NCBI GenBank assembly: GCA_900110635.1
Contig: FOEK01000015.1
Span: 1-64,000 of the forward strand
Direction of reading: 5' to 3'
Source: Lachnospiraceae bacterium NE2001
GTDB lineage: Bacteria; Bacillota; Clostridia; Lachnospirales; Lachnospiraceae
DNA: 64,000 nucleotides
In this document: positions 1 through 64,000 of the stretch, piece after piece
Numbering within the stretch: the stretch's first letter is position 1
How the letters are laid out: every line of letters starts with the position of its first letter
Notes under the pieces: model-generated
Seen by the model: only the letters and a program-made list of their open reading frames with translations
What the model was told of the DNA's origin: nothing
Databases searched by the model: none
Program-made: the position numbers and the translations under genes

Positions 1-140
1 TCTTCTTCAGCTGGTTTCTCTTCTTCAGCTGGTTTCTCTTCTTCAGCCGGTTTCTCTTCCTCAGCCGGTTTCTCTTCCTCGACTGCCTTCTCTTCCTCAG
101 CCAGCTTCTCACCCTCTGTTTTCGTTTCGTCAACGCTCAT
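1..140 (-). CDS. Acidic EEEKPA-repeat protein, N-terminal part only
   Basis: The gene starts with ATG at 138-140, preceded by a strong site (GGAGG, 7 nt spacing), and runs off the left edge of the window. The visible 46 residues are almost entirely Glu, Lys, Ala and Pro. After a short unique start (MSVDETKTEGEK) the sequence settles into a hexapeptide EEEKPA repeated at least four times, encoded by a near-perfect 18-bp DNA repeat. No signal peptide or membrane segment is visible in this part, so the repeat probably forms an extended, negatively charged cytoplasmic N-terminal linker. The product family cannot be told from the fragment. It lies directly downstream of the broken fruK gene and may be the last gene of that transcript. 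Confidence 0.6.
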   Translation of the reverse strand, partial: MSVDETKTEGEKLAEEEKAVEEEKPAEEEKPAEEEKPAEEEKPAEE

Positions 141-156
141 TACTTAACCTCCATAA

Positions 157-673
157 CTACAATACTTCTTCAAGGAGTTTTCTTATTTCTTCTCCAGTGG
201 CCAGATATTCAGAATACGCCCCGGCCATCCAGCTTCTCCATTATATCACGATATATGGTCTCCGGCATAGTAGAAGGAATGCTTCCGGCCAGAACCAGAT
301 AATCCCCGGAAACAAGCTTCTCCAGCTTCTGATAGAGCGCGTCGATTCCCTCCTGAGAAACGGCAGGGCCCATACCATTTATCTCTGTCCCTTCCATCTC
401 TCTCAACTTCACATTTATACGAGAACAGCCCTCTGAAAGAACAATCTCTTCTGCCCTTACTCCGCTCTCCTGAACCCTTCTGGTTATCTCCTTGCCCACG
501 AAGCCCGCAGAAAAATATATGGCGGTATTAGGTATGCCCAGATTGCCCAGAACAGTTGATACATTTATCCCCTTGCCTCCAGGCAGCATCAGCTCCGATG
601 TGGTGCGGTTGGTGATACCCAGCCGAAAATCCTCCACGTCCACTATATAATCAAGGGACGGGTTAAATGTCAC
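157..673 (-). pseudogene. fruK: 1-phosphofructokinase (PfkB family), truncated and frameshifted
   Basis: The open frame 209-673 gives 154 residues that match the N-terminal half of 1-phosphofructokinase: TFNPSLDYIVDV, the sugar-binding PGGKGINVS motif near residue 32, and LAGSIPSTMP near residue 128. The family is about 300 residues, and the C-terminal half with the catalytic GAGDS motif is missing. At 157-228 a different frame reads MAGAYSEYLATGEE, which resembles the residues that normally follow GAGD (SMVAG...YLETGD), so an internal deletion of roughly 100 codons with a frame change is likely. The only start is GTG at 671-673; usual family starts lie four codons further upstream, but no start codon exists there. 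It follows uvrA by 22 nt. The protein should be inactive as a kinase. Confidence 0.7.
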
Positions 674-695
674 AGTGTATACCTTCTTCTATCTC

Positions 696-3533
696 TCATT
701 TCTTGCCCAGATATCTCTTGAGATACTGGCCAGTATATGACTTTCTTTTCTTTGCTATCTCTTCAGGAGTACCCTCAGCAACCACGGTGCCGCCACCATT
801 TCCGCCCTCAGGCCCCATATCGATAATATAATCCGCCTGCTTGATAACGTCCATATTGTGCTCGATTACCACAACGGTATTGCCGCCGTCAGCGAACTTC
901 TGGAGTATCTGAAGCAGTTTTCTCACGTCGTCAAAATGTAAGCCCGTAGTCGGCTCATCGAGAATATATATTGTACTGCCCGTGCTGCGCTTACTAAGCT
1001 CCGTAGCCAGCTTGATACGCTGTGCCTCACCACCCGACAATGTGGTGGATGGCTGACCCAGCTTGATATAGCCAAGTCCAACATCCTGCAGAGTTTTTAT
1101 CTTTCTATAAATGGATGGAACCGGCTCGAAGAACTCACAGGCCTCGTCCACCGACATATCAAGAACCTCGAAGATATTCTTGCCCTTGTATCTAACCTCC
1201 AGAGTCTCACGGTTGTATCTCTTTCCGTCACAGACCTCGCAAGGCACATATATATCAGGGAGGAAATGCATCTCTATCTTGTTAATACCATCGCCCTTGC
1301 AGGCCTCGCATCGGCCGCCAGATACGTTAAAGGAGAACCGTCCCTTGTTGTAACCCATGGTTTTGGCATCCTTGGTCTCCGCAAAGATTCCTCTGATGAG
1401 ATCAAAGACTCCTGTATATGTGGCTGGATTTGAACGAGGGGTTCTTCCAATAGGTGACTGATCTATATCTATCACCTTGTCCAACATTTCAATACCTAAT
1501 ATATCATCGTGTTTTCCAGGCTTTATACGGGCGTGGTTCAGATCCCTGAGCAAATGCTTCTTAACTATCTCATTTATCAAAGAGCTCTTGCCCGAACCGG
1601 ATACACCAGTTACAACCGTGAAGATTCCCAGCGGAATATCCACGTCTATATTCTTCAGGTTATTCTCCCGCGCTCCCTTAACCTTCAACCATCCAGAAGG
1701 AGTTCTTCTCGATGAAGGAACTGGGATTATTTCATTTCCACTTAGATACTGGCCTGTTATAGATTCTTTACACTTGATTATGTCGTCGATGGTTCCCTCG
1801 GCCACCACCTCACCACCGTGAATACCTGCTCTCGGGCCAATATCAACGATATAGTCAGCAGCACGCATGGTATCTTCGTCATGTTCAACAACTATAAGTG
1901 TGTTGCCCAGCCCCTGAAGACGTTTGAGAGACTGAATCAGCTTGTCGTTGTCCCGCTGATGAAGACCAATGGATGGCTCATCAAGTATATAGGTGACTCC
2001 CACCAGGCCAGAGCCTATCTGGGTTGCAAGTCTGATACGCTGAGCCTCACCACCTGAAAGGGAGGCTGTGGCTCGACTTAGGGACAGATAGTTGAGACCT
2101 ACATCAACCATAAAGTTGAGGCGGGCTTTTATCTCCTTCAGGATATCGCGGCCGATCATTGCCTGGCGCTTGGTAAGCTCCAGATTCTCCACATAGTTAG
2201 CCAGCTCGTCTATTGGCATTTCAGTCATATCATATATATTCTTGTCCCCGATTGTCACCGCCAGCGACGCAGGCTTCAGCCTCTTGCCACCGCAGACCTT
2301 ACAAGGGGTAAATGTCATATAAGACTCATAGTCGTTTCTCATCTCCTCGGAGCCCGTGTACTTGTAGCGCTCTTCCACATTTGCGATAAGACCCTCAAAA
2401 GGATGGGTAAATGTGCTGCGCCTTGTCCTCTGACTCTGATAGTGGATCGTGATCCTTCTGCCGTGTGTTCCGTTCATTATAACGTCCTTCACCTCATCAG
2501 ATAGCTCGCGATACGGGGTATCCATGGAGAAGTTATATGTCTCGGAAAGAGCCACCAGAAGGGCGTGGGTAAATGACTTCGGATCGCCGCTGGACGCCCA
2601 GCCAGACACCGCGATAGCGCCATCATTTAACGAGCGTGACTTATCCGGCACCATAAGATCCGGGTCCAGTCTGCGCTCCCAGCCGATACCGGTACAGGCT
2701 GGACAGGCGCCAAATGGATTGTTAAATGAAAATGATCTTGGTTCTATCTCATCTATAGAGACGTTGCAATAAGGACAGGAGAAGCTGTCCGAGAAGGTGT
2801 AGGTTTCGCCATCGATGATCTCAACCTTCACTGTACCCTCAGCCTGCTTCAGCGCTACCTCAAGGGAGTCTGCCAGACGTCGCTGGATGCCCTCCTTGAT
2901 GACAAGTCTGTCCACAACTATATCTATGTTATGCTTTATATTCTTTTCAAGAGTTATCTCTTCATCAAGTGTGTAAGGATTTCCATCCACAATCACTCTC
3001 ACAAAACCGCTTTTCTTTGCACGCTGGAGAAGCTTCTCGTGGGTTCCCTTACGACCACGAATCACAGGAGCCAGTATCTGGAACTTGGTCTTTTCTGGCA
3101 TTTCCATAACCTGATCCACCATTTGATCAACAGTCTGTCTCTCAATGATACGTCCGCACTCAGGACAATGAGGCACGCCGACTCTGGCATATAGAAGTCT
3201 CAGATAATCGTAAATCTCAGTAACAGTACCAACTGTGGAACGTGGGTTCTTGTTGGTTGACTTCTGATCTATGGAAATCGCCGGAGAGAGGCCCTCGATC
3301 TTATCGACATCCGGCTTTTCTGCCTGGCCCAGGAACTGTCTCGCGTAGGAGGACAAGGACTCCATATATCGCCTCTGTCCCTCAGCATAAATGGTATCAA
3401 ATGCCAGCGATGACTTTCCTGATCCCGAAAGCCCTGTAAACACTATAAACTTATTTCTTGGCAGCTGCACGTTCACGCCCTTCAGGTTGTGCTCGCGAGC
3501 TCCCTGCACTGTAATATATTTTATCTCACCCAT
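696..3533 (-). CDS. uvrA: Excinuclease ABC subunit A
   Basis: UvrA is the damage-recognition ATPase of nucleotide excision repair and forms the UvrA2-UvrB2 complex on DNA. The 945-residue length is normal. The first ATPase has its P-loop at residues 34-41 (GLSGSGKS) and a signature [12 protein letters not shown] near residue 492; the second has GVSGSGKS near 645 and [12 protein letters not shown] near 830. Cys pairs CPEC, CPYC/CPAC and CEAC/CEVC supply the zinc sites, including the insertion near 738-765. ATG is preceded by AGGA at 7 nt. It lies 20 nt downstream of uvrB and is evidently co-transcribed with it. Cytoplasmic. Confidence 0.98.
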
Positions 3534-3553
3534 AATTTTTCCTATCTATTTAT

Positions 3554-5557
3554 TTAGTTGTCGTAGTCTCGAAGTTTTACTTTCAGCTCAATGAGCTCGT
3601 CACGAAGGACAGCAGCCAGCTCGAAGTTGAGTTCGGAGGCAGCCTGGTTCATCTTCTTGGTCAGGCGGTCAATTTCCTTGCCCAGCTCCTTCTTATTCAT
3701 CAAGTCTGGATCCTTGCCAACCTTTCTCTTTCTATCTTTTTCGTCTTCCTGAGCTGCCTTAAGGCTTGTTGAAATAAGTTCTCTGACAGCCTTTCTGATG
3801 GTCTGAGGTGTTATGCCATGCTCTTCGTTATATTTCTGCTGTATCTCACGACGTCGGTTTGTCTCGTCGATAGCCTTCTTCATAGAGTCTGTCACGGTAT
3901 CCGCGTACATAATAACATGGCCATCCACATTTCGCGCCGCACGTCCTATGGTCTGAATAAGAGAAGTCTCCGAACGAAGGAAGCCCTCCTTATCGGCATC
4001 TAATATGGCCACAAGAGTAATCTCCGGGATATCGAGACCCTCTCGAAGCAGATTGATACCAACCAGCACATCAAAGACACCAAGTCTCAGGTCGCGGACA
4101 ATCTCCATACGCTCTAAAGTATCTATATCACTATGAAGGTATTTTACCTTTATATCAAGCCCGCGCAGATAGTCTGTAAGTTCCTCTGCCATACGTTTTG
4201 TAAGGGTAGTAACCAGAACCTTGTTGCCCTTTGTTACCTCAGCGTTGATCTCGCTATAGAGATCATCCACCTGTCCTTCAACAGGACGCACATCTATTGG
4301 CGGATCCAGCAGTCCAGTAGGTCTGATGATCTGCTCAACTCTCGCCTCCTCGTGTTCATCCTCGTAAGGACCAGGAGTAGCAGATACGAAAAGTATCTTA
4401 TCTATCCTTTGCTCATACTCCTCAAAATTCAGAGGTCTGTTATCCATAGCCGAAGGAAGTCTGAAACCGAAGTCGATCAGAGTCTGCTTACGTGCCTTGT
4501 TTCCTCCAAACATTCCTCTTACCTGAGGCAGAGTCTGGTGGGACTCATCCACAATAAGAAGGTAGTCATCACCGAAGAAATCTATCAGTGTATCAGGAGG
4601 ATCCCCTGGTTTTCCGCCAGCAAGGATTCGGGTATAGTTCTCGATTCCTGAACAGAATCCTGTCTCGCGTAACATTTCCATGTCGAACTCAGTACGTTCC
4701 TGAATTCGCTGTGCTTCCAGCAGCTTGTCGTGGGACTTAAAGTATACGATACGCTCTCTAAGCTCTGCGTCAATCTCAGCAAGAGCCTTTTCCATCTTCT
4801 CAGGTGCGATAACGTAATAAGAAGCTGGGAAGATGCAGGTAAATGTTATATCACGCTTGATCTCTCCTGTAAGAGGATCAAACTCTGAAAGCCTGTCTAT
4901 TTCATCCCCGAAGAACTCTATTCTGATAGCCTCACCATCCTTATTGGCCGGAATGATATCCACCACATCGCCCTTTACGCGGAAGGTGCTTCGCTTAAAG
5001 TCCATTTCATTTCGGGTATACTGCATATCCACCAGTTCTTTGAGCAGCACATCACGGTCCAGTGCCATACCAGGGCGAAGACCCAGCATCATGGACTTAT
5101 AATCTTCAGGATTGCCGATTCCATAGATACAGGAAACCGACGATACAACGATTACATCATCTCTCTCAATAAGAGCGGATGTAGCGCTGTGCCGCAGCAT
5201 ATCTATTTCATCATTTACAGAGGAATCCTTAGCAATATAAGTATCAGACGAAGGAACATACGCCTCCGGCTGATAATAATCGTAATAAGAAACAAAATAC
5301 TCCACCGCATTTTCAGGAAAGAACGCCTTCATCTCGCCGTACAGCTGTGCAGCAAGAGTCTTGTTGTGGGACATGATCAGAGTCTTCTTGCCCAGAGCCT
5401 TGATGACATTTGCCATGGTAAATGTCTTTCCAGAGCCAGTTACTCCGAGAAGGGTTTGATGCTTCCGCCCCTCTTTGAAGCCACGAACTATTTCCTGTAT
5501 TGCCTCCGGCTGGTCACCAGTGGGAGCATATTCACTATGTAATATAAAATCTGCCAT
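3554..5557 (-). CDS. uvrB: Excinuclease ABC subunit B
   Basis: UvrB is the helicase-like subunit that verifies damage after loading by UvrA and then recruits UvrC. The 667 residues carry the P-loop GVTGSGKT at residues 38-45, the beta-hairpin region [17 protein letters not shown] near 92-108 that threads between DNA strands, DEAD-type motif DESH, and helicase motif VI IGRAARN. The C-terminal UVR coiled-coil motif (about residues 625-660) that contacts UvrC is intact. The start ATG has AAAAGG about 9 nt upstream. First gene of the uvrB-uvrA operon. I did not find a convincing LexA/DinR box upstream. Confidence 0.98.
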
Positions 5558-5587
5558 TTACTTAGCCTTTTCTATCATAGACGAAAG

Positions 5588-5618
5588 GTGACAAACGAAC
5601 CCCGGATTCGTTTGTCAC
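5588..5618. terminator. 12-bp perfect hairpin between the GH13 gene and uvrB
   Basis: GTGACAAACGAA and TTCGTTTGTCAC pair over 12 bp with a 7-nt loop. It lies just after the stop of the GH13 gene at 5624 and before uvrB at 5557. The best T-run (ATTTTTC) follows it on the plus strand, while the minus-strand tail is only CTTTCG, so it may be a weak or bidirectional terminator. Function is inferred from position and shape. Confidence 0.6.
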
Positions 5619-5623
5619 ATTTT

Positions 5624-7711
5624 TCATAGTTTACAAGTATATATTGCCGCTGAATTCTTTGGCACCACAACTGTCAGAACATTGTTCTGAACCATCACTA
5701 TCTGTTCATCCAGCGTATAGCCCTCCTCAAAGGTAATGAGCACACGTTTCATAGTTCTGTTGTTATGAACACCAAGCTCCCTGACGTGAAGCTTAATCTC
5801 CTTCTCTGTATAGTCAGTATTGATTATAACCGCAACCGCCTCTTTAAAGTTGAAACGTCCGTAGGCTATAAGTCTGTACTCGCCATGAAGGAACTTGAGA
5901 GAACCAGTTCTTAAGCATTTATAATCATTGTGCAGCTTGATGATGTCCTTGTGGAACTGTATCATCTGATGATCCTCGTGCCCCCAAGGATAAGTACGTC
6001 TCGAGTCAGGATCCGTCCAGCCACACACTCCGGCCTCGTCGCCATAGTAGATAGTAGGTGCGCCTGGCCAGGTCATCTGAAATGTTACTGCCATTCTCAT
6101 AATACCGCGGCTGACATTTTCATTTGCAGTCTCAGCACCAACGGTCTGAATACGTCCAACTCTGTGATTCGTCCTGGTGAGGAATCTGGAATGGTCGTGA
6201 TTCGACAGCTCGTTCATGGACACATAGAGTGAGTTGTACATCATATATGACATATAGTTCCTGATAGTGCCCTTAAAGAAATCAGCATTTCCGAGGAAAT
6301 CTCCGCGGAACTCATCACTGTGTTTCTCAACGCCAGTAAGGAACCAGGTGATCGGCTCCATAAAAGCTCCATAGTTCATTATGGTATCCCACTGATCGCC
6401 ATTCAGCCATTCCTTAGGGTTGCCATAGTGCTCAGCTAAAATGATAGCGTCAGGATTTGCATCCTTCACAGCAGTCCTGAAATCACGCCAGAAGCTGTGA
6501 TTATAATCCTCTGAATAGCCCAGATCTGCAGCCACGTCAAGACGCCAGCCATCACAGTTGTAAGGCGGCGACACCCATTTGCGGCCAATCTTCATTATAT
6601 AATCATGGAGCTTTACCGACTCCTCATAGTTAAGCTTTGGAAGGGTATCGTGTCCCCACCAGCCATTGTACGAACCATTGCAAGGCCATGCATTTTCATC
6701 CTGGAACTTGAAGAAGCTTCTGTATGGACTGTCTCCCGACACATAAGCACCCTTCTCATAATCCGGATTCTGGTCGTATATTCTTTCCTTATCAAGCCAT
6801 TTGTTAAATGAACCACAATGATTGAACACACCATCGAGGATAACCTTGATTCCCCTGGCATGAGCCTCAGCAACCAGCTTTGCAAAAAGGCGGTTGGATG
6901 CTTTCAGGTTCTCCTTGCTTGTAACACGACTTATATACTTTGTAGCAGAGGTATTATCGGTGTTCCACTCCTGAAGAGGTTCTCCCTCATCCTTTACGAT
7001 CTTTCCAAAATGTGGATCGATATAATCATAATCCTGAATATCGTACTTATGATTTGACGGAGAAACAAAGATTGGGTTCAGGTATATAGCCTCAACACCA
7101 AGGTCTTTAAGATAATCCAGCTTGTTCATAACACCCTGGAGATCACCGCCATAGAAATTGCCCACATCCATGGCATCAGGAATCTTGTTCCAGTCCTCAA
7201 TCCGGCGAACATGCCTTCCGACATAGCTATACTCTCTGTCTACTACATCATTTGATGTATCACCATTGCAGAAACGGTCAACGAATATCTGATAGAAAAC
7301 AGCCCCCTTTGCCCAGTCTGGTGTCTTGAAACCAGGAACTATCTGGAAGTCATAATCGTGATTGGCCTCTCTTAGAACGCCAAGACGGTTATAGATAACA
7401 TTTAACCTGTCACTATGTATCTCAAAATAGTATCTGAGCTTGTTATAAACTCGTGGGAACTTTATCGAATAATAGTCAAAGATTCCTGTCTGCTTGGAAA
7501 GCTTCATAGGATAATGCTGGTCATCAATAACGATATCCACGCCATCAACATTGTTCCTTGCTGTCCTGAACTTGATCGTAACATCATCACCTGCATTTGG
7601 CTCCGCAGGCGTAACAAAATTAGGCGTCACATCTGTAAAGAGCGCGCCAAAGTTCAGGATCGTTGTCGAACTAAATATGCGGTTGATCATTTTCAGTACA
7701 TCGTTACTCAT
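5624..7711 (-). CDS. GH13 alpha-glucan hydrolase (neopullulanase/maltogenic amylase type)
   Basis: A 695-residue cytoplasmic GH13 enzyme without a signal peptide, likely hydrolysing maltodextrins or cyclodextrins. An N-terminal beta-domain of about 120 residues resembles the CBM34 domain of neopullulanase-like enzymes. The catalytic barrel starts with GAVFYQIFVDRFCNGD near residue 138. Nucleophile Asp is in DGWRLDVA near residue 390, the acid/base Glu in ILAEHYGN near 424, and the transition-state Asp in LSNHDHSRF near 504. A C-terminal beta-domain closes the protein. It is transcribed away from the XRE regulator at 7842, with 130 bp between the two starts, so that regulator could control it; this is inference. 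Exact substrate cannot be told. Confidence 0.9.
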   Translation of the reverse strand: MSNDVLKMINRIFSSTTILNFGALFTDVTPNFVTPAEPNAGDDVTIKFRTARNNVDGVDIVIDDQHYPMKLSKQTGIFDYYSIKFPRVYNKLRYYFEIHSDRLNVIYNRLGVLREANHDYDFQIVPGFKTPDWAKGAVFYQIFVDRFCNGDTSNDVVDREYSYVGRHVRRIEDWNKIPDAMDVGNFYGGDLQGVMNKLDYLKDLGVEAIYLNPIFVSPSNHKYDIQDYDYIDPHFGKIVKDEGEPLQEWNTDNTSATKYISRVTSKENLKASNRLFAKLVAEAHARGIKVILDGVFNHCGSFNKWLDKERIYDQNPDYEKGAYVSGDSPYRSFFKFQDENAWPCNGSYNGWWGHDTLPKLNYEESVKLHDYIMKIGRKWVSPPYNCDGWRLDVAADLGYSEDYNHSFWRDFRTAVKDANPDAIILAEHYGNPKEWLNGDQWDTIMNYGAFMEPITWFLTGVEKHSDEFRGDFLGNADFFKGTIRNYMSYMMYNSLYVSMNELSNHDHSRFLTRTNHRVGRIQTVGAETANENVSRGIMRMAVTFQMTWPGAPTIYYGDEAGVCGWTDPDSRRTYPWGHEDHQMIQFHKDIIKLHNDYKCLRTGSLKFLHGEYRLIAYGRFNFKEAVAVIINTDYTEKEIKLHVRELGVHNNRTMKRVLITFEEGYTLDEQIVMVQNNVLTVVVPKNSAAIYTCKL

Positions 7712-7767
7712 AACAGGCTATATTCTACCACAAATCAGTCTAAAGATAAAGTACAGCCGATTTTTAG

Positions 7768-7797
7768 TTGTGCTTTTTTAGACAATAATGTTACAAT
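7768..7797 (+). promoter_or_regulatory. Candidate promoter of the XRE gene
   Basis: TTGTGC at 7768-7773 and TACAAT at 7792-7797 are separated by 18 bp, 45 bp ahead of the ATG at 7842. Prediction by eye only. Confidence 0.45.
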
Positions 7798-7841
7798 ACA
7801 AAACGGAGCATATAAACAATACGATATAGAAGGGAATCAGA

Positions 7842-8327
7842 ATGGGCAGACGATCAACAAAAACCAACAAGAATATATACTTCAGAAGCCGTGAAGAGGC
7901 AGGACTTACCCGCGCCGAGGCCAGCGAGGCCATGGGCTATGTCTCTGAAAGCAGAATTGATAAAATAGAAAATGAAAGAACCACGGTTCAGCCCGAGGAT
8001 GTGGTGGCTATGGCCGAGGCTTACAAGAAACCAAGTCTCTGCAACTACTACTGCACCCACGAATGCCGCATCGGTCAGGACACCGTAGCTGAGGTGCATC
8101 CTTCAAGCCTGGCAGAGCTTTCCCTCGGTATATTTAATTCGTTAAATGCGCTGGATGCCCAGAAGACACGATTAATGGAAATCGCCGAAGATGGGACTAT
8201 CCGTGATGACGAAGCCGAGGACTTCGCCGCAATCCAGGAAAACCTGAACAAGATATCCAACACCATCGAGTCACTGAAGCTGTGGATCAGCCAGGCTGTG
8301 GCAGACGGCAAGATCAAACCCCTGTAG
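7842..8327 (+). CDS. XRE-family helix-turn-helix protein with a Cys cluster
   Basis: 161 residues with an N-terminal helix-turn-helix (about residues 12-65, REEAGLTRAEASEAMGYVS...RIDKIENER). The helix-turn-helix is followed by a Cys cluster CNYYCTHEC (about residues 67-75) and an alpha-helical C-terminal half that looks like a coiled-coil dimerisation region (AIQENLNKISNTIESLKLW). The Cys cluster could bind metal, but no ligand can be assigned. Site GAAGGGA precedes the ATG. Divergent from the GH13 gene and convergent with the PHP gene, whose stop lies 15 bp beyond. It is probably a transcription regulator; its target is unknown. Confidence 0.75.
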   Translation: MGRRSTKTNKNIYFRSREEAGLTRAEASEAMGYVSESRIDKIENERTTVQPEDVVAMAEAYKKPSLCNYYCTHECRIGQDTVAEVHPSSLAELSLGIFNSLNALDAQKTRLMEIAEDGTIRDDEAEDFAAIQENLNKISNTIESLKLWISQAVADGKIKPL

Positions 8328-8342
8328 GCGGGTTGTCAGCAG

Positions 8343-9125
8343 TTACGTCCCCGTGACAACCTTGAAGGTCGGGCCGTGGACTGGGGTTATGTAGCCTTCG
8401 ATTTCATCAACTCGCTGAACGCGGCCATCATCCAGAACCACTGGAATACCTTCACGCTTTTTAAAAGCCTGAACATAGTCCTCGATGCTGTCTAGGCGCC
8501 TCGAGAAACTCATACCGCCTTTATGGCCGTCGTAAAAGAAATGTATATCGGAGCCAGCGGACATAGGAACGTCCAGCTCCTGGGCATATCTATAAGCAAG
8601 GGCATTCATATTTGCCTCATTTGCAGCATTATATATCTCTATGCCATCGCAAATCGACGGCGTCAATATTATCTCATCGATATAATATCTCTCGCGATAA
8701 GGATGGGCCTGTACCATTATACCCCCAGCCTTATTTACCAGCTCATACACTTCGGTTCTGGTTTTCTCCAGCAGATCCGGATTACCTAACAGCCACTCTT
8801 CATCCACTCCATATAGCAGGTACTCATCACCGTCGAAGTTATATTCTATTCCAAAGAACACGTCAAAACGGTTCTCATCATCTACAGTCTTGTTATAGAG
8901 GTCAGCTGCTTTCTTGGCAGCCTTATAACCACTGACATACATCGCCACTCTTTCTTCCCATGGAAGTTCCTCCGGAACCGCACTGTTCCCATTGAAGAAA
9001 TGATCCGTAACAATGATGCCGCTGTAGCCCTGGGCCATCATATAATCTATGTAATCTCCACCTGAAACCTTGCCACATTTGCTGGCTTCAGAGGTATGTA
9101 AATGTGTTTCGTATATATATGCCAT
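8343..9125 (-). CDS. PHP-domain phosphoesterase
   Basis: 260 residues that fit the PHP (polymerase and histidinol phosphatase) fold: the metal-binding HLHTSEAS motif at residues 7-14, a second motif IIVTDH near 38-43, an active-site Glu in FGIEYN near 90, VQAHPY near 139, and the late SAGSDIHF motif near 190. These residues coordinate a di- or trinuclear metal centre that hydrolyses phosphoesters. It could be a histidinol-phosphatase-like enzyme or a nucleotide/oligonucleotide phosphoesterase; the substrate is not evident, and no histidine genes are nearby. AAGGA lies 4 nt before the ATG. Confidence 0.85.
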   Translation of the reverse strand: MAYIYETHLHTSEASKCGKVSGGDYIDYMMAQGYSGIIVTDHFFNGNSAVPEELPWEERVAMYVSGYKAAKKAADLYNKTVDDENRFDVFFGIEYNFDGDEYLLYGVDEEWLLGNPDLLEKTRTEVYELVNKAGGIMVQAHPYRERYYIDEIILTPSICDGIEIYNAANEANMNALAYRYAQELDVPMSAGSDIHFFYDGHKGGMSFSRRLDSIEDYVQAFKKREGIPVVLDDGRVQRVDEIEGYITPVHGPTFKVVTGT

Positions 9126-9154
9126 ATCCTTAAACCTTATCTATAACTAAAAGA

Positions 9155-9179
9155 AAAGTCACACCCGAGGTGTGACTTT
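9155..9179 (-). terminator. Intrinsic terminator of the GH53-like gene
   Basis: AAAGTCACACC and GGTGTGACTTT form an 11-bp perfect stem with a 3-nt loop. On the minus strand it is followed by TTTTCTTTTAG. It lies 16 bp downstream of the stop at 9196. Confidence 0.85.
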
Positions 9180-9195
9180 CAATCCTTAATTTCGT

Positions 9196-9987
9196 CTATG
9201 CAACAAGTGTTGCAGTTTCGAGTTCTTCATTAGAATAAACAACTCCAAAGCCTCTGTCAAGTGGCACGATTGATACTGCACTGTCCAAATCTCCCAAACC
9301 TATATCAGCTGTCTCAACATTTGTCTGTGCTGAGATATCTACAAGAATCTCTGCCTCAAAACGTCTTGACAGATCGCTCATATTGATGCTGAGATCGTAA
9401 AATGTTTCTGCACTAAGCTCATAGCTTAGAGAGATGATATCAAATGGCTTTCCTCCAGATACCTGGAAACGATTAAACCATTTCTTTGCCTTCTCATTGT
9501 CAGCGCTATCCTTTGTGCTCAGGATAACCTTGCAGCCAGGGCATACAGCCTTAACAGCATTTATACAAGAATTGATCATTCGAGTCTGCTCTTCAAACCC
9601 AAGGGTGACTCCCTCAATCGAGCTGAAGATTTCTGTTTCTATTGATATAAACTCTGGAGTAGCACCGCTTTCTGCAAGCTTTGTAAAAAGCTTATGCACA
9701 TTTTCAAAGCCGCCGCGCTCTGCCTTTCTTACAAACATTCTGTTATCTGCTCCAGTCTCTGCAAGAACTTCTTTGTAAAGAGGAAGAAGCGCAAGACTAG
9801 CGCACCACTTAAGTCCCAGTGTCTTAGTTGCTGTTCCCATCTCAATGATCGAATCTGCCGCATCAGCCACACCAGTAGTAATGTTCACTGTGCTCATCAC
9901 CGAACTGATACCCTTTGTCTTAAGTACATTGAGTCTGTCCTTTGATACACCCTCTAATACATTTACCATTTTGCATAAGTTATTCAT
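9196..9987 (-). CDS. GH53-like (endo-galactanase fold) protein, probable pseudoenzyme
   Basis: 263 residues, no signal peptide. The segment from about residue 80 to 235 follows the GH53 endo-beta-1,4-galactanase pattern: a helix ending in ESGATPEFISIETEI where active enzymes have ATPDFVQIGNEI; INAVKAVCPGCKVILSTKD where they have KIMLHLD; FDIISLSYE where they have FDVIGLSYY; then YDLSINMSDLSRRFEAEILVDISAQ where they have LQANMNDLAKRYGKDVVVAETAY. The acid/base Glu is kept (IETEI) but the clan GH-A Asn before it is Thr, and the nucleophile Glu position reads Ile after Asp (VDIS). A hydrolase function is therefore doubtful; sugar sensing or binding is possible. The strong promoter, GGGGGAGAGGG ribosome site and own terminator suggest good expression. 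Confidence 0.6.
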   Translation of the reverse strand: MNNLCKMVNVLEGVSKDRLNVLKTKGISSVMSTVNITTGVADAADSIIEMGTATKTLGLKWCASLALLPLYKEVLAETGADNRMFVRKAERGGFENVHKLFTKLAESGATPEFISIETEIFSSIEGVTLGFEEQTRMINSCINAVKAVCPGCKVILSTKDSADNEKAKKWFNRFQVSGGKPFDIISLSYELSAETFYDLSINMSDLSRRFEAEILVDISAQTNVETADIGLGDLDSAVSIVPLDRGFGVVYSNEELETATLVA

Positions 9988-10057
9988 TTTCGTACCCTCT
10001 CCCCCGCTTTTCTACGGGCAAATCAACTATTTAACTACTTCTCTTCTATAGCTCAGA

Positions 10058-10086
10058 ACTTTATTCTGATTTAGTCAAACTGTCAA
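10058..10086 (-). promoter_or_regulatory. Promoter of the GH53-like gene
   Basis: On the minus strand TTGACA (10081-10086) and TAAAGT (10058-10063) are 17 bp apart, about 70 bp before the ATG. The rest of the gap 9988-10171 holds the ribosome site and a CCCGCGGG palindrome, but no clear terminator for the upstream gene. Confidence 0.7.
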
Positions 10087-10171
10087 TTCGTAGAACTTAA
10101 CGAAAATGAATGCCTTTTTTGTCACTTTTTACAAACCCGCGGGAATCGTCCGTATTTTTGTACTATTTCTG

Positions 10172-12100
10172 TTATATTTTAGCTCTTGTTTTGTGCTCTT
10201 TTTTCTCCTTATACATCTCTGTATCGGCGTGTCTCATATATTCCTCTGAAATGTCATATATAGAACTGCCCTCTGGAATCACATCTGGCAGGCGTACATA
10301 GGCACCCACACTGACCTCCAGCTTGTAGGATTTCTTGTCTCTGCTTATCCTCCTCTGGATATTCTCCCGAAGTCTTACTGCATAGTCCTTTGCCTTCTCT
10401 TCTGTATAATCCTTTGCCAGCACTACAAACTCATCGCCTCCGGTCCTGAGACATATCTCACCAGTGCTTGCTGCCATCATCATAGCCTCTGCAATAGTAC
10501 ATAGGCTATAATCGCCCTCGTTATGACCATAGTTATCATTTACTATCTTCAGGTTATCCATATCGATAACCATTACAGCCAGTTGCTGTCCCTTGTCCAG
10601 ACACTCCTTGTAGATATCCTCGAAGAAGAGCTCATAGCCGCGTCGGTTATAAAGTCCAGTCAGCATATCCCGGTTGTACAGATTCTCCAGTCTGTCAACG
10701 GTTTCATTTAACCTGCGCCTTATTCTCCAGTTCTCCAACATAGCGCCCAGATTAACCAGCCAGGACTTAGCCAATAACTGATTATAGTTCTCGAGCCGTG
10801 GCGATATGATGATATAGCCCATATAATACTGAAGATGATGGATGGAGCATATATAATACGAAGCCGGATCATTCATCAATTTTTCAGGAAGAAGCTCCTT
10901 CATTCTGAAGGACTGAGGTTCAACAGACTCATTACCTATAAAACCACACACAACCTTCACTTCCTCATCAACCATTACTGTATCATCTGTAATAACTCTC
11001 TGCTTATCCCAGTCTGGCGCGAGACACAGAAGAAATGTATCAAATCCCGTATCGGTCATGGCATTCTTCTCAATCTCGTGATACACATCCTCCAGCGTTG
11101 GAGCATTTGAGATGCTTAGTATCATATTTGTGGTAGACTGAGCCAGATATTCCATCTTGCCCATTCTATTGTAATAAAGCTGACGAATCTCTTCGGTTCT
11201 ATTGATATCCAGTGGAACACATCCGCAGGACTGGAAGGTACGAAGAACTCCATCCTGTTTTATAACTTTGTCAAGGTTTTCGCCATTCCACAGTTTTTCC
11301 AGAGTGTAAATAGCATTTTTACCAATATCTGCAAAAGGCTGTTCCGAAGTAGTGATGGATGGATAGCCCATTCTGGCCACCTCTATGCCATCATAGCCAG
11401 TAACGATCACATCCCCTGGTACAGCGATGCCCCTTTCGCGGCAGGCATCCACTACACCTATGGCCGTGTAATCATTGGCACAGATTATTGCATCAGGATA
11501 TTCACATCCGTCCTTACGACAATGCTCCAATATATAATCTACCGCCGGACCGCCACAATCACGCCAAAGGGTTCCATAGTAAATCCTTTCTTCCCCATTT
11601 GGAAGACCGTGCTTCTCCAGAACCTCATTAAATACATTTATCCTGTCAAATGTAAAATCGTGATCCCTGCTTCCTGCAACATGATAAAGATTCTTGCAAT
11701 TATGTTCTTCAACCACGTGCTCGATTACAGCACGGAATGAATTATCATCATTGGTTATCAGACTGTAGAACTTATCATTCACACCACCAAGATTGATAAC
11801 CGGCGTATCGGTGGCAAGAAGAAGCTTCTCTAATCTTTTTATATATACAGGTGGAAATGAAGACTCAAGTATGACCACTCCATCAAAATCTTCCAGATCC
11901 GGAAGCTTGAAGGACACGATATCCCCCTCGTCATACTTGCCATACTGATTGTAGAACTGGCTGCTAAAGCCATCACTGAAACTCGAAAAAAAGATTAGCT
12001 TGACACCCTTTTCCAGAGCGGCCTCTCTAAGCCCCATCTGGGTATCAGCAATCATTGCCCCATACATATTCTGTACGAATACTGCTACCTTTTTTCTCAT
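10172..12100 (-). CDS. Diguanylate cyclase with LacI-type ligand-binding domain
   Basis: The open frame allows ATG at 12115, but the inner ATG at 12100 gives MRKKVAVFVQN, the usual beginning of this domain; neither has a good ribosome site. Residues of about 1-290 form a periplasmic-binding-protein/LacI-like type 1 sugar-binding domain (IICANDYTAIGVVDACRERGIAVPGDVIVTGYD) without a DNA-binding headpiece or membrane segment, so it must sense a cytoplasmic ligand. A middle GAF-like region (about 310-460) is followed by a GGDEF domain with RTGGDEF near residue 558 (numbered from the longer start). It should make cyclic di-GMP from two GTP. No inhibitory RxxD site is seen at the expected position. 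Its neighbour is the GH53-like protein, which fits a carbohydrate-signalling theme. Confidence 0.85.
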   Translation of the reverse strand: MRKKVAVFVQNMYGAMIADTQMGLREAALEKGVKLIFFSSFSDGFSSQFYNQYGKYDEGDIVSFKLPDLEDFDGVVILESSFPPVYIKRLEKLLLATDTPVINLGGVNDKFYSLITNDDNSFRAVIEHVVEEHNCKNLYHVAGSRDHDFTFDRINVFNEVLEKHGLPNGEERIYYGTLWRDCGGPAVDYILEHCRKDGCEYPDAIICANDYTAIGVVDACRERGIAVPGDVIVTGYDGIEVARMGYPSITTSEQPFADIGKNAIYTLEKLWNGENLDKVIKQDGVLRTFQSCGCVPLDINRTEEIRQLYYNRMGKMEYLAQSTTNMILSISNAPTLEDVYHEIEKNAMTDTGFDTFLLCLAPDWDKQRVITDDTVMVDEEVKVVCGFIGNESVEPQSFRMKELLPEKLMNDPASYYICSIHHLQYYMGYIIISPRLENYNQLLAKSWLVNLGAMLENWRIRRRLNETVDRLENLYNRDMLTGLYNRRGYELFFEDIYKECLDKGQQLAVMVIDMDNLKIVNDNYGHNEGDYSLCTIAEAMMMAASTGEICLRTGGDEFVVLAKDYTEEKAKDYAVRLRENIQRRISRDKKSYKLEVSVGAYVRLPDVIPEGSSIYDISEEYMRHADTEMYKEKKEHKTRAKI

Positions 12101-12163
12101 ATTTTTAACCCACATTTTATAGTCAACAAAAAACCCACTACAGTACTAGAACTTACAATTATC

Positions 12164-12192
12164 ATTTTACTACTTGTGTCCTGATGTTACAA
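12164..12192 (-). promoter_or_regulatory. Promoter of the diguanylate cyclase gene
   Basis: Minus-strand TTGTAA (12187-12192) and TAAAAT (12164-12169) with a 17-bp spacer, about 60 bp before the start. The gap 12116-12313 also carries TATAAT at 12267-12272 in front of the plus-strand HAD gene. Confidence 0.5.
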
Positions 12193-12313
12193 TGTACATT
12201 TTAGCACATTTCTTTATGCACTTTTTAGTAGGTTTCTTTATGATGTTGATGGATATTGTATGGAATATAATTGTAAACTTATGCCATCCCACAGAAGTTT
12301 TGGAGGAAAATAG

Positions 12314-12973
12314 ATGTTTAAATATGTAATATTCGATATGGATGGAGTCATCTTTGATTCAGAGAGGCTCTATATAGATTGCACCAAAGAGGTTGCAGTA
12401 AAGTTTGGTATAACCGATCCCGATGTGATCGAAGATATTGGTAGAAGATGCATAGGTACCACCAGTGAAGAAACTCTTCGGATTATGCGAGAGAGTCTTG
12501 GTGATGACTTCCCACTTGATGACCTGTGGGTAGGAGCATCTTCTCTTTTCAAAGAGAAAACCATAGGAGGAAAGCTTCCGATAAAGCCTGGTGTATCCGA
12601 GATTCTTGAATATCTGAAGGAGAAAAAGATATGGACTGCTATTGCTTCTTCTACAAAAACCGAAACCGTTAAACGAGAGTTAAATGAAGCTGGTTTCCTC
12701 GACTATTTTGATGCAGTCATTGGTGGAGATATGATACAGAGAAGCAAACCTGCGCCTGACAGTTTCCTTAAAGCTATGGAGGCGCTGGGAGCAAAGCCTG
12801 AAGAGTGTTGTATAATCGAGGACTCCTTCAACGGAATCAGAGCAGCAAACGCATCTGGAGCTTTCCCAATTATGGTTCCAGATATTCTGCAGCCGGACGA
12901 AGAGATTCAAGTCCTTGCAGGAATTGTCCTGGACTCCCTCTACTCAGTTAAAGAATACTTTGAAACCTTATAA
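12314..12973 (+). CDS. HAD-superfamily phosphatase, beta-phosphoglucomutase-like
   Basis: 219 residues with all HAD motifs: nucleophile DMDGVIFDSE at residues 8-17, motif II Ser/Thr in IASSTKTE near 115, Lys in SKPAPDSF near 151, and the metal-binding IEDSFNGIRAA near 172. The all-helical cap lies between motifs I and II, as in subfamily IA phosphatases and beta-phosphoglucomutase. It probably dephosphorylates a small sugar phosphate; the beta-PGM acid/base Asp (DxDGVI with a second D) is present at the second position, so a mutase role cannot be excluded. Ribosome site GGAGG is 8 nt before the ATG. A perfect terminator follows immediately. Confidence 0.85.
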   Translation: MFKYVIFDMDGVIFDSERLYIDCTKEVAVKFGITDPDVIEDIGRRCIGTTSEETLRIMRESLGDDFPLDDLWVGASSLFKEKTIGGKLPIKPGVSEILEYLKEKKIWTAIASSTKTETVKRELNEAGFLDYFDAVIGGDMIQRSKPAPDSFLKAMEALGAKPEECCIIEDSFNGIRAANASGAFPIMVPDILQPDEEIQVLAGIVLDSLYSVKEYFETL

Positions 12974-12975
12974 CC

Positions 12976-13012
12976 AAAAGTGACAAAGGCGATTCACACC
13001 TTTGTCACTTTT
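12976..13012 (+). terminator. Intrinsic terminator of the HAD gene
   Basis: A 14-bp perfect stem (AAAAGTGACAAAGG with CCTTTGTCACTTTT) with a 9-nt loop, followed by TTTTATTTTC. It starts 3 bp after the stop codon. Confidence 0.9.
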
Positions 13013-13089
13013 TTATTTTCTATAGTTCTGTTCAGGATAAAAATCCTTTTATTATGGGCTGTCATAATTATCCTGTAAACGCCTGACCG

Positions 13090-13365
13090 CTACGAATCCT
13101 TTGCCTCAACAAACCATCTGTTATTATCGCCATAATATAGATAGCTCTCATAGCCATCAACCAATACGGTATATCTGACACCAGTTGCTCCAGCCACAAG
13201 GCTGGCTGCACGCCTCACCTCCATAATTCTCTGAATCTCATAGGTCTTGTCATCATCCCACAGGATAGCCTTGGGAATCAGACTTCCATCCGTCTGAAAC
13301 TCCACATCCACGTCAACATATATCTTTTTGGGGTTTTCCTCCACAAGTGTCGACATCATCATCAC
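13090..13365 (-). CDS. Small conserved protein next to the LexA-like repressor
   Basis: About 88-91 residues, mixed alpha/beta, no signal. Four consecutive ATG codons open the frame; with GGAAGGAG directly before the first, the second or third ATG has the best spacing. The pattern IPKAILWDDDKTYEIQRIMEVRRAASLVAGATGVRYTVLVDGYESYLYY...RWFVE is one I recall from small proteins encoded beside LexA-like repressors or Y-family DNA polymerases in Clostridia. Its biochemical role is not known to me. It is divergent from the repressor at 13546 and both promoters lie in the same 180-bp gap, so SOS-type control is a reasonable guess. No polymerase gene is present here. Confidence 0.7.
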   Translation of the reverse strand: MMMMSTLVEENPKKIYVDVDVEFQTDGSLIPKAILWDDDKTYEIQRIMEVRRAASLVAGATGVRYTVLVDGYESYLYYGDNNRWFVEAKDS

Positions 13366-13398
13366 TCCTTCCCTTTTTTATTCCCCTCTTGTTTTGCT

Positions 13399-13427
13399 AG
13401 TATAAATCTATCTTTTATAGAATTCAA
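13399..13427 (-). promoter_or_regulatory. Promoter of the small conserved gene
   Basis: Minus-strand TTGAAT (13422-13427) and TATACT (13399-13404), 17-bp spacer, about 35 bp before the start codons. Confidence 0.7.
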
Positions 13428-13469
13428 GCATATTTTTTATATCATTTTACCCTTGTTTATAGATTCGGC

Positions 13470-13498
13470 TTGCATTAACTCACAATATGTTGTATAGT
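13470..13498 (+). promoter_or_regulatory. Promoter of the LexA-like gene with overlapping dyad
   Basis: TTGCAT (13470-13475) and TATAGT (13493-13498) with a 17-bp spacer. Inside the spacer, ACAATATGTTGT at 13482-13493 has inverted ACAA/TTGT arms and could be an autoregulatory operator. The classical Gram-positive LexA box (GAACnnnnGTTC) is absent. Confidence 0.65.
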
Positions 13499-13545
13499 AA
13501 TTAATAAGCAGTTCAAAGATTTTGTGCAATATGGGGACGAAAATC

Positions 13546-14403
13546 ATGAATAAAAAAAATCAAGAAAAAAATCAGACAAATATCAAAGCAATTTCCAAGA
13601 CAAATATAAAGACTAATCTAAGCAAGAACGAAAAAACTGGTATACAGGACATCGGTGAAACCCTCGCCACCTGCAGAAAGCAGGCCGGCTATACCCAGAT
13701 TGATGCAGCCGATGCACTGACAAAAGCCGGATATCCAATACAGAACAAGAGCATCTACGCCTGGGAGAAGAACAAGTCCACACCCAATCCGGCGCAGTTT
13801 CTTCTACTTTGCAAGCTCTACGGCATCACAGATATCTATTCTACCTTTATTGAGTCAAATCCAGAGAATCCTTTTTCCACACTCAACGAGGAGGGCAAAG
13901 AAAAAGCCCTGGATTTCATACGAATCCTAGGGCTGACTGACGAATACCGCAGTGATAATTTAGATATCAACAACAATATCAGTAAAAATATGCAGTTTAA
14001 TAGCAGGGCCACAAAAGATGTGGAACCATCTCCAGTAAAGACCAGAGAGCTTCCTCTGTTCCTTCTTGCCGCCTCCGCAGGAACTGGTGAATTCCTGGAC
14101 GATGAGGCCCACGAGATGGTGGTTGTTGGAAGCGAGGTACCCGAGAAGGCCAGCTTCGGTATCAGACTCAACGGCAACAGTATGGAGCCACGCTACATGA
14201 ACGGTCAGATTGTCTGGGTATACAGAACTACCGAGCTCTTTGATGGTGACATCGGAATCTTCTACCTGGATGGCCAGGCCTACTGTAAGAAGCTCCATAA
14301 AGGAAACGGTGTACTGGAGCTGATTTCATTTAACCCCGACTACAAGCCTATCCCCATACGAGAGAATAGTGACTTCAAGATATTCGGGCGTGTGGTTTCC
14401 TAA
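13546..14403 (+). CDS. LexA-like S24 autocleaving repressor
   Basis: About 285 residues from the ATG at 13546, which has GGGGA 8 nt upstream; a TTG at 13522 is in frame but lacks a ribosome site. After a Lys/Asn-rich N-terminus, an XRE helix-turn-helix lies at about residues 30-95 (IGETLATCRKQAGYTQIDAADALTK). A flexible linker leads to a peptidase S24 domain with the Ala-Gly cleavage site (SAGTG), catalytic Ser in GNSMEP near residue 220, and catalytic Lys in AYCKK near 255. This is the layout of phage-CI and LexA-like regulators that cleave themselves on RecA filaments. It may be the SOS regulator or a paralogue. The stop overlaps the ACP stop by 4 bp. Confidence 0.9.
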   Translation: MNKKNQEKNQTNIKAISKTNIKTNLSKNEKTGIQDIGETLATCRKQAGYTQIDAADALTKAGYPIQNKSIYAWEKNKSTPNPAQFLLLCKLYGITDIYSTFIESNPENPFSTLNEEGKEKALDFIRILGLTDEYRSDNLDINNNISKNMQFNSRATKDVEPSPVKTRELPLFLLAASAGTGEFLDDEAHEMVVVGSEVPEKASFGIRLNGNSMEPRYMNGQIVWVYRTTELFDGDIGIFYLDGQAYCKKLHKGNGVLELISFNPDYKPIPIRENSDFKIFGRVVS

Positions 14404-14624
14404 TCTGTAAGACGCTCAACCATTTCCCAGATAGATTCAGCTGAGTTGAAGTTCTCAGGAATAAGCTCAGCTGGTGAAATGGTTATATCATACTCTTCCT
14501 CCAGTGCTGCTACGAGTGAGATGATGGCAAATGAATCAAGTATCTCGTCATCCACAAGTGTATCACAGGTTTCGATATCCTCACCTGGTATTATCTCTTC
14601 AAGTATTTCAATTATTTTATCCAT
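14400..14624 (-). CDS. DltC-like acyl/aminoacyl carrier protein
   Basis: 74 residues, acidic four-helix carrier. The phosphopantetheine attachment motif is EILDSFAIISL with Ser31; the same LDSFA sequence marks DltC, the D-alanyl carrier protein, rather than fatty-acid ACP (DSLDxVE). The following EEEYDITISPAEL...ENFNSAESI also fits DltC. GGAGG sits 5 nt before the ATG, and the start overlaps the decarboxylase stop by 8 bp, so the two are translationally coupled. It is the last gene of the five-gene operon and should carry the amino acid activated by the DltA-like ligase. Confidence 0.9.
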   Translation of the reverse strand: MDKIIEILEEIIPGEDIETCDTLVDDEILDSFAIISLVAALEEEYDITISPAELIPENFNSAESIWEMVERLTD

Positions 14625-15834
14625 TGTAACCTCCGTTATATATATTAGTTTCTATATGTTCTCTGGCAAGTATCTCCGTGCCTTCCTCATCCCGAATGAC
14701 GATGGCAGGCAGATCTCTGCTGAGAAAGAGCGCTATACCCTCTGTGGCGGAGTAAGCTCCAGCTAGATTGAAGCACAGTATATCTCCAATGTCAAGAGTC
14801 GGAAGCTTAACTCGTCGAACCAATATATCATTGACTGAACAAAGAGAGCCTGCGAGCACATAGTCCTCTCTTGAAGATTTATCATCAGCTCTCTTCTGCG
14901 CGATATGATCAATAGGTGGAACCTTCATTCCAGCCATACTGCCGTAATATGTGATCTGATGCAGACCGCCATCAAGTATGGCGAAGTTTGTTTCAGTGTT
15001 TCTCTTCACATCAGCCACACTTGTAAAATATCTTCCACAGGTTGCCGCAATATATCGGCCATATTCGAAGGTTATATCTGAGTAGCTGTCTCTAAGTCCC
15101 GTCTCATCCACAAGCTTCATAAGCTCTATAAGATAATCTTCGTTATATGATGCATCGACAGTCGTTGACGCATCTGAATCATTTCCAAAATAATCTATCC
15201 CAAGACCCGGACCATATTCAAGACTGATCTTCGCCCCAAGTCGCACCTCAAGCTCCAGCCCATAAGCAGCAAGCTCCGTCAGTTCCTTCTCTATCTTCTT
15301 CACAGATTTCTGTGTCCCTGAGAAATAATGGATTCCAAGAAACTCTAGATACTGTGACTTGATCACTCTGTCAATAAGCTCGTCCATCAAACTCTTATCT
15401 ACGCCAAACTGATTACCAGATGACATACGAATATAACATTTAAGATGAAATGCCTCTGAATCCGCACACTCCCTAGCCACTTCCTCCAGAATCTCAAAGT
15501 GTCTCACTGATTCAATGGAAAAGAGACCCTCGGCACCACCTAGTGAAAGTATCCTTCTCATACTCTCTTTGGTCTTATTTACTCCTGAAACAAGTATCTG
15601 ACCAGGAGTTATGCCATCACGAACACATATCTCATACTCTCCTGGTGAACACACCTCAAGCCTGTCCACGTAAGGCGCAGCATACTTTGCAAGATAGGGA
15701 CCTGCCTTCATAGCATAGCAGAGTCCTATATCCGACTGATGCCCCCTCATCATCTCAATTCTCTTCTTTAATTCAGAGATATCAAAATGATAAAATGGAG
15801 TTCCATATTCTTTTATCAATTCCTGGTTATTCAT
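14617..15834 (-). CDS. Group III PLP-dependent decarboxylase
   Basis: About 405 residues of the alanine-racemase-fold decarboxylases that include diaminopimelate, ornithine and BtrK decarboxylases. PLP Lys43 is in CYAMKAGPY. HYFSGTQ near residue 175 contains the His that stacks on PLP. FEYGRYIAA near 255 takes the place of EPGR, GSLCSVND near 330 supplies the Cys and Asp of the opposite subunit, and LAGAYSATEG near 360 replaces the YSM..N motif of lysA. ATG at 15834 has GAGGG at 5 nt; the longer TTG start is unlikely. Placement between a DltA-like ligase and a carrier protein argues against lysine synthesis and for decarboxylation of a carrier-linked or soon-to-be-loaded amino acid, as BtrK does with glutamyl-ACP. 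Confidence 0.85.
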   Translation of the reverse strand: MNNQELIKEYGTPFYHFDISELKKRIEMMRGHQSDIGLCYAMKAGPYLAKYAAPYVDRLEVCSPGEYEICVRDGITPGQILVSGVNKTKESMRRILSLGGAEGLFSIESVRHFEILEEVARECADSEAFHLKCYIRMSSGNQFGVDKSLMDELIDRVIKSQYLEFLGIHYFSGTQKSVKKIEKELTELAAYGLELEVRLGAKISLEYGPGLGIDYFGNDSDASTTVDASYNEDYLIELMKLVDETGLRDSYSDITFEYGRYIAATCGRYFTSVADVKRNTETNFAILDGGLHQITYYGSMAGMKVPPIDHIAQKRADDKSSREDYVLAGSLCSVNDILVRRVKLPTLDIGDILCFNLAGAYSATEGIALFLSRDLPAIVIRDEEGTEILAREHIETNIYNGGYNG

Positions 15835-15882
15835 AGCATCCCTCAAAGCTTAAAATAACTATTTCAGACTATGGGTTATTAT

Positions 15883-17388
15883 CTAAAGCATTTCCCTCAG
15901 CTTATTTCTATCTATCTTACCATTCTTGCTGAGAGGAAGCTCGTCCATATATTTATATACATTTGGCAGCATATAGTTCGGAAGCTTATCCTTCAGTCCA
16001 GCAACTATCTTCTTCCTATCGGGCTTATCAGCCAAGGCCGGGTCTCCCGTGTAATAAGCCACTATACGGTACTTCTCAGCATCATAGATACAGCAGGCCT
16101 GGCCAATCTCAGGAAGACTGTTCATTGCCCTCTCTATTTCCTCAAGCTCGATCCTGTGGCCATTATGCTTTATCTGGAAGTCACGTCTTCCAGCAAAATG
16201 TAGCAGTCCACCCTTACGATATCCCAGGTCTCCTGTCTTATAAACTCGCCCAATCCCTTCAAGCTCCACAAAGGCCTTTGATGTAGCCTCATCATTATTA
16301 TAGTAGCCAAGAGCGAGCTCATTTCCACCTACACAGATTTCGCCAACAGTCTCTTCTTCAGACGCAGGAATAACACGCCCATTGTCATCCAGAAGATATA
16401 TCACCTTCCCAGGAAAAACCTCTCCTATAGGAAGCTTCTCAGGAACATTCTCTCTATCTATTCTATAGTAAGAGCAGTTACAAGTTATCTCCGTCGGGCC
16501 ATAAAGATTCACAAACTCCGTCTCAGGGTACTGTGCCATCCAGTCCGCAAGGTGCTTTGCTGGCATTTCCTCTCCACTAAAAAGAACCTTATTAATCTTT
16601 GGCGGAACCTTATACATAAACTCGTGGAGCCGGTTCAGCAGAACCAGCGCAGACACAGCCCAGGTAAGAGTAGTCACCTCATATTTTTCCAGCATATCCA
16701 TAACATTATTAGGAAGTCTGAAATATGCAGTTGGAATAATGACCATAGTCGCGCCTGTTTTGAGTGAGCTGTAAATATCCTTTACTGATACATCAAAGTC
16801 AAATGGCGCCTGGTTTCCTATGGTATCTTCTTCAGTTATTCCAAAAAGATTGGTAAATGTATCAATAAAACTAATTACCGAAGCATGTCCAACCAGAACA
16901 CCCTTAGGAACTCCGGTGGAACCAGATGTGAAATTGCAATAAAGTGGCACATCCGGCTGTATGTCAGTATCAACCGTTAACTCCTGGGCGGAACCCACTT
17001 TTCTAAAAAGTTCATCGGTTGTAATAACATTTCCCTTATAATCTAATCTATTCAGCTTCTCAAGACTTTCCGGTTCAGTGATTATCACTGACGGCTTCAG
17101 GGTTTCCAGCTGACTTCTGTGACGCTCATCCGGAAAGTCAGGATCCAGAAGGCAATAAAAGCCTCCCGCATAAACAGTTCCCAGAAAGATCTGAAGAGTC
17201 CTGGTGCTCTTCTTCATCAGAACACCTACTGGTTCCCCTTTTGACACAAACTTGGAAAGAACGCCTCCAATACGGGCGCTAGTGTTCCTAAGTTCAGCAA
17301 AGGTACAGGACTCCGAGCCATCTGTGACAGCCAGCTTATCAGGCAGTCTTGATGCTGTATTTTCTAAATACTCAAGTACATTCTTCAT
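15883..17388 (-). CDS. DltA-like amino acid:carrier protein ligase
   Basis: 501 residues, the length of DltA. AMP-binding core motif FTSGSTGVPKGVLVGH near residue 153, substrate-side APFDFDVSVKDIYSSL near 192-207 whose Asp would bind the alpha-amino group, LYGPTEITCNC near 293, YKTGDLGY near 382, the hinge GRRDFQIKHNGHRIELEEIE near 397, and catalytic Lys in LSKNGKIDR near the C-terminus. It should adenylate an amino acid and load it on the carrier encoded at 14400. The segment LFSGEEMP has Ser where, as I recall, DltA enzymes have a Cys (FCGE) that helps select D-alanine, so another amino acid may be used. AAGGA precedes the ATG. Confidence 0.85.
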   Translation of the reverse strand: MKNVLEYLENTASRLPDKLAVTDGSESCTFAELRNTSARIGGVLSKFVSKGEPVGVLMKKSTRTLQIFLGTVYAGGFYCLLDPDFPDERHRSQLETLKPSVIITEPESLEKLNRLDYKGNVITTDELFRKVGSAQELTVDTDIQPDVPLYCNFTSGSTGVPKGVLVGHASVISFIDTFTNLFGITEEDTIGNQAPFDFDVSVKDIYSSLKTGATMVIIPTAYFRLPNNVMDMLEKYEVTTLTWAVSALVLLNRLHEFMYKVPPKINKVLFSGEEMPAKHLADWMAQYPETEFVNLYGPTEITCNCSYYRIDRENVPEKLPIGEVFPGKVIYLLDDNGRVIPASEEETVGEICVGGNELALGYYNNDEATSKAFVELEGIGRVYKTGDLGYRKGGLLHFAGRRDFQIKHNGHRIELEEIERAMNSLPEIGQACCIYDAEKYRIVAYYTGDPALADKPDRKKIVAGLKDKLPNYMLPNVYKYMDELPLSKNGKIDRNKLREML

Positions 17389-17417
17389 TTATTTTCCTTA
17401 TTTCATATCTCTCAAAT

Positions 17418-17449
17418 ATCCGAGCTTTCTAATATCTGAGTTTTCTAAT
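17418..17449 (-). repeat. Two 16-bp direct repeats before the DltA-like gene
   Basis: ATCCGAGCTTTCTAAT (17418-17433) and ATCTGAGTTTTCTAAT (17434-17449) are adjacent copies with two differences; a fainter third copy precedes them. They lie in the 88-bp gap between the SGNH and ligase genes, the only sizeable gap of the operon. Purpose unknown. Confidence 0.6.
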
Positions 17450-17476
17450 AAGCATTCTTCCATAACCATATACTGA

Positions 17477-18463
17477 TCAGTCTTCTCGATGATCCGGCAG
17501 GTCATAATTCTCCTCCAGATAATTTATCAGATACTTGGTAGTTTTTTCGGCACCATAACAATTGATATGGTCCCCGGCATCACCAGTATCCTGGCTCCAG
17601 TCTATTCCAATCTCGTCCTTCAGCACGTTGAAATCTATAAAGTCCAGACCGTGCTTATCAGCATAATCCTGAAGAGTATTATGTTTAGGATAGTTCATAT
17701 TGACAGGAGATGGTGAACTGATAAGCACGAGAGGTATATTCTTTTCGTCGCAAAGCTTTCGTATCTTATCCAGGTTGTAGATGGCAATACAGTTTATGTC
17801 GCCCCGCTCCTCAGTCTCGACCATATATTCTTCGCCATTATACGGATCAACAACCTCTATCTTTTCATAGCCCCGCTCCACATCATACGCTTCAGGCTCC
17901 TCAAGTCCGCTCAGATAACGCCAGTTGCTATGATATCTGATAACCGGAAATAAATCATTTATTATGGCACTGTTCGTAACCAGAGCCTCCGTTTTCAGCA
18001 TTGTAGGCTGAGCTATAACATTTGTCTCAAGAAGTATCACCTGCGGATGCTGCTTCTTCAGTATCTTCTGGGTAAAAAGATAAGTATCAAAGGATCTCTG
18101 TCCCAGCTGATTGCAATTATAAGCAGAGATACCAGCCTCGTCCATCATCATTTGAGGCGAAGCAACCACCATTGCTTCACTGTCGCCTATAATAAGGACA
18201 TCCATAGTATCACTTTTCTCATTAAGAGCCGCAGTCACATTCTTATCACGAGGCAGGACCATCTCCGGCCTGTCAGTCCGAACCGGATCAATAGCATAAG
18301 ACATAACCTTAAGAATAACTGAAAATGTCAGCAGGAAGCCAAATATCTCAAGCCATCCCAATGCCTTTTTCCTTGTCTTTGAGGTATCAGTTTTGTCCTT
18401 CTCGGGAATTTTCTTAGATTCAGTTGTCTCTGGTTCAGTTGTCTTCACATCAGAATCCTGCAT
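17477..18463 (-). CDS. Membrane-anchored SGNH/DltD-like protein
   Basis: 328 residues. A charged cytoplasmic N-terminus of about 30 residues is followed by one membrane segment (about 33-52, LGWLEIFGFLLTFSVILKV), which would place the rest outside the cell. The SGNH nucleophile block is VLIIGDSEAM near residue 90 and the Asp-His pair is DAGDHINCYG near 295. Such proteins accompany MBOAT transferases (DltD with DltB, AlgJ/AlgX with AlgI) and move the acyl group to the final acceptor. The start overlaps the MBOAT stop by 14 bp; GGAGG lies 12 nt upstream, inside the MBOAT gene. Sequence resemblance to DltD is limited to the fold motifs. Confidence 0.8.
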   Translation of the reverse strand: MQDSDVKTTEPETTESKKIPEKDKTDTSKTRKKALGWLEIFGFLLTFSVILKVMSYAIDPVRTDRPEMVLPRDKNVTAALNEKSDTMDVLIIGDSEAMVVASPQMMMDEAGISAYNCNQLGQRSFDTYLFTQKILKKQHPQVILLETNVIAQPTMLKTEALVTNSAIINDLFPVIRYHSNWRYLSGLEEPEAYDVERGYEKIEVVDPYNGEEYMVETEERGDINCIAIYNLDKIRKLCDEKNIPLVLISSPSPVNMNYPKHNTLQDYADKHGLDFIDFNVLKDEIGIDWSQDTGDAGDHINCYGAEKTTKYLINYLEENYDLPDHRED

Positions 18464-20060
18464 AGATTAGATCCACCTCCTCAAAGCCTGGTCCGTAGCA
18501 TCCAAAGATAGTAAGAACCAGAAGTAATGATAGAACAAGTCCCCATCTAACCAGCAGCGGTCTTCTGAGCAGAGCATCAGTTACGTCGACACCCTTCTCT
18601 CTGATGATATTTACCACTATAACAATAGCAATGGCAAATGCTACCACCGCCCAGTCATATATATCAAGCCCCCAGCCAAGAGCTGTGCCATTCCACAGTA
18701 TACTGATGCCAGAGCCTTTACCAATATCCCTTACCATACGGAAGCCTTCCTTTAGGGAATCTGCCTCAAAGAAAAGCTCTCCTGCAAATATGATAACCCA
18801 GGTCTTAAGAATCCTGATAACATTTACCACCTTATTGTCTTTAGTTGTATGAAAAAGCTTCAGTACCGCATCGCCAACGGGTTCCAGCAAAAGCTCCAGC
18901 AGGATTACTACGAAGTAAAAGATTCCATAAAAGATATAAGTCCACTTTGGGCCGTGCCACAGTCCATTGCATAACCACACAGGAAGAAGCGCCATGGCTG
19001 ACGCAACAACCATAGTCATATGCTTGTTCACCTTACCACGGGCGAACTTATTCCATTTCTTAGCCAGTCCCGACATAGACACAGGGTAGAATATGTAGGT
19101 CTTAAACCATACACCCAGTGATATATGCCAGCGACGCCAGAACTCTGAAGCGTTCCTCGCCAGGAACGGCTGGCGGAAGTTCTCTGGCAGCTTGATACCG
19201 AAGATCATAGCTATACCGATCACCATATCCATACAGCCTGAGAAGTCCATATACTCCATTACTGTAAATAGGACCGCAGCCACAATAACTGCGGCACCCT
19301 TGGTTTTATTTGCCGGATCAAACAAATATACAACAGCAGGATTCAGCCTGTCTGCAATGACCAGTTTCTTTGAAACACCCCAGATGAAACGTGTATAGCC
19401 CCTTATTACGTTATCTGGATCAATCGCATTTCCCTCATATATTCTGTCCTTCATTTCAGCATAAAGAGCGATAGGACCTTCTATAATAGTCGGGAAAAAG
19501 CTGAGGAACAGAAGAAGCTTAAATGGATTACGCTGTGCTTCAAACTTGCCCCAATAGACGTCAGCCATATAGCTGATGGCCTGCATTGTGTAAAATGAGA
19601 TTCCAAGAGGCAGTGCCAGAGCCTTTGCTGGCAGGATTGGAGAATCCTCTGATGCACCTGCAAGAAGATTAATATTCTCAGCAAAGAAGTTGTAATATTT
19701 AAGATATAAAAGACTGGAAAGTGCCAGCACTATTCCAATAACTAAGATCAGCCTGCTTCTTCTCTGGAACCTCGCCTTTATCATCGCCTTCTCTTCTTTT
19801 GAAGAGGCACTCTTGTCCTTTTTGACGAGACCTAGAGCAGCCTTTCTGTCTTTACTTACCTTCTCCAGAATAAGACCCGTGGAGTAGGTGATAGCAGTCG
19901 CAAGAATCAGGAATATAAAAAGTTTAAATGAGAATGAGAAATAATACCCTACGCTCGCCACCATAAGAAAAACCCAGCGGAAACGTTTAGGGAATATCTG
20001 ATATATTATCATTATAAGCGGCAGAAACAGCATGCCAAAAACTAATTCATAGTAAAGCAC
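18450..20060 (-). CDS. MBOAT family membrane O-acyltransferase (DltB/AlgI type)
   Basis: 536 residues with about ten or more hydrophobic segments from the N-terminus (LVFGMLFLPLIMIIYQIF). Family hallmarks are LGISFYTMQAISYMADVYWG near residue 150, the FWRRWHISLGVWFKTYIFYP block near 310, and the putative catalytic His in CNGLWHGPKWTYIFYG near 368. MBOAT proteins of this branch pass acyl or aminoacyl groups from a cytoplasmic carrier across the membrane to polysaccharide or teichoic acid. It is the first gene of the five-gene operon. The insertion SKEEKAMIKARFQRRSR near residue 95 is a cytoplasmic loop. Confidence 0.93.
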   Translation of the reverse strand: MLYYELVFGMLFLPLIMIIYQIFPKRFRWVFLMVASVGYYFSFSFKLFIFLILATAITYSTGLILEKVSKDRKAALGLVKKDKSASSKEEKAMIKARFQRRSRLILVIGIVLALSSLLYLKYYNFFAENINLLAGASEDSPILPAKALALPLGISFYTMQAISYMADVYWGKFEAQRNPFKLLLFLSFFPTIIEGPIALYAEMKDRIYEGNAIDPDNVIRGYTRFIWGVSKKLVIADRLNPAVVYLFDPANKTKGAAVIVAAVLFTVMEYMDFSGCMDMVIGIAMIFGIKLPENFRQPFLARNASEFWRRWHISLGVWFKTYIFYPVSMSGLAKKWNKFARGKVNKHMTMVVASAMALLPVWLCNGLWHGPKWTYIFYGIFYFVVILLELLLEPVGDAVLKLFHTTKDNKVVNVIRILKTWVIIFAGELFFEADSLKEGFRMVRDIGKGSGISILWNGTALGWGLDIYDWAVVAFAIAIVIVVNIIREKGVDVTDALLRRPLLVRWGLVLSLLLVLTIFGCYGPGFEEVDLIYAGF

Positions 20061-20086
20061 GAAACAATCATCCTTCTTCTATCATA

Positions 20087-20118
20087 ATTATAACAAGGCG
20101 CAAACATTTTAACGCCTT
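20087..20118 (-). promoter_or_regulatory. Extended -10 promoter of the MBOAT operon with inverted repeat
   Basis: On the minus strand TGtTATAAT (20087-20095) is a consensus extended -10 element about 30 bp before the start. AAGGCG (20095-20100) and CGCCTT (20113-20118) form an inverted repeat just upstream of it, a possible operator. No good -35 hexamer is seen. Confidence 0.55.
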
Positions 20119-20161
20119 AGTCACACAAGTATCCTACATCATAACACAGTCAATACAATAA

Positions 20162-20193
20162 TAAAAGAGCTTGTCTAATGACAAGCTCTTTTA
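20162..20193. terminator. Terminator of the HTH-desulfoferrodoxin gene
   Basis: TAAAAGAGCTTGTC and GACAAGCTCTTTTA pair over 14 bp around a 4-nt loop TAAT, 8 bp after the stop at 20202. It is A/U-flanked on both sides, so it can act in both directions. The stem AGAGCTTGTC recurs at 31769. Confidence 0.9.
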
Positions 20194-20201
20194 TATCATT
20201 T

Positions 20202-20873
20202 CTACCCGAAAAGCTTCTTGGCCGCTTCTTCAAGCTGTCTTCGCTCCTCGGTGTGGTCATAACCACTTTCTTTATCGTCGATTCCTCTTACCACATCTAT
20301 CACATATAGACCTTCACGATTGCAGTAGAAAAATATCTTTCTGACTCCGCGGATTTTGAATCTTGCCTCTGCATTCCCCTCTGGATAGAGCTTTATCATC
20401 TGCATTTCATCCAACGAAGCAGCAGCAATAAATGATATGTAATGCTCCTTTTCCATAGGATGATCGATTCTTACATAATACTCGTTCTCAACGCGCTCGA
20501 TGAAGATCATATGATTTTCATCTGAGGGTTCCGCCTCCAGCGGCGTAAGCTGTACTCCGTGGCAGGTGATCACCGACTCACCCATACTGTGGATAACATT
20601 TCCACATACAGGGCACACATAAAACTTTGAACGCATCATATTTGCAGATACATTTGCATTCACTATGGGATTTCCCGATATCAGCTCTGTTACGGATATC
20701 CTGAAAACCTTGGCTATAGGTTCCAGAAGAGTTATATCCGGATAGCCCTTTCCAGTTTCCCACTTTGAAACAGTCTTATCGCTCACTCTCAGTTTCTCAG
20801 AAAACTCCAGCTGAGTCATCCCGTTTTTTTCTCGCAGTTCTTTTATAACCGCACCAGTTACATATTGGTTCAT
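20202..20873 (-). CDS. XRE regulator fused to a desulfoferrodoxin/superoxide reductase-like module
   Basis: 223 residues. An XRE helix-turn-helix fills residues 1-70 (LREKNGMTQLEFSEKLRVSDKTVSKWETG). The rest follows two-domain desulfoferrodoxin: a desulforedoxin-like part with CPVCGN and ITCHG (the usual CxxC...CC lacks the last Cys, which is His), then a superoxide-reductase-like domain with ENHM, DHPMEKEHYISFI and FFYCNREGL. Active enzymes bind Fe with four His and one Cys ending in CNxHG; here three His and the Cys remain and the last His is Glu. Enzyme activity is thus doubtful, and redox or metal sensing is more likely. HTH fusions to this module are known. A 14-bp palindrome overlaps its upstream region, suggesting autoregulation. 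AGGAGG precedes the ATG. Confidence 0.8.
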   Translation of the reverse strand: MNQYVTGAVIKELREKNGMTQLEFSEKLRVSDKTVSKWETGKGYPDITLLEPIAKVFRISVTELISGNPIVNANVSANMMRSKFYVCPVCGNVIHSMGESVITCHGVQLTPLEAEPSDENHMIFIERVENEYYVRIDHPMEKEHYISFIAAASLDEMQMIKLYPEGNAEARFKIRGVRKIFFYCNREGLYVIDVVRGIDDKESGYDHTEERRQLEEAAKKLFG

Positions 20874-20893
20874 TTTGCTTTCCTCCTGTACAT

Positions 20894-20907
20894 AATCTGT
20901 TCAGATT
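20894..20907 (-). promoter_or_regulatory. Palindromic operator candidate before the HTH-desulfoferrodoxin gene
   Basis: AATCTGTTCAGATT is a perfect 6+2+6 palindrome 20 bp upstream of the ATG, next to TTACAAT on the minus strand that could serve as -10. It is the natural candidate for binding by the encoded helix-turn-helix. Confidence 0.55.
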
Positions 20908-20987
20908 GTAACCTTCAGCAGCTAACAATACTACCTACGGAAAGTAGAGAGGGCAGCGAAAGATTTTTACAATAAAGGAGTATTTTT

Positions 20988-23576
20988 TCAGCTTTGCCTT
21001 ATTAGTTCCGCCAATTCACTATACATGGACAAAGCTCTATCCGTTTCACGTTCTATTGTCTCAGTATCCTCAGACCTGGAAGCCGCCTCAAGGGCAGCAG
21101 CAACCTCAGAAAGCTCCATCGCACCTATTGTTTTTGCACCGCTCTTCAGTGAATGAACATAGATACAATAATTCTTCCAATCCTTAGCATCATAAAACTT
21201 CTTTATATTTTCTGTTTTCTCTTCCTCTTCTTCTGCAAATGAATCAACTACAACCCTGTATAGCTCCTTGTCATCTCCGCAATAACCAATGCCAGTCTCA
21301 GTATCAAGCCCTGCGGCATTAAGAGCCTCTATCCAGTCTTCTTCCGTATCTATAGAAATGAAACCATCATTTGATTCATTTCTCCTCAGTCTCTCATCTG
21401 GCAGGTACTTCAGGATCATGCTTTCAAGCTCTGCCCCTTCCACTGGCTTTGTCAGATAATCATCAAAACCGAGTTCCAGATATCTCTCCCTGGCACCCCT
21501 TATCACATCAGCGGTAAGACATATAATAGGAGTCTTTCTCGCTTTCTCACTATCTATTTTTCTTATCTCCTGCATTGCCTCGGTGCCATCCATTCCTGGC
21601 ATACGCTGATCCATAAGAATTATGTCATAGTTGTTCTTTCCAGCAAGTGTTATGGAATCGGGACCATTTAGAGCAGTATCTATCTTTATTCCTGTTTTCT
21701 TGAGAAGATTAACGATAACCAGAAGGTTCATATTCGTATCGTCAACCACAAGTATATGCGCGTCAGGCGCACGGAAGGATTCCTTGTAACGCTCAGTCTT
21801 TCCATCAGCAGAGCTTTCTTTCTGATAATCTCCAAGAGGCTCATCATTTTCAATCCTCTGCCATAGTTCAAACGAAAAGATGCTTCCTACTCCATACTGG
21901 CTCTCAACCTTAAGCTCGCTTCCCATAAGACCGAGAAGCTTCCTGGTAATGGTCATTCCAAGACCTGTTCCCTCTATGTTACGGTTTCTTACCACATCCA
22001 GTCTTTCGAAGGATTCAAAGAGCTTCTCCATATCGCTGTCTTTTATTCCAATGCCGGTATCCTTTACTTCAAAATATATACAGACATCCCGTCCCGTCTC
22101 ATTATCACGTCTCTGTCTTTCCTCCATCTTGAGGGTGACAGAACCCGTATCCGTATACTTCACAGCATTCGTCAGAAGGTTCATCACCACCTGATTGATG
22201 CGTGTATCATCACCGTAAAGCTCTGTTGGAAGGTTTCTATCGATGTCAAATATCAGCTCCAGGTTCTTGGCCTTTGCTCTTTCTGATATGGAATTATAGA
22301 GATATGTCACCTGAGAACCCACATGATAGTTCACCGGCACTATCTCCATCTTGCCATCCTCGATTTTCGAGAAGTCAAGAATACCATTTATCAGCTGAAG
22401 CAGATTATGTCCAGACTGCTGTATATTCTCCGAATAATCCCTTATATCCTTATTATTTGATTCACGAAGGATCATTTCATTCATTCCAAGAATAGCATTG
22501 ATAGGCGTACGGATCTCGTGGGACATATCAGCAAGGAAACGGCTCTTAGCTTCATTCGCCTCATCAGCGGCCTGCTTCTCAAGCTCCAGCACCTGCTGCT
22601 TATACTGCTGCTCCTGCTCACTGAGCTTACCCAGTACACGAGCCAGGAAAATAGCCATAAAGCCGCCGATCACTATAGCCACTATAGCCGCCACAACAAA
22701 GCCGCGCATCATTGCGGCCACGTCTCTTTCAAGCACACTGGTGCTTGTCGCTATACCAACATACCATCCGGTATTAGTCATCTGAGAATACACTATTCCC
22801 CTCTTAACGCCATCGTAGTCATCAATGAAGACCATCTCATCAGAACCCGTATTGATAGCATCTATAACCGGACCATATGGAGCATCTGGTATTCCCATCA
22901 CCTCCAACGGTGTATCCTCGTAGGCGTAGTCCTCATCAGGATGAACTATCATCCTCATATTCTGATCGATCAGGAATGCATAGCTGTTGTCAGCCACATC
23001 TGCTTCATTTACCATTTCAACCAGCACATCAACAAAAATGTCCGCAGCAAGAACACCAAGAAGCTCGTCATCCTTGTAAACAGCCTTCGATATAGTAACA
23101 ATTGATTTCTTGGTATCTGAATCCAGATAAGGAGTTGAGAAGAACAGCTCGCCCGTAAGTGCCGAGGTGGTGTACCATTCTCTCTCGTGAACAAAATCCA
23201 CAGTTCCATCCGCAACAAAGTCGGATGCACAGACCATATAATTATCAGGATAAGTAAAATAGATATCGTAAACGTAGCCATACTTATTAAGCAGCTCGTT
23301 ACTATGCTTTAGATAGTTATGAAATGCATCATAGCCCTGAGTAGATATATCACTAACAGCGATTTCAGCCGCCATAGTGTCTAAGATAGTTGCATTGGTA
23401 TTAACCCAGGAGGTAAGCTCAAGAGCATATTTCTGCGCCGCAACGCCGTAATTATCCTCCATTTGCAGGATCAGACTGCTCTTTGCTCTCTGATAACTGA
23501 TAAATGACAGGAGCACGGAACTACCGAGAACTACCAGCACTATCAATATTGTCATTTTGGCTCTTAAACTTTTCAT
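20988..23576 (-). CDS. Hybrid histidine kinase with Cache, REC and HPt domains
   Basis: About 862 residues from the ATG at 23576, which has GGGGAG 8 nt upstream; a TTG 30 nt earlier is less likely. Membrane segment at about 5-27 (MTILIVLVVLGSSVLLSFISY), an extracellular dCache ligand domain (about 30-285), a second membrane segment near 290-315, a short coiled coil, HisKA with MSHEIRTP (His near 352), HATPase with NLLTNAVKY, DTGIGI and GTGLGM, a receiver with LMDQRMPG near 660, and an HPt domain with HSLKSG near 808. It is a self-contained phosphorelay whose output partner is not adjacent. The promoter overlaps that of the divergent thioesterase gene. Confidence 0.92.
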   Translation of the reverse strand: MKSLRAKMTILIVLVVLGSSVLLSFISYQRAKSSLILQMEDNYGVAAQKYALELTSWVNTNATILDTMAAEIAVSDISTQGYDAFHNYLKHSNELLNKYGYVYDIYFTYPDNYMVCASDFVADGTVDFVHEREWYTTSALTGELFFSTPYLDSDTKKSIVTISKAVYKDDELLGVLAADIFVDVLVEMVNEADVADNSYAFLIDQNMRMIVHPDEDYAYEDTPLEVMGIPDAPYGPVIDAINTGSDEMVFIDDYDGVKRGIVYSQMTNTGWYVGIATSTSVLERDVAAMMRGFVVAAIVAIVIGGFMAIFLARVLGKLSEQEQQYKQQVLELEKQAADEANEAKSRFLADMSHEIRTPINAILGMNEMILRESNNKDIRDYSENIQQSGHNLLQLINGILDFSKIEDGKMEIVPVNYHVGSQVTYLYNSISERAKAKNLELIFDIDRNLPTELYGDDTRINQVVMNLLTNAVKYTDTGSVTLKMEERQRRDNETGRDVCIYFEVKDTGIGIKDSDMEKLFESFERLDVVRNRNIEGTGLGMTITRKLLGLMGSELKVESQYGVGSIFSFELWQRIENDEPLGDYQKESSADGKTERYKESFRAPDAHILVVDDTNMNLLVIVNLLKKTGIKIDTALNGPDSITLAGKNNYDIILMDQRMPGMDGTEAMQEIRKIDSEKARKTPIICLTADVIRGARERYLELGFDDYLTKPVEGAELESMILKYLPDERLRRNESNDGFISIDTEEDWIEALNAAGLDTETGIGYCGDDKELYRVVVDSFAEEEEEKTENIKKFYDAKDWKNYCIYVHSLKSGAKTIGAMELSEVAAALEAASRSEDTETIERETDRALSMYSELAELIRQS

Positions 23577-23620
23577 CCCAATACTCCCCATAAATATAGG
23601 AACCAAACGCTAACATTAAT

Positions 23621-23649
23621 ATTTTCTCATTGTTTGGATGTCGAGTCAA
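23621..23649 (-). promoter_or_regulatory. Promoter of the hybrid kinase gene
   Basis: Minus-strand TTGACT (23644-23649) and GAAAAT (23621-23626), 17-bp spacer. Its -35 overlaps the -35 region of the divergent promoter. Confidence 0.45.
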
Positions 23650-23674
23650 CAAAAATGATATGTTATGTTATAAT
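23646..23674 (+). promoter_or_regulatory. Promoter of the acyl-ACP thioesterase gene
   Basis: TCAACA (23646-23651) and TATAAT (23669-23674), 17-bp spacer, with an extended TG motif before the -10. About 37 bp before the ATG at 23711. Confidence 0.7.
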
Positions 23675-23710
23675 ACACGAGTGTGTATTAAAAAAGGAAC
23701 AGGTGATATT

Positions 23711-24478
23711 ATGTACAGTTTTACTTCAAGAGTCAGATATAGCGAGCTAGCTTCAGACAAAAAGCTTTCCCTTGTATCTATAATTAATTATTTTCAGGAC
23801 TGCTGCACATTTGAAGCAGAAGATACAGACGTTGGCCTAAAATGGCTGAATCAGCACAGAACAGCATGGATGCTCACCAACTGGCAGATTCATATTTTAA
23901 GAAGACCTGAGTATTGCGAAGAGATAGAGATAATAACCTGGGCTTCCGGCTTCAAGTTCTTTATCGGTAAAAGAAGCTTCCTGATAAGAACCATAGGCGG
24001 CGAGCCCCTGGTCTATGCTCTTTCAGATTGGGCGTATGTAAATGTTGACGAAGGTCGTCCAGAGAAGAATGTACCCGATAAAGAAATTGAGGCTTACGGA
24101 CTGGACACCCCTATTGAGAAAAGGTTTTCTGAGTTCGGAATATCTGAAACTGAAGCAGACCAGATATTAAAAGGCAAAATCGATATAGGCTTTCTGGAAA
24201 AAGGCGATAGTAACGACATATCCCGTCCACGCTCCATCATAGTTTCGGGCGAACATCTGGACACAAACCAGCACGTAAACAACGCACAGTATGTGAACTT
24301 CGCCACCTCCATCCTGCCAGCTGATTACCGAACCAACATATTCAGGGCAGAGTACAAGATGCAGTCCAAGCTGGGTGATAAGCTGTACCCCATCCTAAAG
24401 GCTACTGATAACGGCTACATCGTAGTATTAAATGATGAAAACGAAAATGTAAAACTGATCTGTGAGTTTATCAGCTAA
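23711..24478 (+). CDS. Acyl-ACP thioesterase (FatA/FatB type)
   Basis: 255 residues from ATG 23711 with AGGTGAT upstream; an in-frame TTG at 23630 lies upstream of the promoter and is excluded. Two hotdog repeats are visible: MYSFTSRVRYSELASDKKLSLVSIINYFQDCCTFEAE at the N-terminus and SGEHLDTNQHVNNAQYVNF near residue 180, which carries the conserved Asn-His pair of the bacterial TE14 thioesterases. It releases free fatty acids from acyl-ACP in the cytoplasm. HRTAWMLTNWQIHILRRPEY is typical of the family. No fatty-acid genes lie nearby, so it is a stand-alone unit. Confidence 0.9.
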   Translation: MYSFTSRVRYSELASDKKLSLVSIINYFQDCCTFEAEDTDVGLKWLNQHRTAWMLTNWQIHILRRPEYCEEIEIITWASGFKFFIGKRSFLIRTIGGEPLVYALSDWAYVNVDEGRPEKNVPDKEIEAYGLDTPIEKRFSEFGISETEADQILKGKIDIGFLEKGDSNDISRPRSIIVSGEHLDTNQHVNNAQYVNFATSILPADYRTNIFRAEYKMQSKLGDKLYPILKATDNGYIVVLNDENENVKLICEFIS

Positions 24479-24496
24479 GTCTTTTTCCTTCAAATC

Positions 24497-24525
24497 TTGA
24501 CAAACAATTACCTCACCCCCATACT
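24497..24525 (+). promoter_or_regulatory. Promoter of rlmI
   Basis: TTGACA (24497-24502) and CATACT (24520-24525), 17-bp spacer, 48 bp before the ATG. Confidence 0.6.
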
Positions 24526-24573
24526 ATTAGCGAATCACAATTCACGGTATAACGATATTAAGGCAGGTTAATT

Positions 24574-25824
24574 ATGGATATATTAAAGTCAAATGTTTGC
24601 TCCGCTGTTGTCACTCTTAAGAAGGGTGAAGGAAGAACCCTAAAGGCTGGAGGCAGCTGGATATATGATAACGAGATTGCTGGAGTAGAGGGGGATTTTC
24701 AGGATGGAAATGTCCTCCGTGTTGAAGATTTCGACGGCTATCCTATGGGCTGGGGATTTATTAATACCAAGTCCAAGATTGAGATACGTATGCTTACTCG
24801 TGATGCAAATGTAGAAATGAATGACGATTTCCTTTATAACCGTGTAAAGAATGCATGGGAATATAGAAAAGCTGTTATCGATACTTCCTCTTGCAGAGTA
24901 ATATTTGGCGAAGCTGATTTTCTCCCTGGCCTTGTAATAGATAAATACGAGGATGTTCTTGTTGTGGAATCCCTGGCGCTTGGTATCGATATTCTGAAAG
25001 AAAAGATCATCGAAATCCTTAAAGAGATACTTCTTGAAGACGGTATCAAGATTCGTGGAGTATACGAAAGAAGCGACGCAAAGGTTCGTCTCAAGGAAGG
25101 TATGGAACGCTGCAAAGGCTTTATTGGCGAGGAGTTTGACACTGCCGTTCAGATCACTGAGAACGGCGTTAAGTTTAATGTAGATATAGTAAATGGACAA
25201 AAGACTGGATTCTTCCTGGATCAGAAGGGCAACAGAATGGCTGTTCAGGAACTTTGCCAGAGACTAAGTCAGGATGGCACTAAGCCTCTATCCGTTCTTG
25301 ACTGCTTTACACACACAGGTTCATTTGCCCTGAACGCCGCTATCGGTGGTGCTTCAAATGTTGAAGCTGTGGACGTATCAGACCTTGCTATAGAGGAAGC
25401 AAAGCGAAATGCCGAGCTTAACAATGTGATGGACAGGATGACATTTACCTGTGACGATGTACTGGATCTGCTTCCCAGATACGTGGAGGAAGGTAAACAC
25501 TATGACTTTGTAATCCTGGACCCTCCTGCATTTACAAAATCCAGAGAAACAATAAAAAAAGCCGCGAAAGGATATAGAGAAATCAACATTCGCGGACTTA
25601 AGCTTGTTAAATCAGGCGGATACTTTGCGACCTGCTCATGCTCCCACTTCATGGATCAGGAGCTTTTCTCAGAAGTTATCGCCCAGGCAGCAAAGTCTGC
25701 ACATAAGAAGCTTAGACAGATAGAGTTCCGTACCCAGGCAAAGGATCATCCAATTCTCTGGGCAGGGGATGAAGTGTCCTATTACTTAAAATTCCTTATC
25801 TTCCAAGTGTTAGATGAAAGATAA
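24574..25824 (+). CDS. rlmI: 23S rRNA (cytosine-5) methyltransferase, RlmI family
   Basis: 416 residues with an N-terminal PUA RNA-binding domain (about 8-80, LKKGEGRTLKAGGSWIYDNEI), the EEhEhP-like middle domain, and a Rossmann SAM domain: VLDCFTHTGSFAL near 249, EAVDVS near 267, and the catalytic-side VILDPPAFTKS near 318. RlmI makes m5C1962 in E. coli 23S rRNA; the Firmicute orthologue is expected to do the same or a neighbouring site, and the catalytic Cys is in TCSCSHFM near 355. It is monocistronic with its own promoter and a terminator hairpin that spans the stop codon. Confidence 0.88.
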   Translation: MDILKSNVCSAVVTLKKGEGRTLKAGGSWIYDNEIAGVEGDFQDGNVLRVEDFDGYPMGWGFINTKSKIEIRMLTRDANVEMNDDFLYNRVKNAWEYRKAVIDTSSCRVIFGEADFLPGLVIDKYEDVLVVESLALGIDILKEKIIEILKEILLEDGIKIRGVYERSDAKVRLKEGMERCKGFIGEEFDTAVQITENGVKFNVDIVNGQKTGFFLDQKGNRMAVQELCQRLSQDGTKPLSVLDCFTHTGSFALNAAIGGASNVEAVDVSDLAIEEAKRNAELNNVMDRMTFTCDDVLDLLPRYVEEGKHYDFVILDPPAFTKSRETIKKAAKGYREINIRGLKLVKSGGYFATCSCSHFMDQELFSEVIAQAAKSAHKKLRQIEFRTQAKDHPILWAGDEVSYYLKFLIFQVLDER

Positions 25825-25829
25825 GGAAT
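25791..25829 (+). terminator. Hairpin spanning the rlmI stop codon
   Basis: ATTCCTTATCTT (25791-25802) and AAGATAAGGAAT (25818-25829) pair over 12 bp with a 15-nt loop. The stop codon lies in the 3' arm. The downstream tail is only moderately T-rich, so termination strength is uncertain. Confidence 0.55.
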
Positions 25830-25853
25830 CCTAGTTTCACATTTTATATATTA

Positions 25854-27056
25854 CTACCATTTTAATTCATCAAAGATTTCAAAGCAGCTGGTAGTACGAA
25901 TATTTATCATACGAGTCTGTACTCTTGTTCTTGCAACGTCCCAATTCTTGATCAGATCGTTCAGGGCATCTACTACATCATATTTATTGCACTGCTCTGA
26001 AAGTACATCAAAGTAATATTTTTCCTGTCCTAAAAGTTCTGTTAATTCTTTAAAGTTTGCTCCGCTTCCAAGAAGCAGAACAGGCAGGAAGTTTCTATAT
26101 GACTGAACACATGCTTCATATCGTGAACTTATAACCATTTCAAACTTCTTAAGAAATCTAGTAAACTCAACTGAGTCTAACTCCTTGTCTACTAAATCAA
26201 CATTTCCGAGTTGCATATATTTGGAAGCAAGTTCTTTACAAATATCCATATCAGAAGAACATTGGCAAACGATATATACATTCTTGCCCGCAGCATTCAG
26301 CGCTTCGAACATCATCTTGTACATCTCAAAGGTCTGATCATTATTCTTCTTATCAAAATAAGCAGCATTCGGAATTACAGCAACATTGTTTTCTTCTGGA
26401 ATATCAGGTATTTCTGGTCTATAGAATCTGGAACATACATTTGATAGATCAAAATTATTATCTACTAATAGCATATCATTAGCTTGTCTCAGATTATCTA
26501 GTCCGAAATATCCCATCATTTCATCATAACCATATTGCTCACGTGTAAATATAGCCTTAGGATAGAAAAGAATATCCTTCATGTCTCCCAAGATATACAT
26601 GGTATCAACATCAAAATCAAAAGGACCAAATGATTGAGGCATAATGATCATAGGTATCTTATACTTTTTAGCTATCTTGATATTGTTCAAATAATACTCA
26701 ATATCAGCCATACTGCTATCACTTGTCAAAGAATGCTCACTTACATCTATGATCAGCTCCATCTGCGAAACCATTTCAACCACATCTTTTTCACCAGAAG
26801 AGCTATCATCCTTCTTACGGAATAATTTTGTAATATTGCTCAAAGGATTTGCCTTGAGTACCTGGGACTGAGTCTTTTTAGTAAAAGGAATCTTACCAAA
26901 TCTATATAGCGAACCATCTAACTGCTCATCATTATGTGCATAGAATATCTCACAGTCACTAAACCTTTTTCTTAACTCATCGATTACTACGTAAAGCTTA
27001 GCCTGAGAACCCTTGTCCCCGAAGTTAGCACCTACGATCATTATCTTTCTTCCCAT
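25854..27056 (-). CDS. Polysaccharide pyruvyl transferase family protein
   Basis: 400 residues. The N-terminus MIVGANFGDKGSQAKL is the glycine-rich start of the family (GxxNxGD), followed by SLTSDSSMADIEYYLNNI, the IMPQSFGPFD motif near residue 140, FTREQYGYD near 172, and a C-terminal SSRYEACVQSYRNFLPVLLL block near 320 that matches the SxRLHxxxxA region in position but lacks the His. These enzymes add pyruvate ketals to cell-wall or extracellular sugars using PEP. The loss of the His-containing SxRxH makes catalysis uncertain. GGGG sits 8 nt before the ATG. It stands alone between rlmI and an SDR gene. Confidence 0.8.
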   Translation of the reverse strand: MGRKIMIVGANFGDKGSQAKLYVVIDELRKRFSDCEIFYAHNDEQLDGSLYRFGKIPFTKKTQSQVLKANPLSNITKLFRKKDDSSSGEKDVVEMVSQMELIIDVSEHSLTSDSSMADIEYYLNNIKIAKKYKIPMIIMPQSFGPFDFDVDTMYILGDMKDILFYPKAIFTREQYGYDEMMGYFGLDNLRQANDMLLVDNNFDLSNVCSRFYRPEIPDIPEENNVAVIPNAAYFDKKNNDQTFEMYKMMFEALNAAGKNVYIVCQCSSDMDICKELASKYMQLGNVDLVDKELDSVEFTRFLKKFEMVISSRYEACVQSYRNFLPVLLLGSGANFKELTELLGQEKYYFDVLSEQCNKYDVVDALNDLIKNWDVARTRVQTRMINIRTTSCFEIFDELKW

Positions 27057-27184
27057 CGTCTTTACCCCTTTGTCTATTATAATACCTTATGGATATAATC
27101 ATTCAGGACGTTATCATATTCAGTATCCCATAAAAGCGCACAAAGTATTATATCACTATTCTGCGATTTATGCCAATAGTCTAT

Positions 27185-27943
27185 TCATATATATTGTTTT
27201 ATAGACCTTGTCCACTGTCTCATCACCAGTTTTGTCGGAGTAATTTTCGAATAAAAACGGAAATATTTTGAAAACCATCCCGGGGTCGACATATCTTTTC
27301 CTTTCCGGTTATCATTTAGGGCCTTTTCCACAACCTTCTCAGCGCTGATCATTCCCGCATACTTTATCTTCTTTCCATCCTTTTCCCTTGGAAGCATATC
27401 CGTATCGATCCAGCCAGGACATACAGCAGTCACAGTTATCCCGCGAGATTTCAGTTCCATATAAAGCGCTCGAGATATATTTTTAATAAATACTTTGCTT
27501 GCAGAATAAAGGGCAAGATATGGATTAGGCTGAAATGAAGAAGCTGAGGAAATATTAAGGATTCCCGCATCTTTATTCATATAAGGTAAAGCAACAGACA
27601 TAAGAAGAGCCGGGACAGTACAGTTAATATCACAGAAGCTTCTCACATATTCTAATCCCATGTCCTCATATTTCCCAAGATATCCTATTCCTGCATTATT
27701 AATGAGATATTTGATATCCGGTTTTTTCTCTTCAATCTTCTGTATGATAATATCTAATCCAGCACCTGATAGATCAGCACATATTGGAATGACCTTATCA
27801 CAAGAAACTTTAAGCTTATTCAATTTTTCTACGTTTCTGCCAACAGCCCAGATCTCATCTATATGGTCATAAGAACTGACCACACGTGTGAATTCCATAC
27901 CTAGTCCACCGGTTGCACCTGTAATAATCGCAATTCGTGCCAT
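27185..27943 (-). CDS. SDR-family oxidoreductase
   Basis: 252 residues of a classical short-chain dehydrogenase. The cofactor motif TGATGGLG is at residues 8-15, with Arg in AVGRN suggesting NADPH. NNAGIG is near residue 86, catalytic Ser in NISSASSF near 130, and YSASK near 147. CPGWIDTDML follows as usual. The start is coupled to the TetR gene: GGAGG lies in the last TetR codons and the gap is 1 nt. The substrate is unknown; the C-terminal segment SKYFRFYSKITPTKLVMRQW is basic and amphipathic and might touch the membrane. It is probably the effector gene controlled by the TetR repressor. Confidence 0.9.
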   Translation of the reverse strand: MARIAIITGATGGLGMEFTRVVSSYDHIDEIWAVGRNVEKLNKLKVSCDKVIPICADLSGAGLDIIIQKIEEKKPDIKYLINNAGIGYLGKYEDMGLEYVRSFCDINCTVPALLMSVALPYMNKDAGILNISSASSFQPNPYLALYSASKVFIKNISRALYMELKSRGITVTAVCPGWIDTDMLPREKDGKKIKYAGMISAEKVVEKALNDNRKGKDMSTPGWFSKYFRFYSKITPTKLVMRQWTRSIKQYI

Positions 27944-27944
27944 A

Positions 27945-28520
27945 TCAAACCTCCAAAAGTCTGTTTAGTGTATCCTTCTGTAACGGCTTAAGGTCAGCAG
28001 AAAAGAGTTTCTTAAGCGCATAGAGATACACATTTCCCCAATAAAGATCCGCAAGGTATAAAGCATCACCCTTTACAACGCTTCCTTCCTTCTGCCCCTG
28101 TCTTATTATCTTTGCCAATTCCTTGTACAGCTCGTCAGAATACATGGTTTCTTTTTCAATCAAAATCTGTGTAAGGAGTGTAATCTTCACACAGAACTCC
28201 TCATCATCCTTTAGTCTTTTACACATCTCGTTGGAGATTTTGTCTATCTTGGTTTTCGCCGGAATTGGAAGCTTTGATAAAATCTTTAGCTTCTGTAATT
28301 CTTCTTTATTATCTGCATTGTTTCTGATTTCTTCAAAAAGCTCTTCCTTGGATTTAAAATACAGATAGATTGTCCCCTGCCCGATTCCTATATGCTTTGC
28401 CAGATCTCCAATCTTCGTATCTCCAAATCCATTTTTTGCAAAATAAAGAGAAGACATTTTAAGTATCTTACTTCTCATGTCTTCTCGCATTTTTTTACAT
28501 TGTTCTTCAGTCTTAGGCAT
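27945..28520 (-). CDS. TetR/AcrR-family repressor
   Basis: 191 residues. The helix-turn-helix spans residues 20-60 (LYFAKNGFGDTKIGDLAKHIGIGQGTIYLYFKSKEELF); the variable helical ligand domain follows. GGAGGAG precedes the ATG. Two near-identical TGAAyAAATATTCA sites bracket its promoter, so self-repression with the co-transcribed SDR gene is very likely. The ligand is not evident. Confidence 0.92.
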   Translation of the reverse strand: MPKTEEQCKKMREDMRSKILKMSSLYFAKNGFGDTKIGDLAKHIGIGQGTIYLYFKSKEELFEEIRNNADNKEELQKLKILSKLPIPAKTKIDKISNEMCKRLKDDEEFCVKITLLTQILIEKETMYSDELYKELAKIIRQGQKEGSVVKGDALYLADLYWGNVYLYALKKLFSADLKPLQKDTLNRLLEV

Positions 28521-28542
28521 ACTATCTCCTCCTTTTTATAAC

Positions 28543-28608
28543 TGAACAAATATTCATTCGAGTGAAATATAACACGTCATTTTATATTTGTCAATGAATA
28601 AATATTCA
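28543..28608 (-). promoter_or_regulatory. TetR-SDR promoter with two operators
   Basis: Minus-strand TTGACA (28589-28594) and TATATT (28566-28571), 17-bp spacer. Operator 1 TGAATAAATATTCA (28595-28608) abuts the -35; operator 2 TGAACAAATATTCA (28543-28556) lies at about +3 to +16. Each is a 6+2+6 palindrome (one arm of operator 2 has one change). Centres are 52 bp apart. Confidence 0.8.
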
Positions 28609-28612
28609 GTCA

Positions 28613-28738
28613 TTAATAATCAGGAGAAAGTTTCATTAGTTTTATTTCAGCCTCACCCAGCCTTTGTACATCTACGGTATGTGCAGCCTCAAAGGCTTTT
28701 CCTATATCTACAAAGTCCTCCTGTAAGTCCCTGTTGTA
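28613..28738 (-). other. In-frame open extension after the hybrid kinase stop
   Basis: Beyond the TGA that ends the kinase at 28739, the same frame stays open for 41 codons (YNRDLQEDFVDIGKAF...RLGEAEIKL...SPDY) to TAA at 28613. Composition looks protein-like, but I recognise no domain, and the receiver domain before the TGA already ends normally. It could be a decayed 3' extension, a relic of another gene, or chance. No other gene fits the gap 28521-28738. Confidence 0.3.
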
Positions 28739-31675
28739 TCAGTTCAATAATTCACTTAGCGTCTTCATAATTTCCGGAATATCATACGGTTTTGCCAAAT
28801 GTCCATTCATTCCAACCTCCATAGAAATCTTCCGATCCTCTTCAAAGGCATTTGCAGTAACTGCTACAATCGGTATGGCAGACTTTATCTTATCATCAAG
28901 CGCACGGATCTGTCTTGTGGCCTCATAACCATCCATTTGGGGCATTTGAATATCCATCAGGATAATATCGTAATAGTCCTGAGATGCTGATTTCATCTTT
29001 TCAACTGCCTCTGTTCCGTCAGATGCAATATCAACATCAAGTCCAACACTAGTTAATATGTTTTCTGCAAGTATCTGGTTCAGCTGGTTATCTTCTACCA
29101 GCAACACACGTTTCCCAGAGAAATCCGGCATTGATCCTGCCTCAGAATCTTTTTCTATTTGTTCGTCCTTAGATGCAGATAGTGGTTGAGCTAAATCAGC
29201 TTCTGGCTCATCATCATTTACTGCTGAATGTAAGTCCGGCATCTCTGATTGTGACCGAGCCTTCGTAGATGAGCTGCTGATCTTACAAGGAAGTTCAACA
29301 ACAAACTCACTTCCCTCGCCCTCCTTTGAGATTACAGAAATTGTTCCACCCATCATATCGACAATATTCTTTGCTATAGCCATACCAAGGCCAGTTCCCT
29401 GAATACCACTTACAGTACTTGTCTTTTCTCGGGTGAACGTTTCAAAGATCGTCTTCTGAAACTCTTCGCTCATTCCGATTCCATTATCTTTAATACGAAA
29501 CTCAAAATCAGCGGTATCGTCGGCAGACGACGTTTTTTCAATAACGCTAAAACTGATGATTCCACCTTCAGGAGTAAACTTAATAGCGTTGGATAAAATA
29601 TTCAGCAACACCTGGTTCAGTCGAAGCTTATCCATAATAATATCTTCATGCTTTACATCCTGCATATCAATGGATAGTTCCAATTGTTTAGAGGCGATAT
29701 TAGACTGAATAATTGTCTTTAATTCCTGAATCATATCAGGCAGATGCACATCCGTCTCTTCAAGAGTAACTTTTCCGCTTTCAATGCGACTCATATCTAG
29801 TACATCATTGATAAGTGACAAAAGATGCTGGCTGGATACGGATATTTTACCAAGATAATCCTGCACCTTTTCTTTGTTATCAATGTTTTCATCTGCAAGT
29901 CTTGTAAATCCAACTATGGCATTCATTGGTGTACGGATGTCGTGTGACATGTTGTTGAGAAATGCTGTTTTTGCACGATTGGCACGTTCTGCAGCCAGCA
30001 GTGCATCCGACAAATCTCTACGAGCTTTTTCCTTTTCTTCAACCTCTTTCCTGGTTCGACGAATGTCACGTGCAAGAAGAAATACAACGATTATGGAAAT
30101 GAGAAGAATGATCGTTCCAACCAAAGCCATATTATCCAGCACTAAATCCAAGAAGCTATAGGAATACAGTCCACTGGTATATTTATATGATATACTCTGA
30201 TAATAGTCATCTCCTAGAACATTTACTCCACGATTTAGGAGCTTAAGAAGTCCTTCATTACCAATCTCAACACCGAAGCATCTGGTATCACTATAGCTTG
30301 TCTGGTAACGTGACAGTTCTTTATACTTTCTGTTTCGAAGAATATCATTTGCCCTAAGTCCATTCAGGGTTGCACAGCCAGCTTTACCCTCAAGCACAGC
30401 TTTTAGACACTCATCACTTGAAGGATAAAATGTAATTTCAGCCTCCGGATAATTGGTCTGCACAAAATAATACTGCATACGATTATTTTCATTAATAGCA
30501 AAATGCTCTGTAGTCTTTTCATTAAAATCGCCCTTATAAACTATCTCCGCATCAGATGCAGACACAGGATTTGACTGGTAGATTCCGTTCTCCTCAGAGT
30601 AATATAGTCCACCTCCTACAGGGAAGGCCACATCCATATCTCCCGATCTTACAGCAGCAATCATATCATCGTAGCTTGCATACCCACTGTATGTAACCTC
30701 TATATCCTGCATACCTACCGTATCCAAAATATCAGGAATTATATCCTTAACTATACCTGTTACTTCACCCTTGTCATCTGTACCGCTGTAAGGAAGATAG
30801 TTTTCAAGATAACCAACATGAAGTGCTGTATGTTCCTCCATCCATTCACGTTCAGATTGTGAAAATGCCATGGCGGTAACGCTTACAGAATAATACTTAG
30901 CACGCAAAGAATTCAGGTAGTTTGGTTCTTCAGCAGCCAGTAATGCCTGCGCCGAATTAAGCTCAGCCAAAAGATCGGATCGATCAATATTTACGCATAG
31001 ATAATAATCCGATGTACCGAAAACAGTCAGCACCTCTGAATGGTCTCTGCCATAAGCTCCATCACTTTCAGCTGCCAGCACATCCACATCACGGGAATCA
31101 AAAGCATTAAACAGATCCTTATAGTCAGAATAGGTAACAACATCTGCATCCACATTATGTTCGTCCAGATACCGATTCAAAACGTCAAGCATTGCACTAT
31201 CTAGTACGCCGATCCTGCACCCATTCAGTGTAGACGGATTTGCCGTGATATCCACGTTATTATCGTTTTTGACAAGATAATATGATTCATTACCCATTTC
31301 TTCATCTGGGTAACCTATAACTCCTGCACGATCTTCTTTCCACGCCAGTCCTGCGAGCATATCAATCTCGCCATCAAGAAGCATTTGATAAAGATCACCA
31401 AAATCTCCATAGACATATTCATATTCCCAGCCAGTGTATTCAGAAAGCTTACGGTAATACTCATATGCATATCCGCTTTTAACCTCACCTTCCTCTGCAC
31501 CCTCCTGAAAGATTTCATTTTCATAATAGCCTACACGAACTACCTCTTTCTCCGTATCTGCGTATGTATTTATTGGAATACCTGCAATTGCAAGTAAAAT
31601 TACACAGACTAAAATAATTAATCTGTGTAATTCCACCGCATTAAGTTTATTCCGAATATTATTCTTCATCATCAA
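28739..31675 (-). CDS. Hybrid histidine kinase with tandem solute-binding sensor domains (EvgS/BvgS type)
   Basis: 978 residues. Signal/anchor segment at about 18-40 (LIILVCVILLAIAGIPINTYA), then two extracellular SBP_bac_3 domains (about 45-270 with VRVGYYENEIF, and 275-500 with LHVGYLENYLPYSG), a membrane segment near 510-530, a coiled coil, HisKA with MSHDIRTPMNAI (His near 577), HATPase with NILSNAIKF, DNGIGM, GTGLGM, a linker, and a receiver with LLVEDNQLN and LMDIQMPQMDG (Asp near 907). It likely senses an amino acid or similar small polar ligand and starts a phosphorelay; there is no HPt domain. The three-ATG start has a poor ribosome site. Confidence 0.93.
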   Translation of the reverse strand: MMMKNNIRNKLNAVELHRLIILVCVILLAIAGIPINTYADTEKEVVRVGYYENEIFQEGAEEGEVKSGYAYEYYRKLSEYTGWEYEYVYGDFGDLYQMLLDGEIDMLAGLAWKEDRAGVIGYPDEEMGNESYYLVKNDNNVDITANPSTLNGCRIGVLDSAMLDVLNRYLDEHNVDADVVTYSDYKDLFNAFDSRDVDVLAAESDGAYGRDHSEVLTVFGTSDYYLCVNIDRSDLLAELNSAQALLAAEEPNYLNSLRAKYYSVSVTAMAFSQSEREWMEEHTALHVGYLENYLPYSGTDDKGEVTGIVKDIIPDILDTVGMQDIEVTYSGYASYDDMIAAVRSGDMDVAFPVGGGLYYSEENGIYQSNPVSASDAEIVYKGDFNEKTTEHFAINENNRMQYYFVQTNYPEAEITFYPSSDECLKAVLEGKAGCATLNGLRANDILRNRKYKELSRYQTSYSDTRCFGVEIGNEGLLKLLNRGVNVLGDDYYQSISYKYTSGLYSYSFLDLVLDNMALVGTIILLISIIVVFLLARDIRRTRKEVEEKEKARRDLSDALLAAERANRAKTAFLNNMSHDIRTPMNAIVGFTRLADENIDNKEKVQDYLGKISVSSQHLLSLINDVLDMSRIESGKVTLEETDVHLPDMIQELKTIIQSNIASKQLELSIDMQDVKHEDIIMDKLRLNQVLLNILSNAIKFTPEGGIISFSVIEKTSSADDTADFEFRIKDNGIGMSEEFQKTIFETFTREKTSTVSGIQGTGLGMAIAKNIVDMMGGTISVISKEGEGSEFVVELPCKISSSSTKARSQSEMPDLHSAVNDDEPEADLAQPLSASKDEQIEKDSEAGSMPDFSGKRVLLVEDNQLNQILAENILTSVGLDVDIASDGTEAVEKMKSASQDYYDIILMDIQMPQMDGYEATRQIRALDDKIKSAIPIVAVTANAFEEDRKISMEVGMNGHLAKPYDIPEIMKTLSELLN

Positions 31676-31754
31676 TATTTAGCTTACTCTATACATTTTA
31701 ATATTGTGCCATCTTCTATTTTATCAGTTTTATCCTGCTTAATAAAGCATAAAC

Positions 31755-33347
31755 TCAGGAAAACAAAAAGAGCTTGTCATAATAGACAAGCTCTGTCATG
31801 GAATAGGACTTTCCTACTCCTTTTCCGGTGTTAGGACCGACCGTTGCACATATTATTGCATCTGCTATAAAAAGGATCACAAGTATGGAACAAAGAATTA
31901 TCGCTTTCTTCCTGCCAAGCTTAGCCATTAGGTTCTTTATAAGAGGACCGAGAATATAGACTCCCAGGAAGCCTCCAAGAGCAAATGCTATAAGTCCGGC
32001 AAGACAGACTCTTCCGTTCAGATTCACCTTCATATTGTGATAATCCCAGTAGGACATGTTCTTGAAAAACTCCAGCACAAAGCTAGTGAAGTACTCCAGC
32101 ACACCACAAAGGAGCATTGCTGACACAAACAGTTTAGGTTTATTATTCTTAAACCTATTCAGGATTGCGATTATAAATACGCCGCCAAAACCATAGATAG
32201 GAAGCCAGGGACCATACATGTAGCCTCGGTTTACAAGCTCATGGTCCTTTACAATATGGAGACCAACCTCCCAGAGCCAGCCGACAAAACAAAAGACAAA
32301 GAACATAGCTATAAAATCAGTGATCACATATTTGTCTCTTTCATCAAAGTCAGAACCTTTGATCCTGAAATCAGGCAGTATGTACTGCGGATTAATATCT
32401 TCTTTCGCCTCACCTGCTTTGATCCTGTCTATATATGCAGCATTATCAAATGCAGCCTCTATGAACTTACTTCTATCTATATCCTTTCTTTGTCTGAGTG
32501 TAAAGTACAATTCTGCATCAAGTGTATAACTAACAGGTAGTGATATAAATAAATCGACAAATGGAAGCATAGACAATAAAGGAAGATAGAAATAAGAGAG
32601 CAGAGTCAAGAACATTTTCCATTTATAGCCCTTTGTCATTTCCGATGAAATAGTTTTCGCCTCTTTCCAGGTGATGTCTGGGTTTTCAGCCAACAGATAA
32701 GGTACGAAATAATACTGGAAAAGCTTTATAAAACCGCCCACTATAGTTAAAGACCATAGGAACATTACTAAAATATATTTACCCATCACGCCGATTATAT
32801 GAAGGATTTTTTTGTCTCCAAATGGTGCAAACATACGACGGATCTGCACATTTTTCTGGAAGCGGTTTTCCATGACTGCTCGCGCGAAGCCAACGGAAAG
32901 TGTTTTCTTGAAAAATGAACCGACACCTTTATATAAGAACACAATTATTACAATAAACGCAAAAACCTCTCCGATATTTCTTTCCATATATTCATCATTC
33001 GTGCTAAAGAGGTTTATGATCCAGCTGTATGTGGTAAGTCTTGACCAGATAACAGGCTTTACAATAACATCAGATACAAATTCAGGAAGAGCCTTATAAA
33101 TCTTTGTCCCTTCAACATAATCAAGGATTGCAAACAGATCATCCCTCTCTACCGCACCCACTCCTATCTTCATATCAAGACGGTGTATTTCATTTGATGC
33201 ATTTGTTCTGATTATTCCAACAAAGGAAAAGATAAAAACCATAATAATAAGAACAATATATGACTTAATACCCTTAGTATATACAGTCCTCCTTACCCTT
33301 CTTCTAATATCTTTAACGCTCCATTTTACAGCATTTTCTTTTTCCAT
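31755..33347 (-). CDS. Membrane protein: DUF975-like domain plus CmpB-like putative ABC permease domain
   Basis: 530 residues. The N-terminal half has about five membrane segments and the YFVPYLLAENPDITWKEAKTISSEMTKGYKW...LPVSYTLDAELYFTLRQ pattern of DUF975. The C-terminal half starts near residue 340 with IAMFFVFCFVGWLWEVGLHIV...GYMYGPWLPIYGFGGV, which marks the putative ABC transporter permease family PF06541 despite no known transport role. Its last 13 codons (TELVYYDKLFLFS) are encoded by a terminator hairpin and its T-run, so the stop codon sits beyond the terminator. GGAGG is 8 nt before the ATG. Confidence 0.75.
   Translation of the reverse strand: MEKENAVKWSVKDIRRRVRRTVYTKGIKSYIVLIIMVFIFSFVGIIRTNASNEIHRLDMKIGVGAVERDDLFAILDYVEGTKIYKALPEFVSDVIVKPVIWSRLTTYSWIINLFSTNDEYMERNIGEVFAFIVIIVFLYKGVGSFFKKTLSVGFARAVMENRFQKNVQIRRMFAPFGDKKILHIIGVMGKYILVMFLWSLTIVGGFIKLFQYYFVPYLLAENPDITWKEAKTISSEMTKGYKWKMFLTLLSYFYLPLLSMLPFVDLFISLPVSYTLDAELYFTLRQRKDIDRSKFIEAAFDNAAYIDRIKAGEAKEDINPQYILPDFRIKGSDFDERDKYVITDFIAMFFVFCFVGWLWEVGLHIVKDHELVNRGYMYGPWLPIYGFGGVFIIAILNRFKNNKPKLFVSAMLLCGVLEYFTSFVLEFFKNMSYWDYHNMKVNLNGRVCLAGLIAFALGGFLGVYILGPLIKNLMAKLGRKKAIILCSILVILFIADAIICATVGPNTGKGVGKSYSMTELVYYDKLFLFS
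31769..31794 (-). terminator. Terminator hairpin inside the end of the coding region
   Basis: AGAGCTTGTC (31769-31778) and GACAAGCTCT (31785-31794), 10-bp perfect stem, 6-nt loop; on the minus strand it is followed by TTTTTGTTTT. It overlaps codons of the gene ending at 31755. The stem is identical to that of the terminator at 20162. Confidence 0.8.
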
Positions 33348-33391
33348 TTCACAGTCCTCCGTTTTTTGATTAGTCTTGCTACTATTTGAAT

Positions 33392-34573
33392 TTATTTAAA
33401 CTCCACATTTAGCAGAGTCACTTCACTGTCTGTTCCAAGTCGGATAGGTGGACCATAATATCCGACTCCTGCAGTAACAACCGTTGACATCCCGTAAAGC
33501 TCCTTCACTCCATATGCATTCTCATTAAAGAACGGAACCACAAGGTTTCCTGGAAATATCTGGCCATTATGAGTATGTCCGCAAAGCACCATATCTGCAC
33601 CACTATCAGAAAGCTCCCTAAACTCCACAGGCTCATGCTCCAGCACAACAATTGGCTTTGTCTGGTCAGTATTTTCTAGCAGCGTCATCGCATCCAATCG
33701 ATTACGTGTACCATCTCCGGCCTTTTCTCCATCAACTCTCCCCACCAGAGTAAAGAGTCCATCTCCAATTTGAACCTCCTCATCATATAACACATTGAAG
33801 CCTGCATCTTCAAAAAACTGTTCCATTTCAGGAGTCCTAAAGGCCTTGGATACAGGGGATATAGAGAAGCCACCGAACAGATTTTCATCCACATCATGGT
33901 TTCCACAGACTATGTATACTCCGTACTTTGCATTCATCTTACTAAGGGCTGCTGAATACTTTTCAGGATCCCTCAGGCCATCAAAATTACTTGTAAAAAT
34001 ATCCCCGGCAATAACAATGAGGTCGGGATCTGTGGAATTAACCAGCTCAACCATTTTTTCCGTAGCTCGAATACTTGAATTGACACTGAGATGAAGATCA
34101 CCAAGAAGAACCACCTTCAAGGATTCACCCTTTACTGTTTCATTCTTCAGTTCTATATCATAGTTAACAAGCTTGGGATTCTGAGCATGTACTAGACCGC
34201 ATATCGTGAGAATGACTGCAATTACAATAGAAAAATGCAACGCATGTCCAACAAGCTCCTTATCCTCCTTCTTCCTGATCCTGGTAACGATCAAAAGGAT
34301 TATGATAAGAAGAAGCACAAATGTTGCATAAAACATAAAAAAACCAAGCCAGAGATTTCCGACCTGCATACATAGAAATTTGAATTTACTCTTTGGAAGA
34401 TATGCACCCAAAACGGGAATCATTGCCAGAATGCTGTATATAGCAATCCTGATAATAAGCGTTTTTTTCCCTATTTTATTAAAGATTTTATGATGTCTTA
34501 CAGAAAACTCTGTAAGCAAAGATATAGAAAACTGAACTACTATATATACTACAAGAAATATCTTTCCAAGCAT
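33392..34573 (-). CDS. Membrane-anchored metallophosphoesterase (YaeI-like)
   Basis: 393 residues. Four membrane segments fill about residues 1-135. The calcineurin-type phosphoesterase domain follows: GDLHL near residue 157, VIAGDIF near 191, CGNHDVD near 222, LEHEP near 310 and CGHTHNGQIFPG near 328. These residues bind two metal ions. Relatives hydrolyse UDP-diacylglucosamine or lipid phosphates, so a membrane phosphoester is a likely substrate. GGAG is 6 nt before the ATG. The active domain probably faces outward or the membrane surface; topology is not certain. Confidence 0.88.
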   Translation of the reverse strand: MLGKIFLVVYIVVQFSISLLTEFSVRHHKIFNKIGKKTLIIRIAIYSILAMIPVLGAYLPKSKFKFLCMQVGNLWLGFFMFYATFVLLLIIILLIVTRIRKKEDKELVGHALHFSIVIAVILTICGLVHAQNPKLVNYDIELKNETVKGESLKVVLLGDLHLSVNSSIRATEKMVELVNSTDPDLIVIAGDIFTSNFDGLRDPEKYSAALSKMNAKYGVYIVCGNHDVDENLFGGFSISPVSKAFRTPEMEQFFEDAGFNVLYDEEVQIGDGLFTLVGRVDGEKAGDGTRNRLDAMTLLENTDQTKPIVVLEHEPVEFRELSDSGADMVLCGHTHNGQIFPGNLVVPFFNENAYGVKELYGMSTVVTAGVGYYGPPIRLGTDSEVTLLNVEFK

Positions 34574-34624
34574 AGTTCACTCCAATAAAATACTATAGAT
34601 TAATATATCACAAGGACGCACCAA

Positions 34625-34652
34625 AATGCACCGCTACCTAAAGCGGTGCATT
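34625..34652 (-). terminator. Terminator of the large helical protein gene
   Basis: AATGCACCGCT and AGCGGTGCATT form an 11-bp stem with a 6-nt loop, 20 bp after the stop at 34672; TTTTGG follows on the minus strand. Confidence 0.8.
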
Positions 34653-34671
34653 AAGCTGTTTTTAGTTTTAT

Positions 34672-37080
34672 TTAATTATGGATTCCACCCTTTGGAGCAT
34701 TCTTTACAGGTGCTTTCTTTGCAGGCTCCTGCTTTCCAGCATTACCAAGCTCCTTATTGTCTTCCTTCTTGATGTCTTCCTTCTTGATGTCTTCCTTCTT
34801 AATGTTTTCCTTCTTAGCATTTTCTTTCTTGACAGCTGTGATCTGTTTCTTTACATCGTCTTTAAGCTTAATGCCCGCCAGGTCAGCAATCTTCTCATAT
34901 CTTAGAATGTCAGAAACATTTTTAGTTACATCTTCTGTTGCCTTATTAAAGTTATAAACCTTAATAGAGTTTGTCAAAAATGTTTCTATAACTTCTTTAC
35001 CACAATATGTCTGGTAATTATTATCCTCATAGTTACGGAACTTTCCTGCAAGCGCCTGCATCAGATTCTTATCTTCCTTCACAATATCATATACCTTATC
35101 ACAAAGCTTATCATTTCCTTTAACAGCTTCATTTATATTCTTGATAAGCGTTTTATTATCTTTTATAGATTTTTCCAGATTATCAGGATTATAATTAAAA
35201 TCACTATACTTCGTGATGGCAGTTGCAACCCATCCCTTACATATAGCCCTTACCTTTTCCTCAGGACTGCTATCCTTGTTATAGTTATATCTATCACTAT
35301 TAGCATTTTTATCATATTCATTGATGGCATTTTTCAGTTCATTACAGCTCTTGAAATATTCTCTTTCATTCGAAACTCTTTTATCTGCTTCGTGAGCATA
35401 TTTCTGGTCAATACCTTCAAGACCATAAGTCAAACCTTCTATAGTTTCCAGAATACCTCTACAGCCTCTAAGACGCTCTTTGCCCATCTTTGACCCAGGC
35501 TCTGTTTTTCCTCTTTCAAGATACTGATTTGTCTTAGCCTCATCATAAATCTCTGCTTTAATCTTAACAGTCTTAAGAGCCTTTGTGAATTTCTTCCAAT
35601 ATTCTGGAGTATCCCCAATCTTATCAAAGTTTTCACCACAAATCTTCTTAAGATCATTCATAGCAGCTCTTAATTGCTCAATCTCTATATTATCTGTATG
35701 GCTTCCCATTCTATGCTTTGTATAAAGAAGCTTATCAAATTCCTTAAGCTTTTCAGCATTTGTTTTATTGTCTTTACCTTTAAAAGAGAAATAGTCTCTA
35801 ATAGCATTATTTTTTGCCGGTGTAATATTCTCAATATACCTCTTATACTCTTCAGCACGCTTCTGTGCATCAGTTTTATTAGTGATGTCTACAGCATTTG
35901 ACTTTGGCATAGCAGTAAACAGTTCTTTATCTTTTATATTCAGAGTATGAGCTCCAACATTTTTAGAATTAGTAACAAAATCAAGTTCCTCATTAGAAAA
36001 CTCAAATATACCTGTATTGGCTTTTGGAGCATAGGAATTAATCTTTGCCATGGTACTAAGCTCATCCTGCGCTTTTTCCAGGTATGTATATCCGAGCTGC
36101 TCATTCTTATAGACTTCATTTTCGTCCCCAAAAACCTCTGACAGTTTATCATTATTTATTTTCTGGAACTTCTCATATATTACAAACTTATCAAATTCAC
36201 TTAAAGGTCCATTAACATTTATAAGCTTTAAGATTTCCTTTCCTGCTTCATTTGCAATATTATATTTTCGCTGTTCATCATTCTTACTGATTGATTCTTT
36301 TTTCTTGTCGTCATTTGCATATGAAAGCTTACAGGAAACCTCCGCCATAATGCCGCAGAACTTAGGTTCAAATCCAAGTTTTTTTACTTTATTATATACA
36401 TCAATATATGTTTTCAGGTCACCAAGAGCACTCTTCACGCCCTTAATATCCATCTCTTCCTCAGCAGAACCAGAGAATATTTTTTTATAGGCTTCTATAT
36501 CCTTCTCGGCAAGATTATCCAGCTCGCTCATGTTTTCAGTCCATTCTTTTACAGTCTTGGATGAAGCTGGAACCTTATCAGTCTGAATAATAATGCGGCA
36601 GATATTCATTATCTCTTTAAAGCCAGCTGGTGGAAGATTATTTCCATACCTCTTACTTCCATCTATCTCATTTTCAACATTTTTATTCTGTTCATTTTCA
36701 TCATATAAGGTTTTCAGATTTTTATAATCAACCTTAAGCAAAACATCCTGTGCTGCCACAGAATAAAAATCTAGTTCTTTATCCTCTAATGATTTATCTG
36801 CCATAAATCTCATTGCAGAGAGATAATAATTTACACTAGATTCAAATGCATTATCAGAATCCAGTTTATAAGTAACAGAATATAATTGAGATGAAAGCGC
36901 TTCAATATTATCATGGAGAGCCTGAAAACCTTCTTCTGGATTCTCTAAAAAATCCTCCGGAATATTCTTATATTCTACCTTTCCAGGGCTAAATGTCTCT
37001 ACAATATCCTTCACCGTATTATAATATAACTGGTAGAAGATCAACATATTATTTTTCTGTGTTTCTGTAAAATTAGGCAT
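34672..37080 (-). CDS. Large alpha-helical charged protein of unknown function
   Basis: 802 residues, rich in Lys, Glu, Asn and Asp, predicted almost wholly helical, without a signal peptide or membrane segment. I recognise no domain. The C-terminal 60 residues hold a low-complexity tail KKENIKKEDIKKEDIKKED encoded by 15-bp DNA repeats, then Lys/Pro/Ala-rich residues ending in KGGIHN. GGAGG lies 9 nt before the ATG and a terminator follows, so it is a separate unit. It lies beside the repeat-rich membrane protein at 37194. Scaffold, secreted effector or structural roles are all possible; none is supported by sequence motifs. Confidence 0.8.
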   Translation of the reverse strand: MPNFTETQKNNMLIFYQLYYNTVKDIVETFSPGKVEYKNIPEDFLENPEEGFQALHDNIEALSSQLYSVTYKLDSDNAFESSVNYYLSAMRFMADKSLEDKELDFYSVAAQDVLLKVDYKNLKTLYDENEQNKNVENEIDGSKRYGNNLPPAGFKEIMNICRIIIQTDKVPASSKTVKEWTENMSELDNLAEKDIEAYKKIFSGSAEEEMDIKGVKSALGDLKTYIDVYNKVKKLGFEPKFCGIMAEVSCKLSYANDDKKKESISKNDEQRKYNIANEAGKEILKLINVNGPLSEFDKFVIYEKFQKINNDKLSEVFGDENEVYKNEQLGYTYLEKAQDELSTMAKINSYAPKANTGIFEFSNEELDFVTNSKNVGAHTLNIKDKELFTAMPKSNAVDITNKTDAQKRAEEYKRYIENITPAKNNAIRDYFSFKGKDNKTNAEKLKEFDKLLYTKHRMGSHTDNIEIEQLRAAMNDLKKICGENFDKIGDTPEYWKKFTKALKTVKIKAEIYDEAKTNQYLERGKTEPGSKMGKERLRGCRGILETIEGLTYGLEGIDQKYAHEADKRVSNEREYFKSCNELKNAINEYDKNANSDRYNYNKDSSPEEKVRAICKGWVATAITKYSDFNYNPDNLEKSIKDNKTLIKNINEAVKGNDKLCDKVYDIVKEDKNLMQALAGKFRNYEDNNYQTYCGKEVIETFLTNSIKVYNFNKATEDVTKNVSDILRYEKIADLAGIKLKDDVKKQITAVKKENAKKENIKKEDIKKEDIKKEDNKELGNAGKQEPAKKAPVKNAPKGGIHN
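34757..34835 (-). repeat. 15-bp tandem repeats encoding KKEDI
   Basis: About four copies of a 15-bp unit (GATGTCTTCCTTCTT on the plus strand) near 34770-34815, with degenerate edges. It is a likely site of length variation in the protein tail. Confidence 0.7.
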
Positions 37081-37160
37081 CGCTTTTATCCTCCTAAATT
37101 GAGAAAATATTGCATTTAAGATATATTATGGGACCATTTTATAATACAAAGTATAACAAA

Positions 37161-37187
37161 AGCGCAACAAATCTAATTTGTTGCGCT
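37161..37187 (-). terminator. Terminator of the repeat-rich membrane protein gene
   Basis: AGCGCAACAAAT and ATTTGTTGCGCT, 12-bp perfect stem, 3-nt loop, followed on the minus strand by TTTTGTTATAC. It starts 7 bp after the stop at 37194. Confidence 0.9.
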
Positions 37188-37193
37188 CTCTAT

Positions 37194-38909
37194 TTACTCG
37201 TCATCAGATGTATCTGCATGAATTATATACCACTTGCCTTCAATCCTTGCGCAGATCATATCTGACGTGATCTCATCAGATTCCGTTCTTCCCCTATAAC
37301 TCGCAGATCTGCCGAAGGTAACTGTTGTCGAATAAGCCTTTTCTATATAAAGTACCGCATTTTCATATCCAAGCATTACCTCTATCATAAGAGCGCCTGT
37401 ATTTTCTTTAGTAAGGGTTCCGATTTCAACACTATCTAAAGATAAAACAACGCCATAAGAATCAAACTCAGTTTTCTGACTTTCAAGCTTTTCAATCGAC
37501 GAGGCCGTTTCTTCATCGTTGAGAACTGCGTCAGGCATATAGCTCTTTATTGTCTCGACATCGAGTAATGCAAGTGCCTCAACAAAAGCATTTATTGTTG
37601 TTCTTACCTCTTCCTCATCTCTCTCAGTTTCTTTTTCATCTATGATGTCTGAAAAAAGAGCATTATGATCAGCCACTATATCTGAATTATATATATACCA
37701 ATTACCATCTTCTTTACCACAGATGAAATCCTCTGATACATCCTTGCTTGTCGATTCTCCATCCGCTTCTATAGTAACTGAATAATCCGCAGTAAACTTT
37801 CGGCACTTGTTAAAATCTGGCTCTGTTCCATAAACCTTTTTTACACTTTCCTTTGCTTCTTCAACATCATATTCTTCAGGCTTAGAAACACTGAACTCAC
37901 CAACTGTAAAAGTGATACCAAACTCATCAAGCTTATCAAAGCTTTCATTCAACGCCTCCTTACTATCCTTCATAGAAACTGAATTTCTAACAATTGCTGC
38001 AAAGCATTCATCCATCTCTTCCACATCGGATTCAGTAACACAGGTCATAAGCTTTTCAACTACATCCATTGACTGACCATCATCTGCCTCATTTTCAAAA
38101 TCTGTAATGATCTGATTCTTCTTAGAAATGAGTGCTGGATCAAGCACATACCACTGATCATCAATCTTTCCGCATATGACACTATCCGTCAAAGAATTCT
38201 CTACTGTTTCACCGTCCTTTTCATAGGTTTCTGTATACTTGACACTTACCGAGTAGGAGTCTTTTATATCCAAATGTTTTTCATACGCATCTGACACATC
38301 TTTTTCTGCAGTTTCAACACTGTATTTTTCTGCATCAGTCACTTCAATATCCTTTATCGTATAGTCAAAATACCTCATGCCATCATATCTGGCTTCATCA
38401 ATAAAGTCGACAATCTCATCTTCCTTCTTAAGTCGTTTTGGAAAATAACCTTGAAGCTTATCTGAATCATAATAACCATATGCCTTAATAAATTCACTGG
38501 CTATGGTTGATGCAGCGTCCTTATTCTTTTTTGCAGTCATATAAAAATATATAGCCGCACCCCCAGCTCCAATAATAAGAACCGCAAAGATAACAATGAT
38601 TGCAACAATTAAACCAGTCTTTTTCTTTGGTCCACTAGAATTACCTGGCTTATCTTTTTTTTGCTGATTAACCGGTTGACTACTGGACTGATCAACATAC
38701 TGCATTTGCTGATAAGACTGTTGGTAATTATATTGCGTCTGATTTGGCTGCTGGTAATTATACTGCGTCTGATTTGGCTGTTGGTAATTATACTGCGTCT
38801 GATTTGGCTGTTGGTAATTATACTGCGTCTGATTTGACTGCTGACTGCCATACTGTGTCTGATTTGACTGCTGATTGCCGTTTGGATTCATATTGTTATA
38901 GTTTTCCAT
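37194..38909 (-). CDS. One-span membrane protein with Gln/Asn-rich repeats and three extracellular repeat domains
   Basis: 571 residues. The cytoplasmic N-terminus (1-90) is Gln/Asn/Tyr-rich with five copies of a decapeptide NQTQYNYQQP. A Lys-rich stretch and one membrane segment (about 103-125, TGLIVAIIVIFAVLIIGAGGAAIYFYM) follow. The outside part holds three related domains of about 130-140 residues, each beginning with a helix (FIKAYGYYDSDKLQGYF, VEKLMTCVTESDVEEMDECF, FVEALALLDVETIKSYM) and ending in a WY strand (CGKIDDQWYVLD, CGKEDGNWYIYN, CARIEGKWYIIH). This looks like a triplicated NTF2/DUF4878-like fold. Function unknown; a surface sensor or adhesin is possible. It has its own promoter and terminator. 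Confidence 0.8.
   Translation of the reverse strand: MENYNNMNPNGNQQSNQTQYGSQQSNQTQYNYQQPNQTQYNYQQPNQTQYNYQQPNQTQYNYQQSYQQMQYVDQSSSQPVNQQKKDKPGNSSGPKKKTGLIVAIIVIFAVLIIGAGGAAIYFYMTAKKNKDAASTIASEFIKAYGYYDSDKLQGYFPKRLKKEDEIVDFIDEARYDGMRYFDYTIKDIEVTDAEKYSVETAEKDVSDAYEKHLDIKDSYSVSVKYTETYEKDGETVENSLTDSVICGKIDDQWYVLDPALISKKNQIITDFENEADDGQSMDVVEKLMTCVTESDVEEMDECFAAIVRNSVSMKDSKEALNESFDKLDEFGITFTVGEFSVSKPEEYDVEEAKESVKKVYGTEPDFNKCRKFTADYSVTIEADGESTSKDVSEDFICGKEDGNWYIYNSDIVADHNALFSDIIDEKETERDEEEVRTTINAFVEALALLDVETIKSYMPDAVLNDEETASSIEKLESQKTEFDSYGVVLSLDSVEIGTLTKENTGALMIEVMLGYENAVLYIEKAYSTTVTFGRSASYRGRTESDEITSDMICARIEGKWYIIHADTSDDE
38721..38870 (-). repeat. Five 30-bp tandem repeats encoding NQTQYNYQQP
   Basis: Units start at 38721, 38751, 38781, 38811 and 38841; the middle three are nearly identical, the outer ones have drifted. 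All keep the reading frame. Length change by slippage is likely. Confidence 0.9.
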
Positions 38910-38982
38910 ATTTTACACCCCCAATGTAACCCAATGTAAATATGTAGAAAATTAAGTAAAAAAATAACGATTTAGAAAAACA

Positions 38983-39011
38983 TTTATATTGTAACATAGA
39001 ATCATATACAA
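38983..39011 (-). promoter_or_regulatory. Promoter of the repeat-rich membrane protein gene
   Basis: Minus-strand TTGTAT (39006-39011) and TATAAA (38983-38988), 17-bp spacer. The leader then contains TTACATTGGG twice just before the ribosome site. Confidence 0.6.
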
Positions 39012-39078
39012 AGTAGAATTAAATATTTATATCTTCTATAGTGTTAGAAAGCCACCGAAATGTTGCATCCGGTAAAAA

Positions 39079-39108
39079 ACGAGCTCAATTACATTTATTT
39101 GAGCTCGT
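39079..39108 (-). terminator. Terminator of the TetR-CPBP operon
   Basis: ACGAGCTCAA and TTGAGCTCGT, 10-bp stem, 10-nt loop; TTTTTTACC follows on the minus strand. It starts 6 bp after the CPBP stop. Confidence 0.9.
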
Positions 39109-39114
39109 CTTAAT

Positions 39115-39897
39115 TCATTTAATTCTTTTTGTGAAAACACTGACAATGATCAAAGAAACAATAATCATTACTATAGTAGTAATGGTGCTTGCCAATAAGT
39201 TGCTATATATGTCATATCTGATTGATTCCGGCACAGCATTTACTATCATATGGAAAAGTGCACACAGCCAGATACTTCCTGTCACCTTTCTGATCGTTGC
39301 AAGAGCAAAGCTAAGCCCCATAACTGTGATAGTAAATCCAAGAAAGCTCTTTCCATACTGATGTACACCGGGAATGAAAAACAAAGGCAGATGCCACAGC
39401 GCCCAGATAATCCCGGTCACAAAGGCTGCTATAGAAAAACCAAATCTTTTATCCAGTTCGGGAAATGTTATATATCTCCAGCCGGCTTCCTCTAAGCCCC
39501 CACCGATAAGCATTATCGGAAGCATTAAAATGATCATATATATCGGCGCAGCCTTTTCATATCCTCCGATCAGGCTCATAAGCAGAGAATGTAAAACCGC
39601 AAGTGCTATTACAAGAAGATATGATAATATATTATGCTTAAAATCAAAGATATGCTTCAGCCAGTCCTTAAATCCGGTCACTTCGTTATTCTTCTTTAGT
39701 GCTATATAAGATGCTATTGTCGTAGAAAATGCACCTAGTCCATAAGGCAGATTTATCCACGCGTAAGTTTCCTTTGTGATTCCATTTAATCCAAGAATTA
39801 TACATAATCCCCAGCATAAACCAGCGATGATAAATGTAATTATAAGATGATCAGCAAATAGTTTTCTATTAAATGTTTCGTTATTTGTTTTCTCCAT
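39115..39897 (-). CDS. CPBP-family intramembrane protease (Abi/CAAX protease-like)
   Basis: About 260 residues from ATG 39897 (MEKTNNETF), which has GGAG 10 nt upstream; the longer frame start at 39927 lacks a site. Seven to eight membrane segments. The family motifs are EEAGWRYITF near residue 140 (EExxR), IIWALWHLPLFF near 165 and LFHMIVNA near 228, giving the Glu and His residues of the membrane active site. Bacterial members have been linked to bacteriocin immunity and protein maturation. It overlaps the 3' end of the TetR gene by 17 bp and is its obvious target. Confidence 0.88.
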   Translation of the reverse strand: MEKTNNETFNRKLFADHLIITFIIAGLCWGLCIILGLNGITKETYAWINLPYGLGAFSTTIASYIALKKNNEVTGFKDWLKHIFDFKHNILSYLLVIALAVLHSLLMSLIGGYEKAAPIYMIILMLPIMLIGGGLEEAGWRYITFPELDKRFGFSIAAFVTGIIWALWHLPLFFIPGVHQYGKSFLGFTITVMGLSFALATIRKVTGSIWLCALFHMIVNAVPESIRYDIYSNLLASTITTIVMIIVSLIIVSVFTKRIK

Positions 39898-40489
39898 TTT
39901 TCTCAATCTCCATAGTAAACAGGCCATATATCGCCTGTATCATAATGGAAACTGCTTTTTTCCGCCCAATTTCGCCGAAGTTATCCGGACTCGCAACTAT
40001 CACCTGCAAAGCCTCCATCAAATACGATATAGCTCCGAAGAATTCTTCTGTTGGAGTTATATTCATCTCCTGACATAATCTTAAAAAGTTATTCTTCGAC
40101 TTTCCCTCTTCTCTTTTTCGGTATTCAGAAGGCATCTTTCTAAGAAGAAACTCTGTATCCTTTGGCAATGTATATTGAAACAGAAAGTCCTTATCCATAA
40201 TAAGTTCGGTCACAGTCTCAAAAGCAGCTTCTAAATCATTTTGTTTCATTTGAGCCGCCTCAAACATCTTTTCAGAGTATATGCGTTCATTTTTCTTAAT
40301 CACCTCATACAAGAATATCTCCTTGCTTGGGTAATACTTATAAAATGAACCCTTTGCCATCTGTACCTCTTCGAGAATATCATCCAAGGTTATAGAATCA
40401 ATATCCTTCCTTGCGATAAGCTTCACAGTACGGTCATACATGAAATCCTTCTGTGCTTCTATCTCTTCACTGGTAAGCTTTCTTGGCAT
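39881..40489 (-). CDS. TetR-family repressor of the CPBP operon
   Basis: About 202 residues from the ATG at 40489 (MPRKLTSEE), which has AAGGAGGA at good spacing; the in-frame ATG two codons earlier is too close. The helix-turn-helix is at about residues 30-60 (DSITLDDILEEVQMAKGSFYKYYPSKEIFLYEV). A perfect palindrome sits between the -10 and the start, so it represses itself and the CPBP gene. Ligand unknown. Confidence 0.9.
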   Translation of the reverse strand: MPRKLTSEEIEAQKDFMYDRTVKLIARKDIDSITLDDILEEVQMAKGSFYKYYPSKEIFLYEVIKKNERIYSEKMFEAAQMKQNDLEAAFETVTELIMDKDFLFQYTLPKDTEFLLRKMPSEYRKREEGKSKNNFLRLCQEMNITPTEEFFGAISYLMEALQVIVASPDNFGEIGRKKAVSIMIQAIYGLFTMEIEKNGENK

Positions 40490-40514
40490 ATGCATTCCTC
40501 CTTCAGCGACTAAT

Positions 40515-40559
40515 TAAACCGGTTTAGTTCATTATGGTACGCTCTATTGTGACTGTAAA
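40515..40559 (-). promoter_or_regulatory. TetR-CPBP promoter and operator
   Basis: Minus-strand TTTACA (40554-40559) and CATAAT (40531-40536), 17-bp spacer. The perfect 12-bp palindrome TAAACCGGTTTA (40515-40526) covers the expected transcription start. Confidence 0.8.
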
Positions 40560-40590
40560 GTTCAAAATGCAGACAAAGTGCAAACCTCCT

Positions 40591-42228
40591 TTATCCGTTA
40601 TAAAGGATATCCCACTCTTTTTCCTTGGGCCCTAATAAATAACTCATTAATGAAATCAATTCAAATATAGAATCCATAATAAGGAAGCATCCTGTTATCA
40701 GCATGTACCATCTATCCGCCACCTCAGGTACAAACAATATATATACTCCATCTACAAAAGAAATTATCACTTCAAAAAAATATCTTAACCTTTTTCTCTT
40801 TATTCCCTTTGAAGCCTTGAACTGTATTAACATCCGATAAGCGATAATTATAAAATTTAGGCCAAATAAACCACTGGCAAGAATAAAGACAGCGCCCTCT
40901 TTTGCATGAATCAAAGTAAATAATACTATAAGACAGATACATATATATGCTCTTGGTTTTTCTGCTTTGAGGTCCCAGCCTGATTCCTTCAGATGTTTTC
41001 CAGTTTGAAAAACCTCAAATACAATAACAGCAAGAAGCATAGCAGTAAAAAGAAACTTCATAAAAAAGCCTGGAAAGCAAAGAGACATTATTCCCATCAA
41101 GAAAGCTAATCCTATCCTCAGTATCCTCAAAGTTAATGCTTTTTGCTCAAGCTTTTTTACAGTTTGACTTTCCTTAATATCCTGAATCACTGTTTTGCCA
41201 ATGTTCTGAACAGGGTTAATATCAAATTCACTTTTTCCAACCACTTGAATCAGCAGGTTTTCAAAGGCGCCAATGCCTTCATTCATGAAATCGCTTATGG
41301 TAACAGCACCATTTTCAGACATCGTATCAAAAATCCTCTTTACAAATGCTTCTCTGTTAGCCATATCCATCTTTTCAATAAACTTGTCAAATACCTGGTT
41401 GATTTTCTCACTTACATCGTCATGCTTTTCTAATAATTGAAGCTGACCGTCTTCAATCTCCCAGGTCTGAAGGTCATGCTGAAGAAGCTGTCGCCCAGAA
41501 CTCCCGACTACGTAATTTTGCGGAATATCTGGTTCAAATATTCCTCCTACCACGCAGAATTCCGGCGTTATACGAACAGCTTTATCCTTAATTCTGTCGA
41601 TACGATGAGTATCAAGAATATCTTCACAGAATCCTGGTCCATCATTTAGATATATCTTATCAACCTTCTGGATAAATGAATCATCCATATATGCCGTAGC
41701 GTAAAGAGCAAGATTGGCTCCTTTCGAATGTCCGGCAACTATAGAGTGATCAAACATTTGAATTATTCTCTCAGCATATTTCAGAGCTTCAGCCTGTGCT
41801 GGAACCCGGGTATAACTAAGCATGAAATCTTCTTTCCATCCAACTATGGTGTCATCAGTTCCTCTAAATACTATAACTGCCCTTTCATCAGATAAACTAA
41901 ATGTTAAAGCAGCAAACTGCTCGTCCGAATCCGGGCTTACTATATCCACATAATCAGTAATTCTAAGTGTACCAAAGCGTTCTGATTCAGCACATGCTCT
42001 TGTAAACGCATCATCATCTGCACTAGAAACAGCAAGCTTATATACAAAGCTTCCATTTAGCCTTTCTACTGCTTCTCTAAGTGTCAGGGATTCTGTAGCT
42101 TCATCCCATATAGGCTTCAAATCCAGATACCCCAGCTGACAAAGCACAAGATTATCTATAATAGTAAGCTCCCGCTCTTCAAGGGAAATATCGCCTCTCC
42201 ATTTTACATATTCAGTTAAATGAGACAT
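40591..42228 (-). CDS. DUF2974/Mbeg1-like lipase-fold protein with C-terminal membrane segments
   Basis: 545 residues. The first 270 residues are an alpha/beta-hydrolase of the DUF2974 type: AVIVFRGTDDTIVGWKEDF near 135 and the nucleophile elbow VAGHSKGANLALYA near 164. A linker of about 90 residues leads to four to five membrane segments from about 370 to the end. The N-terminus MSHLTEYVKWRGDISLEERELTIIDNLVLCQLGYLDL is typical of the family. It is probably a membrane-bound esterase or lipase facing the cytoplasm; the substrate is unknown. GGAGG is 7 nt before the ATG. Confidence 0.85.
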   Translation of the reverse strand: MSHLTEYVKWRGDISLEERELTIIDNLVLCQLGYLDLKPIWDEATESLTLREAVERLNGSFVYKLAVSSADDDAFTRACAESERFGTLRITDYVDIVSPDSDEQFAALTFSLSDERAVIVFRGTDDTIVGWKEDFMLSYTRVPAQAEALKYAERIIQMFDHSIVAGHSKGANLALYATAYMDDSFIQKVDKIYLNDGPGFCEDILDTHRIDRIKDKAVRITPEFCVVGGIFEPDIPQNYVVGSSGRQLLQHDLQTWEIEDGQLQLLEKHDDVSEKINQVFDKFIEKMDMANREAFVKRIFDTMSENGAVTISDFMNEGIGAFENLLIQVVGKSEFDINPVQNIGKTVIQDIKESQTVKKLEQKALTLRILRIGLAFLMGIMSLCFPGFFMKFLFTAMLLAVIVFEVFQTGKHLKESGWDLKAEKPRAYICICLIVLFTLIHAKEGAVFILASGLFGLNFIIIAYRMLIQFKASKGIKRKRLRYFFEVIISFVDGVYILFVPEVADRWYMLITGCFLIMDSIFELISLMSYLLGPKEKEWDILYNG

Positions 42229-42300
42229 ATCATAGCCTCCTCGATTTTTTACACATATTTCGTTTCCTTCATTTCTGTTTAAACTCTCTTTCAGCTATCA

Positions 42301-42729
42301 TCATCCAAGAATTTTATATAATAATCTGTATAATTCCTTTGATTCCTTTTCTGTAAGCGGGATTCCATTCTCCGTCATCTTTAGCGGGATATCTTTACAG
42401 CATTCCTTTAGCTGATTACCTTTTTCTGTAATACAAATCATTGTGACTCTCTCGTCTTCCTTAGATCGTTCTCTTGTTACATATCCTTCTTTTTCCAGTC
42501 GCTTTAATAGTGGAGTAAGTGTACCAGCATCTAGAGAAAGTATCTCTCCAAGCTGTCCTACTTTAACACTTTCGTTTTCCCAAAGCACCATGAAAACTAT
42601 ATACTGCGTATAAGTAAGTCCCAAAGGTTTCAGGTACGGATTATATGCATTAACTATTTTTCTCGAACAAGCATATAGTGGAAAACAAAGCTGATTCTCA
42701 AGTTTTAACTGTTCATATTCCTGTGCCAT
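42301..42729 (-). CDS. OhrR-type MarR regulator (organic peroxide sensor)
   Basis: 142 residues from ATG 42729 with GGAGAAG upstream; the ATG 24 nt earlier includes the ribosome site in its own coding. With this start the sequence KLENQLCFPLYA puts Cys at residue 15, exactly as the sensing Cys15 of Bacillus subtilis OhrR. Winged-helix motifs YTQYIVFMVLWENESVKVGQLGEILSLDAGTLTPLLKRLE and the DERV wing also match. No ohr peroxidase gene is adjacent. A weak TATCA-N11-TGATA dyad at 42756-42790 could be an operator. It may control itself or the neighbouring DUF2974 gene, 72 bp downstream. Confidence 0.85.
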   Translation of the reverse strand: MAQEYEQLKLENQLCFPLYACSRKIVNAYNPYLKPLGLTYTQYIVFMVLWENESVKVGQLGEILSLDAGTLTPLLKRLEKEGYVTRERSKEDERVTMICITEKGNQLKECCKDIPLKMTENGIPLTEKESKELYRLLYKILG

Positions 42730-42836
42730 ATCAATTTCTTCTCCTTTATGCATGAATACTACTCATTATATCAGATACAGTAATTGATAAACCACTTTTA
42801 TTTTGCAACAGCTTTAGTGTAACAAAATATTCTATA

Positions 42837-44804
42837 TTATTGCAAAGTTACAGTATCTCCTGTTTCCCCAAGGAATACAATATACCCACCTTCAGGAAGA
42901 GGTATGTTGTCAGAGGCATTCTTCATATGAGTTGAGTAAACCACCTCATAAAATTGGTTGTATACATAGATATTCGAATTTTCAGGTCGTTCTATCGCCA
43001 TGCTTTTTCCAGCAATATCATCACTTATCTTATACCAGGATGCCTCATTAGTTACAAGTTTTACTTCATCCACATTACTATCAAAAACAGGTAATTCATC
43101 TATCATACAATATTTTTTATCTGTTTCAGAATCTATAATAGTCATTTCTGTACCATCTTTTTTTGTATCTCGTGTGATTGTGATATTATCAAGATCACGA
43201 TTCGCTATAGACTCTATACTGGTAAAAAAGTGCGCCTCAGTATTGTTACTTATTTTCAAAGTCGAGCCCAAAGTACCAGGCTCTCCAAATCTTACATATC
43301 CTGGGATTTCTTCATTCATACTAAACCCCATAAAAGGAGATTCGTAGTTTGTCGAAGAATAACTATCACCATATAAAACAAAGGTCTTTTCATTCATCTG
43401 CATCCAATCACTCAGCACATCTTCACTTACTTTATTATCTTCCAGCTTTTCCGCAGCATAGATAGACATATTTTCCGTACCAAGTCCATAATAATCATAA
43501 GACACATCCGCTTTTATATATATATTTCCGTTCTTCTCCTCGAACCTGAGTATTTCTTTATCCAGACTGACACTACCATCCTTATCTACTTTGACAAATC
43601 CACCATCTGCATATTTGAACTGGGTCTTTTCATCAGTATCCTTATAAACGTGATCCATATAGAGGGAATCGTCTTCAAAAGAGATATACACAACCTCTGA
43701 ACCACCCATTGTACTCATATAATAATATCCTTCATAATTCTTATATTCTTCAGGTACTGTATCTTCAAATACTATCTCATCTTCAGATGTAGTCTCTACT
43801 TTGATGCCTTTATCCTCAAGAACTATTTTCATGAGTTCCCGACAAAGAAGCTCATTCTTAGCACTATCTCCACCTGCCGAAAGAACCGAAACAGATATCT
43901 TCTCATCAGGGGCAACCATAAAACACGCATGCTGATTCGATAGATCACCGTCCTTGCCTATAACCTTAACATCTCCACCTTCACAGGATATATACTCTGC
44001 CATATCCCAGCCAAGACCATTACACTGTTGATATACATTGGTATTTTCTCCATCTTCATTCCAACGAGTTGCCATTTCATTCTTTGAAGCTTCTGTAAGT
44101 AAAGTGTTGTCTCCGGTAAAAAATGTGCTGCCAAATCTCGCCACTTCAGAAGCCGTTGCTTTCACACCTCCACTTCCGATGGCATTGCAGTACTCATTAT
44201 CATTTAATGTATTACCATATTTATATATCTCTACATCCAGAGGATCATTCATCATATTAACCGGCGTACCTGTATGTTCCAGATCCAGTTTCTTTGAAAT
44301 GTTTTCATCCATGTAATCGGTAAAGCTCATTCCGCTCACATTTTCTACTATAATTTCAAGGAGAGTAAACCCATCATTACAATATGCAGAATATTCACCC
44401 GGAGCAGCCTTGAGCACCTGTCCTGACAAGTTAGCAAGTACTGCATCTTTATAATTCTCATCATAATCCTCATACAAAGACTCATTACTATACGTGCTTC
44501 CCATAATACCAGATGTATGATTCATTAACATACGAACAGTAATATCCTTATATCTTTCATCTGCCATAGTAAACTCGGGAATGTACTCAGTAACAGGAGC
44601 ATCCAGTTCTACCTTTCCTTGATCAACTAACTGCATAACACAGGTTGCCACATAAGACTTACTGACTGATCCTACACAGTAGACTCTTTCATCATATGGA
44701 TTATCATCTGACTTAGCTTGTACAGGAGAAACCCCTGCTCCAATACTTACCGCACCAAGAATTAGAAGAGCCGCAAATGTGTATTTATATCTTTTTATTT
44801 TCAT
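42837..44804 (-). CDS. Secreted serine hydrolase (class C beta-lactamase/PBP-like), shortened N-terminus
   Basis: 655 residues with a clear signal peptide (KYTFAALLILGAVSIGAGVSPVQA, cleavage near residue 30). The SxxK nucleophile motif is S46VSK49, and YCNDG near 135 is the Tyr-x-Asn element. In relatives about 40-60 residues of beta-strands precede SxxK in the mature protein; here only about 15 do, so the start of the fold is missing. The C-terminal 300 residues form beta-rich accessory domains. It is an extracytoplasmic hydrolase or peptidase-like protein. It follows the ABC permease gene with only a hairpin cluster between, so it may belong to the same transcription unit. Confidence 0.8.
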   Translation of the reverse strand: MKIKRYKYTFAALLILGAVSIGAGVSPVQAKSDDNPYDERVYCVGSVSKSYVATCVMQLVDQGKVELDAPVTEYIPEFTMADERYKDITVRMLMNHTSGIMGSTYSNESLYEDYDENYKDAVLANLSGQVLKAAPGEYSAYCNDGFTLLEIIVENVSGMSFTDYMDENISKKLDLEHTGTPVNMMNDPLDVEIYKYGNTLNDNEYCNAIGSGGVKATASEVARFGSTFFTGDNTLLTEASKNEMATRWNEDGENTNVYQQCNGLGWDMAEYISCEGGDVKVIGKDGDLSNQHACFMVAPDEKISVSVLSAGGDSAKNELLCRELMKIVLEDKGIKVETTSEDEIVFEDTVPEEYKNYEGYYYMSTMGGSEVVYISFEDDSLYMDHVYKDTDEKTQFKYADGGFVKVDKDGSVSLDKEILRFEEKNGNIYIKADVSYDYYGLGTENMSIYAAEKLEDNKVSEDVLSDWMQMNEKTFVLYGDSYSSTNYESPFMGFSMNEEIPGYVRFGEPGTLGSTLKISNNTEAHFFTSIESIANRDLDNITITRDTKKDGTEMTIIDSETDKKYCMIDELPVFDSNVDEVKLVTNEASWYKISDDIAGKSMAIERPENSNIYVYNQFYEVVYSTHMKNASDNIPLPEGGYIVFLGETGDTVTLQ

Positions 44805-44837
44805 TTGTTTTTCCTTTCATATAAGTGCTATTGTACC

Positions 44838-44953
44838 AAGATTACTTCGTAATCTTGAAATCCTTCCTTCGGAAGTTTTTGCTGCACTACGTGCAGCGTA
44901 TCCTCACTTCGTTCGGACCCTGGGAACCCTCGGCTCTTCGAGCCGTATCCCAG
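44838..44953 (-). repeat. Cluster of four triloop hairpins between permease and hydrolase genes
   Basis: Perfect stems AAGATTAC/GTAATCTT (44838-44856), CTTCC/GGAAG (44863-44875), GCTGCAC/GTGCAGC (44881-44897) and CGGCTC/GAGCCG (44931-44945), each with a 3-nt loop; CTGGGA/TCCCAG (44920-44953) encloses the last. GC content is well above the surroundings. It fills the whole gap and may tune expression of the downstream gene. Confidence 0.75.
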
Positions 44954-44955
44954 AG

Positions 44956-47448
44956 CTATTCAGTCATAAGTTCTGTTACTGATATCTTCTTTATCTTTCC
45001 AGCAGATATATAAGTCATTAGATAGCAAAACCCTGCCATAAGTATACTGACTATTATAAGCAGCGGAATATTTGTATGAATATCAACACCAAAAACAATA
45101 ATCCAGAGTGTTTTATTCAGATATACAGAAAAAAATGCAGATATAATAACAGACAGACAAGTAACCGGCATAAACCCTACCGCAATCTGTGTCATAAGAT
45201 CCTTTGATGAATACCCGAGTCCCTTCATAATTCCAAGTTCTTTTCGTCTTCTCTTAACATTTGATGAGGCAATTATTCCCAATATGACCGCAACTATTAT
45301 TCCATCTACGATTATCGACACTATACAGAAAGCATTAAGTCCTATCACAATCGTTTTTAACTGCGATTCCATTATATGCTTATCCTGACTTATATCCTTT
45401 ATAACAAACTCTCTACTGTTTCCTGTATATACCTCGTCTCCTACTTGAACAGCCCAGTCAAGACTTGTAACTCCATATCTGGAAATAAGACTAGCTATCT
45501 TCTGCTGCGCCTCAGCACTCAGCTGTTGTTCCAGAGAATCCCCTGATTCCGATGATTCTAACGCTTCCTCTGCACTCATTCCGTAGATTGCATATAAATT
45601 AGTTTCAAATTCATCAACATCGATACCATCTTCCAGATATACGTGTAATAAATCTGCCGTAGCAGGCCCATTTAATCTCCTGTATCCATCAGATGTAACA
45701 TAGAGACAAACATTTCCATCCACCATATTACTCGCAATTCCGGTAATGATGTATTCCTGTTCGATTCCATTTTTTTCTAGTACGATACTATCTCCAATAT
45801 TTCTGTTTTCGTCTCTGCTTCTTTTTATGGATATCATTATCTCATTATCCAGTTCAGGACATCTTCCAACCGAAGGCCTAATTAACTCAACACGGGAATA
45901 ATCATCATAGCAGAATATATGTCCACTGTTATCTGATCCCTTAACATTTATAAACTCAGTATTGTAAGTCACAAGAACCTTTCTTACCTCCGGCATATTC
46001 TCCAACTCTTCAGCGATCTTATATGGATCCACACCGGAATTTAGTGAGATATCAAGGTCTCCTGTTTCCTCACCTCCGATTTCAATAAAGCCCTCTGTAC
46101 CTTTGCCGAGGAATGCTAATGACACTGAGCAGAAAAGAAACGAAGTTCCTGCAAGAACTATACAGAGACAGATTCCCAGATGTGATCTGATATTTCTTAT
46201 ACTGTCCTTAAATGATAACCTTATATTTATATATTTCTTTAAATTTTCTAACGGGAGAATATTTCGCTTAAAATGATGTGTACTTATACCCTTTCTAAAC
46301 GCCATAACCGGTGGATATTTCTTTACTCTCTGTGCCTTAATAAAGGCTATACAGATACAAAGAAATGTTACCATGATCATAACAGGTATTATTTTAATAA
46401 CTCCCGAAGGACCACTCCACTCTCTTCCAAGCATTGCTGATATTGTATTTTCTACCAGCGGTGTAATGAGAGCCGCTAATATACCACCAATTACTGCACC
46501 AGCCCCTGAGGAAACAGCATATTCATATACATAAGCTAAGGATATCTCTCTGCTTCTGTATCCTAAAGCCTCCAGCACTCCAATGCTTTGCATCTGGTCA
46601 TCTATATCATTTCCAATCTTTTTTATCACCAAAAAGCCTGAAGCCGCAAAAGCTATAAGAGATATCAGAATCATCATATAAAAAAATATTTTTATATATA
46701 TTGTTTCAGCAGTCTTCTCTACATCAAACCATGTGGAGTATTCTCCTTCTAGATTTAATCCAGTTACTTCTTTACATCTATCAAAATAATCATTCATATA
46801 AAAGTCATCTGGAGCATCAAATGATATAATTTTTTTCTTACTATAAAAGCTTGAAAGAAGTCTGTAATCTGAGGAATTTACAATACACTTATATCCCATT
46901 CCGAAATAGCTCCATAGACCTGTATTGTAAAATCCAACAACGGTAAAGGGATACTTTGTTCCTCCAGATACTATATTAAATACATCTCCAACCTGATAAC
47001 CATTATTATATTTAAAGAAGGATGGCATCCAGATAGGATGCTCTATGCTGCTTATCTCCGACTCGGACAAGCTTTCCAGCTTAGCGAAATCTTCCAGCTT
47101 TAACTCCGTATCCTCAGTGACAAACAGTAAATAATAATCTGTTTTCTCACCATCCTTCTCTACTGATATAAGTCCGTGTAAAGCATCACATTTGCTTAAT
47201 TTGTCTACAGAGTATTCCTTTTCAAGTATATTTTTATATGTATCACGATAAGATTCCTCATCAATGAAAAAAGAGTTATTAACACTGCCACTTTCCTCAA
47301 AGCTTCTGTCAAATGCATTTCCTACCTTTGAGGCATTTATCATAAATATTCCAATCATAAGAGTCGATACAAGTGTAAGAAATGCGATTGCAAAAGCTTC
47401 CTTTTTACTTTTCTTTAAATTGAATAATGATAATCGTAATATTTTCAT
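44956..47448 (-). CDS. ABC transporter permease, two FtsX/MacB domains (locus 1)
   Basis: 830 residues. N-terminal membrane segment (about 15-38), a large extracellular domain (about 45-260), three membrane segments with the FtsX signature (IDDQMQSIGVLEALGYRSREISLAYVYEY near 300), a fourth segment near 420, a second extracellular domain (about 445-695), and three final segments with the repeated signature (RRKELGIMKGLGYSSKDLMTQIAV near 750). This two-FtsX layout is found in exporters for peptides, antibiotics or lipoproteins. It follows its ATPase gene after a hairpin-rich gap. Paralogous to the permease at 54522. Confidence 0.9.
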   Translation of the reverse strand: MKILRLSLFNLKKSKKEAFAIAFLTLVSTLMIGIFMINASKVGNAFDRSFEESGSVNNSFFIDEESYRDTYKNILEKEYSVDKLSKCDALHGLISVEKDGEKTDYYLLFVTEDTELKLEDFAKLESLSESEISSIEHPIWMPSFFKYNNGYQVGDVFNIVSGGTKYPFTVVGFYNTGLWSYFGMGYKCIVNSSDYRLLSSFYSKKKIISFDAPDDFYMNDYFDRCKEVTGLNLEGEYSTWFDVEKTAETIYIKIFFYMMILISLIAFAASGFLVIKKIGNDIDDQMQSIGVLEALGYRSREISLAYVYEYAVSSGAGAVIGGILAALITPLVENTISAMLGREWSGPSGVIKIIPVMIMVTFLCICIAFIKAQRVKKYPPVMAFRKGISTHHFKRNILPLENLKKYINIRLSFKDSIRNIRSHLGICLCIVLAGTSFLFCSVSLAFLGKGTEGFIEIGGEETGDLDISLNSGVDPYKIAEELENMPEVRKVLVTYNTEFINVKGSDNSGHIFCYDDYSRVELIRPSVGRCPELDNEIMISIKRSRDENRNIGDSIVLEKNGIEQEYIITGIASNMVDGNVCLYVTSDGYRRLNGPATADLLHVYLEDGIDVDEFETNLYAIYGMSAEEALESSESGDSLEQQLSAEAQQKIASLISRYGVTSLDWAVQVGDEVYTGNSREFVIKDISQDKHIMESQLKTIVIGLNAFCIVSIIVDGIIVAVILGIIASSNVKRRRKELGIMKGLGYSSKDLMTQIAVGFMPVTCLSVIISAFFSVYLNKTLWIIVFGVDIHTNIPLLIIVSILMAGFCYLMTYISAGKIKKISVTELMTE

Positions 47449-47489
47449 TGTTAACCTCCTGGGCTTCTATCTTAACGCCACCTGCCCGC

Positions 47490-47565
47490 ACAGGCACCCA
47501 AGTGCCTGTACGGCACTGTGGCTTGATGGTCGCTTCGCTCCACAAGATTTGCAAAGCAAATCTTG
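47490..47565 (-). repeat. Hairpins between ATPase and permease genes of locus 1
   Basis: ACAGGCAC/GTGCCTGT (47490-47509, loop CCAA) and CAAGATTTGC/GCAAATCTTG (47543-47565, loop AAA) are perfect stems in the 121-bp gap. The second shares CAAGATT...AATCTTG with the hairpin at 44838. They may act as processing or attenuation elements within the operon. Confidence 0.75.
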
Positions 47566-47569
47566 CCCC

Positions 47570-48331
47570 TTACCATCCCATCTCGTCTAAGAACTGCTGA
47601 AGTCCAGCTCGACGTTCCTTAATATCGTCTGTTCCATATACCGGCATTCTGTATTCACCTTCGATTCCACCGTCTCTCAGGAAAATAACCCTTGTTCCTC
47701 TAAGCGCGGTCTTTAGATCATGAGTTACCATTACGATGCTCTGTCCGTTCTTATGAACCTCTGTGAAGATGTCCAGCACATCCTGTCCAGACGCTGAGTT
47801 AAGCTGACCTGTTGGTTCGTCTGCAAAGAGGATCTTCGGATCATTGATTACTGCTCTCACTATACCTACTCTCTGTGCCTCACCACCTGACAGCTGATTA
47901 GGATACTTATCCCACATCTCCTGAGATATACCAACCTTTGTAAGAAGGTTCTTTGCTTTCTTAACTAAGTCTACAGAATTCTTCTGAACAATGAGTGCTC
48001 CTGTCAGAACATTGTCCAGGACGGTCTGATTTTCCAAAAGATATACGCTCTGAAATACAAATCCACAGTTACCTCTACGGAATACTGCAAGCTCATCATT
48101 TGAATAATCCTGAATCTCTGTGTTACCAAAGAGAACCTTTCCCATGGTCGGCTTGTCCATTCCAGATAGTGCATATAGAAGTGTGGACTTTCCAGATCCT
48201 GATGCTCCCATAATAACTGTGAAGTCACCCTCGATTATTTCCATATCTAAGTTTTTTATTACATGCTGCTGTCTACCGCCATTTGAAAATGACTTGCAGA
48301 GTTTTTCTGTTTTTAAAATAAATGAAGCCAT
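47570..48331 (-). CDS. ABC transporter ATPase, MacB/LolD type (locus 1)
   Basis: About 253 residues from ATG 48331 (MASFILKTEKL) with AAAGGG 8 nt upstream; the GTG three codons earlier overlaps the ribosome site. Walker A GASGSGKST near residue 40, Q-loop FQSVYL near 93, signature [14 protein letters not shown] near 143, Walker B ILFADEPTG near 165. It should power the permease at 44956. A 94-bp gap with direct repeats separates it from the kinase gene, so it can be transcribed independently under response-regulator control. Confidence 0.93.
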   Translation of the reverse strand: MASFILKTEKLCKSFSNGGRQQHVIKNLDMEIIEGDFTVIMGASGSGKSTLLYALSGMDKPTMGKVLFGNTEIQDYSNDELAVFRRGNCGFVFQSVYLLENQTVLDNVLTGALIVQKNSVDLVKKAKNLLTKVGISQEMWDKYPNQLSGGEAQRVGIVRAVINDPKILFADEPTGQLNSASGQDVLDIFTEVHKNGQSIVMVTHDLKTALRGTRVIFLRDGGIEGEYRMPVYGTDDIKERRAGLQQFLDEMGW

Positions 48332-48352
48332 ATATAACACCCTTTCTTTCTT

Positions 48353-48429
48353 AATTCTAAGGGTATTATATATGACTCCAAACTCTAGTTCATAAAATGA
48401 AAATAATGAAATTCTAAAATAATTCTAAA
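48353..48429 (-). promoter_or_regulatory. Direct repeats AATTCTAAA and promoter before the locus-1 ABC genes
   Basis: AATTCTAAA occurs at 48410-48418 and 48421-48429, start-to-start 11 bp, one helical turn, as in OmpR-family regulator sites; a third AATTCTAA(g) lies at 48353. A minus-strand TATAAT at 48365-48370 lies about 35-40 bp downstream of the pair. Likely binding site of the regulator encoded at 49781. Confidence 0.6.
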
Positions 48430-48434
48430 GTGGG

Positions 48435-49784
48435 TTAGCTAAGCGGAATAATCAGTTTAATCAACAGTCCATCCCCATCCGACTCCGCTATCAGATCTCC
48501 ATTCATTTTCTGCATAAGGGACTTTGCTATGTATAGCCCCATGCCATTTCCGTCCCTATCTGTATTCTCCCAGTCCTTTCCACGGTAGAATTTATTTGTT
48601 ATAAGATCAAGTTCATTTTCCGGAACTCCGGGGCCATGGTCTCTTATATTCATCTCAAGGAACCCGTCCACTAGCACGTAAGATATATCTATCACAGTAT
48701 CAGCATATTTATAAGAATTTGCTATGACATTTCCTATAACCTGCGCCATTCGTTTCTTATCTATATTTATAACAACCGCAGGAATATCTTCCATAATCAC
48801 AAGGTCTTTATTATCAAAGCTTCGAACAATACCTAGCAGAACCTCTGACTCTTCATCAGCTAGACTCATTCTGAACTCACCAAGATCATTCAGTGTTGAT
48901 GCAAAAAGATCCGACACAAGTGTATCAATCTGTTCAGTCTTCTCACGTATTCCAGATGTATCTTCAAGCATATCAGTTATTTCTTCTTTACTAAATGATA
49001 CATTATCATCCTCTTCCTTCGAATCAAGCTTAGTCCTTAGTCTCATTTCCATAAACTCAGATGTCACCTTTATTCCTGTAACCGGCGTTTTTAAATCATG
49101 ACTAAGTGATGCGACCAGTTCCCTCTCTTTCCTCTGAAGTTCAAGTTCTCTCTTTCTTGACTCGGCAAGCTCTTCTCTCATAATATCAAAGCTTTCAGAG
49201 AAAGCACCGAACATATTTTCCTTATCCATTTCAAGCGGTTCATCCAATGTTCCTTGAGCCACCTTACTCGCAAAATCTTTCATTTTCCTAAAAGGAACAA
49301 TTATCGAACGTCTGATATGAATTCCGTAACACGTAGCAGCTAGGAATATTAGCAAACAGCATATACATGTGCCAATAATAATACGATATCTAATTATTCT
49401 GAACTCATCCATCCCATCATCAATCATAATGACTGTTCCCCATACACTATCCCCTTTTTTTAGAAACATATATGGGTATCGATTCTGCACTGCATTTTCC
49501 ACGGAAATATCATTCAAGATAGCAGAGTCCTCAATGTTGGAATACAGTACATTATTAGTTTTATCTATTATCACAAACCCGCACTCAAAGTCTTCTGCAT
49601 CCAGCTTAGTAAGATTACCCACATTTTCTTCAGCCCTCCCAGCAATCTTATTCAGAAGAACAATTTGTTCGCGAGAATTATTATCCGATCCGGCACCTGT
49701 ATCTTTAGTTATAACTATGAGTAATATTACACCGATAATGAATACCACAGACATTATAAACACAGCATTTATATATCTCTTCAT
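48435..49784 (-). CDS. Sensor histidine kinase (locus 1)
   Basis: 449 residues. Two membrane segments (about 8-26 and 135-155) enclose an extracellular domain of about 108 residues; HAMP follows (about 157-210). HisKA with SLSHDLKTPVTG has His229, and HATPase has IANSYKYAD, RDHGPGVP and GNGMGLYI. The start overlaps the regulator stop by 4 bp (ATGA), so the pair is coupled. The sizeable extracellular domain differs from short-loop BceS kinases, so a ligand outside the membrane is probably read directly. Confidence 0.93.
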   Translation of the reverse strand: MKRYINAVFIMSVVFIIGVILLIVITKDTGAGSDNNSREQIVLLNKIAGRAEENVGNLTKLDAEDFECGFVIIDKTNNVLYSNIEDSAILNDISVENAVQNRYPYMFLKKGDSVWGTVIMIDDGMDEFRIIRYRIIIGTCICCLLIFLAATCYGIHIRRSIIVPFRKMKDFASKVAQGTLDEPLEMDKENMFGAFSESFDIMREELAESRKRELELQRKERELVASLSHDLKTPVTGIKVTSEFMEMRLRTKLDSKEEDDNVSFSKEEITDMLEDTSGIREKTEQIDTLVSDLFASTLNDLGEFRMSLADEESEVLLGIVRSFDNKDLVIMEDIPAVVINIDKKRMAQVIGNVIANSYKYADTVIDISYVLVDGFLEMNIRDHGPGVPENELDLITNKFYRGKDWENTDRDGNGMGLYIAKSLMQKMNGDLIAESDGDGLLIKLIIPLS

Positions 49785-50524
49785 TCATCCACCTTTTCCA
49801 CAACATATCCAACGCCCCATACTGTTTTTATAACAGTTGGATTCTTGGGATCAACCTCAATCTTTCCCCGGAGTTCTCGTATATGTACAGTAATTGTTGC
49901 ATCACAAGTATATTCATCTCCCCATACTTTTTCCAGAAGTTCATCTCTCGTTACAACCCTGCCAGCATTCTCCAGAAGATATAATAGGAGTTTATATTCC
50001 ATATCTCGAAGTTCTTCACTCCGTCCATTTTTAGTGAGATTACGCATAGATGTATCAAGATACACCCCATCTCTGATAAATATCTTCTCATCTGGAGTTG
50101 GAGAAGATTTTTGAAATGACTCAGCTACAAGAATAGCATTTTCCTTTGCCTTCTCATATCTCGCAAGAACCGCTTTAACCTTGGCAAGAAGAATATTCGT
50201 TGTAAAAGGCTTCGTTATGTAATCATCACCACCAATATTAAGTGCAATAAGCACATCATCATCACTTGTTCTTGCACTGATAAAAAGAATTGGCATATCA
50301 TACTTCTCTCTAAGCTCCGTACAGAGATCAAAACCGGATTTATCCCCCAGATTAATATCCAAAAGAAGCAAAGATACTGAATTTTTATCCAAAAACTCTA
50401 CGGCATCCTCATATGTAGTTACATAGGTTGTTTTAACCCCAACAAAATTAAAATACTTTGATGTAGAACGAGCGATAAGCTCATCATCATCAACCATAAG
50501 TACCTTGTAATCGTTTTCTTTCAT
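49781..50524 (-). CDS. OmpR/PhoB-family response regulator (locus 1)
   Basis: 247 residues. Receiver with acidic pocket DDDE at 12-15, phospho-acceptor Asp56 in LLLLDINLG, Thr/Ser in ISARTSDD, Lys in DYITKPF. The winged-helix output domain begins near residue 148 and holds the recognition helix CDATITVHIRELRGKIE and the wing TVWGVGYVVE. It is the first gene of locus 1 and overlaps the kinase gene. Confidence 0.95.
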   Translation of the reverse strand: MKENDYKVLMVDDDELIARSTSKYFNFVGVKTTYVTTYEDAVEFLDKNSVSLLLLDINLGDKSGFDLCTELREKYDMPILFISARTSDDDVLIALNIGGDDYITKPFTTNILLAKVKAVLARYEKAKENAILVAESFQKSSPTPDEKIFIRDGVYLDTSMRNLTKNGRSEELRDMEYKLLLYLLENAGRVVTRDELLEKVWGDEYTCDATITVHIRELRGKIEVDPKNPTVIKTVWGVGYVVEKVDE

Positions 50525-50592
50525 TATTATCCTCGTTTCAAATCATTTTCATCTTAGAGTTCCAAAGCAGTAGACCAGCCTCCTATACAAGA

Positions 50593-50690
50593 AAGATAGC
50601 CTCCTTTTAAAAATATGTCAATTATACATTCGGTAATTTGGCGTGTTTATATTCGGTAATTTGGCATGATTATATTCGATATATTTTGCG
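50593..50690 (-). promoter_or_regulatory. Promoter of locus 1 with 23-bp tandem repeats upstream
   Basis: Minus-strand TTGACA (50616-50621) and TATCTT (50593-50598), 17-bp spacer. Immediately upstream two 23-bp direct repeats (50628-50650 and 50651-50673, sharing ATTCGGTAATTTGGC) and a degenerate third copy from 50674 are stacked head to tail, ending only 7 bp from the -35. This is a likely activator site. Confidence 0.7.
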
Positions 50691-50719
50691 AATGGTACTA
50701 AAGCTGCTGCGAATGAAAA

Positions 50720-50748
50720 AACCGCCATGAACTAATTCTCATAGCGGT
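50720..50748 (-). terminator. Terminator of the small lipoprotein gene
   Basis: AACCGCCATGA and TCATAGCGGT pair with one C-A mismatch; TTTTTTC follows on the minus strand. About 50 bp beyond the stop at 50798. Confidence 0.8.
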
Positions 50749-50797
50749 CGTAAAAAATCATTGATTATTTATTAGCTTTGGTAAGGTTTCTTCCGGT

Positions 50798-51100
50798 TTA
50801 CAAGTCTATCTCATACTCTTCATAATACTTACCATTGTGGCTCTCATCATTATATATTAGTTTTATGGTATCATCATCGATCCATTCGACTTCGAAAAAT
50901 ACTTCCTCATTAAATCCACTACCCTTATATTCCCAAACACAATCACCGTTATAAAAAACACTAGGTCTACTAGCGTAATCATATTCCACCTTAATCCTAT
51001 TCGCTCCACTAGGTGATGTGTACTCTTCCATTCTATTACCGCAGGCAATCAAACTAACTGTCATAAAGATAATTAAACAGAACAATAATAATCTTTTCAT
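50798..51100 (-). CDS. Small putative lipoprotein
   Basis: 100 residues. Signal peptide MKRLLLFCLIIFMTVSLIACG with a lipobox (LIAC, Cys20), so it should be lipid-anchored outside the membrane. The mature part is a small beta-rich domain (NRIKVEYDYASRPSVFYNGD, DDDTIKLIYND). I recognise no family with certainty. AGGA precedes the ATG by 10 nt. It lies upstream of locus 1 in a group of small exported or membrane proteins. Confidence 0.75.
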   Translation of the reverse strand: MKRLLLFCLIIFMTVSLIACGNRMEEYTSPSGANRIKVEYDYASRPSVFYNGDCVWEYKGSGFNEEVFFEVEWIDDDTIKLIYNDESHNGKYYEEYEIDL

Positions 51101-51224
51101 TTTGCTGTTTTCCTAATCAATATATCTAAAAATAGCAATTTCATCATTTTTTTTGATGTAAGTCACTTCACTCATCTTCGTCTTAATCGTTTATCCTATA
51201 AGTTACTTCTCTCATACTTTTTCT
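51101..51224 (-). other. Gap with two imperfectly repeated mini-ORF starts
   Basis: On the minus strand, two short frames begin with similar words, MREVTYRIND (about 51179-51211) and MSEVTYIKKNDE (about 51116-51178). The underlying DNA is an imperfect repeat of about 34 bp. Both stop quickly. They look like relics of a duplicated gene start. Confidence 0.3.
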
Positions 51225-51536
51225 TCATTTTTCCGGTCTGCGCCTTATCTTGAATGGTGCGGGTTTCAAGATATCCTTCCAACGCTCAAGCTTACGGTTG
51301 ACCTTGATCCTCTCCATATATTCACGAAAATCAAAGTCCGCCTTAACAGCATCATCAGGATAACGGCAATTCATGTCATGCTGGTTGTAAGTCTCTTTGT
51401 CGTGGAGGACATACGCCCATTTTATGATCTGCTCGTGATCTAAGGCAGATTTGATGAAGGATTCATCGTAATTGGAACTGCTGATACATGCATCTTCACC
51501 CGGATCACATACAAGTTCAGTTATCTCATCTAACAT
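51225..51536 (-). CDS. Small protein of unknown function, possible relic
   Basis: 103 residues, charged, Arg/Lys-rich C-terminus (KIRRRPEK). The segment HEQIIKWAYVLHDKETYNQHDM faintly recalls the HDKD region of plasmid Rep proteins, but the His-hydrophobic-His motif that should follow is absent, so this is not a firm assignment. No good ribosome site precedes the ATG at 51536. It may be a remnant of a larger gene. Confidence 0.4.
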   Translation of the reverse strand: MLDEITELVCDPGEDACISSSNYDESFIKSALDHEQIIKWAYVLHDKETYNQHDMNCRYPDDAVKADFDFREYMERIKVNRKLERWKDILKPAPFKIRRRPEK

Positions 51537-51570
51537 ATGTATTCTTTAATATCATTTTACTGATGATTTG

Positions 51571-52596
51571 CTATTTTTCTTCGTAATTATATACATATTC
51601 CCTATCTTGTTTGCCAAACAGTTCAGAGATGTCAATTATCTGGACGAATTTTACCCTATAGCTATCATCACCCTCGTAGTAATTATCAGAATAAACATGG
51701 ACCTTTTTATCACTGTCAGTTAGGTTATATAGTCTGCAGTGATTGCCTGCCTCAGAGGTTGCATATTGTTCCGTACTGTTAAATACCTCGCGTACCGCAG
51801 ATTCATCCGTATAGTCGATTTTTTTCAAATCCTCCAAACTGATGGAGTCAGTAGTTCCCGTAAGCTTCCAAACATCATTATCTGACCATACTGTACTTGT
51901 ATTTAAAACCTCATATCCATTGCTATTTCCATACTCTGACAGAATACTGCACTGACTGACTCCAACTATCTTTGTGTTAATGTCTCTGGTAACGCCATCT
52001 CCAAATGTATATTTATCTTGATACTCCTTAGAACCGCCCTCTTTGAAACCGGATTCCACCTTCATACCATATCTCTTATCAAGAGTTGTCACATGAAGTC
52101 TTGTAACGCCAACAGAATCCTTACCATCAGCCTCTCTATCATTAACTGAACACATATCAAGCTTCACATAGTATGTTTCCTTATCGGTATACACGTAGAA
52201 TTCTGATTCATAACACGCTACCGCTTCCGTTTTGGACCACTGTGCAGTCGTTCTTGCTCCCAGGTCTCCTGTGATATATGTTGTATCGGTAATGTCACCT
52301 TTAAATCCGTCCAGCAAAGCATCAATCTCGGTATCGATATCATCCATATCAAGCAGACCTTTGCAAAGCATTTTCTTAAGACCGGCTTTGTCTCCATCAT
52401 CAATATACTTTAATGTACCGGCCACGGTCCTTTTATATATGTTCTCACTATGATGATCAATTTCTGTCCTATCTTTATATGGTTTCTCTATCATACTATA
52501 AGGCTGACTTCCGGGTTCAGGTACTAAATCCGAAAGAGAGCAGCCTGTAAGAAAGAGTACCGAAATAACTAGGATCATCAGTTTCAGTGTTTTCAT
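51571..52596 (-). CDS. Putative lipoprotein, DUF5104-like
   Basis: 341 residues with a lipoprotein signal (LKLMILVISVLFLTGC, Cys near residue 19). The first 130 mature residues (HSENIYKRTVAGTLKYIDDGDKAGLKKMLCKGLLDMDDIDTEIDALLDGFKGDI) resemble DUF5104 from Gram-positive lipoproteins. The rest is beta-rich without a known motif. GAAGGG precedes the ATG. Surface exposed and function unknown. Confidence 0.7.
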   Translation of the reverse strand: MKTLKLMILVISVLFLTGCSLSDLVPEPGSQPYSMIEKPYKDRTEIDHHSENIYKRTVAGTLKYIDDGDKAGLKKMLCKGLLDMDDIDTEIDALLDGFKGDITDTTYITGDLGARTTAQWSKTEAVACYESEFYVYTDKETYYVKLDMCSVNDREADGKDSVGVTRLHVTTLDKRYGMKVESGFKEGGSKEYQDKYTFGDGVTRDINTKIVGVSQCSILSEYGNSNGYEVLNTSTVWSDNDVWKLTGTTDSISLEDLKKIDYTDESAVREVFNSTEQYATSEAGNHCRLYNLTDSDKKVHVYSDNYYEGDDSYRVKFVQIIDISELFGKQDREYVYNYEEK

Positions 52597-52643
52597 TGTA
52601 TTTCCCTTCTTTTTTACTCGTTAATTATTCTGAAAGATAAATG

Positions 52644-52840
52644 AATAAGACTTCAGCCCGACAAACGGGAATTTGCACGTTTCTACGAGCGGTGCAAGGA
52701 TGCACCGAATTGGCTGTCGGGAGCTTGCTCACGGACAGACATATTCGTGTGCAGACTTATAGTGCGACAGCGCGACATGAGCATGAAGCGTAGCGGAATG
52801 CGAATGCAGTCACCGCTCAACAAACACCGATTTGTCATAA
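52644..52840. repeat. GC-rich, hairpin-rich intergenic region
   Basis: The gap 52597-52899 has no gene. Within it, CCCGACA (52657-52663) pairs with TGTCGGG (52715-52721), enclosing the perfect hairpin CGGTGCA/TGCACCG (52690-52707); GAGCTTGCTC (52721-52730) and ACAAA/TTTGT (near 52820-52835) are further stems. GC content is clearly higher than in flanking DNA. It could encode a structured RNA or be a degenerate repeat; no known RNA family is recognised. Confidence 0.5.
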
Positions 52841-52899
52841 TAAGTTATCCTGAAATTAATTAATTCAAGCTATCTCTGAATAATTTCACTTCCGTAGTA

Positions 52900-53124
52900 T
52901 CAAAAAGCAATATCCTTATATCCAACCTCCGTTACTTCTCCATCTTCAATAAGTACGGCAACACCGTTATCTTCCGTATCCTCTCCGCCCCAGTCGCGGT
53001 TAAATAAAACATATACCGGATTTTCACCATATGATTCCATAACATCTGTCATTTTCACTTCCTCCGAATATAAATCTTCCTTGTTAATGTTAATTACATC
53101 AATTCCTTTTTCATCATCATTCAA
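52900..53124 (-). CDS. Small acidic protein of unknown function
   Basis: 74 residues starting with TTG at 53124, preceded by GGA at 5 nt inside the end of the upstream gene (1-nt gap), so it is coupled to the membrane protein gene. Acidic, with FNRDWGGEDTEDNGVAVLIEDGEVTEVGYKDI. No family recognised; pairing of a small acidic protein with a small membrane protein resembles immunity-type cassettes, but that is speculation. Confidence 0.55.
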   Translation of the reverse strand: MNDDEKGIDVININKEDLYSEEVKMTDVMESYGENPVYVLFNRDWGGEDTEDNGVAVLIEDGEVTEVGYKDIAF

Positions 53125-53125
53125 T

Positions 53126-54019
53126 TTATTCCAAGCTTGATTTTAAATGACATAACCATAAAGCTTTTAGCATTTCCAATTTTTTCAAGAAATCCTTCTG
53201 ATAAAAAAAAGATCCCAAATCAAGCAATTTTACTTTTTCTTCTTCCGTCGGTTTAATCACTATAAATAAACCATTTTCTATCCACTCTACCTGATCTTCA
53301 TATTCCTTCTCAGTAACCCTGTCAAAAACATCCAAACCGAAAAGCGTCTCCGCATTTAAAGTTTTTACCGATATACTGCCGAGCTTTTCATCTATACTAA
53401 AAATCTGATTGCCCGCTATGATTGCCTCTACCTGTCCCCATTTAATAGATTCTGCTTTTCCATATCCAAAGCTCGTCGGCTTTCTGTACAATATTCCATA
53501 GACATCCGCCTTGAAAAACGGTCTTTTCAATGTCAGATACGGAAACAACAATACCGCAGGCACTCCCGCCAGATATCCCAGAATAACATTTCCGCCCATG
53601 AAACCTGCCACAGAAAATATAACCAGTATCAAACATACGATTACATCACTGACACGCACACCGGATGTTTTGACAGGTCTTACTTCCATCCTGTCTTTCT
53701 TTACGTCGGTTGCATACTGGTTTTCTCCATCAATAGCATCATTTTTCTTAAAACAGTCTCCTATAAATACCGCATATAGAAAACTCCAGAATGTATAATC
53801 CAAAACACAGAACAGCGCCAGCCTTTTGATCGGACTGATGAGTCCTGCGATAAGTAGATGTATTCCACCAAGAAACGGAATGCCCGATATATGATGATCA
53901 GATCCTTTTGCCTGAATCTTTTTTGTCTCGATGATTGCTCCAATATTTAATATCAAATATAATATACCGATACCACCTATGATTATTGGAAATACCCATG
54001 GATGCATCTTAAACCACAT
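53126..54019 (-). CDS. Membrane protein of unknown function
   Basis: About 297 residues from ATG 54019 (MWFKMHPW) with AGGAAGG 8 nt upstream. Membrane segments at about 10-30, 50-68, 70-90 and 128-175; the C-terminal 110 residues are soluble (WGQVEAIIAGNQIFSIDEKLGSISVKTLNAETLFGLDVFDRVTEKEYEDQVEWIENG). No domain recognised. Its start codon lies inside the end of a short decayed frame (54009-54128), and it is followed at once by the small acidic gene. Confidence 0.65.
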   Translation of the reverse strand: MWFKMHPWVFPIIIGGIGILYLILNIGAIIETKKIQAKGSDHHISGIPFLGGIHLLIAGLISPIKRLALFCVLDYTFWSFLYAVFIGDCFKKNDAIDGENQYATDVKKDRMEVRPVKTSGVRVSDVIVCLILVIFSVAGFMGGNVILGYLAGVPAVLLFPYLTLKRPFFKADVYGILYRKPTSFGYGKAESIKWGQVEAIIAGNQIFSIDEKLGSISVKTLNAETLFGLDVFDRVTEKEYEDQVEWIENGLFIVIKPTEEEKVKLLDLGSFFYQKDFLKKLEMLKALWLCHLKSSLE

Positions 54020-54128
54020 TATTAACACCTTCCTGCAAAAAAGATTTATATAACCTCTCGGTTTGCGGAGCTTTTTTTATAAACGCCTGGAAATTCTTCC
54101 CATAAGCAGTATCCCGTTCGGTCAGTAG
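54009..54128 (-). pseudogene. Relic: C-terminal end of an unknown gene
   Basis: A frame of 39 codons (TERDTAYGKNFQAFIKK...YKSFLQEGVNNVV) ends in TAA that overlaps the start region of the membrane gene at 54019. It has protein-like composition but no start codon or ribosome site. It looks like the surviving 3' end of a gene that was once translationally coupled to the next one. Confidence 0.35.
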
Positions 54129-54421
54129 TCAGTTATGCTGTAAGATAATTATTTATCTGTTACTGCTCTAATATATCATAACGATGTAACAAAATACAGA
54201 CTGAAACAACATAATCTAAATGGCGATATCGATATAATTGGGGGTTTTATTGGAATAGAACAACCACTACATATAGTGGTCAAATTATTGAAAAAGACAG
54301 AAAATAACGAAAAAAGTCGAGTAAGGATAAGTAACAAAAATCTAATCATATGCGCTATATATCGTATACTTTTGGAGAAGGTATTTTGTTCAATATATTT
54401 ATAAAACTAAGATAAAAATAT

Positions 54422-54456
54422 AGCTGAATAGCGGTAAAGATTACCACTATTCAGCT
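54422..54456. terminator. Terminator of ABC locus 2
   Basis: AGCTGAATAG/CTATTCAGCT (10 bp) plus an inner GGTAA/TTACC, one mismatch between; T-rich on both sides (ATATTTTTATC on the minus strand). It lies 65 bp after the permease stop at 54522. The rest of the gap 54129-54521 is AT-rich and holds the palindrome ACCACTA/TAGTGGT (54263-54280) and no gene I can support. Confidence 0.85.
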
Positions 54457-54521
54457 CGTTTTGACTATATATAATTACATTGATTTCGTGAAATCTCAAG
54501 GATAATGTTTGAATACGATTA

Positions 54522-56906
54522 TTATTCCGTGATAAGACTTCTTACTTCAACCCTCTTGGTCTTACCCGCTGCCATATATGCAAACAGGAAATAACAAAGA
54601 GCTACAGCCACTATCGGAAGAAATACAGTGATAAATCTGTAATCAATAACAAAGTTTACTATTCCCATGCTTCTCAACATATATGAAAGGAGTTTTTCAG
54701 ATAATGTCAGACTGAGCGTAGTTCCAATTATGATTCCGAAGAAGGCAACTATAAGAAATCTTACCGCAAACTGCAGTCTGAGATTCCTTGAAGTAAATCC
54801 CAAAGCCTTAAATATTCCTATGTCTATCTTTTCCCTGACAAATGTCTTCGTGCATATCATGGATACAACCACCAGAGCAAATATTACAGAGATAATATAT
54901 ATGACAGCCTTGATCGAATATGCTATCGTTGTTATCAATCTAGGCGCGGAACCGTCCTCCGAATATACAGATATGAAAATATCTCCTGACAGCTCGGACT
55001 CGATCTTATCTTTGATTTCTTCTGCTTTTTCAGGATCCGAAAGCTTATAGCCCACATACTGTACGACAAAATCGTCTATAAAGTATGCTGCAGCCTCGCT
55101 GTTCATTCCAAAGAATCGTCCTGCATCTGTGATATCTGTAATAAATCCGGAAATCACACAATTTTTCTTCCTGCCTCTATAGGAGACTTCCAAAACATCA
55201 CCGATATTATATCCCATATCCTCCGCATATATCTGACTCACAACAATTTCATTTTCATAGAGAGGCGCACGTCCTTTAGTAACGGTAAATACCTCTTCAT
55301 CATCAGCCATACGGCAGTACAGCTTTTCACCGTTTAATACCATATACGTACCCTCAAAGCCATAGCGTTCTTCTATATCGGAATACTCTCTGATAATATC
55401 TTCTATACTCTCAAACTGATTTCTCACATACTCTGTATTTTCCGGACTGCGTTCTTCCGTATCCACAGATATTGTAATATTCTCAGATGTAGCACCCATA
55501 GCTCTCTGCGCATTTTCCGACGATACCGCATCAGTCATTCCGGTCATTGTCATAAGGAAAAATACAAGAAGCGATGCTATCAGTATTGATGCCACATAAC
55601 GCTTTCCTCCTGAAGTAAACTGCCTGAAGGCAAGACTCGGAGAAAGTGCTCTTCCCTTTATCGGAAGTGTAAGCCTGCTGTCAAAGAACACTTCGCATCT
55701 TCCGCCGGATACAGCTCTTATAGGAGATATGGTTCCTACCTTTTCGGATATGAGCATTATATATAATGCCGAAATAATAAGTACTCCCAGAAGGATCAGA
55801 AGGCTGCGACCTATTGCAACGCCTCCGACTATCTTGATACCCACGATTGATTCAAATGCTCTCGGAAGATATATTACAACCGGTACAGATAATATAAAGC
55901 CTAAAACTATTCCGATGATTTCCGCCAGCATATACTGTCCGAGAAATACTGTTTTCAGTCTGCTGCTGTCAAAGCCCTGAGCCTTCAGAATTCCAAGGTC
56001 TGTATAATTCATTTCTATACTTGAGGAAATGCTGTTTGACATTACCACAAAGACTATAACCACCAGAATAATTACAAACGAAAGAAAAATGTTCAGAATT
56101 ATATCCGTCATAAGTCCATGATAATACAGGCTTTCGGATCTGGTCAGAACTCCTTGTGCATAGCTTTCTATATCTGATGTTTTATTTATTTCCTGCGCAA
56201 ACTTATTATCGGTAAGATCACAGTCATCCGCTTTAGTAATATAAACAATTTTATATAAGTCCAAACTGATCTCCGGATTATCAGCTAATGCCTTCTTTCT
56301 GTTATCAAAAATCTCATCAAAATCCTCCTGACTTATAAAAGAAACCTTCAGTGATATAAAGGAACTTCCGCATGCCGGTTCTTCCACAAATCCCTTTATG
56401 GTAAATTCATAGGATGCTCCTTCAAAATATACAGTCATTTTATCCCCGATTTTCAGATTATCATAATCCTTCAATACTCTCGAAAGATAAACTTCTCCCT
56501 TGGATAACTTCGGTACTTCTGTGACGATATCTGTCATGTCCTCATTCCAGATAGAATCAATCGTATCATTCTGCGCTATAAACCTGGTATCGAATGATTC
56601 ATTTTTTCCGTTAGAATAAGTACATCTATAAGGACACAGCGCATCTATTACACTTACATCACCTACCAGCGGATTATCCTTCAGTTCCTCAACCATTTCA
56701 TCTGTCAGAAACTCACTTCGGATATTCAGAGTTATATTTGCATCATACTTACGGTCATAGGTACTCTCGATGGAATTCGGAAAATTTCTTTTAAGACTTA
56801 CTATTACCGAAACAGAAAGGGCTATGATCATCATAAGTATCATAATACCTTTGAAGGAACCCTTCTTATAACGAATATTTGATCTGATAAGCTTAATTAT
56901 ATCCAT
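54522..56906 (-). CDS. ABC transporter permease, two FtsX/MacB domains (locus 2)
   Basis: 794 residues with the same layout as the permease at 44956: N-terminal membrane segment, extracellular domain (about 45-255), three segments with MNYTDLGILKAQGFDSSRLKTVFLGQY near 300, another near 425, a second extracellular domain (about 455-660), and three closing segments with REKIDIGIFKALGFTSRNLRLQFAVRF near 705. GGAGG sits 6 nt before the ATG, and only 10 bp separate it from the ATPase stop, unlike the hairpin-filled gap of locus 1. Confidence 0.9.
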   Translation of the reverse strand: MDIIKLIRSNIRYKKGSFKGIMILMMIIALSVSVIVSLKRNFPNSIESTYDRKYDANITLNIRSEFLTDEMVEELKDNPLVGDVSVIDALCPYRCTYSNGKNESFDTRFIAQNDTIDSIWNEDMTDIVTEVPKLSKGEVYLSRVLKDYDNLKIGDKMTVYFEGASYEFTIKGFVEEPACGSSFISLKVSFISQEDFDEIFDNRKKALADNPEISLDLYKIVYITKADDCDLTDNKFAQEINKTSDIESYAQGVLTRSESLYYHGLMTDIILNIFLSFVIILVVIVFVVMSNSISSSIEMNYTDLGILKAQGFDSSRLKTVFLGQYMLAEIIGIVLGFILSVPVVIYLPRAFESIVGIKIVGGVAIGRSLLILLGVLIISALYIMLISEKVGTISPIRAVSGGRCEVFFDSRLTLPIKGRALSPSLAFRQFTSGGKRYVASILIASLLVFFLMTMTGMTDAVSSENAQRAMGATSENITISVDTEERSPENTEYVRNQFESIEDIIREYSDIEERYGFEGTYMVLNGEKLYCRMADDEEVFTVTKGRAPLYENEIVVSQIYAEDMGYNIGDVLEVSYRGRKKNCVISGFITDITDAGRFFGMNSEAAAYFIDDFVVQYVGYKLSDPEKAEEIKDKIESELSGDIFISVYSEDGSAPRLITTIAYSIKAVIYIISVIFALVVVSMICTKTFVREKIDIGIFKALGFTSRNLRLQFAVRFLIVAFFGIIIGTTLSLTLSEKLLSYMLRSMGIVNFVIDYRFITVFLPIVAVALCYFLFAYMAAGKTKRVEVRSLITE

Positions 56907-56916
56907 AACGCGCCTC

Positions 56917-57678
56917 CTACCATGACATGGAAGAAAGCCATGCGTTCACCTGAGTTTCACGGCTCTTCTCATCCTCTGATTTATAAGGCGGCAACGTCAT
57001 ATCACCGATGATTTTTCCATCTTCGATATAAAGTATTCTTGTTGCTCTGAGAGCCGCACGCATATCATGAGTAACCATAAGAATACTCTGTCCTTCACGG
57101 TTACACTCAGTCAGAAGGTCCAGAACCTCAACTGTGTTCTTTCGATTGAGTGCTCCCGTAGGTTCATCTGCAAATACAAGCGCCGGACGATTTATGAGTG
57201 CTCTTGCTATGGCGCATCTCTGCTGCTCTCCTCCCGAGCACTGAGCCGGAAGTTGGGTTTTTATATCAGTAATATTCATTTTCTCAAGAAGACTATCTGC
57301 AAAAGAATCAACCTCTTCTACAGAACGGCTTTTATCCAGATATCCTGGAATCGCTACATTTTCAAATAATGAAAGATTACTTACCAGATGAATCTGCTGG
57401 AATACAAAACCAAAATCCGTGCAGCGAAGTCTGGCCAGCTTCTTCTCGCTCATCTCCGTAATATTCTCACCGTTAAAGATAACCTCACCTGCAGTGGCTC
57501 TGTCCATTCCGCTGAGTGCATAAAGCATAGTTGATTTACCGGAACCCGAAGCACCCATTATTACGGTAAAATCCCCTTCATAGATATCGAGATCCGCATC
57601 TGTGATCACATGTATCTGTCCGCCGTTATGAGCAAAGCTTTTGCAGAGCCCTCTTGCCGAAAGAATTGATTTTTTCAT
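56917..57678 (-). CDS. ABC transporter ATPase, MacB/LolD type (locus 2)
   Basis: About 253 residues from ATG 57678 (MKKSILSARGLCKSF), which has GAGGAG at 9 nt; the in-frame ATG at 57702 would translate the ribosome site. Walker A GASGSGKST, FQQIHL Q-loop, signature CSGGEQQRCAIARA (Cys in place of Leu at its first position), Walker B LVFADEPTG. Clearly paralogous to the ATPase at 47570 (same GASGSGKSTxLYALSGMD context). Powers the permease at 54522. Confidence 0.93.
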   Translation of the reverse strand: MKKSILSARGLCKSFAHNGGQIHVITDADLDIYEGDFTVIMGASGSGKSTMLYALSGMDRATAGEVIFNGENITEMSEKKLARLRCTDFGFVFQQIHLVSNLSLFENVAIPGYLDKSRSVEEVDSFADSLLEKMNITDIKTQLPAQCSGGEQQRCAIARALINRPALVFADEPTGALNRKNTVEVLDLLTECNREGQSILMVTHDMRAALRATRILYIEDGKIIGDMTLPPYKSEDEKSRETQVNAWLSSMSW

Positions 57679-57710
57679 TTCGAATTTCTCCTCTTCTATC
57701 ATAATCCACT

Positions 57711-57752
57711 AATCCGCGGTTCATAATCCGCGATTCATAATTTGTGGTTCAT
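57711..57752 (-). repeat. Three 14-bp tandem repeats before the locus-2 ABC genes
   Basis: AATCCGCGGTTCAT (57711-57724), AATCCGCGATTCAT (57725-57738) and AATTTGTGGTTCAT (57739-57752), head to tail, starting about 33 bp upstream of the ATPase start. Further upstream AAATACTT/AAGTATTT (57768-57789) is a hairpin or dyad. A control region for the ABC genes is likely, at the same place as the repeats of locus 1 but with a different sequence. Confidence 0.6.
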
Positions 57753-57803
57753 GATCACAGTTTAGATAAATACTTATTAAGAAGTATTTAAGAGAAATCT
57801 TTT

Positions 57804-58952
57804 TTAATGTTTTTTTATCGGGAGGCTCACCACTGCTTCGAGTCCCTCTTCTCCGGAAGTATGATTTATAAGCTCCAGACTTCCACCGGACTGTTCGGCA
57901 ATGTACCTTACTATATAAAGTCCCAGACCGGAGCCATTTTCATCACCCACATTTTTACCACGATAAAACTTATCAGTTATAAACGGCATATCCTCATCAG
58001 GGATTCCTGGTCCCTTATCTCTGAAATGAATTGAAACTATATCATCAGACTGAGTTATCGAAACGATAATATTTGTTTTGGCATATTTACGGGAATTGTT
58101 TATCAGGTTCTCTACTATCTGATTGATTCTTTTCTTATCAACATAGATAACCGGAGATATATCCGGCTTTCTGAACAGGACATCCTCACGCTCTGCAGCG
58201 ATCTCACTAATGGACTGCTTAAGGAACGGCACTAGTTCAAACTCCTCCGGCTGCATCTGAAGCATGTTGAGATCCGAAAGAGAATGTAGAAAGAGATCAT
58301 TTGTAAGTTCAGTAACCTCATCACATTTTCTCATAAGGACCTCCAGATATCTGGAACGTCTTTCCTGAGATGTATCAAGATTTTCTTCCAAACCTTCCGC
58401 ATATGCACGGATGGAAGTGATTGGCGTTTTGATGTCATGGGAAAGGGTTGCTATTACGGTTTTGTTATTCTCTATAGCTTCTCTCTCCGCCATTCTAGAA
58501 CGTGTTATTTCTTTCCTCATACTATCAAAGGCCCAGGTAAATGCACCAAAATAATTAGATCTTTCATAATTCAGTGGCAGATCAAAATTGCCCTTTGCCA
58601 CTTCCGATGCATAGTCCTTCATCTTATCAAAAGGACGGAGAATATTTATATATACATACAAAAATACCATCGCCATAAAGATAATGGTGAGGGTACACAT
58701 AACAATCCCATTTATTCCGACGGATTCCTCAAGAGGTTTTGAACGCAGCATATCAGCATATTCATCCGTCTTCTGTTTTGCTGTATCGTAATCTCCGCGA
58801 TTAATGAGCTGTGATATTTCATTTAAATCAATAAGCTGCTGTGACCTATCATCCTGTGGAGATGACTTCCGAGAACTTAAAGCTAAAATGCCGGTTGCTG
58901 CCATAAGAAGCAGTGAAAAAATCACAGTAACCTTTAATACTCGTCTCTTCAT
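57804..58952 (-). CDS. Sensor histidine kinase (locus 2)
   Basis: 382 residues. Membrane segments at about 8-26 and 80-103, with an extracellular loop of only about 55 residues; HAMP (about 105-155). TLSHDIKTPITS has His172; HATPase motifs NLINNSRKYAK, RDKGPGIPD and GSGLGLYI. Start overlaps the regulator stop by 4 bp. Shorter extracellular part than the kinase of locus 1, so the two probably read different signals. Confidence 0.93.
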   Translation of the reverse strand: MKRRVLKVTVIFSLLLMAATGILALSSRKSSPQDDRSQQLIDLNEISQLINRGDYDTAKQKTDEYADMLRSKPLEESVGINGIVMCTLTIIFMAMVFLYVYINILRPFDKMKDYASEVAKGNFDLPLNYERSNYFGAFTWAFDSMRKEITRSRMAEREAIENNKTVIATLSHDIKTPITSIRAYAEGLEENLDTSQERRSRYLEVLMRKCDEVTELTNDLFLHSLSDLNMLQMQPEEFELVPFLKQSISEIAAEREDVLFRKPDISPVIYVDKKRINQIVENLINNSRKYAKTNIIVSITQSDDIVSIHFRDKGPGIPDEDMPFITDKFYRGKNVGDENGSGLGLYIVRYIAEQSGGSLELINHTSGEEGLEAVVSLPIKKH

Positions 58953-59632
58953 ATTTCTGCCTCCAAAATATATCCGACCTTATAAACTGTTTTGATATAT
59001 TGGGGCTCTGCCGGATTATCCTCCAGTTTTTCTCTGAGCCAGCGTATATGTACGGCAAGTGTTTTCGGTTCAACCTCAGAGAACGCTCCCCATACTTCAC
59101 TGAGCAGCTTATCCTTAGAGAGGGCCGTATTGGGATGAGTACATAGAAATGCCAAAAGATCGAATTCACGCATCGACAGATTTATGTCATTCCCTCCTTT
59201 TGTTACCGTACGAGAACCAATATCTACAGTGATATCACCGAAGGTTACAGTCTTTTCATCATCGAATCCGTAGGTCCTGCGGAGCAATGCATTTATATGC
59301 GCCCTCAGTTCCTTCATAGAGAACGGTTTTGGAATGTAATCATCCCCACCTATATCGAGCCCTGTGATTCGGTCTGTTTCACTGGTTCTGGCACTTGCAA
59401 AAATAACAGGAACCTCTGATACTTTTCGTAGTTCACGGCACACTTCAAAACCGAGAGCATCCGGCAGATTAATATCGAGAATTATGAGATGGAAGCTTTT
59501 ATCTGTCAGAATTTCAAATGCCTCCTCGCTGCTTCGGGCATGAGTTACTCCAAACCCTTGATCCGTAAGCATATCCGTAATGATCATAGCAATGTCTATA
59601 TCATCATCTACTATTAGAATTTCCCTTTTCAA
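58949..59632 (-). CDS. OmpR/PhoB-family response regulator (locus 2)
   Basis: 227 residues. Acidic pocket DDD at 9-11, Asp53 in IILDINLPD, SARTSETD, YIPKPFS (Lys106 area), then a winged helix with EPKTLAVHIRWLREKLE and VYKVGYILE. The start is TTG at 59632 with a perfect GGAGG 7 nt upstream; no ATG fits. It opens locus 2. Confidence 0.95.
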   Translation of the reverse strand: MKREILIVDDDIDIAMIITDMLTDQGFGVTHARSSEEAFEILTDKSFHLIILDINLPDALGFEVCRELRKVSEVPVIFASARTSETDRITGLDIGGDDYIPKPFSMKELRAHINALLRRTYGFDDEKTVTFGDITVDIGSRTVTKGGNDINLSMREFDLLAFLCTHPNTALSKDKLLSEVWGAFSEVEPKTLAVHIRWLREKLEDNPAEPQYIKTVYKVGYILEAEI

Positions 59633-59753
59633 GATATTTCCTCCGGAATAAAAATAATAACTGAAGATTTGATCCCATTTAAGTAATGCTCAGGCTTAAA
59701 AATATATAACGCAACGTCAAATGATACTACTCCCTTTTCAGAAAAACTGGAAG

Positions 59754-60542
59754 TTATTTTTTCTTCAGTACTGCCAATGCAGCATAATGAAGTACCTCGA
59801 ATTGCTCAGGCGCTATTTCATCAAGCAATTCCCTGTGTTCTTCATCCCATTTTTCAAGTTCTTCCTCCGACAATGACGCACCCACGCCTCGAGAGGCTTT
59901 CATCCGCCCATGCCATGATTCCTTAGTAAAGGATATCTTCAAATCGTATTCTTCATGATCTTCCAATTCGAAATACTCATAAGTCACATTGGGGATCCAT
60001 ATAGCATGTTTGGTCTCCCCGGCACCTGTCCAGTTAGGACTATATTTCAGAACAAGCTCCTCACTTTTTCCTGCTATCTTATCTTCAAAAGGAAGCCATG
60101 CCATATATAGGATCAGCAGCCTTCCATCCGGCTTAAGAATGTCAGCCAATTTGGGCATAACCCGCTCATGATCGAAATACCAGAAACACTGACAAGCCGT
60201 AATTACATCATAGCTTTCTTTTGGAAAATCAATTTCTTCTGTAGATACCGTTTGAAAATCAATCTTCATATCGGCGTCTTCCGACAGGCGTTTAGCTTGT
60301 TCTATCTGTTCAGGAGAGATATCAGTTCCTGTCCAATTTGCTCCATACCGGTACATATTACGTGGCAGTACGCCGGTTCCTGTCCCAAGATCGAGCACAT
60401 TCTGTCCATCTATACAAAGCCCTCTATCTGCAATCCTCTGATAAAATTCATTCGGATAGACATCCCTGTATTTTGCGTATTCTTCAGAAGTTCTTCCCCA
60501 GTCAAACGCCTTCCCGGCATCTATACGTCTATCAATTATCAT
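59754..60542 (-). CDS. SAM-dependent methyltransferase (class I)
   Basis: 262 residues. Motif I VLDLGTGTGVLPR near residue 50, Asp in GTDISPEQ near 73, motif IV AQ/CFWYF region ITACQCFWYFDHE near 115, then LKPDGRLLILYMAW near 138. It resembles small-molecule methyltransferases of the UbiE/Methyltransf_11 type. The C-terminal part WHGRMKASRGVGASLSEEEL is typical of a subgroup of unknown substrate. GGAAGG is 9 nt before the ATG. Its leader contains a relic of a desulfoferrodoxin-like gene. Confidence 0.85.
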   Translation of the reverse strand: MIIDRRIDAGKAFDWGRTSEEYAKYRDVYPNEFYQRIADRGLCIDGQNVLDLGTGTGVLPRNMYRYGANWTGTDISPEQIEQAKRLSEDADMKIDFQTVSTEEIDFPKESYDVITACQCFWYFDHERVMPKLADILKPDGRLLILYMAWLPFEDKIAGKSEELVLKYSPNWTGAGETKHAIWIPNVTYEYFELEDHEEYDLKISFTKESWHGRMKASRGVGASLSEEELEKWDEEHRELLDEIAPEQFEVLHYAALAVLKKK

Positions 60543-60564
60543 AGAAATAATCCTTCCAATATAT

Positions 60565-60654
60565 TCAAACAGTGATGATATCGATGCCCTTTATGGGATC
60601 AATTGAAAACAGTCCATCACGGTTGCAATAAAAATGCCTCTTCCCAAGCCATAC
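60565..60654 (-). pseudogene. Relic of a desulfoferrodoxin/superoxide reductase-like C-terminus
   Basis: A 29-codon frame reads VWLGKRHFYCNRDGLFSIDPIKGID.. and stops at TGA 60565-60567. It matches the end of the HTH-desulfoferrodoxin protein encoded at 20202 (FFYCNREGLYVIDVVRGID) at 13 of 21 aligned positions. No upstream part remains. It is a decayed copy of the same family, now in the methyltransferase leader. Confidence 0.6.
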
Positions 60655-60715
60655 TTATTCGTCTTTTTCTTATCCTGAAGGCGTAAAAACTATCGCCCTG
60701 TTTTTTCAACTCTGC

Positions 60716-60744
60716 AGTATATCATAGGTAAAGGCATTTTTGAA
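60716..60744 (-). promoter_or_regulatory. Promoter of the methyltransferase gene
   Basis: Minus-strand TTCAAA (60739-60744) and TATACT (60716-60721), 17-bp spacer. It gives a leader of about 165 nt that includes the desulfoferrodoxin relic; it may be the old promoter of that lost gene. Confidence 0.5.
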
Positions 60745-60766
60745 TTATATATATTTTTACTATCTT

Positions 60767-61726
60767 TTATACTATTTTTCTGCCCAGAGCCTTGAGCATA
60801 TCGCGGTCACTCTGGATTGTTGAACCTGAAGTTGTCAGCATATTTCCTGTTATCGTCGCGCTTGCACCACCTGTAAATGCCGCGATTCCATTTCCAGTTA
60901 TCAGTTTCCTTCCTGCACCAAGCCGTATGTTACTCTTCGGATTGATGTATCTGAAGATAGCTACTGTCCTGAGGATTTCATCTTCCGTAAGGGTCGGAAG
61001 GTTTTCCAGCGGTGTATGAGGGATAGGGATGAGCGAATTGATTGGGATTGACCCGATGCCCAGTTCCGAAAGTTCGAGCGCCATATCGATTCGGTCGTCC
61101 ATGGTTTCACCCATTCCGATGATGCCACCTGAGCAGACGCTAAGTCCTGAAGCCTGTGCTCTCTTTATATTAGCAATCTTATCGTCAAATGTGTGAGTAG
61201 TGCATATATGTTTGAAAAATCTCCGCGATGTTTCGATGTTATTGTGATAGCTTCTGACTCCTGCCTCATAGAGCCTGTCGAATTGTTCCTGTGTCAGAAA
61301 TCCAAGCGAGGCACAAAGTGATATCTTAAGATCATTTCTAAGCTTTTTATATATTTCAATCAATTTTTCAAAGTCTTCCTTAGATGGGCTGTGTCCTGAT
61401 ATAACTATGGCAAATCTATCCACGCCCTCTTCTTCATTAGATTTAGCTTCCGCATATATCCTGTCGTAATCCATAAGACCATATACTTCGCACTCTGTGT
61501 GGTTGTGAGCAGACTGGGCGCAAAACTTGCAGTTCTCACCACAATTGCCACTCTTTCCAGCAATTATAGTACATAGATCAACTCTTTCACCTACCAGCTC
61601 CTTGCGTATTTTGTCCGCACCTTCTGTCAGTTCATCAAGTGGGCATTCTTTAAGGAAGCTTAGGTCATCCTCTCTTCCAAGTCTTCTTCCATCTATTATT
61701 TCATTAGTAAGATTCTGAATATTCAT
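60767..61726 (-). CDS. bioB: Biotin synthase
   Basis: 319 residues, normal for BioB, a radical-SAM enzyme that inserts sulfur into dethiobiotin. The radical-SAM cluster motif is C62GENC66KFC69 followed by AQSAHN; further conserved segments are GHNIE-type YHNNIETS near 160, CSGGIIGMGET near 195, INSLIPIPHTPLE near 228 and the [2Fe-2S] Arg region IRLGAGRKLI near 268. No other biotin gene lies in the window. AGGGG precedes the ATG. Transcription is likely controlled through the repeats at 61764-61833. Confidence 0.95.
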   Translation of the reverse strand: MNIQNLTNEIIDGRRLGREDDLSFLKECPLDELTEGADKIRKELVGERVDLCTIIAGKSGNCGENCKFCAQSAHNHTECEVYGLMDYDRIYAEAKSNEEEGVDRFAIVISGHSPSKEDFEKLIEIYKKLRNDLKISLCASLGFLTQEQFDRLYEAGVRSYHNNIETSRRFFKHICTTHTFDDKIANIKRAQASGLSVCSGGIIGMGETMDDRIDMALELSELGIGSIPINSLIPIPHTPLENLPTLTEDEILRTVAIFRYINPKSNIRLGAGRKLITGNGIAAFTGGASATITGNMLTTSGSTIQSDRDMLKALGRKIV

Positions 61727-61751
61727 TTTCCCCTCGCTATATCGTTTTTAT

Positions 61752-61833
61752 ATTAGACATGCCGATGATTGTTCATACAAGACATCTGATGATTGTTCAT
61801 ACAAGACACGTTGATGATTGTTCTTTGGACTTG
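61752..61833 (-). promoter_or_regulatory. bioB promoter with three tandem repeats
   Basis: Minus-strand TTGTAT (61775-61780) and TCTAAT (61752-61757), 17-bp spacer. Direct repeats beginning GATGATTGTTC start at 61764, 61788 and 61813; the first two are identical over 21 bp, the third diverges after 11. The first copy covers the -35. Each of the first two contains TTGTTCATACAA, an inverted TTGT/ACAA dyad. No BirA-type site is seen. Confidence 0.7.
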
Positions 61834-61878
61834 CCAATAATTTTTTAGGACATAGTAGGTTATAACAAAGGCAAAACA

Positions 61879-61914
61879 AAATGTCAACCCACCACTATAT
61901 GCAGGTTGACATTT
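61879..61914 (-). terminator. Terminator downstream of the esterase gene
   Basis: AAATGTCAACC/GGTTGACATTT, 11-bp perfect stem, 14-nt loop, followed on the minus strand by TTTGTTTTGCC. It lies about 200 bp after the esterase stop; the stretch 61915-62119 between them is AT-rich with nothing else I can identify. Confidence 0.75.
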
Positions 61915-62119
61915 ATATTTTTATCAATCTATCCAGTTTTACATGCTGCATCTTTCTTCCAATTTTACAATCTATCCCTGTAGTATATGGATTATTAAAC
62001 TGAAATAAATCTTGCTATCATATCTTCCCAACAAACTGGAATTTATCGATATCTTTTCTTAGAGAAAGAGCTCGATAAACTGCCGATATAACTTGCTATT
62101 AGATTGTTTGCTTGTATAT

Positions 62120-62872
62120 TTAAAAACCCATCCATTTTATAGCACGCTGAATATATTCATCCCAGAAAATCCAATCATGTATTCCTTCACCCTCTTCATA
62201 TGTAACATCGGCACCTGCTTCTTTAAGTGCCTTAGCTATAGCACGATTTGCCTCAAGTAGATCATCTCCTAGTCCGCACGCAATATAAAATGATGAAAAT
62301 TCTTTATCGGGATCATTTTTAATCATATCCATCAGATACCGTGGATTCCGATCCGTATTCCTGGTTTCTTCCAAGTTACCAAAATTCTTAACCTCTCCAA
62401 CCATATTTCCCTCGGTTCTAACCCACTCAGCAGGATACTCATAGAAATGTAAGGCTCCTGAGAGAACAATAGCCTTGCTAAATGTATCACAGTATTTTAA
62501 TGAATTCCTGCAAGTACCGAATCCACCCATCGATAATCCGCCGAGAAATGTGTCTTTTCTCTTTGGCGATAGCGGAAACATCTTTCGCGTCACATCAACC
62601 AGTTCCCTTCCAACATACTCACCAAAATCTCCCAGGCAGCCATCCTTAACAAGAATATCCAGGTAAAAAGAATTCTCACCTGAAGGCATAATAACTGCAA
62701 GTCCACTTTGCTCTGCCCATAATCGAATTCTGCTATAATTTAGCCATCCATTATAATTGTCAGTAAGTCCATGCAAAAGATACAAAGTAGGAAACGGACC
62801 TTCAAAATTTTCAATCGATAAATTGTATACTCCCGTAAAAGGAGCCTTTCTGTCTCTATCATGTTTAAATCC
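62120..62872 (-). pseudogene. Esterase of the CE1/EstA-like alpha/beta-hydrolase family, 5' truncated
   Basis: The frame encodes TLYLLHGLTDNYNGW, the nucleophile elbow GGLSMGGFGT, an Asp in YIACGLGDDLLEAN and catalytic His in GIHDWIFWDEY, so the catalytic triad is present. Relatives are acetyl-xylan or S-formylglutathione-type esterases. Family members have about 40-50 residues before YLLHG; here the frame continues upstream for 29 codons (GFKHDRDRKAPFTGVYNLSIENFEGPFP.. in two pieces) to a TAA-TGA pair without any start codon. The only possible start, TTG at 62785, lacks a ribosome site. The gene has most likely lost its 5' end and is not properly expressed. Confidence 0.6.
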
Positions 62873-62886
62873 TCATTAGTACGAAA

Positions 62887-63423
62887 CTATAATATATATT
62901 CCAACTGTACGTCAAATGGCTCCTTCTCAGCCAGAATCTTATTAATCTCATCTGCGTGCCTGCATCCAAGTGCTTGGTACGCTGCCTGTGATTCTTTTGA
63001 GGAATGACCGGATATGTACAGCTTATCTGCTCCAAGCCGCATGGCCTCTTCACAGATCATTGTAAAGAGTTTCTTTCCAATGCCCTGGTGGCGATAATCT
63101 TCTGAAACTTGAAAACAGACCAGTTCCACATAATTTGCTGTTTCTCCAAATATGTCGTGTGATACGGTTGCGAAGCCAATGATACGTTCGCCATCAAATG
63201 CACCAAAACCTGTTTGATCCTGGTTCATATGTTGCACTATATCTCCAGCTACCTCACGGCACTGTTCTATTGTCCAGCTTTCAACAAAAGGATTAGGCAC
63301 AAGTACCCATTTATTATGAACCTCTCTCCAGCACTCAGTAACTATCTGATGGCGGACAAAAGAATCCAGTGAATGAGCGTTAAAACAGTCCGTATCTAAT
63401 CTTTTATACTGTATTTTCCTCAT
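62887..63423 (-). CDS. GNAT-family N-acetyltransferase
   Basis: 178 residues from ATG 63423 (MRKIQYKRL) with GGGAG 9 nt upstream; a longer frame to 63486 lacks support. The acetyl-CoA-binding motif is VSEDYRHQGIGKKLF near residue 108, preceded by the strand YVELVCFQV and followed by ADKLYISGHSSKESQAAYQALGC, the usual order of motifs D, A and B. The N-terminal half (LDSFVRHQIVTECWREV...WTIEQCREVAGDIVQHM) is an extra helical part. The substrate is unknown. Overlaps the short frame at 63404-63595 by 20 bp. Confidence 0.88.
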   Translation of the reverse strand: MRKIQYKRLDTDCFNAHSLDSFVRHQIVTECWREVHNKWVLVPNPFVESWTIEQCREVAGDIVQHMNQDQTGFGAFDGERIIGFATVSHDIFGETANYVELVCFQVSEDYRHQGIGKKLFTMICEEAMRLGADKLYISGHSSKESQAAYQALGCRHADEINKILAEKEPFDVQLEYIL

Positions 63424-63595
63424 CTGTATAATCTCCCAGTTTTTTAACATCGCAGCCCTTACTGCCATAATACGCAAACATTTCATCCAGTTTTTTCATG
63501 TCATAGCTCGTTATGCAATCAGATATCACATTCTTATTCCTGTTATTACATTTGCCATCATATGCTTCCGGCGTTTTCAAGCCTGCCCAGAACAT
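63404..63595 (-). CDS. Short frame upstream of the acetyltransferase, doubtful
   Basis: 63 residues (NRNKNVISDCITSYDMKKLDEMFAYYG.., ending DYTDEENTV) that end 20 bp inside the acetyltransferase gene, as coupled genes do. The ribosome site is weak and no family is recognised. It could be a real small gene or the end of a lost one. Confidence 0.35.
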   Translation of the reverse strand: MFWAGLKTPEAYDGKCNNRNKNVISDCITSYDMKKLDEMFAYYGSKGCDVKKLGDYTDEENTV

Positions 63596-63702
63596 CAGGA
63601 TTTTTCCAAATGCTCACAGGCTCAATAACATTTCGTTATTCAGTTAGTTTAATTTATTATCAGCTTTATATATCTGTGAAGAGAGGGGATGATATGTCTT
63701 AA

Positions 63703-63966
63703 CTATTCTTCTTTTTTCCTGGCATTATGCAGAAAAGCCCTAACAATCCAGATGATTGCAAAGATAACAGCATAGATAATCAGATTAAGAAAATCGAGCC
63801 AGAAGCAGTATATCATGAATAAAAATAAAGATATCAGTCCACATATATGTGTAACGATATGCAACACTGGATATTCCTTCCATGTTTCCTTTATGGTTTT
63901 AAATGTTAATATCAAAAGGAAAACATACGCTATTACTGTAAAGAGAAGATTCCCTCCGGTTGCCAT
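63703..63966 (-). CDS. Small three-span membrane protein
   Basis: 87 residues with three hydrophobic segments (about 7-24, 34-53, 57-78) and a basic C-terminus (HNARKKEE), which places the C-terminus in the cytoplasm. No family recognised. The ribosome site before the ATG is weak. The gap 63596-63702 contains only a short ATAAC/GTTAT dyad. Confidence 0.6.
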   Translation of the reverse strand: MATGGNLLFTVIAYVFLLILTFKTIKETWKEYPVLHIVTHICGLISLFLFMIYCFWLDFLNLIIYAVIFAIIWIVRAFLHNARKKEE

Positions 63967-64000
63967 AGTAAATCTATAGCTTATTCTGTTCCAAAAATCC

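Follow-up and report, generated by a model that had tools for sequence, protein, structure and literature searches.

A five-gene operon recurs across Lachnospiraceae

The window analyzed here is a 64,000-nucleotide stretch of DNA from Lachnospiraceae bacterium NE2001. At positions 14400–20060 its minus strand carries five tightly packed genes, which a sequence-only reading of the window had likened to a dlt operon with a built-in decarboxylase. Read from the window sequence, all five are indeed intact open reading frames, and Pfam and NCBIfam models match the domains of all but the SGNH protein. In operon order they encode an MBOAT acyltransferase (18450–20060; 536 aa, GTG start), an SGNH protein with a single N-terminal helix (17477–18463; 328 aa), a DltA-like amino acid adenylating ligase (15883–17388; 501 aa), a BtrK-like fold-III PLP decarboxylase (14617–15846; 409 aa) and a DltC-like acyl carrier protein (14400–14624; 74 aa). 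The MBOAT and SGNH genes overlap by 14 bases and the decarboxylase and carrier genes by 8, while the two remaining gaps measure 88 and 36 bases. The carrier is matched by the PP-binding domain (PF00550, E 3.4e-6) and weakly by the DltC model (36.7 bits, cut-off 68), its second-best curated match. It holds an LDSFA motif whose Ser31 (codon at 14532–14534) is, from sequence and family, the expected phosphopantetheine site.

Searching across genomes bore out the cluster. The decarboxylase is encoded in 89 of 397 sampled Lachnospiraceae genomes, and 71 of the 83 loci read hold all five genes inside 4.2 kb, in several gene orders. Ligase and carrier genes lie within two positions of the decarboxylase at 80 of the 83 loci, a count that includes a locus belonging to a different system (L096). 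The decarboxylase is conserved with the cluster, and the opposite outcome, which the initial reading had named as a refutation, did not occur. Nine of the 12 loci without a full linked set have neither MBOAT nor SGNH gene linked; also among the 12 are one whose carrier is not nearby (L050) and two that are other systems (L096 and L124). When eight of the nine genomes without the linked pair were searched, six turned out to encode a close MBOAT at another site (E 2e-102 or better), and G320 and G101 had distant matches only. All five genes are present at two loci outside Lachnospiraceae (L208 and L209), and the decarboxylase is absent from the sole other genome of the same genus in the sample (G160). 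The five-gene operon is thus confirmed as real, and its recurrence across the family is beyond chance.

The decarboxylase groups with BtrK and apart from LysA

Both Orn/DAP/Arg decarboxylase domains were matched in the operon enzyme by Pfam, and Lys47, Cys336 and Asp340 are invariant across its alignment. The top curated NCBIfam model was TIGR03099 (146.2 bits, cut-off 478.45), followed by the lysA model (142.3 bits, below its cut-off of 297.9). A PDB sequence search returned two BtrK entries as the nearest solved structures (E 9.2e-29 and 1.1e-28), one of them named L-glutamyl-[BtrI acyl-carrier protein] decarboxylase, whereas the best LysA reached only E 1.6e-18.

Phylogeny led the same way. 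In an IQ-TREE analysis, which took 45 of the 111 rows used in a FastTree first pass and carried long-branch warnings, the operon decarboxylases form a single clade (support 100/100) within a branch that also holds BtrK, 6KNH and L210–L213 and leaves all nine LysA rows outside (100/99). Their direct sister is the 6KNH/L213 pair (94/89), not BtrK. The FastTree pass recovered the grouping too, at lower support (0.786 for the operon clade). The separation from LysA, on which the initial proposal had turned, therefore held, and by both the PDB search and the IQ-TREE tree the enzyme is closer to BtrK than to LysA. RPxxY and CExxD motifs occur in all 21 LysA sequences and in none of the 83 operon decarboxylases; these motifs contribute residues that hold the far end of the LysA substrate. 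That the enzyme is LysA is ruled out by the absent motifs, the score below cut-off and the tree position, and by the separate LysA that the window's genome encodes. Judged by its sequence, the operon decarboxylase probably trims its amino acid while this is bound to the carrier.

The ligase carries an altered binding pocket

The ligase is an AMP-binding enzyme (Pfam, E 2.4e-64) that scores below cut-off against its best DltA subfamily model in NCBIfam (321.7 bits against 476) and in a second DltA comparison (305.9 against 559.85), and also matches TIGR03098, far under its cut-off (177.5 bits against 592.35). Its structural model (pLDDT 90.1) has A-domains and DltA as Foldseek matches. Aligned with the DltA proteins of L152 and L166, the ligase has Lys203 and Ser271 where those have Met and Cys. 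The first of these lies in the pocket stretch D199-V-S-V-K203 (16780–16794), and the conserved Lys203 would suit a second carboxylate in the substrate.

The pocket pattern DVK..S..TCN was found in 74 of 80 ligases from decarboxylase-bearing loci. It also appeared in 6 of 40 decarboxylase-less ligase loci, a set chosen by DltA score, not at random, in which some genomes have a decarboxylase elsewhere. Searching four genomes with such same-pocket, decarboxylase-less loci yielded weak decarboxylase matches in G002, G158 and G176 (E 5e-10 to 5e-7), that in G002 being the genome's LysA, and a direct decarboxylase search of G276 gave no match. In a tree the pocket is common to decarboxylase-less sisters, and independent changes are too few to give an independent-pairs test of pocket against decarboxylase any power. 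Because a few decarboxylase-less relatives share it, the pocket alone is no proof of a decarboxylation step, and since some genomes with this pocket have no close decarboxylase match, decarboxylation of the amino acid that the ligase loads may be unnecessary. Asp199 occupies the position where ordinary alpha-amino-acid ligases hold the alpha-amine, which makes loading through the alpha-carboxyl possible; on-carrier PLP decarboxylation of Asp or Glu would then not work.

MBOAT and SGNH proteins form a predicted transfer pair

The MBOAT protein matches PF03062 (E 7.9e-17) and, under cut-off, LTA_dltB (139.7 bits against 375), and both PDB sequences that it matched at E 0.001 are DltB. It is 536 aa long, against 382–404 aa for the MBOATs beside canonical-like DltA at six loci, and ends in the hexapeptide LIYAGF (18453–18470), comparable to the C-terminal FXYXXF acyl-shuttle motif that passages of PMC12148441 describe. 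Wherever the MBOAT is at least 450 aa long, tyrosine stands fourth from the C-terminus, at all 72 such decarboxylase-bearing loci and at all 25 others, and this shuttle tyrosine was absent from each of six canonical-type DltB proteins examined. The first Phe of the motif is often Leu, Met or Pro in these MBOATs. At L172 no MBOAT match was found at the locus.

The SGNH protein had been called SGNH/DltD-like. The first half of that label stands: an AlphaFold2 model (pLDDT 89.5) has the SGNH fold, and the protein carries GDS (S95) and DHIN (H299). The second half does not stand by sequence, as no Pfam or NCBIfam model, DltD included, matched at E 0.001; PatB and DltD are among the weaker Foldseek matches of the model. 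Across the aligned proteins the catalytic serine is present in 69 of 72 (as GxS, the other three having GDC) and the histidine in 72 of 72. As predicted from these residues, the MBOAT-SGNH pair that makes up the transfer half of the operon is complete and includes a shuttle tyrosine.

The operon joins features of separately described systems

Like the Dlt system (DltA-DltC-DltB-DltX-DltD), the operon has a DltA-like ligase, a DltC-like presumed donor carrier and transfer by MBOAT and SGNH proteins. It departs from Dlt in its added decarboxylase, in the Lys-for-Met and Ser-for-Cys changes of the ligase pocket, in an SGNH protein that resembles DltD at the level of fold only, and in bearing the shuttle tyrosine on the C-terminus of the MBOAT, where Dlt has it on the microprotein DltX (only open reading frames of at least 60 aa were covered here). 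Since the added decarboxylase would trim the carrier-bound amino acid, a different amine-bearing group may reach the cell surface.

PatA/PatB peptidoglycan O-acetylation likewise pairs an MBOAT bearing a C-terminal FXYXXF-type motif with a separate SGNH protein, but PatA uses acetyl-CoA whereas the operon encodes a carrier as presumed donor. The exosortase-A associated ligase and decarboxylase families (TIGR03098 and TIGR03099) both match operon proteins, at scores that lie far under their cut-offs, the comparison being one of model scores. BtrI/BtrK of butirosin synthesis also sets a fold-III PLP decarboxylase next to a stand-alone carrier and provides the closest solved structure by sequence; BtrK, however, serves an antibiotic without membrane transfer, and BtrI is not known to be loaded by a DltA-like ligase.

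A further parallel is offered by VinN/VinL/VinO (vicenistatin) and BolO/BolC/BolN (bolagladins), each with an adenylating ligase, a stand-alone carrier and a PLP decarboxylase acting after loading. According to passages of PMC11284099, the amino acid that VinN loads on VinL is 3-MeAsp and not its decarboxylated form, the decarboxylation by VinO coming afterwards; PMC7756342 proposes the same order for BolO/BolC/BolN, the roles being those authors' proposal. What these systems load is passed on to a polyketide or peptide synthetase instead of to an MBOAT and an SGNH protein.

The initial reading knew of no described pathway with this gene set, and a search of the open-access PMC literature found none among the matches listed. 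That statement needs narrowing, as the ligase-carrier-decarboxylase trio is known from VinN/VinL/VinO (PMC11284099), while its union with an MBOAT and an SGNH protein seems new, and it is in this joining that the novelty seems to lie. Passages of PMC12148441 state that MBOAT/SGNH pathways other than Dlt use acyl-CoA and no carrier protein, a pattern from which the operon departs.

A model for on-carrier decarboxylation and surface acylation

The results support the initial interpretation in part. We have moderate confidence that this is a Dlt-like surface-acylation operon with carrier-bound tailoring, in which a dicarboxylic amino acid would be loaded, decarboxylated on the carrier and exported by the MBOAT and SGNH proteins. 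The ligase would activate an Asp- or Glu-like acid via the carboxyl remote from its alpha-amino-acid end, thereby placing it on the carrier, where the BtrK-like decarboxylase would strip the alpha-carboxylate to leave an omega-aminoacyl thioester; from the enzyme's kinship and motif losses, a beta-alanyl group appears most likely and 4-aminobutyryl or 3-aminoisobutyryl less so. By analogy with PatA and DltX, the acyl group may then cross the membrane via the MBOAT onto the tyrosine of its own LIYAGF, and the SGNH serine, placed by fold and catalytic residues, would hand it to a hydroxyl of a putative surface polymer. The cell surface would then bear a cationic ester that differs from D-alanine. 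As the predicted group we favor beta-alanyl from aspartate over GABA, the example first suggested, which fits poorly because a GABA thioester tends to lactamise.

If true, common gut and rumen Lachnospiraceae bear on their surface an amino acid that differs from D-alanine and arises by on-carrier decarboxylation, and two separately studied mechanisms, the carrier-bound tailoring of natural products and MBOAT-SGNH transfer, meet in one operon. A beta-alanyl ester would stay positively charged up to higher pH than an alpha-aminoacyl ester and be less prone to hydrolysis. This would matter for surface charge, for how the cell withstands cationic peptides and for how the immune system recognizes commensals.

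The same product could be reached in the other order, the decarboxylase first acting on free Asp or Glu and the free omega-amino acid being loaded by the ligase afterwards. This would explain same-pocket ligases in decarboxylase-less genomes, where beta-alanine would come from elsewhere, but we consider it unlikely: VinN accepts 3-MeAsp and refuses the decarboxylated amino acid (passages of PMC11284099), a precedent for loading ahead of decarboxylation; BtrK, the nearest solved structure, is named for a carrier-bound substrate; and Lys203 would fit a second carboxylate. Lower still do we rate an on-carrier racemase or epimerase, which would yield a D-aminoacyl thioester and, as the Dlt pathway does, end in an ester of a D-amino acid. 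The enzyme has the alanine racemase fold in common, Ala_racemase_N matches L088 at E 1.9e-7, and Lys with an opposed Cys could in principle supply two bases; yet the decarboxylase C-terminal domain is present, with Cys336 and Asp340 invariant, and the enzyme groups with proteins named decarboxylases, a group in which we know of no racemase.

It is also highly improbable that a diamino dicarboxylic acid (meso-diaminopimelate, for example) is what the ligase loads and that the enzyme shortens it at the far end to a lysyl thioester. Kinship with the LysA superfamily would suit such a route, as would loss of the LysA residues that hold the far end, here tied to the carrier, but free lysine could be loaded directly, LysA is already in the genome, and BtrK and 6KNH are nearer. 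Equally doubtful is an ordinary dlt operon beside a lysA paralogue, with D-alanine going to teichoic acid and the decarboxylase unrelated, which has in its favor that Dlt models are the top curated matches of ligase and MBOAT and the second of the carrier, and which is disfavored by the conserved linkage, the non-LysA clade, the changed pocket, the SGNH protein without a DltD match, the shuttle motif on the MBOAT itself, and the coexistence of the operon with a canonical-like dltA (at least 500 bits) in four genomes (G082, G090, G152 and G388).

In some decarboxylase-less relatives, the slot that the decarboxylase occupies holds a formyltransferase (L141, L151 and L135) or a GNAT acetyltransferase (L137 and L134), and in others nothing, so the operon read here as an on-carrier tailoring system may belong to a modular family as one of its branches. 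We tentatively propose, at somewhat less than even confidence, a large and so far undescribed Lachnospiraceae family of carrier-based surface decoration. Its constant chassis would consist of the ligase, the carrier, an MBOAT that acts as its own shuttle and the SGNH protein, and the choice of acyl group would fall to an on-carrier tailoring enzyme that can be exchanged, much as in peptide synthetases.

A five-gene operon of known parts in an apparently new union

Five intact genes lie head to tail on the minus strand at 14400-20060, bearing out the gene set proposed from sequence alone. In reading order they encode an MBOAT protein (536 aa), an SGNH protein (328 aa), a DltA-like ligase (501 aa), a fold-III PLP decarboxylase (409 aa) and a carrier (74 aa), with Pfam/NCBIfam support for the MBOAT, ligase, decarboxylase and carrier. 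Sequence or structure models show the gene set, the catalytic residues, the folds, the shuttle motif and the conserved linkage; as inferred, the substrate would be an amino acid, loaded on the carrier before it is decarboxylated, and the product would be moved by the MBOAT and SGNH proteins to a surface polymer as acceptor. The parts are of known kinds, and as far as our searches show their union is new: searches of an open-access library brought up no paper that seems to describe the five-gene set, in line with the sequence-only reading. A strong palindromic terminator-like stem (20161-20194) lies between an HTH gene and the MBOAT start.

The SGNH protein of the window had been called DltD-like. 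It has no Pfam or NCBIfam match at E 0.001, and it is the fold that upholds this label. A confident AlphaFold2 model (pLDDT 89.5, from 26 aligned proteins) shows an SGNH domain and a single helix at the N-terminus. Its top Foldseek matches are TesA of E. coli and further GDSL enzymes (E 1e-6), with PatB (4.3e-4) and DltD (5.5e-4) ranked lower. S95 and H299 are invariant in the SGNH alignment, whose rows were mostly picked for the GDS motif; over the set from loci that bear the decarboxylase, plus the window, the catalytic serine (as GxS) is present in 69/72 and the histidine in 72/72.

The decarboxylase groups with BtrK and is linked to the ligase and carrier

By sequence, two BtrK entries are the solved structures closest to the decarboxylase (E 9.2e-29 and 1.1e-28), followed by 6KNH and Aquifex LysA (both 1.6e-18). 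We take 6KNH to be a siderophore enzyme with a conjugated diamino acid as substrate. The window's genome encodes its own LysA elsewhere, with RPAMY and CENND. The motifs RPxxY and CExxD occur in 21/21 LysA rows (19 from Lachnospiraceae, with L189 and L191 of 21 near-full family loci left out, plus E. coli and Aquifex) and in 0/83 operon enzymes (the window's included; 81 distinct sequences, as L116 equals L038 and L120 equals L041). In an IQ-TREE phylogeny of 45 of the 111 rows, for which the program flagged long branches around E. coli LysA, the 29 operon enzymes form one clade (support 100/100). Its nearest neighbors are 6KNH and L213 (94/89), with BtrK at the next fork (87/54), and the operon enzymes, BtrK, 6KNH and L210-L213 split from the nine LysA proteins (100/99); the grouping with LysA that would have counted against the initial proposal is not seen. 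In kin enzymes, the histidine at the GIHYFSG position stacks on PLP; the window's decarboxylase has this motif, and the alignment shows glutamine in its place in L044, L046, L047 and L049.

The decarboxylase was found in 89/397 same-family genomes (E 1e-20) and 8/398 genomes of the phylum (E 1e-25), its own included in each. Four of the eight phylum matches are weak and showed no operon, though for L211, one of these four, the contig is too short for a verdict; both L208, from another family of the class, and L209, of the same phylum, carry all five genes. A scan that detects close relatives only gave 21 named matches, all Lachnospiraceae, Eubacterium, Butyrivibrio, Roseburia or uncultured Clostridia/Clostridiales records. 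We read 83 loci, from 60 of the 89 same-family genomes, 20 of the 21 named matches (L126 is a fragment) and L208, L209 and L214. In 80 of them both ligase and carrier are at most two positions away from the decarboxylase (exceptions L050, L068 and L070), a count that includes L096 even though it is a different system, and all five genes are together in 71, so that the decarboxylase is conserved with the cluster. The commonest order is ligase-decarboxylase-carrier-MBOAT-SGNH (38 loci); the window's order is found in 21. Nine loci have ligase and decarboxylase with no linked MBOAT; a search of eight of these genomes gave a close MBOAT at another site in six (E 2e-102 or better) and only distant ones in two. 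Canonical-like DltA (at least 500 bits; one joined from pieces) occurs in 17/397 genomes, eight above the curated cut-off, and the operon decarboxylase co-occurs in four of the 17. The window's genome has no second DltA-like ligase, the next match scoring 61 bits.

The ligase pocket is probably older than the decarboxylase or independent of it

Ligase residues D199, K203 and S271 align with D, M and C in the DltA of L152 and L166. The pattern DVK..S..TCN is present in 74/80 ligases of decarboxylase-bearing loci, 73 of these with FS; the exceptions are IAR in L063, L065 and L091, DAK in L088 and L092, and L096. Peptide-synthetase glutamate codes with lysine at the position of K203 are known, and the conserved pocket lysine would suit a second carboxylate. 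For VinN, it is proposed that Asp230 binds the amine and Ser299/Arg331 the alpha-carboxylate (PMC7756342). Counting against the second-carboxylate reading, the same pattern occurs in 6/40 ligases of decarboxylase-less loci (L128, L141, L148, L150, L151 and L163). L150 is a short contig whose genome has the decarboxylase elsewhere, and L151 belongs to a genome that has it (G082); direct search found no such decarboxylase in genomes G158, G176, G276 and G002. On the ligase tree L163 and L150 fall inside the decarboxylase clade, and L128, L141, L148 and L151 are its sisters; given these decarboxylase-less sisters, the pocket is probably older than the decarboxylase or independent of it. In L063, L065 and L091 the carrier lies between ligase and decarboxylase, and their pocket lacks the aspartate, so these ligases probably use another substrate.

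Other enzymes occupy the decarboxylase's place

Most of the 40 decarboxylase-less loci have carrier, MBOAT and SGNH matches near the ligase. Among the 11 read gene by gene, five have another enzyme between ligase and carrier, at the decarboxylase's place: a formyltransferase-family gene in L141, L151 and L135, and a GNAT acetyltransferase gene in L137 and L134. These occupants support the idea of a slot for enzymes by which the carrier-bound aminoacyl group is altered, the formyltransferases suggesting N-formylated groups. A transglutaminase-like domain is fused to the decarboxylase in L088 (5741-8560), and such domains are encoded beside the operon in L050 (8305-9345) and L163 (4962-6155); L092 (4713-8057) also encodes a long decarboxylase fusion, perhaps with this domain.

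The MBOAT carries its own shuttle-type motif

The PDB sequence matches of the window's MBOAT are DltB only, yet it scores 139.7 against a DltB model cut-off of 375 and exceeds DltB in length. Its last six residues are LIYAGF. The tyrosine of a C-terminal FXYXXF in PatA accepts the acyl group, which is handed to the SGNH partner, and in Dlt the same motif is carried by the microprotein DltX (PMC12148441). On that account the operon resembles PatA/PatB, with the shuttle tyrosine at the MBOAT C-terminus and an SGNH partner, and differs from Dlt, where the motif is on a separate protein. Among MBOATs of at least 450 aa, tyrosine is fourth from the C-terminus in 72/72 decarboxylase-bearing and 25/25 decarboxylase-less loci, whereas this tyrosine is absent from the MBOATs (382-404 aa) adjoining canonical-like DltA at six loci (L146, L152, L166, L171, L173 and L174). 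Judged by this distribution, the operon system appears to combine a carrier with a self-shuttling MBOAT.

Evidence on the acceptor is slight: L052 and L085 have a gene of the sulfatase family (LtaS-like) nearby, the window's genome encodes one protein of this kind, and a sugar-polymer cluster surrounds L081. The window's genome also has a second acylation cluster (L167, contig C37), encoding a LuxE/LuxC-like protein, an AMP ligase, an AlgX-type SGNH protein and two MBOATs.
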